From: Xanthocytophaga flava
Lineage (GTDB): Bacteria > Bacteroidota > Bacteroidia > Cytophagales > 172606-1
Direction: 5' to 3'
NCBI GenBank assembly: GCA_030068525.1
Contig: JASJOS010000033.1
Span: forward strand, 1-32,306
DNA: 32,306 bases
In this document: piece after piece, positions 1-32,306 of the stretch
How positions within the stretch are numbered: the stretch's first letter is position 1
Layout of the letters: each line of letters opens with the position of its first letter
The notes under the pieces: generated by a model
What the model was told of the DNA's origin: nothing
What the model saw: only the letters and a program-made list of their open reading frames with translations
The model's database searches: none
Translations under genes and position numbers: made by a program

Positions 1-127
1 TTTATTATAATCGAATTAGGAGACATTCCGCTTTGGGCTATAAAAGTCCGGCAGAATTTGAACAACTTTATCAAATTAATCTCATTCACTCGCAAGTCGT
101 GTGTCCCGATTTTTAGGACCACCTCAA
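1..127 (+). mobile_element. Right end of an IS3-type insertion sequence
   Basis: The window opens inside an insertion sequence that extends to the left. The transposase reading frame stops at 116 and the element appears to end at about 126-127 with ...GGACCACCTCA. Read inward this is TGAGGTGGTCC, the TG...CA style of IS3-family ends. A 39-base inverted copy of positions 89-127, with one mismatch, sits at 5666-5704, which supports this being a mobile-element terminus. The other end of this copy is outside the window, so the target duplication cannot be checked. Confidence 0.7.
3..116 (+). CDS. IS3-family transposase OrfB, C-terminal end (partial)
   Basis: This open frame enters from the left edge and encodes 37 residues plus a stop. 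It begins YYNRIRRHSALGYKSPAEFE, the well-known C-terminal signature of IS3-family OrfB (DDE integrase-type) transposases, where the family reads roughly YN-RRRHSALGY-SP--FE. The tail QLYQINLIHSQVVCPDF overlaps the terminal inverted repeat. OrfB supplies the catalytic DDE domain that moves the element. The catalytic residues lie outside the window, so activity cannot be judged. Confidence 0.85.
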   Translation, partial: YYNRIRRHSALGYKSPAEFEQLYQINLIHSQVVCPDF

Positions 128-477
128 ACTTACTCAATAGCAATAAGATTATGTAAGGAATATCTTATTCTGTTTTTTATATCTTTCTAAATTAAATTGA
201 CTACCGACTACCCATAAACATCTAAAATCCACCACGAAGCTTATAGACAAAATGTTCCATCTTAGGCTTTCCTCCTACTTCTTATAGACAAAAGGTAAGA
301 CATCTGTATACGTAACAGTGACTTTAACCAGTAATAATCTAGCTTTGCCAGATAGTCCATACACTTAGGGTGTATATAACTGTAATGTAAATTATTGGGG
401 TAGAAAAGTTGCTGTATATTACATCAACTTTTTTGAGTAGTGAGTTTGTAAGTAATAGACTCATCATAGCTGGTTAT

Positions 478-512
478 AAAAAGGATACTGCATCTTGTAG
501 TATCCTTTTTTT
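478..512 (+). terminator. Hairpin with T tract; core repeated inverted at 3437-3461
   Basis: Arms AAAAAGGATACT (478-489) and AGTATCCTTTTT (499-510) pair perfectly over 12 bp around a 9-nt loop. A run of T follows (506-512). This is a good intrinsic-terminator shape for transcripts coming from the left. The 25-nt core 480-504 occurs again in inverted orientation at 3437-3461, so it may be a dispersed hairpin element. Confidence 0.55.
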
Positions 513-604
513 ACAAAATATGAAAGGTCTTATTTAGCCTAGTTCAAAGCGAGGTGAATAGCCCAATAAGAGTTTAAAGCTAAAATTCGCCTGATCAGAG
601 AAAA

Positions 605-642
605 TAGTAACCTTTCACTTATTTAGTAACCTCTCACTTATG
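605..642. repeat. 19-bp tandem duplication
   Basis: Two adjacent 19-bp units beginning TAGTAACCT at 605 and 624 differ at two positions. They lie in non-coding DNA. Similar short duplications recur through the window. Confidence 0.8.
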
Positions 643-1704
643 TATTAGGCAACTTTTCTGACGTGACGTGGCGTTGCATGTAATAGTATATAGGCTACTA
701 TCTGCTTTCCGATAGTTAAGTTAGAGATTATAGACAGAATTTACCTAATACTGAAATAGACTATTCAGTTCTTCTCTATATACATCTATATATAGTTCTT
801 TATAAGCTTCCTGATGATACATTTTCTATCCTTATATGAGGCTTTATATGAGGAAAAACAAACTATTAGGTAAAACCCGTTCAATATCGCACTTTCCAAA
901 AGTAAAACCAGCTCGAGTGAAACCAGCTCAACAACTATTTCAATGTATTATTTTGATATAGCATAAAGTGTATATACTGAGCCACTTACATTCGCTTTTT
1001 AAGACTCTTTTCAAACTTGCTCTACTCAATACACTCATACTAATGAATTTAGCTCGATTTATATGCAGTTAGAACATTTACTATAATCGTGAGGCAATCT
1101 CTGTTAGACACAGATTAGGAATTTTTCTGACTATCGCATCAACCACGACTGATAACTTTGCATTTACCTAAAACGATTAAGTGATATATATAGATAGTTG
1201 AGTAATATTACTCTGTTTCAAATGCAGGATTTAAAGTATTAACATATATAAATAGGGTAATAAATGATTGGAGTAACTCTGATTATGATTATCTGTAGGT
1301 TGCATGTAAGAAACGGTTTCTGAAGAACAAACTAAAATTTCAAATTGAATGATTATGTGTGTGTAGAACAAAATACAAACTGTCAGGATAGAGTATTTGC
1401 ATAAGACATGTTGGATTAAGATATGTTGGATCAAAACGTGCCCGGTGTTATTTTACTCTTTCAAACAATCACTTTTGTTCTACATTTTATTGTCAATTAC
1501 AGACACCTAACAGTAACCTATGGGCTTTGTTAGTTATTACATGGGACTTGTTCTAAATCACCAAATTGATGTAAGACTATATCTATTTGTTTAGGCCCCA
1601 ATTAATTTTTCTTTTTAGTTAAAAAGGAAATCATATCAGACCTTGCAAAGGGTTAAACTATTAGCCATTGTATAAGGATTGTAAGTCGTTTCCAAACTTG
1701 GTTT

Positions 1705-1752
1705 TACTTACACTTACTTACTTACTTACTTACACCTACTTACTTACACTTA
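1705..1752. repeat. CTTA tetranucleotide microsatellite upstream of a regulator gene
   Basis: Repeated CTTA/CACTTA units run for about 48 bp and end about 40 bp before the GTG start at 1793. The tract lies where a promoter or leader would be. Copy-number change could alter promoter spacing (inference). Confidence 0.65.
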
Positions 1753-1792
1753 ATAATAAGTTATAATCGGTTCTAATCTAATTTGATAATAA

Positions 1793-3112
1793 GTGAATTC
1801 AATTATTGTTAAAAATCTCATTAACAGACACTTGCTGGGGGCTAGCGCAGCTATTATTATTGTTCTCTTATCTGCTAACATTGTCATCTCTAGTATTAAT
1901 AGAGATATAATGAATGAAAACAGACAACTTGAGAAACAAACTGAACAAGTGAAGAAAGCTGTTTTTCAATCTTTATATCTGATCCATAATGCAGATCTGG
2001 CTCTGAGAGGATATGTAGCTTTCAAAGATTCTCGTTACTTACCTCCGCTGCAATTCGCCTATGAAGATAGGGATTCTATTTATCAAACAATCGAAGTGCC
2101 TCTATCCCTTCAAAATTACCCTCTAGAAGAGTTTAATAAGCTGAAAGATTCCATCAATGTGTATTTGGATCAATGTACAAGGATGAAAGACTTATTTGAT
2201 CGCAATCAGCTTACAGAATTTAATCGCCTAGCCAATGAAGATAAGGGATATCATTTATGGTTACAGTATGACCAGTTTAACAAAAGGATTTGCCGGTTTG
2301 AAGATACAATCAATGAGCAGGCACAACAACGCTATAACGATGCACAAAACTCAAATCATCTAATTCAATGTCTTCTAGTTATATTTTGTATACCCACATT
2401 GCTTTTTACAGTTTTTTATACTTATAAGCAGGTAAGTACAGCAAAAAAACTCAGAGATGCTCAAAGAGAGAATATACACTTGCTGGCCGAGCAGAATGAA
2501 AAGCTTGAGGGAACTGTCAAGGAACGAACAGCACTGATTATGAACAAACAACAAGAACTAAAAGAGCAATATCAGCAGATTCTTGAAAAGAATACGCAAT
2601 TAGCCAGACAAAGAGAGGAATTAGTGTGGCAACAAGAAGAATTGGTCTGGCAAAATAATGCGCTTGTGCAAGCCAAAAAACAACAACTGGAATCTTATGT
2701 AGAATCTATTAGAGAAAAGAATGAGATTATTGAGGCTATTCAAGGGAAACTTAATGAGCTTAAAGGCAGAGAACAGGTAGAGACTGATTTTATTGAGAAT
2801 TTCGATATCATTCTTCGATCCACTATTTTAACAGAAGAGGCATGGCAAAAGTACAAGACAACATTCGAATCAGTGTATCCCCATTTCTTTGCGACCCTGC
2901 GCTATTGCTATCCCCATATTACAGATGCTGAACAACGGCTGGCGGCATTGATCAAGCTAAATCTTTCCCTGAAAGAGTGTGCCAATACACTTGGGATCGC
3001 TCCTGAAAGTGTTAGAAAGGCCCGTCATCGATTAAAGAAAAGATTTCATTTAACAGAAACAGACAACATAGAAGTTTTTATACAAAACTTATCTATGAAA
3101 GCTACCTGTTAG
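1793..3112 (+). CDS. Two-helix membrane sensor with coiled coil and LuxR-type HTH
   Basis: The protein has 439 residues. A hydrophobic segment near residues 13-35 and a second near 190-212 bracket a roughly 150-residue, mostly helical extracytoplasmic domain resembling CHASE3-type sensor modules (RGYVAFKDSRYL). A long coiled coil follows (about 220-330), rich in Q and E and containing a tandem repeat (REELVWQQEELVWQ). The last 80 residues match the helix-turn-helix ending common in Bacteroidota membrane regulators: DAEQRLAALIKLNLSLKECA then GIAPESVRKARHRLKKRF. Its likely role is coupling an external or membrane signal to transcription. No kinase domain is present. The start is GTG, because no ATG lies upstream in frame, with a weak ribosome site. 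It stands alone, with a CTTA microsatellite just upstream. The family is confident; the ligand is unknown. Confidence 0.8.
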   Translation: MNSIIVKNLINRHLLGASAAIIIVLLSANIVISSINRDIMNENRQLEKQTEQVKKAVFQSLYLIHNADLALRGYVAFKDSRYLPPLQFAYEDRDSIYQTIEVPLSLQNYPLEEFNKLKDSINVYLDQCTRMKDLFDRNQLTEFNRLANEDKGYHLWLQYDQFNKRICRFEDTINEQAQQRYNDAQNSNHLIQCLLVIFCIPTLLFTVFYTYKQVSTAKKLRDAQRENIHLLAEQNEKLEGTVKERTALIMNKQQELKEQYQQILEKNTQLARQREELVWQQEELVWQNNALVQAKKQQLESYVESIREKNEIIEAIQGKLNELKGREQVETDFIENFDIILRSTILTEEAWQKYKTTFESVYPHFFATLRYCYPHITDAEQRLAALIKLNLSLKECANTLGIAPESVRKARHRLKKRFHLTETDNIEVFIQNLSMKATC

Positions 3113-3402
3113 CTATGCTAAAATCTACCTACTAAAATATTACTGTCAAAACAGAAATATCAGTATTAGAAGTGGGTAGTATTCCTATATATTCTAAAAA
3201 CAACGAGTATATGTAGGAATACGAAGTATTATTCTTAGGGATTTGTAAATTTCATTGAAATTACTTTCTACTTATTTTCTGTTCACTTAAATAAATCCAT
3301 ATTTTTCAATCCGCAATTGAGGTTAACTTAGTCGAATATTAATTATCAGAATTCGGAAATAGTTGGCTCTTATAAGTAAGATACTTTTTACAAATTGAGA
3401 TC

Positions 3403-3424
3403 ATTATCTTTTTAAAAAGATAAT
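3403..3424. repeat. Perfect 22-bp palindrome
   Basis: ATTATCTTTTT followed directly by AAAAAGATAAT forms an uninterrupted inverted repeat with no loop. It could be a protein-binding site or a cruciform. It lies 13 bp before the inverted copy of the 480-504 hairpin core. Confidence 0.7.
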
Positions 3425-3436
3425 TCACAAAGAAAA

Positions 3437-3461
3437 GATACTACAAGATGCAGTATCCTTT
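3437..3461 (-). repeat. Inverted copy of the hairpin core at 480-504
   Basis: All 25 bases are the exact reverse complement of 480-504. The core itself is nearly self-complementary (GATACT...AGTATC). Together the two copies bracket the membrane-regulator gene in opposite orientations. Confidence 0.8.
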
Positions 3462-4736
3462 CCAAACAGCTATACTTTAAGGCCCAATACTTTCAGGGAA
3501 AGTTGCTAAACAGCAATTTTCCCAACACAACCAATCTAAATACATAAGTAGTTGTGCAATTATAGCAGGGCATGCTAACACAAAGTTATGCTTATACTGC
3601 ATATAGTGCTTTCCTGTTAACAGATGTCTCCACTATTGTCTATAACATAATAGAAATTAATAAAATGAGAAGGTCTGAAACTATGGATGAAATCAATGTG
3701 GTACTTCCTTTAATTTTCCTTGCGACTTGGCTGTGAAAGACTCGGCTGCGATTAACCTGGCCTTCGATTAGATCGGCCTGATTGATAAGTGACAAAACTG
3801 TTGTTAAATCAGTTACTTCTGTTTCAATTGGCTCTATTTCTAAAAAACCATTTATATAGGAATCCTTTGGTACTGGTTGGCTCTCATTTCAAAATGATGA
3901 ATCATTTACGAATAATTCATCTACTGATAAATTTGAAACTTATAGTTTTACTTACTTTTAAAGCTTCAAAAAACAAATGGGCTAAGTAAAGAAAACAGAC
4001 GGTATGGTAACCATATCAAAAAAACATGGTTTCTTACGGGTTTTTATGAGTAGATTCACCTTTGTAGCGTAAGCTTACATAAGTACGCTACTTAACTTTG
4101 TTTAGTTTTTGGTAACAACAATTTCAAAGTCTAAGACAAAGAAAATTCCTTACATCATTAAGTAAAAACTGATAGACAAATGCAAGGACATTATCCCTTT
4201 TAAAGAGAAGAGGAAGAATAGGGTTTCGATCCAATTCAGAATTTTTTTTGTATTGTTGAAGACACAATCCAATAGTATTAGTCTCAATTTTTGGTGACAA
4301 TTGAGCTTATACAATCAACTAAGTTTCAAGCATTAGCGAATAAATTAATAGAAAGGCAATAAAAACTTTATAAGTCCCTGTTTTTGTCCAACTATCTACC
4401 AGTTATTTCTTGTATGGAGCTTGTACCTTTGCTTAAATTTAATTCCAATACTAACCCAAAAACAGGAATTAAACCAGATTGATTCTTGTAACGATTTAGT
4501 TATAGCAATAAAAAAGGTCATTTATTGCCCTCCTGATCGCACAGCCTTGATAAAAAATGAAATAGTAAACAAAGCCTGAAAAATCTGGATGTACTACCAA
4601 AGAAAACTAGTGCAATAGTATGACCATCTGAATAGATTTTCATTCTACTCTCTACTTGTAAATTACTTAGATCCTGTTTGGTTTGAGAAAAGATTTCTGC
4701 GTTGCTCTATGTCAAAAAATAATACAAGATAACCAT

Positions 4737-4766
4737 TATAAGAGCTTTCTCAGGAAAGCTCTTATA
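4737..4766. other. Strong 13-bp hairpin
   Basis: TATAAGAGCTTTC (4737-4749) and GAAAGCTCTTATA (4754-4766) pair perfectly around the loop TCAG. No T tract follows on either strand, so it is not a classical terminator. It may be part of an RNA leader or a repeat element. Confidence 0.6.
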
Positions 4767-5179
4767 GATGCCTGATGAAGTCAAATTACAAACTAACCAT
4801 CCCTAACTCAGAGAGTTCTCTGAGAGTAGAGTGAACAAATACATCAAGAGAGTGAACCGAAGAGAATTTTCCTGTTTCTTTATCGGGATCATTTACATAG
4901 GGTATCATTTACATACCACGTTATTTACAGATAGCAGGTTAAAAGATAGTGTTTGATCCTTTCTTACTTATTATGAAACATACATGTGATAATCAAGGAA
5001 ACAACGCCTTTCAGATATAATATCAGATGAAGAATGATTCGATAGTTAAAGATTGATGAATATCAATAACATAGTATTAATCCTGTTAACTGATTAAAAT
5101 TTTAGTATAGATAACTATAATTAGTTAGCTGTTTCCAATTGCTTACTGTTTAAAAAGTAAAACCTATAAAATCAATGAT

Positions 5180-5599
5180 ATGAAGAATTTCGATACACTT
5201 CAAACAGCTTTGGTAGTTGATGATAATTTAATAGATGGGCTGATTGCACAAAAATTACTATGCGGTTCAGGATTAGTAAAGAATGTGATTGTACACAATT
5301 CTGTTGATGCAGCCATTAGATTTCTTTCAACCTGCTCTTTGGCTGAGCAACCTCAGATTATGTTTTTGGATCTGGATATGCCAGACAAGAATGGCTTTGA
5401 TTTTCTTACTATTTTAGATAAAAACCCTTGCTTGTTGCCAGGACATTGCACATTATATATACTGAGCAGTTCGATTCACTATTTAGATAAAGAGAAAGTA
5501 AGTACTTTTCCAAGAGTTCGACAATTCTTGCAAAAACCGATGACCATGGAACTTCTATCTACTTTATTTTCGAATATTGACACAGAAGTTTTGGATTAA
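5180..5599 (+). CDS. Stand-alone response-regulator receiver protein
   Basis: The 139-residue protein is a single CheY-like receiver domain. The acidic pair is D14-D15 (VVDDN), the phospho-acceptor is D64 (MFLDLDMP), the switch Ser/Thr region is at about 96-98 (ILSSS) and the conserved lysine is K119 (QKP). There is no output domain, so it should act by protein contact, as a phosphorelay intermediate or as a regulator of a partner kinase. It is typical of the many single-domain receivers in Cytophagales. No cognate kinase gene is adjacent: the left side is a 2-kb gene-free region and the right side is an IS end. The start ATG at 5180 follows an AT-rich leader without an obvious Shine-Dalgarno, which is normal in this phylum. 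Confidence 0.85.
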   Translation: MKNFDTLQTALVVDDNLIDGLIAQKLLCGSGLVKNVIVHNSVDAAIRFLSTCSLAEQPQIMFLDLDMPDKNGFDFLTILDKNPCLLPGHCTLYILSSSIHYLDKEKVSTFPRVRQFLQKPMTMELLSTLFSNIDTEVLD

Positions 5600-5665
5600 T
5601 ATATAGAAGTTGTTTAGCAAAAGGAAAGAATTTCCCAAAAGAGTGAAAAAATGCGAACCTTAAAA

Positions 5666-5704
5666 TTGAGGTGGTCCTAAAAATTGGGACACACGACTTG
5701 CGAG
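5666..5704 (-). mobile_element. Solo IS3-type terminal repeat, inverted copy of 89-127
   Basis: These 39 bases are the reverse complement of 89-127 with one mismatch. Only the end is shared: beyond 5704 the sequence does not continue like the OrfB end at 1-88. It is therefore either a left terminus whose element was deleted or a scar of rearrangement. It marks the change from AT-rich DNA on the left to G+C-richer DNA on the right. Confidence 0.75.
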
Positions 5705-5737
5705 TAAGCGAGGCTTGACCTCCCATTTGGAAACAAA

Positions 5738-5797
5738 CCATCCCGCTATGAATCCTTTCTAGCTGGTTAAGGCCATGAGCTTCCTCTAGCGGGATGG
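5738..5797. other. Long-range inverted repeat
   Basis: CCATCCCGCTA (5738-5748) and TAGCGGGATGG (5787-5797) are perfect complements separated by 38 nt. On the minus strand the structure lies about 105 nt past the stop of the 83-aa gene and could form the end of its transcript, though no clear T tract follows. A perfect 14-bp duplication lies next to it at 5821-5848. Confidence 0.5.
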
Positions 5798-5820
5798 CTC
5801 ATTTGGCATGTTCGTTCGAT

Positions 5821-5848
5821 TTTATTTCTTCCCGTTTATTTCTTCCCG
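5821..5848. repeat. Perfect 14-bp tandem duplication
   Basis: TTTATTTCTTCCCG occurs twice head to tail (5821-5834 and 5835-5848) in the non-coding region after the 83-aa gene. Confidence 0.85.
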
Positions 5849-5902
5849 GGAACTTCTTTTACATACCAGTTCCGGTAAACCTGCCTGGCTCGGCAAGCCT
5901 GC

Positions 5903-6154
5903 TCAGGTAGCTTTGCCTTTTAGTTCCCAGTGATCTTTAATCAGTACGCCCTGCTCATCACGTTTGAACCGCCGGGCATAGCGTTCGCCTTTCACCGTAC
6001 CATTCTGATCGCGCCGACCGATGAACAAAAGAATTGGATTTCCCTCCGCATCGGTTTTGAAAGAAATATCGTTGCCCTTGTAGGTAATGTCTACCATGGC
6101 TGAGGGCGCGTATTTCTTGTTTAGTTTTTGCTGAAGATGTTCGCTAAGTGCCAT
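5903..6154 (-). CDS. Conserved-looking small protein of unknown function (83 aa)
   Basis: This is a small basic soluble protein starting MALSEHLQQKLNKKY, with no signal peptide or membrane segment. Its middle (VDITYKGNDISFKTD, then LLFIGRR and RYARRFKRDE) suggests a compact beta-rich fold with many charged residues. I have an impression of similar short proteins in accessory regions of Bacteroidota but cannot name a family. The ATG at 6154 is preceded by a purine-rich GGGAAAA about 12 nt upstream. It stands alone between an IS end and transposase debris, so it may have arrived with a mobile element. It is G+C-richer than the DNA to its left. Confidence 0.6.
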   Translation of the reverse strand: MALSEHLQQKLNKKYAPSAMVDITYKGNDISFKTDAEGNPILLFIGRRDQNGTVKGERYARRFKRDEQGVLIKDHWELKGKAT

Positions 6155-6191
6155 ATGAATTTGTATTTTCCCGGTAAAAGCAAAAAAAACA

Positions 6192-6497
6192 ATGCCACAC
6201 AGACAGCCTTACCCCGAAGTATCTACCCGAAAACATCATCCTCCATCAAATCAAAAAACTCCCTAGCTGATTCAATCTCATATTACACCTGATGGCTAAG
6301 ATTATCATGAACAGATAGAAGCCTTGCTAAAGCAAAGTGTAGAGATGCCCTTCTATGTAATAATTGATGATTCCTGTAAAAAATCCGTTGTATGGCTTGA
6401 TATAGCGAAAATCAATCTAATCGAAATATTTCCAGTACAGTACGAATGCCATGTTCATTGGCTACTTTCTTGTTCTTATCAAAAAGACTCCTTTTAG
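6192..6497 (+). pseudogene. Decayed ORF with two in-frame stops
   Basis: One frame runs from the ATG at 6192 to a stop at 6495-6497 (101 codons plus stop), interrupted by TAG at 6264-6266 and TAA at 6297-6299. The part after the second stop reads like a real protein: DYHEQIEALLKQSVEMPFYV then a KKSVVWLDIAKINLIEIFPV stretch. No family was recognised. It overlaps the start of the transposase remnant at 6478, so that insertion may have removed its end. This is an inference from frame continuity only. Confidence 0.35.
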
Positions 6498-6703
6498 TCA
6501 ATCCCAAATGATCAGGTTTCTCCAGGAACTGGAATCTGGAAGAGCGATTACAGATAGCTGTCTGAAATATCGTATCCAGGAATCAACCTTCTATAACTGG
6601 AAGAAAAAGTATGGAGGCATGCAGGTTGGAGCCTCTCCACTCCGAACCTCTCTGCTCAGATGCGAGGCAACGGCTTAAGCAGTTGAAAGAAGAGAATTGC
6701 TAA
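6478..6703 (+). pseudogene. IS3-family OrfA transposase remnant
   Basis: The frame encodes KKTPFSQSQMIRFLQELESG followed by RAITDSCLKYRIQESTFYNW and KKKYGGM. This is the helix-turn-helix DNA-binding domain of IS3-family OrfA (IS407-like KKxRFTESQI...ATYYxWKxKYGG). The expected start codon reads ATC at 6478, although an in-frame ATG exists upstream at 6451. After KKYGGM the frame shifts: the leucine-zipper-like continuation RQRLKQLKEEN is found one base over and ends at 6701-6703. No OrfB follows. It is a dead fragment at the left border of the G+C-rich cassette. Confidence 0.7.
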
Positions 6704-6858
6704 TCAGAGCAAGGATGGTTCGATTCACTAAAAGAAGCGACGAAAAGGCATCGACGGAAATCCTGACCGTCCTTGTGCTATGCGCGCCCGCCGTATGGAA
6801 GGCTGATTTGTTTTTGAAGGGATGAGGTCTCCATCCCGTATGCGGATTGATTTCACGT

Positions 6859-7893
6859 TTAGGGCTTATTCAAAAAGCGCTTGAAAAATGTGACGGCAAG
6901 ACAGCTCATCTTGCCGTGAATCTGGTGCCGGTTTACGGTAGCAGGGTCTGCGAATATGTCCGGCGCAGCGGTTTGCAGTTCTTTGCTGGCTTCGGCTAAC
7001 GCCACGTAATGACCTGCAGCACCGGAAAATTCATAATAGAACGAATGAGGAATCAGCTTATGATAATGCCGCGCGTTACCAAGGACGGGGGCCAGCTGGT
7101 CGTTATGCATGCCCACAATGTATACAGGACAGGTAATAGAGGACAACTGGCTCTTTTGCGTAAACCCCTCGCCCAGGGCCGGAGCGATGGCGAAGATAGC
7201 TGTGATCCGGTTATCTTTCAGCCCAGGAGTATGTTTCATTGCCGTAAGCAGGGTTGTGTCATTGAGAAATCTGGCCAGTCCCGGCAGTTCGGGGGTTTCC
7301 ACTTCCTTGCGGCCCGTGGTTTTATAATACTGTATTAATTGCGGATAATTGATCCTGCCCCCACCCAGTGCCATCACCGTGTAGCCACCCAGCGAAAATC
7401 CGATAGCTCCGATACGCTGCGGGTCGATGACTTTCGTAAAGTCACCATCCTCCAGCAGTGCCGAAAGCGCAAAACTAATATCCAGCGGACGCTCCCAGGT
7501 CTTTACAAACTCAACCGGTATTTTGTTGTCATAGGTATTGCCCCAGTGATCGACGGCCGCGACGATAAAGCCCCCTTTGACCAACGCTTGTGCCAGCCAT
7601 TCCAGCGTCAGCCTTCCGCCCCCGGTTCCATGTGACAGCATCAGCAACGGGAGTTTTTCAGCAGGTAATTTCCCATTCCGAACCGTATAGTCACCGACAA
7701 ACGGAGAGCGTTGTGTATCGTCTGCGGTTAAGGTATCGTACGTTGGATACCAGACCTCTGTGACGACAGGCCGGCTCCGCCCGGCATCCTGAAAGCGGAA
7801 GGTCCGCTGCCCGATACGAATGGCCGGTTTGGTTTGGGCACAGGCGGCTACACACAGCATCATACACCAGGCGAATACGCTGTATTTAAACAT
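6859..7893 (-). CDS. Secreted dienelactone-hydrolase-like alpha/beta hydrolase
   Basis: The 344-residue protein has an N-terminal export signal (MFKYSVFAWCMMLCVAACAQ). It could be cut before the Q by signal peptidase I or lipidated at C18, since VAAC is a loose lipobox. The mature part has the alpha/beta hydrolase fold of dienelactone-hydrolase and PAF-acetylhydrolase-like esterases: oxyanion region LMLSHGTGGG (85-93), nucleophile elbow GFSLGG with S167, an acid in the GMHNDQ segment and a late histidine in GAAGHYV. It should hydrolyse an ester, lactone or small amide in the periplasm or outer envelope; the substrate is not predictable. It is the last gene of the leftward cluster, 52 nt after the DoxX gene. 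No terminator was seen downstream. Confidence 0.8.
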   Translation of the reverse strand: MFKYSVFAWCMMLCVAACAQTKPAIRIGQRTFRFQDAGRSRPVVTEVWYPTYDTLTADDTQRSPFVGDYTVRNGKLPAEKLPLLMLSHGTGGGRLTLEWLAQALVKGGFIVAAVDHWGNTYDNKIPVEFVKTWERPLDISFALSALLEDGDFTKVIDPQRIGAIGFSLGGYTVMALGGGRINYPQLIQYYKTTGRKEVETPELPGLARFLNDTTLLTAMKHTPGLKDNRITAIFAIAPALGEGFTQKSQLSSITCPVYIVGMHNDQLAPVLGNARHYHKLIPHSFYYEFSGAAGHYVALAEASKELQTAAPDIFADPATVNRHQIHGKMSCLAVTFFKRFLNKP

Positions 7894-7945
7894 ACTTAAA
7901 CATAATTGGATTGTCAGAGAATTCAGGGACAGCGCTTGTGGATGG

Positions 7946-8323
7946 TCAGGAACGGATCAGAGGGAGATACTTATCCTTATTTTCAACAAGCACCCAAATC
8001 AGTATAGCCCAGAGCACGAGTACCATCGGTAATCCGGAGGATAAAGAAACAGCGGATAACATTATGCCGACCATGACCGGGAAGAGAATAATCGCCCCTA
8101 AAGCCCTGAACCGCGGAATGATGATCAGAATGCCACCGATTATTTCGGCAGTGCCGATAAGCGGCAACAGCCACCCGATCTGCATGAAGGCACTGAACAT
8201 GGCCAAAGCGTTTGCCGGCATGTCTTTGGGTGTGGGCATGTAATTGAAAAACTTGTTCAGGCCTGCGTTGATAAACATCAGCCCGAATAACAGGCATACG
8301 ACAAATAAAATTTTCTTTTTCAT
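7946..8323 (-). CDS. DoxX-family membrane protein
   Basis: The 125-residue protein has four hydrophobic segments, at about 4-20, 45-65, 68-86 and 95-113. It carries the DoxX pattern of an early GLMFINAGLNKF (N and K in the first helix and loop) and the central PLIGTAEIIGGILIIIPRF. Small DoxX/DoxD-like proteins are inner-membrane proteins linked to quinone or thiosulfate redox chemistry and to oxidative-stress membrane complexes; the exact activity is often unknown. It lies 37 nt after the MATE gene in the same direction, so it is probably cotranscribed. The ATG at 8323 starts MKKKILF, a usual positive-inside beginning. Confidence 0.85.
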   Translation of the reverse strand: MKKKILFVVCLLFGLMFINAGLNKFFNYMPTPKDMPANALAMFSAFMQIGWLLPLIGTAEIIGGILIIIPRFRALGAIILFPVMVGIMLSAVSLSSGLPMVLVLWAILIWVLVENKDKYLPLIRS

Positions 8324-8360
8324 GAAAGATGGGATTTATGTTTAATATTCAGTATCAGTA

Positions 8361-9752
8361 TCAGACCTTCACCTTTTTCCAGTTTCCTTTCTGGAAATAA
8401 TACCAGGAAACCAAGGCTAAAAGCGCTTCCGCTGCCGGCACTGCCATGATGGCGCCTGCCGAATGCATGCCAAAGCCTTTTGCCAGCAAGTATGCCAACG
8501 GAACCTGGAATAGCCAGAAGCAGCCGAAATTGATCCAGGTTGGCGTTTTCGTATCACCGGCGCCGTTTAAGGCCTGGCTCATGACCATAGCCACGGCATA
8601 AAAAATAAATCCTGAACCAATGATGCGAAGCGCGGTGCTGCCGTAGCTTAAAATATCGGGTTCGGTGGTGAAAACCCGGATGATTGGCCCGGCGCATAAC
8701 AGGAACAGTAACATAACGAAACTCATCAGTACAGCGTTGTATCTGGCGGTCAGTATAACGCTTTGCGCCGCCCGGTCCACGTGGCCTGCCCCCAGGTTTT
8801 GTCCGACTAAAGTGGCGGCAGCGTTACTTAACCCCCAGCAGGGCAGAATAAAGAATACGAAGTTGCGGAAAGCAATCTGGTAGCCGGCAGAAGCGGCCGT
8901 ACCGCCTGTTTCTGCTACCAGGCGCGTTAAAATGATCCAGCTGCCACTGGCAATGATAAATTGAAAGGTGGCTGGCCAGGCGATGGCAATAATGCTCTTT
9001 GCCATTGGAATATCCCAGCTAAAGTGAGAACGGCGGAACTTCAGCATGCCGCTGCCTTTGCACAGGTGGTAGACCTGGAAGATTACGCCGCCGCTCCTTC
9101 CGATAACTGTGGCCATAGCAGCGCCTTTTAAGCCAAAAAAGTGAATGAAAACCGGGCAGAGAATAATGTTGGTCAAGCTCGCAATCCAAAGACTTTTCAT
9201 CGCCATGGCAGCCTGGCCGGCACCCCGGAAGATGCCGTTGATCAAAAACAAGAGCATGATGACCAGGCTGCTACCTAACATGATGCGGGTGAAAACAACA
9301 CCTTCGTGGACGACTTCATCGCTGGCCCCCATCAACCGTAAGATTTCAGCCGCGAAAAAAATCCCCGCCAGGCTCAGGATAACGGTGGCGATCACACAAA
9401 TCAACAGCGATTGGGCACCGGCATGAGCGGCGGCTTCCGGTTTTTTTTCGCCAATCCGGCGCGCCACGATGGCCGTTGCCGCTGTGCTTAAGCCAATAGC
9501 GATGGAATACACAATGGTAATGACCGACTCTGTTAAGCCGACGGTGGCAATGGCGTTTTGTCCGAGCTTGCTGACAAAAAACATATCCACGACCGCAAAG
9601 ACACTTTCCAGGCTTAATTCCAGTATCATGGGAATAGCCAGTAAGAAGATGGCTTTGGGAATGCTGCCCTGCGTATAATCCTGTTGCTCACCATTGAGTG
9701 AAAGCTTAATGGTGCTCCAGATTTTGGAACCTGTGGTTTGTAGCGTGGTCAT
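8361..9752 (-). CDS. MATE-family multidrug efflux transporter
   Basis: The 463-residue, strongly hydrophobic protein has about 12 predicted membrane helices in two related halves, the layout of MATE (NorM/DinF) exporters. Family features include PKAIFLLAIPMILELSLESV at the start of helix 1, the FFVSKLGQNAIATVGLTES segment and, in the second half, ALNGAGDTKTPTWINFGCFW, a variant of the conserved G-G-D---P motif. These pumps use a Na+ or H+ gradient to expel cationic or planar drugs across the inner membrane. Its start is 9 nt downstream of the preceding hydrolase stop, indicating translational coupling in the cluster that also carries the rifampicin-modifying enzyme. Length matches the family. 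Confidence 0.9.
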   Translation of the reverse strand: MTTLQTTGSKIWSTIKLSLNGEQQDYTQGSIPKAIFLLAIPMILELSLESVFAVVDMFFVSKLGQNAIATVGLTESVITIVYSIAIGLSTAATAIVARRIGEKKPEAAAHAGAQSLLICVIATVILSLAGIFFAAEILRLMGASDEVVHEGVVFTRIMLGSSLVIMLLFLINGIFRGAGQAAMAMKSLWIASLTNIILCPVFIHFFGLKGAAMATVIGRSGGVIFQVYHLCKGSGMLKFRRSHFSWDIPMAKSIIAIAWPATFQFIIASGSWIILTRLVAETGGTAASAGYQIAFRNFVFFILPCWGLSNAAATLVGQNLGAGHVDRAAQSVILTARYNAVLMSFVMLLFLLCAGPIIRVFTTEPDILSYGSTALRIIGSGFIFYAVAMVMSQALNGAGDTKTPTWINFGCFWLFQVPLAYLLAKGFGMHSAGAIMAVPAAEALLALVSWYYFQKGNWKKVKV

Positions 9753-9761
9753 GATCGGGGC

Positions 9762-10577
9762 TTATTTCAAAAAGTTTTCGAGATACACTTTGAGCAGGTC
9801 TGTCTGCTGCATCAGGCTGACATGCGATTGTCCGGGAACAATCGCTAACTGGGATTTAGGCATAGGCTGCAGGTCGGCAGAATGGTCACCGCCTAACAGT
9901 TTATACGTTTTGGCCAGTTCTATTTTATCCATCCCATCATTGTCACCGGATATAATGAGTACAGGAGCCGCAATTTTTGCGATGTTGTCATCGCCCAGAT
10001 CAAATGGCTCTCCGGCTAAGGCCATCATCTGTTCCAGAAACGTTGTCCATTTGCTTTTATCCGGCGCCACGGCCTCGTAGGCGGCTTGCAGGGGCGAGTT
10101 GGCAAAAAGCTCCGGTTTCATCTTTTTAAACCCGCTGGTTACCTCCTCCACCCAGCCGGCAGTCTTATGGGCAGCCGAAATAATAACCAGTTTTCGCAAA
10201 CGTTTCGGGCTTTGTATGGCAAACTGATAAGCGATCTGCCCGCCGAAACTATATCCTGCGACATCGGCACTCTCAATGTTCAGGTAATCCATCACTTTCT
10301 CCACATCGCTTGCCAACGTAGTACGTGATAAACTCCTGTCTGAATAGGGCGTGTGCCCGTGTCCCTGCAATTCAATGGCAATCACTTTCCGGCCCTGAGA
10401 CAGTTGTGGAATTAACTGGCCCCAGTTGAGCTGGATGGTATAATAAGCCCCGTGTAATAAAATCAAAGGCTTCCCCTGTCCATATACTTGGTAATATACC
10501 TGGGTGCCATTGGCAGGTGCATAGCCACTGCTGGAGGGCGTTACTGTTTGTCCGTTCGATTGCAATGTGGTAATCAT
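9762..10577 (-). CDS. Alpha/beta hydrolase
   Basis: The protein shows a classical fold: oxyanion motif LILLHGAYYT (39-46), nucleophile elbow GYSFGG with S110, acid in the ISGDNDG segment (about 212) and a C-terminal histidine in PGQSHVSLM (about 254). It resembles BioH/haloperoxidase-type esterases. The ATG at 10577 gives MITTLQSNGQ, but the same frame continues upstream as ATIFKPIAFIAIL before a TAA. The ATG therefore cuts off the front of what looks like an export signal, and no ATG, GTG or TTG precedes it. The gene may have lost its original start, or the upstream residues may be untranslated. It lies between rph-like and MATE genes, same strand; a TACCTTTG box is present at 10669-10676. 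Confidence 0.8.
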   Translation of the reverse strand: MITTLQSNGQTVTPSSSGYAPANGTQVYYQVYGQGKPLILLHGAYYTIQLNWGQLIPQLSQGRKVIAIELQGHGHTPYSDRSLSRTTLASDVEKVMDYLNIESADVAGYSFGGQIAYQFAIQSPKRLRKLVIISAAHKTAGWVEEVTSGFKKMKPELFANSPLQAAYEAVAPDKSKWTTFLEQMMALAGEPFDLGDDNIAKIAAPVLIISGDNDGMDKIELAKTYKLLGGDHSADLQPMPKSQLAIVPGQSHVSLMQQTDLLKVYLENFLK

Positions 10578-10668
10578 AAGAATGGCGATGAATGCTATCG
10601 GTTTAAAAATAGTTGCAGTTTAGTGTAAACGCTTCATGAGGTAGTTGTGGTTGCTTTTGTTAACATTA

Positions 10669-10676
10669 CAAAGGTA
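10669..10676 (-). promoter_or_regulatory. Possible -7 box upstream of the hydrolase gene
   Basis: TACCTTTG on the minus strand matches the Bacteroidota -7 consensus TAnnTTTG. It lies about 92 nt before the hydrolase ATG. No good TTTG is seen at the -33 position, so this is a weak internal promoter candidate for the hydrolase-MATE-DoxX-esterase part of the cluster. Confidence 0.35.
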
Positions 10677-10739
10677 GCAAGTATTTCAGCGTTTCGGGCT
10701 GTGTGAAAGTGACCATCTCAGGGGTGTGTTGCGACAAAA

Positions 10740-13436
10740 TTATGTCTGCAACCCCTCCGCTTCGCTTAGGATCTCCACATAGCCCGCTGTTCCATGTACC
10801 CGGATCCGTTGCCCGTCTTTGATGATGCGGGTTGCATTTTCCACGCCTACAACCGCTGGCAGACCATATTCACGTGCAATCACAGCGCCGTGCGTCATGA
10901 GTCCGCCCACTTCCGTGATCAGGCCTTTAATGGCAAAGAACAAAGGTGTCCAGCTGGGATCGGTAAAGGTGGTAACCAGGATATCGCCCTCTTCCAGATC
11001 AGCCTCTTCCACCTTCAGAATCACGCGTGCCCTGCCTTCCACGATGCCGGATGAAACCGCCAGACCCGCCAGCGAACCGGCAGGAACAGCTCCACGTTTG
11101 TACTGCCCGTTGAGGATCTCGCCCTCGGAGGTGATCACCCGTGGCGGTGTTAGCTTTTTGTACGTATGGTACGCTGCCTTGCGTTCATTGATAAGTGTGT
11201 AGTCCACTTTGCCGGTACGCACCACCTGCTGCAACTCTTCAAAACAGAGATAGTAGCTGTCTTCTTTTTTTTTGAGAACACCGGCTTCGGTAAGGCGTTT
11301 AGCTTCTTTCAACAACGCCTGCTTGTAAATGAAATACCGGCTAACGATGTCATATTTCGGATATTCACGGTAACCGATAAAGTTCCGCAGCAAGTCAATC
11401 ATCTGCCTGGTTTCGCTGGCTTTTTCTTCGCCGCCCGGTAATGGCTTTAGCCGTGTCAGCAACTCCTGCGCTTTGGCGAAAGCAGTCTGTTGTCCCTGCT
11501 CAAACCGCCGCCTGCTTTCTCCTGGCGGCAGGTTTTTAATGTTGGCAAGCAGCATCGGCAGCAGGATGCCTGGGTTTTCACTCCATCGCGTCCGGGTGAT
11601 GTCAATCTCACCGGCGCACCGCATCCCATATTTGTTCAGGTAGGCTGTGATCGCATCGTAAACCTTCTGCCCTCCTTCGAACGGAAGCAGTGCTTCCAGA
11701 AAGTCAGGGTCGTTGCTCTGCTGCAGATAAGCGATTATCTTCGGATAAGGACGTATGACATCTGCCAGATCCAGAAGGGCCAGGCCCATTTCCGACGTGA
11801 TGTTGTCAGGTGCCGAAAGGGTAAGTGTATCGGCCACGTTGGTTTCCCCCAGCCATTCGCTTATTTTCTCATTGATCCAGGCCGAAGCGTGAATGGCTGC
11901 CATGATCACGTTCAGATTTTTCGTTTCCGAAGACAGCTGTCGCCTGTGCTGCATATCCTGCAGGATATTCTCAAATACCTCCGGTCCTGTTTTGGCTGCG
12001 ATGTTTTCCCTGAGGGCTGCAATTGCGCTTTGGCTGCGTCCGATCAGATCAGCCACAATGCCCGGATCGTTTCCGGCTTCGGCCAGTATATCAGCCGCCG
12101 ACATGCCCTGATGGCCTTTCACGTGTCCGGGTATCGTAACGCCGGGGTCCTCCTTTACAAACTTCCGGTCGATAACAGTCAGCAGGCTATCTTTAATCAG
12201 CGGGTCTGAATGTCCTAACACATTTAACAGGTTTTCCCGGCCTGCGGGGGAGGCCAGTCCCCTGGTAATATCGACGAACAACCTCCCGCCAGCCGTTTTG
12301 AACATGGCCCGGTTTCCGGTCAGCATCCAGACGGACAATCCGAGCGGTTTAAAGGCATCGGTCATCATTTGCTGGTGTCCGACCGATACATAAACATGAT
12401 TTCCGTCCTCGTCAGCCTCCGGTACAGGATATAAGGTGGTGATCGGCCGGCTTTGTACCATATAGAATGTGTCATCCCTCAAACACCACTCAATGTCCTG
12501 TGGCTCCCCCAAATGCGCCTCGATCATTCTGCCGGTTTGCTCGAGTTGTAGTATCTGCGCATCTGTCAGCGCCTGGCTGTTCTGCTGCCCGGGTTCGATC
12601 TTCCACGCCTGTGTGCCACCGGCTTCCAAGGCACACACAGCCATTTGTTTAGTAGAGACTGTTTTCTCTATGATGCGGCCTTCTCTTACTTTATAATGGT
12701 CAGCATTGACCAGGCCTGACACCAGCGCCTCTCCCAGTCCGAAGCTTGCATCTATGGAAACTACCTTACGGCTGCCACTGATGGGATCTGCCGTAAAGAG
12801 AATGCCGGAAACCTGAGAAAAAACCATCCGCTGCACCACGACGGCTAATAAAACGTTACGGTGACCGAAGCCATTCTGCATCCGGTATATTATCGCCCGC
12901 TCTGTAAACAGGGAGGCCCAGCATTTGCGGATATGGCTTAAAATGGCATCACTACCGGTAACGTTTAAAAAGCTATCCTGCTGACCTGCAAAGGAGGCAC
13001 TGGCCAGATCCTCTGCGGTAGCGCTGGAACGCACCGCATACGCGTGTTTTCCGCCGTGCTGACCGATGCGGCTACGGACTTGATTTTCAAGTTCCTGCGG
13101 AATAGCCGTGGCTTCAATGCACATTCTGATCTTTGCGCCTATCTCACTGATCGCTTTCAGGTCCGATACGGTCAGACCTTCCAGCTGTTCAAGCAGTGCA
13201 ACAAACTCCGGCTGATGCGCAATCACGTCTTTAAAAGCCTCAGTCGTGACACAGAAACCTTCCGGCACGTTTAGCGCCGGGATCCGGGTTAATTCCGCAA
13301 GATTGGCGCCTTTGCCGCCAATCAACGCAACGGCCGACGGGCCGGCGTCTTTTAAATCCAATAGATATAAGCTCTTATTTTCCATATGATCTTGTTTTCC
13401 ATATGATCTTGTTTTCCATATGATCTTGTTTTCCAT
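10740..13436 (-). CDS. rph: Rifampicin phosphotransferase-like enzyme (PEP-synthase fold)
   Basis: This is a large dikinase-family enzyme of 898 residues from 13436, or 881 from the likely ancestral ATG at 13385 (MENKSLYLLDLK). The ATP-grasp part has GGKGANLAELTRI, RSSATAEDLASASFAGQQDS and DIEWCL. A middle domain (about 340-780) follows. The swivelling phosphohistidine domain comes last, GGLMTHGAVIARE with H849 (H832 from the shorter start), about 50 residues before the end. In PEP synthase and PPDK the histidine domain is followed by a PEP-binding barrel; here nothing follows. This order (ATP, substrate, His) is that of rifamycin phosphotransferases, which inactivate rifampicin using ATP. 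It lies directly downstream of a MarR gene. The start region consists of five 17-bp repeats, so the true start is uncertain. Confidence 0.82.
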   Translation of the reverse strand: MENKIIWKTRSYGKQDHMENKSLYLLDLKDAGPSAVALIGGKGANLAELTRIPALNVPEGFCVTTEAFKDVIAHQPEFVALLEQLEGLTVSDLKAISEIGAKIRMCIEATAIPQELENQVRSRIGQHGGKHAYAVRSSATAEDLASASFAGQQDSFLNVTGSDAILSHIRKCWASLFTERAIIYRMQNGFGHRNVLLAVVVQRMVFSQVSGILFTADPISGSRKVVSIDASFGLGEALVSGLVNADHYKVREGRIIEKTVSTKQMAVCALEAGGTQAWKIEPGQQNSQALTDAQILQLEQTGRMIEAHLGEPQDIEWCLRDDTFYMVQSRPITTLYPVPEADEDGNHVYVSVGHQQMMTDAFKPLGLSVWMLTGNRAMFKTAGGRLFVDITRGLASPAGRENLLNVLGHSDPLIKDSLLTVIDRKFVKEDPGVTIPGHVKGHQGMSAADILAEAGNDPGIVADLIGRSQSAIAALRENIAAKTGPEVFENILQDMQHRRQLSSETKNLNVIMAAIHASAWINEKISEWLGETNVADTLTLSAPDNITSEMGLALLDLADVIRPYPKIIAYLQQSNDPDFLEALLPFEGGQKVYDAITAYLNKYGMRCAGEIDITRTRWSENPGILLPMLLANIKNLPPGESRRRFEQGQQTAFAKAQELLTRLKPLPGGEEKASETRQMIDLLRNFIGYREYPKYDIVSRYFIYKQALLKEAKRLTEAGVLKKKEDSYYLCFEELQQVVRTGKVDYTLINERKAAYHTYKKLTPPRVITSEGEILNGQYKRGAVPAGSLAGLAVSSGIVEGRARVILKVEEADLEEGDILVTTFTDPSWTPLFFAIKGLITEVGGLMTHGAVIAREYGLPAVVGVENATRIIKDGQRIRVHGTAGYVEILSEAEGLQT

Positions 13437-13462
13437 ATGATCTTGTTTTCCATATGATCTTA
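13378..13462 (-). repeat. Five 17-bp tandem repeats carrying the rph start codon
   Basis: Five head-to-tail units (plus strand TTTTCCATATGATCTTG) begin at 13378, 13395, 13412, 13429 and 13446; the last differs at its final base. Each unit holds an ATGGAAAA start on the minus strand. Because 17 is not a multiple of 3, successive ATGs fall in different frames. In frame with the enzyme are 13385 and 13436 only. The ATG nearest the ribosome site (13453) is out of frame and would give a peptide of about 33 residues. Confidence 0.95.
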
Positions 13463-13915
13463 TTTATCCTTGAACTGGTTGGTGGTCTCAGTCATGAGTT
13501 CAATTGACCGTTGCAAAAACGTTTCGATGATCTCCAGATCCCGTTCTGTGAATGAACGGATCATTTCCTCCGAGCGGCTCCGGTAATCGGTATACAGCGG
13601 CGCGAGCAGTTTCATGATCTTGTCCGTATCAGGCACGACCATGACTTTCCTCCTGTCCTCCTTGGCAAATTCTCTTCTGACCAGTTCTTTTTTCTCGAAC
13701 CGGTCGATCAAACCCGTCACAGCGCCACTAGTCAGCCCCGTTACCTCGCCCAACTCTCCGGCAGTCATCGCCCCTTTTACCAGAAAAAAGCCCAGATACT
13801 TCTGGTCAGTACCGGATAGCCCTGCTTTTCGTGCAATGTTTTCATGCATCTGAATGGAAGTATAAGCGTACTGCTGGCTTAACTTTCTTACCCGGGTGAT
13901 GGCTTCGTGATTCAT
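13460..13915 (-). CDS. MarR-family transcriptional regulator
   Basis: The 151-residue protein has the MarR winged-helix layout: N-terminal helices (about 1-45), recognition region MTAGELGEVTGLTSGAVTGL (about 50-70), then the wing IDRFEKKELVRREFAKEDRR with the conserved D-RR, and C-terminal dimerisation helices. MarR proteins bind palindromes as dimers and usually release DNA on binding a small aromatic ligand. Its stop TAA lies inside the repeat array at the rph start, and AAGGAT within its last codons is the best ribosome site for the next gene. A perfect palindrome overlaps its own promoter (13936-13958), so autoregulation of the marR-rph transcript is likely. A rifamycin-like inducer is plausible but unproven. 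Confidence 0.88.
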   Translation of the reverse strand: MNHEAITRVRKLSQQYAYTSIQMHENIARKAGLSGTDQKYLGFFLVKGAMTAGELGEVTGLTSGAVTGLIDRFEKKELVRREFAKEDRRKVMVVPDTDKIMKLLAPLYTDYRSRSEEMIRSFTERDLEIIETFLQRSIELMTETTNQFKDK

Positions 13916-13935
13916 AATATATCTTATCGTGTCTG

Positions 13936-13958
13936 ATTATCTTAGTCACAAAGATAAT
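13936..13958. promoter_or_regulatory. Probable MarR operator (8-7-8 palindrome)
   Basis: ATTATCTT (13936-13943) and AAGATAAT (13951-13958) are perfect inverted arms with a 7-bp spacer. The right arm overlaps the -7 box of the marR promoter. It begins 21 bp before the marR ATG. Size and position fit a MarR dimer site that blocks RNA polymerase. Confidence 0.65.
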
Positions 13959-13978
13959 TTTATTATTTAATTTACAAA
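13949..13978 (-). promoter_or_regulatory. Bacteroidota-type promoter of marR-rph
   Basis: On the minus strand TTTG (13978-13975) is followed after 18 bp by TATCTTTG (13956-13949). This matches the Bacteroidota consensus TTTG-N19-TAnnTTTG within one base of spacing. The start codon of marR is 34 bp beyond the -7 box. Confidence 0.6.
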
Positions 13979-14279
13979 CAAAATTTTGACTTCATATATC
14001 GAATTGCCTTACCTCCTCCGGCAGAGCTGGCCTCCTATGGGGCCAGTATGGGAAGTATCGGAAGCAGCCCGGATTTCGTTCTATCGCTTTATGCCAGCGG
14101 CTGACTGGTAGGGATATTCCCAACGGTCAGGAGCAAACGCCGGAATCGGCTGGCGGCCTTTTACCCTTATGAGCGTAAGTCATGAGCGTAAGCCCTTCAA
14201 TTCCAAATGGTAGTACCTGCCGTTTTATTTCCGCGTGCGGATTACCGGTAGTTTTGACGTATATAGGAAAAACAATCCC
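13979..14279. other. Non-coding stretch between marR and the dead reductase gene
   Basis: No gene was recognised. A short frame reads ELASYGASMGSIGSSPDFVL and may be the tail of a lost gene, but no family is evident. A 13-bp-period duplication of ATGAGCGTAAG lies at 14169-14192. Confidence 0.4.
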
Positions 14280-14625
14280 ATGAAAAAATTAATCGTATCA
14301 GAATGGACGTCCTTAGATGGAGTTTTTGATTCAGTCCTGATGGAACAATGGTTCAATCCTTACCACAGTGATAGGCGTGCGGAATATATCGGGCAGGTAA
14401 TCCGGCATTGCAAGAGCATGCTGTATGGCCGCCATACCTATGAAAATATTTAATTTTTACAGGTCGCAGTTTAAGCACAATCCATTGGGCATAGCCGATA
14501 AAAAGAATCAGGTAAAAAAATATGTGGTAACACCTACCCTGACAAGCGGCGGCTGACAGAACACCACTGTTATTGGCAAGGATCTGATCGGAAAGCTGAC
14601 TGCTTTAAAAGTATGCGCCCGATGA
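14280..14625 (+). pseudogene. Dead RibD/DHFR-like reductase gene
   Basis: The ATG at 14280 follows the ribosome-site-like AGGAAAA and encodes MKKLIVSEWTSLDGVFD...YHSDRRAEYI, then LYGRHTYENI before TAA (14451-14453). This is the start of the dihydrofolate-reductase-like RibD C-terminal family. The protein resumes in another frame from about 14455 (FYRSQFKHNPLGIADKKNQV, KKYVVTPTLTSGG), meets TGA at 14554 where the sequence suggests tryptophan, continues QNTTVIGKDLIGKLTALK and stops at 14625. So there is one frameshift, one nonsense codon and a missing C-terminal third. It abuts the IS66 fragment, which probably removed the 3' end. Confidence 0.8.
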
Positions 14626-14626
14626 A

Positions 14627-14782
14627 CTACCTACTGGTAGTGTGAACAATTCGTTTATAGTTTTGCGGAAATAAATCGGTTAGATTTTTGTGATTAATCG
14701 AAGATCTCTTTTTCAGAGTATACTTCAACCATTGAAAAGGATTCACATCCTCTTTCTTACAGGTGGCAAAGAAGGAATAAAT
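14627..14782 (-). pseudogene. IS66-family transposase (TnpC) C-terminal remnant
   Basis: The minus strand reads IYSFFATCKKEDVNPFQWLK, then YTLKKRSSINHKNLTDLFPQ and NYKR. This is the conserved end of IS66 TnpC (YS--ATCK-N-V-PF-WL). It is open only between a stop at 14783-14785 and the end at 14627. It marks the right border of the G+C-rich cassette and converges on the dead reductase gene. Confidence 0.75.
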
Positions 14783-14784
14783 CT

Positions 14785-14823
14785 ATCACTGCGAGATCAT
14801 CACTGCGAGATTATCACTGCTCG
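14785..14823. repeat. 14-bp tandem repeat, three copies
   Basis: ATCACTGCGAGAT-type units start at 14785, 14799 and 14813; the third is degenerate. A further duplication, TATCTTCTCTTGA at 14958 and 14976 (18-bp period), overlaps the end of the next gene and duplicates its last codons. Confidence 0.8.
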
Positions 14824-14974
14824 TTGTGCCGCTTGCAACCCTTGTAGGAAGCATTAATAGTATTTTTTTCTTGTTTTGGCTTAAAAAAATTGAATAAATA
14901 GTTATGTCTGGCACATCAACTGCTCTGTTGACAAGCTGATCTAGGACTTTGATATTTTATCTTCTCTTGACATT

Positions 14975-15655
14975 CTATCTTCTCTTGATGGTCAGCATCT
15001 GGTCTCCTTTTTTTTGAAATTCATAATCCGTTTTTTCAATACCAACTACAAAATCTGTTTGAAAATGTGCAACCAGACTGTCGAGTAGCTCAGATCTTTT
15101 TGCGTTCAGATCTAAAAGCGGGAATATTCGGATCTCTCTGGCAACCCGGAGCATTTCAGTCATACAGGCCACATGGAAATCAAAACCAAGTTGTGAATAT
15201 AAAATCAAAAAATGGGAACTGAGTCCTAATTCGAAAGTCAAATCATCAAATTGGGTTCTGTCAGGCAGTTGGTGATTTAGGTAACGGCCTTCGATTTTGC
15301 CTGTTTCAAAGTCTTTGAGGAACCTGTCCATTGCCAATAAGCGTATGGTTTCCAATTCGTCGATATTTTTGATTTTTGTCCAGACAAAATTTTCCAGATT
15401 CTTTCTTGTCTGTTCGATGACAATATCTTTTATCTGTTCAATCCTGCCTGTAAGCTGAGAAGTTGAAAAGCCATATATCGGATCAATAGAAACGACGCTT
15501 TTGCTCAAAGCGGTCATTTCACAGTTAAAACTTGCCGGTCCGTCTCCAAAACTAATGATCCGTTTATCCAGGTCCGAATTGGTCAGATTAAACATGCTCC
15601 TATATTCATCCAGGTTCCTTCCCCAGGGAACCGTGTTTTCCAATTCAAAAGCCAT
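14975..15655 (-). CDS. SAM-dependent methyltransferase-like protein
   Basis: The 226-residue soluble protein starts MAFELENTVPWGRNLDEYRS. A glycine-rich loop at about 36-42 (SFGDGPASFNCEMT) fits the cofactor-binding motif I of class I SAM-dependent methyltransferases, and VVSIDPIYGFS follows as the motif II-like strand with an acidic residue. The DLTFELGLSSHFLILY and MLRVAREIRIFPLLD segments resemble the later motifs of that fold. I recall similar Bacteroidota proteins annotated as methyltransferases; the substrate is unknown. The last codons overlap a TATCTTCTCTTGA duplication, so the C-terminus KRR may vary between strains. The gene is single, with no neighbour in the same transcript. Confidence 0.65.
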   Translation of the reverse strand: MAFELENTVPWGRNLDEYRSMFNLTNSDLDKRIISFGDGPASFNCEMTALSKSVVSIDPIYGFSTSQLTGRIEQIKDIVIEQTRKNLENFVWTKIKNIDELETIRLLAMDRFLKDFETGKIEGRYLNHQLPDRTQFDDLTFELGLSSHFLILYSQLGFDFHVACMTEMLRVAREIRIFPLLDLNAKRSELLDSLVAHFQTDFVVGIEKTDYEFQKKGDQMLTIKRR

Positions 15656-16206
15656 TTTTTGTAAATCGAGTTTATTTATAAACTATTGTGCTTTTCAACT
15701 ATTTCACTGTAGGTAAAGATTGAATTTTTTAATGTACTTATCCGCTATGATTTACCCGGTCTTAAATTTGGCGGGGGTCAATCCAGTACATTTTTTGATT
15801 TGTTCACCGTCGGAATTTTTTGGGCCTTACAAGTATTATTGTTTTACTTATAAATATTCTACTAACAACAGACCTCCTGATAACAGCAAAACCGTCTGAT
15901 AACAACTCTGATAGGCAGCAGGTGGATTGCTCCAGAACTTTACTGTAATACTTTGCACGCTAAAAGAAAAGATAAGATGGTTCGGATGGATATTTTTTAT
16001 ATAAAGCTACATTGAGCAAAAGAAAATCTGAAGCTAAAGAAGTTAACTGTTACCCTACGATTCAATCCTAAGCTTAGCCCTCAAACCTGTTCAGTTAGAA
16101 AATCTATCGGTTAATCAGTTACAAAGATTCCTGGATATGTATGATGATAGATGTATGATAATAGATGTGCTGACAAAGGCAAACCTGCTATTTTGTCATA
16201 CATCTT
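15656..16206. other. Intergenic region with a possible AraC or IS remnant
   Basis: About 550 bp holds no intact gene. On the minus strand 15751-15846 is open and ends KIKKCTGLTPAKFKTG, which resembles the last helix of AraC/XylS regulators (FKK-TG-TP--FR). The 26 bp at 15754-15779 recur in the same orientation at 21691-21717. A 14-bp tandem duplication lies at 16137-16164. Nothing else was recognised. Confidence 0.4.
15754..15779 (+). repeat. Direct repeat, copy 1 (mate at 21691-21717)
   Basis: CCCGGTCTTAAATTTGG followed by a G-rich run and GGGGGTCA is shared with 21691-21717, differing by a small indel/substitution in the G run. Read on the minus strand it starts TGACCCCC, like some insertion-sequence termini, but it also encodes an AraC-like ending (LTPAKFKTG). 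The identity is undecided. Confidence 0.6.
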
Positions 16207-17061
16207 TTATTTGTTCAGTACATTTTTTAACTCTATTACTTTAAAATTACTGTCTGACTCAATGAATTTTTCAAATAAGGCTGCATGGCTAGCGCCAAGC
16301 AACACCATTACTTTCTGATCTTTGCTTTCAGTAAGTTTCTGCAAGAGCGAATACATATATAGGTTGCGTCGGTACCATTCGGATACCAGATAGGCTCCTA
16401 CAAAATTGTCTTTGTCACCTGCCTGGTTAAATACCCTTATATACATGCCCAAGTCCCAGTCACGGTAAGCGGCCTGGTTGTTTTTCAACAAAAGCTGTGT
16501 CAAAGTCAATTTCTGACGGTCAGCATTGGCTGTGGTTTCATAGTTTTTGATTTGGTCTTCAATCTGCTTTTTAAGCTCAAATTGTTTGGCCTGTTCTACT
16601 GATGCCATCAGACTATCATAGGGAAAATTGGTGTGGGTATAATCGATGGCATGTACCTTAGCCAGGTTGGTTTTCTGTGCAGCTTTGAAGGCTAGCTGAA
16701 AGATCTCGTTTTGGGTATAGAAATTACGTTTGGGGTATTTTTGGCCTACATACTCGAAATATTTGCCTTGCCGATAAAAATTATACAAAGTATCCAATGC
16801 CAGTTGGTCGTCGTATTCCCACTCTACAAATATCTTATCGGGATGAAATTGCTTGATTTTGTCGGTAATGGTTTCCAGCTCCTTCTGCGCCTGAGGACTC
16901 ATTACATCGAAAGTTTTCACCTGAGCTACATCGGCTCCCGGATTGTTAAAATGAAATGTTCCAATCAGTAATACTTCTTTCTTTACTGCTTCACTCTTTA
17001 GGGTTTGGCTGTAAGCAGTGGTACATACCAAGACTAAAAATGCAAGAATTATGTTTCTCAT
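16207..17061 (-). CDS. Secreted DUF5694/TraB-like protein
   Basis: The 284-residue protein has a signal peptide (MRNIILAFLVLVCTTAYSQ, cut after about residue 18). The mature part begins VLLIGTFHFNNPGADVAQVK; the G-FH element and the closing VMVLLGASHAALFEKFI match the TraB/ChaN/EreA-like superfamily, specifically the DUF5694 proteins of Bacteroidota. The conserved acidic and histidine residues (FVEWE, GTFHF, GASHA) suggest a metal-dependent hydrolase or haem/erythromycin-esterase-like site, but no activity is established. It would act in the periplasm. It is a single leftward gene with non-coding DNA on both sides. Length is normal for the family and no damage is visible. Confidence 0.75.
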   Translation of the reverse strand: MRNIILAFLVLVCTTAYSQTLKSEAVKKEVLLIGTFHFNNPGADVAQVKTFDVMSPQAQKELETITDKIKQFHPDKIFVEWEYDDQLALDTLYNFYRQGKYFEYVGQKYPKRNFYTQNEIFQLAFKAAQKTNLAKVHAIDYTHTNFPYDSLMASVEQAKQFELKKQIEDQIKNYETTANADRQKLTLTQLLLKNNQAAYRDWDLGMYIRVFNQAGDKDNFVGAYLVSEWYRRNLYMYSLLQKLTESKDQKVMVLLGASHAALFEKFIESDSNFKVIELKNVLNK

Positions 17062-17424
17062 TTGAGGTGGGTTTACAGTTATGTCAATAGGTTAATTCCG
17101 TTAATTTCAATACATTCTTTAATAGTAAAATTTATTCTGACTTTTTATCAATTTGTCAACATGCCAATCAAGTCCAAAAACAACCACAAGTGAAAGTATG
17201 TAGACCGATGATCTGTATTTTAGGGTAAATCGGAGCCTATTGCTCTTTAAGGGGATACTGGTTTTGATGCCATTTAAAACAGAGGGTCTACTAATATACT
17301 ATAATCTTGTATAGCTATACACCTGTACCTAGTCGTATCAAAGGACTGCGTATTTTAACGATAACTAACCTATTTCCGACCTTTTTGTCTAGAATTTTAT
17401 ATCAAACTTTTACTATAGAACTTT
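17062..17424. other. Intergenic region, nothing recognised
   Basis: These 363 bp separate two leftward genes. They contain small palindromes such as GTATAGCTATAC (near 17310) and AGATTTTAAAATCT (near 17430, reaching into the 3' end of the LytTR gene). No ORF, promoter or terminator is convincing. Confidence 0.4.
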
Positions 17425-18171
17425 TTACAAAGATTTTAAAATCTGCATTAGCTCACTTTTCTGTCTGGCTGCAATCGGAACGATACTTTTATCTTTTAAG
17501 ATCAGCATTCCTCCATCCCGCTTATCGAACCTATCCAGGTAGGTAAGATTGATCAGATGCGACTGATGTGAACGAAAAAAACCGGATGAACTCAGCATAT
17601 GTTCATATTCTTTTAAGGTCACTGAAACAAGAATCTTTTTTCCGTCCAGTAAATAAAACTGTGTATAATTACTATAGGCTTCACAACGAATGATATCCCT
17701 GGTATTCACTACATGTAGGCTTTCTGCTGTAGCTAAAACCAGTTTACGCGGAGTTGTAGCAGAAATCGACATATTGTTTACAAATGACTCAAGCTTAGTC
17801 CATAGCATTTCTTTGTTTACAATCTTCTCTGCTTTTTCAAGAGCTGTCTCCAGTTCCAGAGGATCAATAGGCTTTAACAAATAATCCAGTGCACTGTATT
17901 TAAAAGCAGTAATGGCATAATTGTCAAAGGCAGTAATAAAAATAATTTTGAATGCAGGAGCAGTAAATTCCTGTAATAGTTCAAAAGCGGTTCCATCTCT
18001 GAGCTGAATATCAAGAAAGACCAGGTCAGGATTATGTCTGCGTACAAGCTCTACTCCTGACCGTACCGTTTCGGCATGCGCAACTACCTGAAAGGTGGGA
18101 CGATACCATTGAATCATTTTTTCAACCGCTTCACGAATGCCAGACTCATCGTCAATAATAATTACTTTCAT
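17425..18171 (-). CDS. LytTR-family response regulator
   Basis: The 248-residue protein has a CheY-like receiver (1-120): acidic pair D7-D8, phospho-acceptor D54 (VFLDIQL), T80 (FITAFD) and K100 (LLKPID). A LytTR DNA-binding domain (about 140-245) follows: ANTRDIIRCEAYSNYTQFYL-like strand, SSSGFFRSHQSHLINLTYLD and IPIAARQK-type ending. The receiver is intact, so it should be activated by phosphorylation from a LytS-type kinase and bind paired direct repeats. Its expected partner is the gene 90 nt upstream (18262-18831), but that kinase has lost its phosphorylation-site half. The regulator may be orphaned or may be served by another kinase. Confidence 0.9.
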   Translation of the reverse strand: MKVIIIDDESGIREAVEKMIQWYRPTFQVVAHAETVRSGVELVRRHNPDLVFLDIQLRDGTAFELLQEFTAPAFKIIFITAFDNYAITAFKYSALDYLLKPIDPLELETALEKAEKIVNKEMLWTKLESFVNNMSISATTPRKLVLATAESLHVVNTRDIIRCEAYSNYTQFYLLDGKKILVSVTLKEYEHMLSSSGFFRSHQSHLINLTYLDRFDKRDGGMLILKDKSIVPIAARQKSELMQILKSL

Positions 18172-18261
18172 ACTGGTTGATAGCAGGAAAAACCTATACT
18201 ATTTAGAATACGTTACTATATTATACATTACTATACTGTCCAGATACATTATTTGAACACA

Positions 18262-18831
18262 TTACATAAGCTGACACGGAATAAGAAAGCTGGCTTTGGT
18301 CCCAGCAATCTGGTCAGCTTCATCTCGTATGTGAATCATCTGCAGTTGGGTTGAAAATTTCTTTTTTCGGTTCAGAAGCTTCAACCGCTCCTGAATAATC
18401 TGAGTAGCCAGTGAGCGGTGCTCACCGTTGGCAGCTAAACCCATCGGTATGATTTTCTCCTCTCCCCTCTGATAACCTACGCCATTCTGATAACCTACAC
18501 TATTATCTTCTACTTCCAGTCGTATCAGGGCACCTTCAGCAAGAAAGCGAACCTGAATAAATCCTTTTTCAGCTTTGGGAAGCAATCCATGCTCTATCGC
18601 GTTTTCAATAAGTGGCTGAGCAAACATAGGAGGAACCAGCGTTAAGGCACTGTCCAGTCTGGGATCTAGGTCAATCGAGTAATCAAACTTATTCTTAAAA
18701 CGAAGGCTCTGCAGTTCAAAATAATGTTTGAGCGTATCTATTTCCTTCTCCAAGGGGATAAATTCTTCACGGGAATTCTCCAGAATAAGTCGCATTAGCT
18801 TGGCAAAGTGAGAAAGATAATCGGTAGGTAC
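18262..18831 (-). pseudogene. LytS/YehU-type sensor kinase, front half missing
   Basis: The open frame begins after a stop at 18832-18834 and reads DYLSHFAKLMRLILENSREE, the part of a His_kinase domain just after the NPHF(I/L)FN phospho-histidine box, which is absent. The sensor and membrane part are also gone. An ATG at 18795 would give 177 residues. The ATPase lobe is present but altered: N-box ENAIEHGL is good, the G1 box reads VEDNSVGY where VEDNGVG is usual, and the G2-like box reads HRSLATQII where HKSLGT is usual. An 18-bp duplication (from 18468) inserts a second VGYQ. An 18-bp near-palindrome sits exactly at the truncation point. Probably non-functional. Confidence 0.75.
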
Positions 18832-18838
18832 TTACCGA
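18821..18838. repeat. Near-perfect 18-bp palindrome at the kinase truncation point
   Basis: TCGGTAGGTACTTACCGA is self-complementary except for one pair. The homology of the kinase gene ends within it. It may be a recombination or insertion scar. Confidence 0.55.
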
Positions 18839-18881
18839 CGGTTCGGTTCTGCCAGACTTCAGGACCTGTTAATCCGAATCT

Positions 18882-21106
18882 TTAATCGTTGAGGACCCAC
18901 TTGTGGGTTTGACTTTGCCTTCCCCATGTCAGCCGGAGCAGGTATATTCCAGCTGGTAAACCGTTTCTTGGACACTCCCATCGGTTCCAACCGGGTTGGC
19001 TCATCAAGCTTTGGGCGAAGACGATCTGACCAAGCGGATTGGTCAGCGTCAGTTGGCAAGGCTGGGTGGCAACTGAAAAATATTCAAGGGTTGAACCGTT
19101 ACGGCTGGGATTGGGAAACAGCTGGCTCAGGTAAGGCGGGTCTTCCTCTGTTAGGCCGTTTACCTGTTGTACTCTTTGGGCACTGGTTTGAACACGCTTT
19201 TTTTTAAGCTCAGCTTTGGGCTCATCCACCTGGCTACTTACCTGGAAGATGAGCCAGTTGCTTGCCTGCGGCATGTCCGGTGAGTCGGTTTGTCCATTAG
19301 GTTGTTGATTGGATTTTGGCATGGAAGTAACCTGCATTAATACCTGACCTGAGAAGGTGCCGATGCGGGTTGCATCCGTCTGTAAGTAAAGCAGGGTGGT
19401 TTGTCCGGCTGACAGCTTGCTTGCAAACTCGCCTTTGACGGAAAAGCCTGCAGGCAGGATGGGTGGGGAAACGATCACGTCCACCTTGCCAGGGTTGTGT
19501 AGCCGGAAGGTTTGCACTACGGGTTTCTGCAAGGGGGTGGCCTTGAACTTAAAGAGGCTTTTGGTGGATACGATCCGGCTTTGCTCACAGGCAATGCACT
19601 CGCCCCACAGGTACTCATGCCAGAACAATTCGGCATTTACCGGTTGGGGAAAAGGCTCACCCAAGGCCAAAAGCCAGTAGTCCCATCCGCCCCGGCTGGT
19701 TTCCCGCTGTTCATAAAAAAGGTTAACACGGGTGGAACCTGACAGCAGAATGGCTCCGCCAGGAAGGGATTGCATGCTGACCCCCTTTTCCGCATGGTGG
19801 TGATACCATATCTCATACATGTATTCACCCCGCTCGCCAACCCTGATCAGCTTCAATCCCTGGGTGAGCAGCCAGTACCCTCCATCAGCAGCGGCAATGG
19901 CACCATTGCTGACATCATACATCTGCAGCAAATCTCCCCGAATGGTAGTTACACGCTGAGTGGTCCAAAGCACATTGCCTGCGCTGTCTATTCTTACCAG
20001 CCGGTAGCCGCCACGTACTGCTTCCTGACCGTCATAGTGAGCGGGAATGCCATAGGGTTTGGCCATCCCCAGATCGCCACCGAGCAAGAAGCTCCCATCG
20101 GCATGGGGCACCATGATCAGGTTGGGCTTTACAAATTCAGGGGCATACGATTCTGAGGGCACAGTAGCGGGAAACCCAGTCAATGTATAGGAATGGGCTT
20201 TGCAAATCGGGTAGGACCTTTGCCACAGGATGCTGCCTGTAGGGGTAATCTTAAGTAGCCACGTATCCCCGTCGGTGTAGGGGCGAAGCTGGGTGACAGT
20301 GCGGTCAAAGGAAACGGAGGAAAGCGAATTACCCGCCACCAGGTAATTGCCATCGATAGTAGGGGTGATGGACAGGGCCTCATCGTCCTCGATGCCACCC
20401 AGGGTGCGGTCCCACTCCCGATTGCCTTGACTGTCGAGTTTGATCATCCAGAAATCATAGCCCCTTCGGTTATAGGTCCTGTGATCGACCACATAACCGT
20501 GATAGGTTGAGTCCCCCCACGAGGATCTTCCGTTTTCCATACCGAATGGAAGGAATTGGAAACGCCCACGATGATCACGCCTCCGTCGGCAGTGGAGACC
20601 GAAGACCAGGGCGCATCCGTTCCGAAGCTTCCGATGGTCTGGTCCCAGATGACCTGACCGGTAGACGATATTTTAACCACCCAGAAATCATCCGCCCCGT
20701 AGGAGTCACGGCTTTTCTCACCCGAACGGTCCGAGGAAGAAATGCCTATCAGCAGAAAGCTCCCGTCGGAATTGGCCGTAATACTGGTCAGATAATCCTG
20801 GCCACTTCCCCCATAGGTGCGGTCCCAAATCTTGCGGCCCCGAGCATCGGTCCGAACAATCCAGTAGTCGTTTCCCCCGCGCCCGGACTGGCTTCTCTCC
20901 CAGTTGGGAGCCGAGACGTCATCCGAGTAACCGCCGACCAGCATTCCCCCATCGGGCAGGAGCACAGTCACTGTCAGGAGGTCATCCCCACGCGAACCGA
21001 GCATCTTGTCCACATAGGGCTGGATTGGCTGAGCCAGGATTGGTTGCACAAAACTGCAACAGATAAAGATTATAGCATGCAAAAGTAAGGCATAAATCGG
21101 TTTCAT
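18882..21106 (-). pseudogene. T9SS-sorted secreted repeat protein, split by a frameshift
   Basis: Two overlapping frames form one gene of about 741 codons. The first (21106-20444) has a signal peptide (MKPIYALLLHAIIFICCSFVQ...LAQP) and repeats of the form DYWIVRTDARGRKIWDRTYG / DFWVVKISSTGQVIWDQTIG, a propeller-like domain. The second (from about 20512 to 18882) continues with DFWMIKLDSQGNREWDRTLG and ends in a type A T9SS sorting domain (LFPNPSRNGSTLEYFS ... GLPAGIYLLRLTWG), which directs outer-membrane export and surface attachment. The break lies in a six-base C run at 20513-20518 (plus strand); one more base would rejoin the frames as DPRGGDSTYHGYVVDH. It could be a real mutation, a slippage switch or an assembly error. 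Confidence 0.8.
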
Positions 21107-21821
21107 GGCAGGAAAGTGATTTGAAATGAGAAATCATGGAATTATGCGTCTGTTCAGAGGATATAATAAGATGGATGTATTTAATGTTAAAAAGTGAGCA
21201 GGCCAGCTAGGCCACCGATTGAGGATCGGTACCGATTAGACAGCACTGAAGAAAACAATAACGGTTACTTAAAGACCAATGCTAAAAAGATTGACAGTAA
21301 AAGACTAAAACCGAGTCAGGCTCAGAAACCAAACCGATTAAGTACAAACCAGGCACAAGAACCAAAACATGCCTGGCTTAAGGGCGTATGAGCTAATGAT
21401 ACATGGTTTGATAATTCCGATATGGAGATTGGTAGCTTTTAAAGATGAAAATGTAATCTTTGACTTTAACTTTTTCAGGTCGAATCCCTAAATTCTGTCC
21501 GTTAAGATTATTGAACTGTATTACCCACCGGATTTTCAGGATACAGTTGCTGTGATGGAAGAGGAAAATAGACCGCTTCAGAGAACAAAGTTGTTTACAG
21601 TGGTTTAATAACTGCGATCAAACAGATTGAATTAAGCGGGTAGGTGTAAAGGAAAAGAGTCCGAAATACCGCCAATTTTTCCACTTTTGCCCGGTCTTAA
21701 ATTTGGGTGGGGGTCAGAAATCAGGTGACAAGGTAGTATGTAAGTATCAGAATAAATTAGAAAAGCCCGTTATGAAAAAAAATGAAATTGTAGAGGATAC
21801 CCCTCTCAATGCGATTTGTAA
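21107..21821. other. Intergenic region with a direct repeat, no clear gene
   Basis: A lysine- and glutamine-rich 65-codon frame (21194-21391, plus) has no family look. A short open stretch near 21500-21610 reads VKIIELYYPPDFQDTVAVME, possibly a lost gene. The repeat at 21691-21717 matches 15754-15779. MKKNEIVEDTPLNAICKM (start at 21772) is followed at once by a stop. Confidence 0.45.
21691..21717 (+). repeat. Direct repeat, copy 2 (mate at 15754-15779)
   Basis: This has the same CCCGGTCTTAAATTTGG core and G-rich end as copy 1, in the same orientation 5.9 kb away. Here the AraC-like frame is shifted by an extra base. Confidence 0.6.
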
Positions 21822-21920
21822 GATGTGACAGAGAATGATATACAACGAATTACTTCATTTTTTCAGCAAGCCATGAAAACCAACCACGATCATGAACAAA
21901 AAACGTCAAAAACAGATTGA
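21822..21920 (+). pseudogene. 3' remnant of an antitoxin/regulator gene before ImmA
   Basis: The frame opens after a TAA at 21819-21821 and reads DVTENDIQRITSFFQQAMKT then NHDHEQKTSKTD, ending at 21918-21920. It overlaps the ImmA/IrrE start by 29 bases. XRE-family antitoxin or repressor genes often end this way just before an ImmA/IrrE gene, but no HTH remains upstream, only a broken leader. A GTG within the frame could give a 31-residue peptide. Confidence 0.5.
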
Positions 21921-22464
21921 AGAGATTGCAACGACAACACTTCAAAAATGTGGATGCTATCCAATGGATGCATCTGAGTTAGACAAGAATAGTGGTATCG
22001 ATATTAAAAAAGTTATTAGTACACTAGGAATAGAGTTGATGGTGTATGATTTTGGAGAAAATGTTTCAGGAGTACTGATACGGGATGGAGAAGGAGCCAA
22101 GATTGGTTATGCCTCACATAATGGTCCACGCCGTCAACGTTTCACCATTGCCCATGAGTTAGGCCATTACATCTTAGGGCATCAACGTCAAGGCATATTT
22201 GTTGACACCCCAGAAAAATACTTTACTTTATTTAGAGATCATGTCTCTTCTACTGGTGAAGATTCGCAAGAGCGTGAAGCCAATGCATTTGCTGCTTCTA
22301 TACTTATGCCACGTAACCTACTCATTGAGGCAGCAACCAAAATTTATCAATCAGGCATTACGAGAAATGAAGAATTTGATATTGTTGAGGAGTTAGCAGA
22401 AAAATTTCAGGTAAGCAAACTGGCAATGAGTATCCGGTTCACTAACCTTGATCTGATATGGTAA
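21892..22464 (+). CDS. ImmA/IrrE-family metallo-endopeptidase
   Basis: The 190-residue protein carries the zinc-peptidase motif HELGH at 88-92 (RFTIAHELGHYILGHQ), with the third ligand E129 in REANAFAASILMP, the standard COG2856 layout. Such proteins cleave a partner repressor (ImmA/ImmR of ICEBs1, IrrE/DdrO of Deinococcus) or act as the toxin of XRE-linked toxin-antitoxin pairs. The usual partner gene is directly upstream; here only its last 32 codons survive. The peptidase itself looks intact, with full length and all ligands. Translation from ATG 21892 overlaps the remnant, indicating former coupling. A good terminator follows. Its target in this genome is unknown. Confidence 0.85.
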   Translation: MNKKRQKQIEEIATTTLQKCGCYPMDASELDKNSGIDIKKVISTLGIELMVYDFGENVSGVLIRDGEGAKIGYASHNGPRRQRFTIAHELGHYILGHQRQGIFVDTPEKYFTLFRDHVSSTGEDSQEREANAFAASILMPRNLLIEAATKIYQSGITRNEEFDIVEELAEKFQVSKLAMSIRFTNLDLIW

Positions 22465-22483
22465 AGGTTATACATTCTATTTT

Positions 22484-22522
22484 ACACCACTGAGAATATA
22501 TATTCTTAGTGGTGTTTTCTTT
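22484..22522 (+). terminator. Intrinsic terminator after the ImmA/IrrE gene
   Basis: ACACCACTGAGAATA and TATTCTTAGTGGTGT pair over 15 bp with one G-U pair and a two-base loop. TTTTCTTTT follows. It begins 20 nt after the stop codon. Confidence 0.85.
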
Positions 22523-22594
22523 TATAAAACATATTCTTCAGGAATAAAAGCGAAATAAAATACATCCATTAAGTCATCTTTTAAAATATGGGGC

Positions 22595-24121
22595 TTATTG
22601 TTTTACTACTTTAACTATCTTTCGGTGCTTTCCTTCTTCAAATAGTAAGTCAAGAATATACAGCCCTTTGGCGAAGTCATCTAACCGGACATTTGTTAAG
22701 CCGCCACCTGACACGTCTTGTATGGAAATCAACCTACCTGTCATGTCATAAATACGTAACTGGTAAGGGTCATTACACTCGTCCAGCCGGAGACTGATTT
22801 CTCCTGTAGTTGGGTTAGGCGAAACCACTAAGTTGCTAGTAGCGCAGTTTCCTTCCGGAGGATTCTGAGGAGTCAGGTTGTTAAAGTAACCATCCATAAA
22901 GTTAGGCAACCCTGCCCAATAACCTTTTATGGGGAAATTAAACGAGACAGCATTAACTTCACAATCGAAACCTTTGGCGTTAGGATTGGCAATCACGACC
23001 ATACGACGAGAATCTGGCTCTCCGGTAACAGAAAAAATACCGTAGAGTTTGCCATCCGGTGCAAGTTGCATAGCAACGTAGGGTTGCACAGCAATGTCGC
23101 GAATATTAGTGTAGGGATTGCCAGTAATGATGCTCATACGTGAAGCAATAATGGCAGAAGAGTCACCTGCTTGCAAATCATATTGAACAATCAGTTCATA
23201 AGGACGCTTTACCCAAGGGCTTAGGCTTTGGGCATAGAGTTTGGAGTTATCAGGTGAAAAAGAAAGACCATACTGGAAAATGATATCACCCAGGTTTATC
23301 AGATTGGACAGAATACCTGTTTGCGAATCAAAATCAAACAATTCAAGTGGATAAGTAAAGGCTTCAAAGGAAGGTAAAGAGACCGCAATTTTTTTACCAT
23401 TGGGAGATGCTTTCAACTGGCCGCTCAATTCAAAGGAGAAGGACTCAGAGCCATGTTGTGAACCAATGGCTGTAACAACTGCTTCGGAAACTCCCTGTGT
23501 TGAGACAAGATAACTGCGAAATTGATTGCTTTGCCACTGGTGGGTAACTAACCAATAGTCACGTCCGTTGGCATGGCGCACAGCCGTCATTTTTTCGGTA
23601 AGGCCTGTATCCAAAACTTTGTTAGGTAAGATTACCTCTCCTTTACCTTGGTCACCAGCCATGTCAATCATACAGTATTTCAACACATTAGCTTGTTGCG
23701 AACCCGCTCCTGATGAGCAGTAACTCTCGTCGATGATAGTACCGGGTGGTGGGTGGAGAGAAAACACATAGTATCTTCCAGGGCTACCAGGTACAGGAGT
23801 AATCATGGCTGCTTGTGATTTCCCATTAGGGCAATCAAGCGGATAAGTAGTGTCCGCGTTTTTCATTGGTTGGTGTTCACGGTTCCAGATTCGGTAACCG
23901 TTGGTATAAAATAACAAGGCACCACTTTGTGCATCACACATGACCGCGCTGCCACCAGTAGTATTCATGGCATTGTTGGTAATTACCCGTGGTGCACCGT
24001 TACTGAAATCCAATCCTGCATGGTTACCAAAGTACCAGATGGTAGCCTCTTTTTGTGCCCTGGCCGGCCATATGGACAGGTAAAAAAGTAAAAAAATAGT
24101 TGCGTACAGGAATCGTCTCAT
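22595..24121 (-). CDS. T9SS-sorted propeller-like secreted protein
   Basis: The 508-residue protein has a signal peptide (MRRFLYATIFLLFYLSIWPARAQ). The mature protein begins KEATIWYFGNHAGLDFSNGA and has blocks typical of beta-propeller surface proteins (LLFYTNGYRIWNREHQPM, YWLVTHQW, LKASPNGKKIAVSLPS, LSFSPDNSKLYAQS). It ends with a type A T9SS sorting domain (VVSPNPTTGEISLRLDEC ... FAKGLYILDLLF). It should be exported through the type IX system and fixed on the cell surface or released. It is paralogous to the opposite-strand gene at 25989-27550. It is the last gene of a leftward group with a lipoprotein and a broken secreted protein; a terminator hairpin (24147-24170) separates it from the lipoprotein gene. 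Confidence 0.85.
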   Translation of the reverse strand: MRRFLYATIFLLFYLSIWPARAQKEATIWYFGNHAGLDFSNGAPRVITNNAMNTTGGSAVMCDAQSGALLFYTNGYRIWNREHQPMKNADTTYPLDCPNGKSQAAMITPVPGSPGRYYVFSLHPPPGTIIDESYCSSGAGSQQANVLKYCMIDMAGDQGKGEVILPNKVLDTGLTEKMTAVRHANGRDYWLVTHQWQSNQFRSYLVSTQGVSEAVVTAIGSQHGSESFSFELSGQLKASPNGKKIAVSLPSFEAFTYPLELFDFDSQTGILSNLINLGDIIFQYGLSFSPDNSKLYAQSLSPWVKRPYELIVQYDLQAGDSSAIIASRMSIITGNPYTNIRDIAVQPYVAMQLAPDGKLYGIFSVTGEPDSRRMVVIANPNAKGFDCEVNAVSFNFPIKGYWAGLPNFMDGYFNNLTPQNPPEGNCATSNLVVSPNPTTGEISLRLDECNDPYQLRIYDMTGRLISIQDVSGGGLTNVRLDDFAKGLYILDLLFEEGKHRKIVKVVKQ

Positions 24122-24146
24122 AAAAGGGATTCATAAAAAGGCAAAA

Positions 24147-24170
24147 GAAGCCTTGAGTGTTCAAGGCTTC
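24147..24170 (-). terminator. Hairpin terminator or attenuator before the T9SS gene
   Basis: GAAGCCTTGA (24147-24156) and TCAAGGCTTC (24161-24170) form a perfect 10-bp stem with a 4-base loop. On the minus strand TTTTGCCTTTTT follows. It ends transcripts of the lipoprotein gene just before the T9SS protein gene, perhaps only partly. Confidence 0.75.
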
Positions 24171-24181
24171 GTAATAGTTAA

Positions 24182-24712
24182 TTATTTTTGACCAGCAGGC
24201 AACAAAAATACTTGCGAATATTCGCGATAATATTTGCCCTGCCGATTGTGAACCGGAACAATATTTACATATAACCGGTCAGGCATCGCCTGATACGTCT
24301 TGATTGTAAATTCAGTGGTAGGATTAATGATAGAACTGTTGTTCGTCAATGATTTTTTTTTTGTATGTTTTGTGTAATTCATTATCTGAAAACCTTCGGT
24401 TTTCTTAACCCGATATTCCACTGGAGCTGTACCAGTAACCACTAATTTGTACAAAGTATTGGGGGCAAGCTGAGTAGGATCTGTAATTCGTAAACCTTCC
24501 TGGCTCTCTAAATGAACAGTGAATGTACTCCGAACATCTGTGATACCTGGCATTTTAGCAAGGTCTTGATCTTCGTGTTTATTGCTCACATATTCACCGT
24601 CTGCTACTGCGGTAACAGAATCTCTTTGTGTTTGGCAAGCGGTTGAATTTAGCAGCACAATGGTAAACATTGCCATATAGCCCGCTGTTATATACTTTTT
24701 AACTAGCATCAT
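24182..24712 (-). CDS. Putative lipoprotein of unknown function
   Basis: The 176-residue protein has an N-terminal export signal ending in LLNSTACQTQRDS; the cysteine at residue 26 fits the relaxed lipobox of Bacteroidota. The mature part (STFTVHLESQEGLRITDPTQ, LAPNTLYKLVVTG, YVNIVPVH) looks like a single beta-sandwich domain. No family was recognised. It sits between a broken secreted protein (24766-25326) and a T9SS protein, all leftward. The LAPNTLYKL phrase echoes LQPNSYYNV in the broken neighbour, suggesting related domains. A terminator follows at 24147-24170. The start could be either of two adjacent methionines. Confidence 0.65.
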   Translation of the reverse strand: MMLVKKYITAGYMAMFTIVLLNSTACQTQRDSVTAVADGEYVSNKHEDQDLAKMPGITDVRSTFTVHLESQEGLRITDPTQLAPNTLYKLVVTGTAPVEYRVKKTEGFQIMNYTKHTKKKSLTNNSSIINPTTEFTIKTYQAMPDRLYVNIVPVHNRQGKYYREYSQVFLLPAGQK

Positions 24713-24765
24713 CTCTGAAATTTTAATTATGAACAGTTGGATTTAATATATACTAGAGGCAAACC

Positions 24766-25326
24766 TTAATTTTGATAGGGAAACAAAACAAGGTGATCTC
24801 TCGGAGTATATTTTGAGGCACAACTAGGATCTCCACCACCACAACCCAGAGACCAAATGCGCATACCCATTGGAGACACAAAATCTATGTCAGATAATGT
24901 ACGAATCATAAACCGGGCTGTCCGTGAGCAATTAGGAACAGTTGGAGGACAGGGATTGCTAACACAACCCGTACAACCAGGACCAGGACCTACATCTTTT
25001 CCTTGAGGAAAAGTAAGTGTTGTTCCTGGATTACCGGTCACTATTACAAATCCGTCTCCTGATCTCACCCATATGGCGGCTGTTTGTGGAGCCGTATTTC
25101 CATTTATGTCTTGAATAAAGACATTGTAATAACTATTAGGTTGGAGTTGGCTATTTGAAGTAAGTAATGTACCATTGGTTAAACCATCACCGCTAGTAGT
25201 GTACACCCATATGCGATATCGGCTGGTTGTCTGCTGAGCCGAAACCTAGCACAAGGATAACCAAAATAAGACAAATGGCAAAATGCGAAAAATGACACTT
25301 TGTCGAGCAGAAAAGTTGTTTTTCAT
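24766..25326 (-). pseudogene. Secreted protein with a stop codon in its signal peptide
   Basis: From the ATG at 25326 the frame reads MKNNFSARQSVIFRILPFVL then FWLSLC, TAG (25248-25246), then VSAQQTTSRYRIWVYTTSGD and on to 24766. Removing the stop gives a standard signal peptide ending VSAQ. The mature part of about 150 residues has LQPNSYYNVFIQDINGN, GCTGCVSNPCPPTVPNC and RIWSLGCGGGDPSCA, a small cysteine-rich extracellular protein of unknown function. A GTG at 25206 could start a version without signal. The most economical reading is a nonsense mutation in a formerly exported protein; readthrough is possible but unsupported. Confidence 0.75.
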
Positions 25327-25988
25327 AAAAAATCACAAGTTGAATAATAAAAAGTAACAGTCGACGTGGAATCGACTCTATAAAATTCAAAGGTGACATA
25401 TTCACAATCAAGAAACTGCGTTTATGTATTATTTTGCTAGCATATCACACGTGTGTGTTTTAAAGAGAGGAGTTGAGTATCAAAGGTAAAAGTCACAGCA
25501 TTAAAAACAAGTTTTTCTAAAAAATTATTAAAAAAAGCACTACAAACATTTAAACCACAATGAACCACACATAAATTAATATAAAATTAATAATTATATA
25601 TAAAGATTACATTTAAGAATTCATATACTGACATTCAATTTATTATAATCATATCCATCATAAATAATCCAGAATAATGCAGTCATTCACATCGATGGTT
25701 TTAAAATTTTGAAAAATTCACCATGTATTCATCTCAAAGAAAGATCTTTACTTAAAATGAAATTATTGAATCAGGTATCTTAGTTTAGTATTACACAAAT
25801 TCTGGAGGGCAAGTTATATCGGGAGAAAGCCAAGAACTTTTTATTTGATGTAGTTACTAAATAGGATAAGTTGTCCTGTAAATTATTTCACAAAAAAGAG
25901 TTACCTAAACTGGTAACTCTTTTTTGTGAAACTCACTATCTTGTAATTAATCAATGATATTACAGACTTGCATTATCCTTGTGTATGT
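25327..25988. other. Divergent intergenic region, AT-rich
   Basis: About 660 bp lies between two oppositely directed secreted-protein genes. It holds a 6-7-6 palindrome (25359-25377), long A/T runs and a strong hairpin at 25889-25928. Two hydrophobic frames here are not credible genes. Promoters for both sides should lie here, but none is clear. Confidence 0.5.
25889..25928. terminator. Perfect 17-bp hairpin, bidirectional terminator shape
   Basis: CACAAAAAAGAGTTACC (25889-25905) and GGTAACTCTTTTTTGTG (25912-25928) pair completely around a 6-nt loop, with A and T runs within the stem on either side. It works as a terminator on both strands in principle. It lies 60 bp before the next rightward gene, where no transcript from an obvious gene would end. 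Confidence 0.8.
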
Positions 25989-27550
25989 ATGAAAACTTTT
26001 TTGACTGTCTTTTTTTCGCTTGCTCTAATCTGCTCATTACCTATATATGCGCAAAAAGAAGCTTTACATTGGTATTTCGGACCTAAATTAGGATTTGACT
26101 TTACAAATGGCTCTCCTAAGGTACTGCAAAATAGTGCTATGACTACCAGTCGGGGGTGTGCTGTTATCTCAAATAAAAGTACAGGCGAACTTCTTTTTTA
26201 TAGTAATGGCCGAAACACATGGAATCGCTTCCATCAGAAAATGCCATCTTCTAATTTATTTCCCGATGATTGTAGCAATCCAATTGTTCAATCGGTACTG
26301 ATTGTTCCCGTACCTGGAAGTGAATATGAGTACTATCTATTCACCTTAGAGGTTATAACTTCTGAGCAAGTAGACCCTACCCTAAATTGTCTTTATGGAG
26401 ATCTTAGTGAAGCACCTACCAATTCAGGAACTTACTACTTCAACCTTTCCTACTCTATTATTGATATGCGCCTGGATGGGGGAAAGGGAGATATACGACA
26501 GAGTGAGAACAACATTTCTTTGCAACAAAACTTAAGTACAAAGCTTACTGCCATTCCCCATAAAAATGGCAAAGACTACTGGTTGATCACACATCAAGCT
26601 AGTGGAGACGCTTTTTCTGTCTACCTAATCAATGAATCAGGAATCCAGCCTCCCAGCCAACAACAAATCGGCTCTTCTTACCAGATTTTATCAACTAGCA
26701 GTGGAACCTATTTTGAAGTTTTAGGTGAATTAAAGGCTTCTCCAGATGGAAAAAACTTGCCTGTGCAGTTTATAATATTCGTCCAAGACCGTTTGATATC
26801 TTCGATTTTGATGCCAATGTAGGTATTATTTCCAATTATCAAAACCTAGGCTACTTATCACAGCAAATGGGAGTCTCTTTTTCGCCAAATAACTCTAAGC
26901 TATATGTAACATCAGCAAATAAGACTGATCAAAGCAACCTAGTGGAAATTATCCGGCAGTATGACCTTTCATTACCCACAGTGGAACAGACTATAAACTC
27001 TGGTAAAAGTATCATTCGCTCCAATCCACAAACAAACATAAAAGAGAATAATTATCCTGTAAACGTTGTTTTCAGTACTTTGCACATTGCTCCCGATGGA
27101 AAGATATATGCTGTTAGAGAAGCAACTGGCACAGACAATCGCAACAATGATCTGATCATAATTGGTAAACCTGATCTACCTGGGTTTGATTGCAGCGTAA
27201 ACCAACGGCGCTTCGATTTCAATCAGCCAGATGGAGGAATTGGCTTCCGAAGTATGCCTAATTTCATGCAGTCCTATTTTAATAATATTCCCGCTTTGCC
27301 GGACCCTGATTGTATTGGGCCTGATGTGACCTTGTTTCCAAATCCTGTACAGCAAGAGCTTACTCTGACGCCATTGTGCGGATATGTTCCAACGTATGTA
27401 GAAATCATAGATCGCTTGGGACGAATAGTATCTACCCAACATTTAGACACTACTCAGATAAAATTGAATGCACTTGCCAGTGGAATGTATGTCTTACGAA
27501 TTTTCAACGCAGACCAAAAAACGGTTATTAAAAAGATTGTAAAACTGTGA
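25989..27550 (+). pseudogene. T9SS-sorted propeller-like protein, frameshifted
   Basis: The gene starts at MKTFLTVFFSLALICSLPIY (25989; an upstream ATG at 25968 would precede the signal peptide by seven residues). The mature protein begins KEALHWYFGPKLGFDFTNGS and is clearly paralogous to the product of 22595-24121. At 26750-26755 a run of six A shifts the frame: with one more A it reads GELKASPDGKKLACAVYNIR and continues through MGVSFSPNNSKLYVTSANKT to a type A sorting domain (TLFPNPVQQELTLTPLCG ... LASGMYVLRIFN) ending at 27550, about 520 codons in all, against 508 in the paralog. As read, the product stops at 26822, before the sorting domain. Mutation, slippage or assembly error are all possible. 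Confidence 0.8.
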
Positions 27551-27553
27551 TTT

Positions 27554-27577
27554 ATCAAGGCCATTACTTGATTTTTT
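27554..27577 (+). terminator. Weak intrinsic terminator
   Basis: ATCAAG (27554-27559) and CTTGAT (27567-27572) form a 6-bp stem with a 7-nt loop, then a run of six T. It starts 4 nt after the stop of the T9SS gene. Confidence 0.5.
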
Positions 27578-27710
27578 AAAAAGCTTGATGATCTATTATG
27601 TTGTCAAACCTTAATAGCTTTTGATAACTGTGTTCATTTTACGACTGTTCCCTTCCTGAAAGAATAGCTATTTCCTAGCAACATATAACTGACACAATCA
27701 ACCGAAATAA

Positions 27711-27908
27711 TTTTTTCTCATAAAAATCAGCCATTTTATTGAGTTAAAATCTCAAGAAGGCGTCCAGAGTGAGGAACAGAAACTATTTCAGTCCAGAATT
27801 GAAGAACAAGGCGGACACTACCACATCATCCGCAGTTATGAGGCATTCAAGCAATTGATCACGGCTATTCATACGCACACTATCACTAAAACATCATTAT
27901 CCATCTAA
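27711..27908 (+). pseudogene. VRR-NUC-like nuclease, C-terminal fragment
   Basis: The frame is open after a TAA at 27708-27710 and ends at 27906-27908 (65 codons). It reads HFIELKSQEGVQSEEQKLFQ, SRIEEQGGHYHIIRSYEAFK. The (I/F)ELK strand followed by G-QS-EQ--F and a later Y-(I/V)IRS is the C-terminal half of VRR-NUC (restriction-endonuclease-like) domains found in phages and mobile elements; the K is a catalytic position. The front with the remaining catalytic residues is gone, and no start codon is visible. It ends 13 nt before the 149-aa gene, so the two were probably one operon. Confidence 0.6.
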
Positions 27909-27921
27909 ACCCAACAACCCT

Positions 27922-28371
27922 ATGTATTCATTCAATGCTGAAGCTTACGAACAATACCAGCAAAGCTATAAATCATCCAACAACTTCTGGCGTAGAGCCT
28001 CAAAGGTGTATGAAAGTGCCTATACCCGTTTTCTGGAATGGACCCTGGAACATGCCGACCCCAACAAAGGTCCTATCAAGAATTCAGCCAGTGCCAAAAA
28101 TCGCCGATATGCCAACATGCTCTACGACTTTTTCCAGTCAAAGGGACTGATGATTAGCATATCCGGTACACTGGCAAACAAACAGGCAGTCTATACCTAT
28201 CAGATTCAACAGGATAGCAACACTAATTATCAGCTCACCGATTTGGCAGCCCTGGAATGTAACCGAACCTATACCACCCGATTCGAGGCCGAAACAGCCG
28301 CCTTTAAACAAGCCTTCATTGTACTCGATCAGTGGCTGGATGATCAGGAAGGCTTTGGCATCCGACTATAA
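27922..28371 (+). CDS. Unknown 149-aa protein, likely mobile-element cargo
   Basis: This is a hydrophilic, mostly helical protein rich in Tyr, Gln and Asn. It starts MYSFNAEAYEQYQQSYKSSN and has a basic patch NSASAKNRRYANMLYDFF and an acidic end (LDQWLDDQEGFGIRL). There is no signal peptide, membrane segment or metal motif, and I do not recognise the family. It begins 13 nt after the VRR-NUC remnant. It is followed by a 28-bp-period repeat array and an XRE-type HTH frame on the same strand, so these probably form one accessory unit (phage-, plasmid- or ICE-derived). Codon use is G+C-richer than its left neighbour. The gene looks intact. Confidence 0.65.
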   Translation: MYSFNAEAYEQYQQSYKSSNNFWRRASKVYESAYTRFLEWTLEHADPNKGPIKNSASAKNRRYANMLYDFFQSKGLMISISGTLANKQAVYTYQIQQDSNTNYQLTDLAALECNRTYTTRFEAETAAFKQAFIVLDQWLDDQEGFGIRL

Positions 28372-28402
28372 CCAGCTTACAAGAGGCCTGTAGCTAGCAA
28401 GC

Positions 28403-28626
28403 TTGCGCATAGTTCTATGCAATCCCTGTCTTGCCGTGACTTCCGCTCAAGAAATGTTTTGCGGTGAGTTATGCGCAGGACATCCTTTGCCGTGAACTAT
28501 ACGCACGATGGGTCTTGCAGTGAACTCACGGCAAAATAAAATCTGCCGTGAGTTATGATCAAAACGCTTTTTTCGGGGGGCGACTACACAGACCCTATTT
28601 AGGAGCCGTGCCATGAATTATGCGCA
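28403..28626 (+). repeat. Iteron-like array with exact 28-bp period
   Basis: Copies of a roughly 19-bp motif, TTGCCGTGARTTATGCGCA, start at 28403 (degenerate), 28431, 28459, 28487, 28515 and 28543, each 28 bp apart, with about 9 bp of unrelated sequence between. A further copy out of phase lies at about 28608. The copy at 28515 is extended to a near-palindrome, TTGCAGTGAACTCACGGCAA. The array fills the gap between the 149-aa gene and the XRE frame. Fixed spacing with variable filler suggests protein binding sites on one DNA face spacing, as in plasmid iterons, operators or partition sites. Confidence 0.75.
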
Positions 28627-28642
28627 AAGCTCGTAACAATAG

Positions 28643-28906
28643 ACAGTCAGTATCTTTAACCTTAACTATACGAACTTACAACAGATAGGCGAACGTATCC
28701 GCTATGTACGTACCGAAATAACCGGACTTCCTCAACGCGAATTTGTCCAACGCATGGGACTAGGCCAAAGCAACATTTCCCAGTTGGAAAAAGGCCAGAG
28801 CCTGCCCAGTTGCTTCTTTCTGTATACGATGCATATCACCCATCAGGTAAACCTGAACTGGCTGATGACAGGGAGCGGACAGGTACTGGAAGATAATATT
28901 GAGTAG
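28643..28906 (+). CDS. XRE-family HTH regulator, start codon unclear
   Basis: The frame is open from a TAG at 28640-28642 to the stop at 28904-28906 (87 codons). It reads LQQIGERIRYVRTEITGLPQ, REFVQRMGLGQSNISQLEKG and ends LNWLMTGSGQVLEDNIE. This is a complete XRE/Cro-type helix-turn-helix (recognition helix QSNISQLEKG) with the NLNWL-TG-G ending common in phage-type repressors. No ATG, GTG or TTG lies before the domain; the first ATG falls inside the HTH. Either a rare ATT/ATC-class start is used, the 5' end was lost, or a frame disruption lies upstream. It follows the 28-bp array directly, a natural set of binding sites for it. Confidence 0.65.
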   Translation, partial: TVSIFNLNYTNLQQIGERIRYVRTEITGLPQREFVQRMGLGQSNISQLEKGQSLPSCFFLYTMHITHQVNLNWLMTGSGQVLEDNIE

Positions 28907-28921
28907 TTAATTTTAAAACAA

Positions 28922-28950
28922 AGCAAACTGGAATAACTCTCCAGCTTGCT
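28922..28950. terminator. Hairpin between convergent genes
   Basis: AGCAAACTGGA and TCCAGCTTGCT pair with one mismatch around a 7-nt loop. The T tract is poor. It is placed between the XRE frame and the converging gene at 28988. Confidence 0.35.
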
Positions 28951-28987
28951 ATTATGATGTCTCATTAGTAATAGTACTCCTTACCAG

Positions 28988-29458
28988 TTAGAATACAAGA
29001 AAAAATCCTGGCTCTCCAAGTCTTCCTTTTTGTTTCTGAAAATGATAAAAAGACAAAATCCGGTTCTGAAGAAAAAACAAATACATAATAACCTCATCTT
29101 CTACTTTAATTGCATACACATTTTTCTCACCTTCTCCAAAGCTAGGTTTATCGGCTATCTTCAATTCTGAGAAAGGAACAATCTGTACTTTTTTATGGTC
29201 ATATTTGGATTGAGTTAGCGTTCGAACCGAGTTTGCTAGTGTATCAATAGTCATTTGCGTTAATCGAATCGTATCTGTATTCTGAGTAGGCTTCACATAC
29301 ATATATTTTTCAATCAATACTTTAGCAGGAACAGAGTTATCATAAAAATCAGCTAAGAATGCCTGAACGACTTTTACTCTCTCTTGATCTTTACTCTGGG
29401 CTTTACTAATTCCAGAAAAAGTAATTAAACAGACACAGATAAAAAGTATTTTTCTCAT
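28988..29458 (-). CDS. Small secreted protein, tandem paralog A
   Basis: The 156-residue protein has a signal peptide (MRKILFICVCLITFSGISKAQ). The mature part starts SKDQERVKVVQAFLADFYDN, continues KYMYVKPTQNTDTIRLTQMT and ends YHFQKQKGRLGEPGFFLVF. No named family was recognised. It shares layout and phrases with the next gene upstream (QTLDQNRTKIAQKFVKDLF, KYMYFHSPSTMTRDTM, KKGRNEPSIFFAL), so both arose by tandem duplication. The two are 6 nt apart on the same strand and clearly cotranscribed. They are likely periplasmic or surface proteins with a cystatin/SnoaL-like alpha+beta look (weak inference). Confidence 0.75.
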   Translation of the reverse strand: MRKILFICVCLITFSGISKAQSKDQERVKVVQAFLADFYDNSVPAKVLIEKYMYVKPTQNTDTIRLTQMTIDTLANSVRTLTQSKYDHKKVQIVPFSELKIADKPSFGEGEKNVYAIKVEDEVIMYLFFLQNRILSFYHFQKQKGRLGEPGFFLVF

Positions 29459-29464
29459 AGGAAA

Positions 29465-29941
29465 TTAGAGAGCAAAGAAGATAGAAGGTTCATTTCTACC
29501 TTTTTTTATAGTAATAAAAGATATCACTCTTTCTTTCTGTTCTTTATCAAAATGAATGTACAGATAGGCTTTCTTGCCAGAAGTTACCACATACACATCA
29601 TCTTCTGCATCTGAGTTATTGAATTGTTCAACCTCTTCATAACCTGAGGCTTCTTTATAGGGAACAATCTTGTATTTTTCATTTAACTGAGTGAATGATG
29701 GACCTTTTTGCTCTCTGATTACCTCTACCATATTTCTGAACATGGTATCCCTGGTCATAGTGGAAGGAGAATGAAAATACATATACTTACCAGCAATCTG
29801 TTTATCTGAAACGGATTCAGAAAAGAGATCTTTAACAAATTTCTGAGCAATTTTAGTGCGATTTTGATCAAGAGTCTGGGCTTGGGTATAGAAAGAAAGA
29901 AGAAGAGCAATAACCCATACTATGAATGTATATTTTCTCAT
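29465..29941 (-). CDS. Small secreted protein, tandem paralog B
   Basis: The likely start is MRKYTFIVWVIALLLSFYTQ (29941), giving a clean signal peptide and 158 residues; an in-frame ATG seven codons upstream (29962) would put charged residues ahead of it. The mature part begins after QAQ: TLDQNRTKIAQKFVKDLFSE, with KYMYFHSPS, an acidic NNSDAEDDVYVV loop and the final GRNEPSIFFAL shared with paralog A. Function is unknown. The gene lies 6 nt upstream of paralog A, and 30 nt downstream of a 44-codon ORF on the same strand. Confidence 0.75.
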   Translation of the reverse strand: MRKYTFIVWVIALLLSFYTQAQTLDQNRTKIAQKFVKDLFSESVSDKQIAGKYMYFHSPSTMTRDTMFRNMVEVIREQKGPSFTQLNEKYKIVPYKEASGYEEVEQFNNSDAEDDVYVVTSGKKAYLYIHFDKEQKERVISFITIKKGRNEPSIFFAL

Positions 29942-29971
29942 CGAATTAAAGTTTAAATACAATATTGTAAG

Positions 29972-30106
29972 TTAACATCCTACTTTCCTGGCAGGGGCTT
30001 TTTTGTAAGATGGAACTGTATTACGAGTTACACCAGCTGGCAAAGTCATCTTTCTTATATCCTCTCCCAAATCTCCGGGGTTACGGCCTTGTTTTCTCTC
30101 ATCCAT
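29972..30106 (-). CDS. Very small basic protein (44 aa)
   Basis: The ATG at 30106 overlaps the stop of the upstream ORF in an ATGGATGA arrangement, typical of coupled genes. The product is MDERKQGRNPGDLGEDIRKM followed by TLPAGVTRNTVPSYKKAPAR and KVGC. It is strongly basic and without membrane segments. No family was recognised. It is supported only by the overlap, sensible composition and a clean start; it may be a tail of the upstream gene put out of frame. Confidence 0.45.
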   Translation of the reverse strand: MDERKQGRNPGDLGEDIRKMTLPAGVTRNTVPSYKKAPARKVGC

Positions 30107-30347
30107 TAGGTTTGCCACCAACTACTTCCAACATTGGCAAAATAACAGCTTTAGAATTTCCAGCTTTTTGAGAAAGAAAATCAAAAAGAGCCTTGAGTGT
30201 GCTTTCATATTCACTAGTCTTCACTCCTTCCATAATCTTGTTTATACAATCCATTCGTTGGAAAATGATAGGTAGAATCATCGTTTGCCGTTTGGCTGAG
30301 CCAGTTGCCTTCCAATGATTGGTAGTCAGATCTAAAACTCGTTTCAA
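30099..30347 (-). CDS. Small unknown ORF with TTG start (82 aa)
   Basis: The frame opens after a stop and has no ATG; TTG at 30347 is the first usual alternative start, 34 nt after the SRPBCC gene's stop. It encodes KRVLDLTTNHWKATGSAKRQ, then IIFQRMDCINKIMEGVKTSE and ends AVILPMLEVVGGKPNG. Mostly helical and soluble, with no recognised family. It overlaps the 44-codon ORF by eight bases. The two together could be one decayed gene. Confidence 0.45.
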   Translation of the reverse strand: MKRVLDLTTNHWKATGSAKRQTMILPIIFQRMDCINKIMEGVKTSEYESTLKALFDFLSQKAGNSKAVILPMLEVVGGKPNG

Positions 30348-30383
30348 TTCTCTTTGAATTGATGGATGAGTCTTTTATACTAC

Positions 30384-30908
30384 CTATTGTTCTGCTTTTG
30401 ATTTTAGATTTTTCAACCATATTTGCAACGACTCTTCTAACCCATGTTGGAATTTAGTACGCATTAAATAAACAAGCCAGCCTTCCATACTTTCGTCAAC
30501 CTTTACAATAGTCTGACCATTGTGTTCAATGAACGACCAGTTGTGTATGGCAAAGGCACCGAGGGCTTTACCCGACCAACCGATTTTTTGATTGGGAACT
30601 ACCGTATGCAACGTGGAATGAATAGTTAACCCACCGCTTTTCCAATCAAAACTACTACCTTTGGTAAAGGATCCTGTTAATGTAGGTTCTGTGACATCAC
30701 CGTGCCATTCTGCCCAATGATTTATCTCACTCATGATTTGGTAGACCTTTTGGGGAGAGGCATTTATTGTAATTTCCTGATAGGTTTTTACAGGAGCCTG
30801 CTCGTGGATGGATTCAGATACCGTGTAGGAACTGAATGCTTCTAAACAAACCACAATTATTGTCAATACTCCGATTATTGTAAGCAAACTATATACTATC
30901 TTTTTCAT
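30384..30908 (-). CDS. SRPBCC (START/polyketide-cyclase-like) membrane-anchored protein
   Basis: The 174-residue protein has one N-terminal membrane helix (about 4-27). The rest is an SRPBCC lipid-binding fold: QEITINASPQKVYQIMSEIN at the start, HWAEWHGDVTEPTLTGSF, the central FDWKSGGLTIHSTLHTVVPN, then IHNWSFIEHNGQTIVKVDES and a long C-terminal helix. These proteins bind hydrophobic ligands in a deep cavity; in this phylum many are annotated as polyketide cyclase/dehydrase-like without known ligand. It lies 54 nt after the NmrA-like gene, separated by three 15-bp repeats, and is probably cotranscribed with it. Confidence 0.8.
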   Translation of the reverse strand: MKKIVYSLLTIIGVLTIIVVCLEAFSSYTVSESIHEQAPVKTYQEITINASPQKVYQIMSEINHWAEWHGDVTEPTLTGSFTKGSSFDWKSGGLTIHSTLHTVVPNQKIGWSGKALGAFAIHNWSFIEHNGQTIVKVDESMEGWLVYLMRTKFQHGLEESLQIWLKNLKSKAEQ

Positions 30909-30914
30909 TTCTAT

Positions 30915-30959
30915 TGTATTTAAGTATTATGTATTTAAGTGTTATGTATTCAGGCGTTA
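30915..30959. repeat. 15-bp tandem repeat, three copies, between two genes
   Basis: Units TGTATTTAAGTATTA (30915-30929), a one-mismatch copy (30930-30944) and a diverged third (30945-30959) fill nearly the whole gap between the NmrA-like gene's stop and the SRPBCC gene's start. Copy changes would alter the leader of the SRPBCC gene. Confidence 0.85.
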
Positions 30960-30962
30960 TTT

Positions 30963-31832
30963 TTACATGAAGAACTTTTTGTAATCAGAGACAAACTGCT
31001 CAAAGCGGATAGGAGCATGCCCTGTAATATCATTAACTGTAGTGAAAACTTGTGAAGCTTCGCCTCTTGCATAATGGGCATAATCCTCAATGAGGCCCCC
31101 TATTTGCCATTCCGGAAATCCGGCAACCGTTAATGCGCCTTGCATTTGTTCAGGGCTCATATCCACATAGGTAATTTTGGTGCCCAATACACGGGAAAAA
31201 ATTTCTGCCATTTGGAAATGCGTCAGTGCCTCTTGTCCGGTAATAGTATAGGTCTTCTTTTCATGAGATGGCTCTGTCAGGGCCTTAGCGGCTATTTCTG
31301 CAATATCCCTAATATCTACAGCACTAACAGCCGCACTACCTAATGAGCCATAGAACTTACCTTCATATTTAATATAATGACTAAATGCGGCAAATCCCTG
31401 CATAAATAAATTGGCACGCAGAAAGGTATAGTCCATTCCCAACTCTTTGATCCTGTTTTCGACAACAGCATGATAGCGAAGAAATCGTACGGGAGAATCT
31501 TGATCAGCAGCCAATTGAGATAACTTTACAATATGCTTTACACCCGCTTTGTAAGCCTGGTTCACAAAGTTTAGCTGAAGTTGTTCAGCGTGTTCGGAAG
31601 AATTAGTAAGCAAAAACGCCTTTTCAATTCCTTGCAATGCTTTAAACAAGCTTTCATTGTCGGAAAGATTGCCAACTGCCATTTCAGCCTGGGACAAACC
31701 GGCCATCAAATCACCTTGTTCTTTACTGCGTACAAGTGCTCTGAAAGAGACATTCCTACTCACTAATTTTTTAACGAGCTGTGTACCTACACTTCCCGTT
31801 GCTCCTGTAATTAAAAGATTTGTATGTTTCAT
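30963..31832 (-). CDS. NmrA-like NAD(P)-binding (SDR) protein
   Basis: The 289-residue protein has an N-terminal Rossmann motif LLITGATGSVGTQLVKKL (GxxGxxG), the basic residue RALVRS after the second strand that favours NADP(H), and the NmrA-type continuation AVGNLSDNESLFKALQGIEK, YHAVVENRIKELGMDYTFLR. The classical SDR YxxxK catalytic pair is not evident, as in NmrA/QOR2-like proteins that sense redox state or reduce quinones. It heads a leftward pair with the SRPBCC gene. A TTTTGTT-5-AACAAAA palindrome lies 31 bp upstream, suggesting repression by an HxlR- or TetR-type regulator not present here. Confidence 0.85.
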   Translation of the reverse strand: MKHTNLLITGATGSVGTQLVKKLVSRNVSFRALVRSKEQGDLMAGLSQAEMAVGNLSDNESLFKALQGIEKAFLLTNSSEHAEQLQLNFVNQAYKAGVKHIVKLSQLAADQDSPVRFLRYHAVVENRIKELGMDYTFLRANLFMQGFAAFSHYIKYEGKFYGSLGSAAVSAVDIRDIAEIAAKALTEPSHEKKTYTITGQEALTHFQMAEIFSRVLGTKITYVDMSPEQMQGALTVAGFPEWQIGGLIEDYAHYARGEASQVFTTVNDITGHAPIRFEQFVSDYKKFFM

Positions 31833-31862
31833 ACCTATGTTTTTTTATATTTCAAATTTCGT

Positions 31863-31881
31863 TTTTGTTAGACAAACAAAA
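31863..31881. promoter_or_regulatory. Candidate operator upstream of the NmrA-like gene
   Basis: TTTTGTT (31863-31869) and AACAAAA (31875-31881) are perfect 7-bp inverted arms with a 5-bp spacer, about 31-49 bp before the ATG. Small repressors next to such reductase genes commonly use sites of this size. The regulator itself is not in the window. Confidence 0.5.
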
Positions 31882-31936
31882 TTGTAAGAAAACGAAAGTG
31901 CATTTTTTGCTTACTACTATACACTCCGCTTTTATA

Positions 31937-32184
31937 CTATTCCTGTGTTTTTATAGTGGGTGGAATTAGCTTATAAACGACAGGTGTAACAATTCTTGAC
32001 AACAATGTAGAGCTGATAAGTCCTCCAATAATTACAATCGCCAATGGGGATATTAAAGGACTGTTTGATAGTGCAATAGGTATCAAGCCACCAATGGCAG
32101 TAAGCGATGTTAGTACAATCGGCAAAAAGCGAACTTCACCTGCCTGACGAATAGCATTTTCGATATTCATCCCCTGCTTTCTTA
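31937..32184 (-). pseudogene. RND efflux transporter, C-terminal fragment cut by an IS
   Basis: The frame ends at 31937 and reads RKQGMNIENAIRQAGEVRFL, PIVLTSLTAIGGLIPIALSN, SPLISPLAIVIIGGLISSTL, LSRIVTPVVYKL. This is the end of an RND permease (AcrB/CusA class): the FLPIVLTSLTAIGGLIPIAL helix and the GG(L)-S-TL-(T/R)--V-P---L helix are diagnostic. About 80 residues remain of roughly 1,000. Upstream of about 32184 the same frame runs into sequence that belongs to an insertion element (FFQCLFLFPDILRQLL), so the nominal ORF start at 32287 is an artefact. Confidence 0.75.
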
Positions 32185-32306
32185 GAAGCTGTCTTAAAAT
32201 ATCTGGAAACAAAAAAAGGCATTGAAAAAAGTTGAATTTTTGTCGTGACCAAACTCCAAAAAAACAACTAGCCAATGCCTTCATCAAAGAAAAAACAAAA
32301 AAAGAA
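32184..32306 (+). mobile_element. Left end of an insertion sequence
   Basis: The RND homology stops near 32184 and is followed by GAAGCTGTCTTAAAATATCT, an insertion-sequence-like end. A 9-bp inverted pair AAGGCATTG/CAATGCCTT (around 32217 and 32273) brackets the leader before a new reading frame. The element runs off the right edge, so family and target duplication cannot be determined. Confidence 0.5.
32275..32306 (+). CDS. Start of a probable transposase (partial)
   Basis: ATG at 32275 begins MPSSKKKQKK, a lysine-rich start typical of DNA-binding transposases, and runs off the window. Its placement about 90 bp inside the element end is normal. The 10 residues do not allow a family call. 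Confidence 0.4.
   Translation, partial: MPSSKKKQKK

Follow-up and report, generated by a model that had tools for sequence, protein, structure and literature searches.

The window, by which we mean the whole 32,306-nucleotide stretch of Xanthocytophaga flava DNA analysed here, carries an array of 18-bp dyads between a 149-aa open reading frame (p149) and a frame for an XRE protein resembling the 434 repressor (Table 1). We refer to the genome from which it comes (9.49 Mb) as G000 and to that of a sister species in the same genus as G002.

Table 1. Features of the array locus in the window
Feature	Position	Strand	Basis
VRR-NUC-like gene, 3' remnant of an island gene	27711..27908	+	homology, 27711-27875
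p149, 149-aa ORF	27922..28371	+	ORF call; paralogs in G000 and G002 only, among the genomes searched
Class I array, seven 18-bp dyads	28404..28626	+	direct coordinates, dyad scan, family HMM
Dyad starts	28404, 28432, 28460, 28488, 28516, 28544 (28-bp lattice), then 28609
47-bp non-repeat gap giving the off-lattice 65-bp step	28562..28608	.	aligns with the gap in other copies
XRE (434-like) frame, probably a remnant	28643..28906	+	homology from 28673

The window 18-mers are spaced 28 bp apart five times and then by a single step of 65 bp. An earlier note on this DNA had reported 19-mers starting at 28403, 28431, 28459, 28487, 28515 and 28543 and again at about 28608, and all seven starts were confirmed when the coordinates were rechecked. 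Lag 28 is the top self-match lag across positions 28372-28665 and is equalled by none of 5,000 shuffles. The seven dyads compare with a mean of 0.10 in 200 shuffles, a comparison that is partly circular as the PWM seeds came from these arrays. The dyads mostly have TGC...GCA ends with unlike halves (symmetry 3-7 of 9), and the first copy, described in the note as degenerate, is an inverted-type unit rather than simply a degenerate one.

The flanking genes named in the note are also present, with the VRR-NUC remnant and p149 to the left and an HTH frame, here lacking a start codon, to the right. Positions 27711-27875 of the VRR-NUC remnant match residues 57-111 of a 115-aa paralog at 78%. The XRE frame has no ATG, GTG or TTG upstream of its recognition helix and is therefore probably a remnant as well. 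The window module consists of these three frames and the array only, and outside it the best G002 matches of the window are 67% and 74% identical. With its truncated VRR-NUC gene and its XRE without a start codon, the window copy is what is left of a decayed island. The p149 protein gave no match in Pfam or PHROG, nor in phage and plasmid sequences, and an alignment-backed search of related loci confirmed no relative. A single-sequence AlphaFold model of p149 was uninformative (mean pLDDT 44.9).

XRE paralogs and six classes of array

The XRE gene has 19 matches in G000. We examined 22 XRE loci. Of these, 13 are in G000, where six of the 19 matches (four fragments and two proteins of greater length) were set aside, and the other nine are among those of G002, in which a DNA search indicates at least this number. 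An array on a 28-bp lattice lies upstream of the XRE gene in 18 of the 22, each with 5-10 detected dyads, and the distance from the end of the array to the XRE start is 28-69 bp. The motifs form six classes, which pair with six classes of XRE recognition helix (Table 2).

Table 2. Motif classes of the XRE-linked arrays (consensus strings are our own summaries of the detected units; helices were located by alignment to the 434 repressor)
Class	Consensus	Loci	Recognition helix
I	TGCSGTGARTTATGCGCA	5	LGQSNIS[QA]L
II	TGCGGTNNATTNNACGCA	4	INQSNIS[TI][LM]
III	TGACCGGAACTCCGGTCA	5	VAQGNLSSL
IV	TAACCGTAACTCCGGTTA	2	TAQGNLSSL
V	TGAACNGCATACNGTTCA	1	MGQGNISKV
VI	TGATAGGTATAGTGATCA	1 (weakest)	IAQSHISKV

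The helices of classes III and IV are almost identical, and their inner motifs are similar. Every XRE-linked array contains one off-lattice step, of 39, 41, 65, 67, 69, 70 or 95 bp. The last window copy, which the note had set aside as out of phase, is thus no stray, as one such step of 28n+9 to 28n+14 bp occurs in 18 of 18 XRE-linked arrays.

Because the motif seeds came from these same loci, we added a motif-free lag test. Lag 28 was top in 12 of the 22 upstream regions and first or second in 18, and either lag 28 or lag 56 was top in 17. In the control, where the tally covers lag 28 alone, this lag was top in 5 of 400 stretches. The fixed lattice under six different motifs points to a binding protein of changed specificity.

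No array was found upstream of the other four XRE loci (C33, its G002 ortholog, C11 and C44b). C33 and its ortholog have nearly the class I helix and yet are array-less, which counts against a simple helix-motif rule. Furthermore, the covariation of XRE and array arises in part because the two are adjacent and hence co-inherited.

Over residues 6-74, the XRE protein can be aligned to the 434 repressor's DNA-binding domain (E 4e-5, PDB matches). As with that repressor, a 434-type HTH protein has dyad sites, here putative operators, beside its own gene. Phage 434 has few operators, whereas the arrays described here have 5-10 units at a fixed 28-bp pitch. The -7-like promoter word TAnnTTTR was seen within 75 bases before the XRE start in only 3 of the 22 loci.

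The note had proposed searching for the motif across relatives. It occurs in G000 and G002 and nowhere else among the 39 genomes searched (G000 and 38 relatives), being absent from a third species of the genus whose genome is 72% complete. The exact 19-mer gave 15 single matches in scattered taxa among named genomes, where the chance estimate is also 15, and none in viral contigs. XRE relatives at E<=1e-6 were absent from five of six other genomes of the family, and the sixth had one weak match (36%). Among the open-licence PMC papers listed, in searches partly aimed at known systems, we recognised no description of such arrays.

Islands carrying p149 and the XRE-linked arrays

The two genomes contain 11 p149 genes. 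At each of the seven close ones, including that of the window, p149 and XRE are separated by an array. The remaining four are C9 and C11 of G000 and the G002 counterparts of these two. The two from G000 were examined; no XRE lies close to C9, and the XRE at C11 is array-less.

Most p149 islands carry helicase, primase/VapE, VRR-NUC and amidase genes. The fullest order, at L209, is an AlpA-like HTH gene, a DEAD-type helicase, BT4734-like and VapE primase-helicase genes, VRR-NUC, p149, the array, XRE, p138, p84 and an amidase. Matches at this locus include HTH_17/AlpA (E 2.6e-10 and 1.2e-5) and, for the primase, phrog_15962 (E 4.7e-91), so that L209 has both the AlpA-like regulator and the primase-helicase module by which PICIs and phage satellites are recognised. 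No integrase was found among the part of the island ORFs that was scanned. Other island loci have cargo between XRE and p138, and some have a 135-aa ORF before p149. Class III loci have different replication-region genes.

The cargo between XRE and p138 is in some cases of defence type, with an McrBC pair at L210 (4006-7088), a KAP NTPase with a Roco protein at L211 (2754-7184) and an AAA_21 ATPase, for which the best PADLOC match is AriAB, at L214 (12409-14022). XRE 3' ends truncated at their 5' side lie among the cargo genes downstream of the intact XRE at L053 (9790-9833, 7176-7289, 6583-6635 and 5168-5238), and further such ends are found at L219 (14393-14448, 10711-10792, 9054-9277, 7318-7679 and 3239-3315). 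These displaced ends would be explained by repeated exchange of cargo at the 3' end of XRE. RAYT-like (Y1_Tnp) genes or fragments occur at L053 (10706-11302), L219 (7014-7602 and 8559-9167) and, in G000, at C61:228525-229120 and C33:171911-172117; those in L053 and L219 adjoin XRE genes or XRE 3' fragments.

The available text of PMC6092414 describes PICI origins as two repeat sets beside replication genes, and the island arrays resemble these in having two blocks of repeats by replication genes with an AlpA-like gene in the same island. In a PICI origin the two sets would flank an AT-rich stretch and be bound by the initiator; of this layout, the two blocks are seen here. An iteron origin of a PICI-like satellite, in which a replication initiator would sit on the units and the two sets would lie 3' of the replication module, is consistent with an array placed directly after the replication genes and with the AlpA-like, helicase and primase genes of the islands. 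However, the motif class follows the XRE and not the replication protein, because the same class is found with either VapE or Rep385 and similar VapE proteins are found with different classes. Class I arrays stand with VapE/p149 at C5 and G2_C8a but with the unrelated Rep385 at C2 and G2_C16; the VapE proteins of C5 and C62 are 82% identical and their arrays belong to classes I and II; and Rep385 islands have an array of class I, IV or VI or none. The islands also differ from PICIs in the dispersed gene-less copies and may differ in having no integrase, none being found among the ORFs scanned, and dozens of chromosomal arrays without replication genes are not what an origin would predict. We therefore regard this explanation as unlikely. 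The note's proposal, that a small mobile element uses the array as operator or origin, agrees with the related island loci, but the motif is also dispersed and the window locus is a worn remnant. The association with XRE proved closer than the note could tell.

Dispersed arrays and their change between two genomes

Allowing up to two mismatches, the 19-mer occurs 79 times in the 9.49-Mb genome and not at all in the control. A DNA search of G000 with one full copy gave at least 46 matches (40 of 131 candidates scored). We built a class I family HMM of 272 positions from 20 copies. The window, whose copy was among these 20, matches it at 28396-28628 with E 4.5e-47. The HMM matches 47 of the 48 G000 loci examined with E below 1e-16, and the 48th, C5, has a more divergent array. 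Among the 47 loci of the family, the highest score belongs to the array of the intact XRE locus at C2. About 45 other G000 loci carry the class I motif without the p149/XRE gene context. The note had held that such genome-wide occurrence would mark an ordinary intergenic repeat, and this is borne out in part, yet island arrays also exist; the class I array is both an island array and a dispersed repeat. A purely local iteron array of one small element is ruled out by the genome-wide copies. The filler had been called unrelated between copies, and it does differ between units within one array, but both the filler and the 47-bp gap align across dispersed loci. Because they align between independent loci, a CRISPR-like array was rejected.

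Gene-less class I arrays sit near gene 3' ends. In G000, 17 arrays lie between convergent genes, 21 between tandem genes and one between divergent genes (39 scored), against 17, 92 and 33 for the other neighbouring gene pairs at the same loci (convergent versus divergent, p=1.3e-5). The G002 counts are 12, 24 and one against 18, 91 and 29 (p=0.001), all these counts resting on mechanical ORFs of at least 100 aa in two genomes that are not independent. The two genomes agree in that class I arrays avoid divergent promoters. The idea that the dispersed arrays were left behind by islands since deleted was rejected, as 14 island proteins gave no match at 103 dispersed-array loci except for one VRR-NUC fragment at L155.

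Other classes are dispersed to differing extents. A class III array search gave at least 37 matches in G000 and at least 38 in G002 (40 candidates scored out of 64 and 63, respectively). These group into at least 23 and at least 28 distinct places, and the weakest places have a single short match each. Of 30 class III loci fetched, 25 lack an XRE match within the stretch of about 3.2 kb examined, and 13 lie between convergent, 12 between tandem and two between divergent genes, with three unscored. The commonest class III spacings are 28 (135 times), 56 (33), 57 (13), 39 (10), 95 (10) and 67 (6). Within 0.79 Mb of scanned DNA, chains of three or more class IV units occur in five places, one of them a class III locus, and no such chains of class V or VI were found; class II chains overlap the class I family in part. 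Gene-less dispersed arrays thus belong to classes I and III, with a few of class IV.

We followed 40 of the 47 G000 loci, each with about 7 kb of surroundings, into G002. In total 31 of the 40 are shared, 25 of them paired at the first comparison and six more after a second search. The 15 G000 copies partnerless at first were all sought in G002. Five sites proved clearly occupied (L163, L173, L174, L181 and L185). Only a weak partial array remains at L158, counted among the 31 pairs, and at L177, counted as a weak remnant. At L196 roughly 210 bp have been lost in an internal collapse. At L195 the two flanking genes are the same, but the sequence between them differs and holds a trace of the array. 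At L170, L171, L172, L187 and L194, five of the 40 loci, synteny is broken at the array, which suggests rearrangement breakpoints; the neighbours there resemble, by eye, ordinary chromosomal genes. L189 was placed in none of these groups. As none of the 15 loci gave a clean empty site in G002, fresh transposition of class I copies was rejected.

Indels of whole units (27-29 or 56 bp) occur in 13 of the 31 ortholog pairs, and other indels of eight bases or more in five further pairs. Substitution rates were taken from 27 pairs, after four below 84% identity were dropped. Whole units show 7.2% substitutions, with no significant difference from filler (8.4%) or flank (6.4%), where the flanks include coding sequence and the filler rates are inflated by misalignment. 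By column, the conserved positions are slower (rho -0.44; 3.2% in the top quartile and 12.2% in the lowest), although this measure is partly circular as some of these copies also went into the model. The dyad ends change more slowly (3.6%) than filler (9.4%, p=6e-8) and flank (6.5%, p=0.001), whereas positions inside the units change at a rate no different from that of filler (p=0.17). In the 12 indel-free pairs the dyad ends (3.4%) are again below filler (6.7%, p=0.036) but do not differ from flank (3.7%).

REP elements, in the available text of PMC3733652, are extragenic, lie between convergent or unidirectional genes and consist of a short palindrome tagged at one end with GTAG or CGTC. The class I family shares with REPs and RAYTs its dispersed extragenic position, its placement relative to neighbouring genes and the presence of RAYT-like genes in G000. 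Selfish REP- or MITE-like repeats that by chance lie next to some XRE genes would explain the gene-less copies near gene ends, the RAYT-like genes in islands, the gain and loss of whole units and the closeness of whole-unit substitution rates to those of the flanks. Such repeats would leave unexplained the unrelated motifs on the same 28-bp lattice at other XRE paralogs. The strict lattice and the motif classes tied to adjacent XRE genes are unlike REPs, no GTAG, CGTC or complement is seen by eye in the 272-base consensus of class I, the one class inspected, and the lack of a clean empty site also argues against mobile repeats. We consider this explanation rather improbable.

A putative repressor-operator system

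We slightly favour a model where the arrays are cooperative operator arrays of 434-like XRE repressors from satellite-like islands, the XRE proteins being the binders that we infer from helix and motif pairing. One XRE dimer would occupy each 18-bp dyad, giving dimers every 28 bp, and the off-lattice step would set two blocks of dimers apart by about one extra helical turn. The home array would lie in the island control region, between the replication module and xre, and once filled would repress xre and the genes beyond, providing autoregulation. The XRE would also occupy, in trans, the gene-less arrays of its class near gene 3' ends, and these may act as roadblocks or insulators. The window array could remain a target of the class I XRE proteins from C2 or C5. 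Besides the pairing of motif and helix classes, points in favour of the model are the 434-like fold region of XRE, the top family score of the array at the intact C2 locus, the slower change of dyad ends than of filler and the scarcity of class I arrays at divergent promoters. Points against the operator model are the weak symmetry of many dyads, the whole-unit rates that are not below those of filler or flank, and the 4 of 22 XRE loci that are array-less.

The combination of long, regular arrays in two blocks ahead of a small HTH gene with many chromosomal sites also resembles partition or chromosome-organising sites. The arrays would then be centromere-like or organising sites bound by XRE or p149. 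Several motif classes in one chromosome are, however, unexpected for a single organiser, and no partition NTPase was found among the part of the island ORFs scanned, which makes this a very improbable explanation.

For the operator model, the nearest functional analogy is the stoperator system. As described in the available text of PMC6550527, the stoperators of Cluster A mycobacteriophages are 13-bp sites spread across the phage genome and oriented with transcription, one repressor using many dispersed sites besides its own operator and each repressor type having a distinct consensus. The arrays would likewise offer dispersed sites beyond a home array, with one consensus per class of putatively binding XRE. 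They differ in that their sites are 18-bp dyads, grouped on a lattice and scattered over a bacterial chromosome in which several classes coexist, rather than single 13-bp sites mostly in one orientation, and G000 arrays beside tandem genes are mixed in orientation (13 and 9). By analogy with a stoperator system, in which the repressor at its dispersed sites blocks elongation, the dispersed arrays are perhaps stoperator-like roadblocks.

A bolder model, which we put forward tentatively, is that one genus maintains several parallel repressor networks. Each island XRE would have its own 18-bp code, set out in two-block 28-bp-lattice arrays beside its own gene, and some classes would repeat theirs at dozens of gene-less sites where genes end. 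The code would have changed through six classes with the lattice fixed, so that spacing rather than sequence is conserved, as might be expected of a nucleoprotein filament serving to insulate transcription or to protect the cell from further islands.

If the operator model is right, these loci provide a natural series of repressor/operator pairs inside single genomes, in which the code has repeatedly changed and the geometry has been kept, and specificity switching, cooperative spacing and long-range repression become directly testable. Satellite-like islands, some with defence-type cargo, would then be linked to binding sites throughout the chromosome, and a testable function could be assigned to one family of dispersed extragenic repeats.

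Elsewhere in the window, positions 13373-13465 hold 5.5 copies of a 17-bp tandem repeat (97% match) that overlaps the 5' end of an 898-aa ORF on the minus strand.
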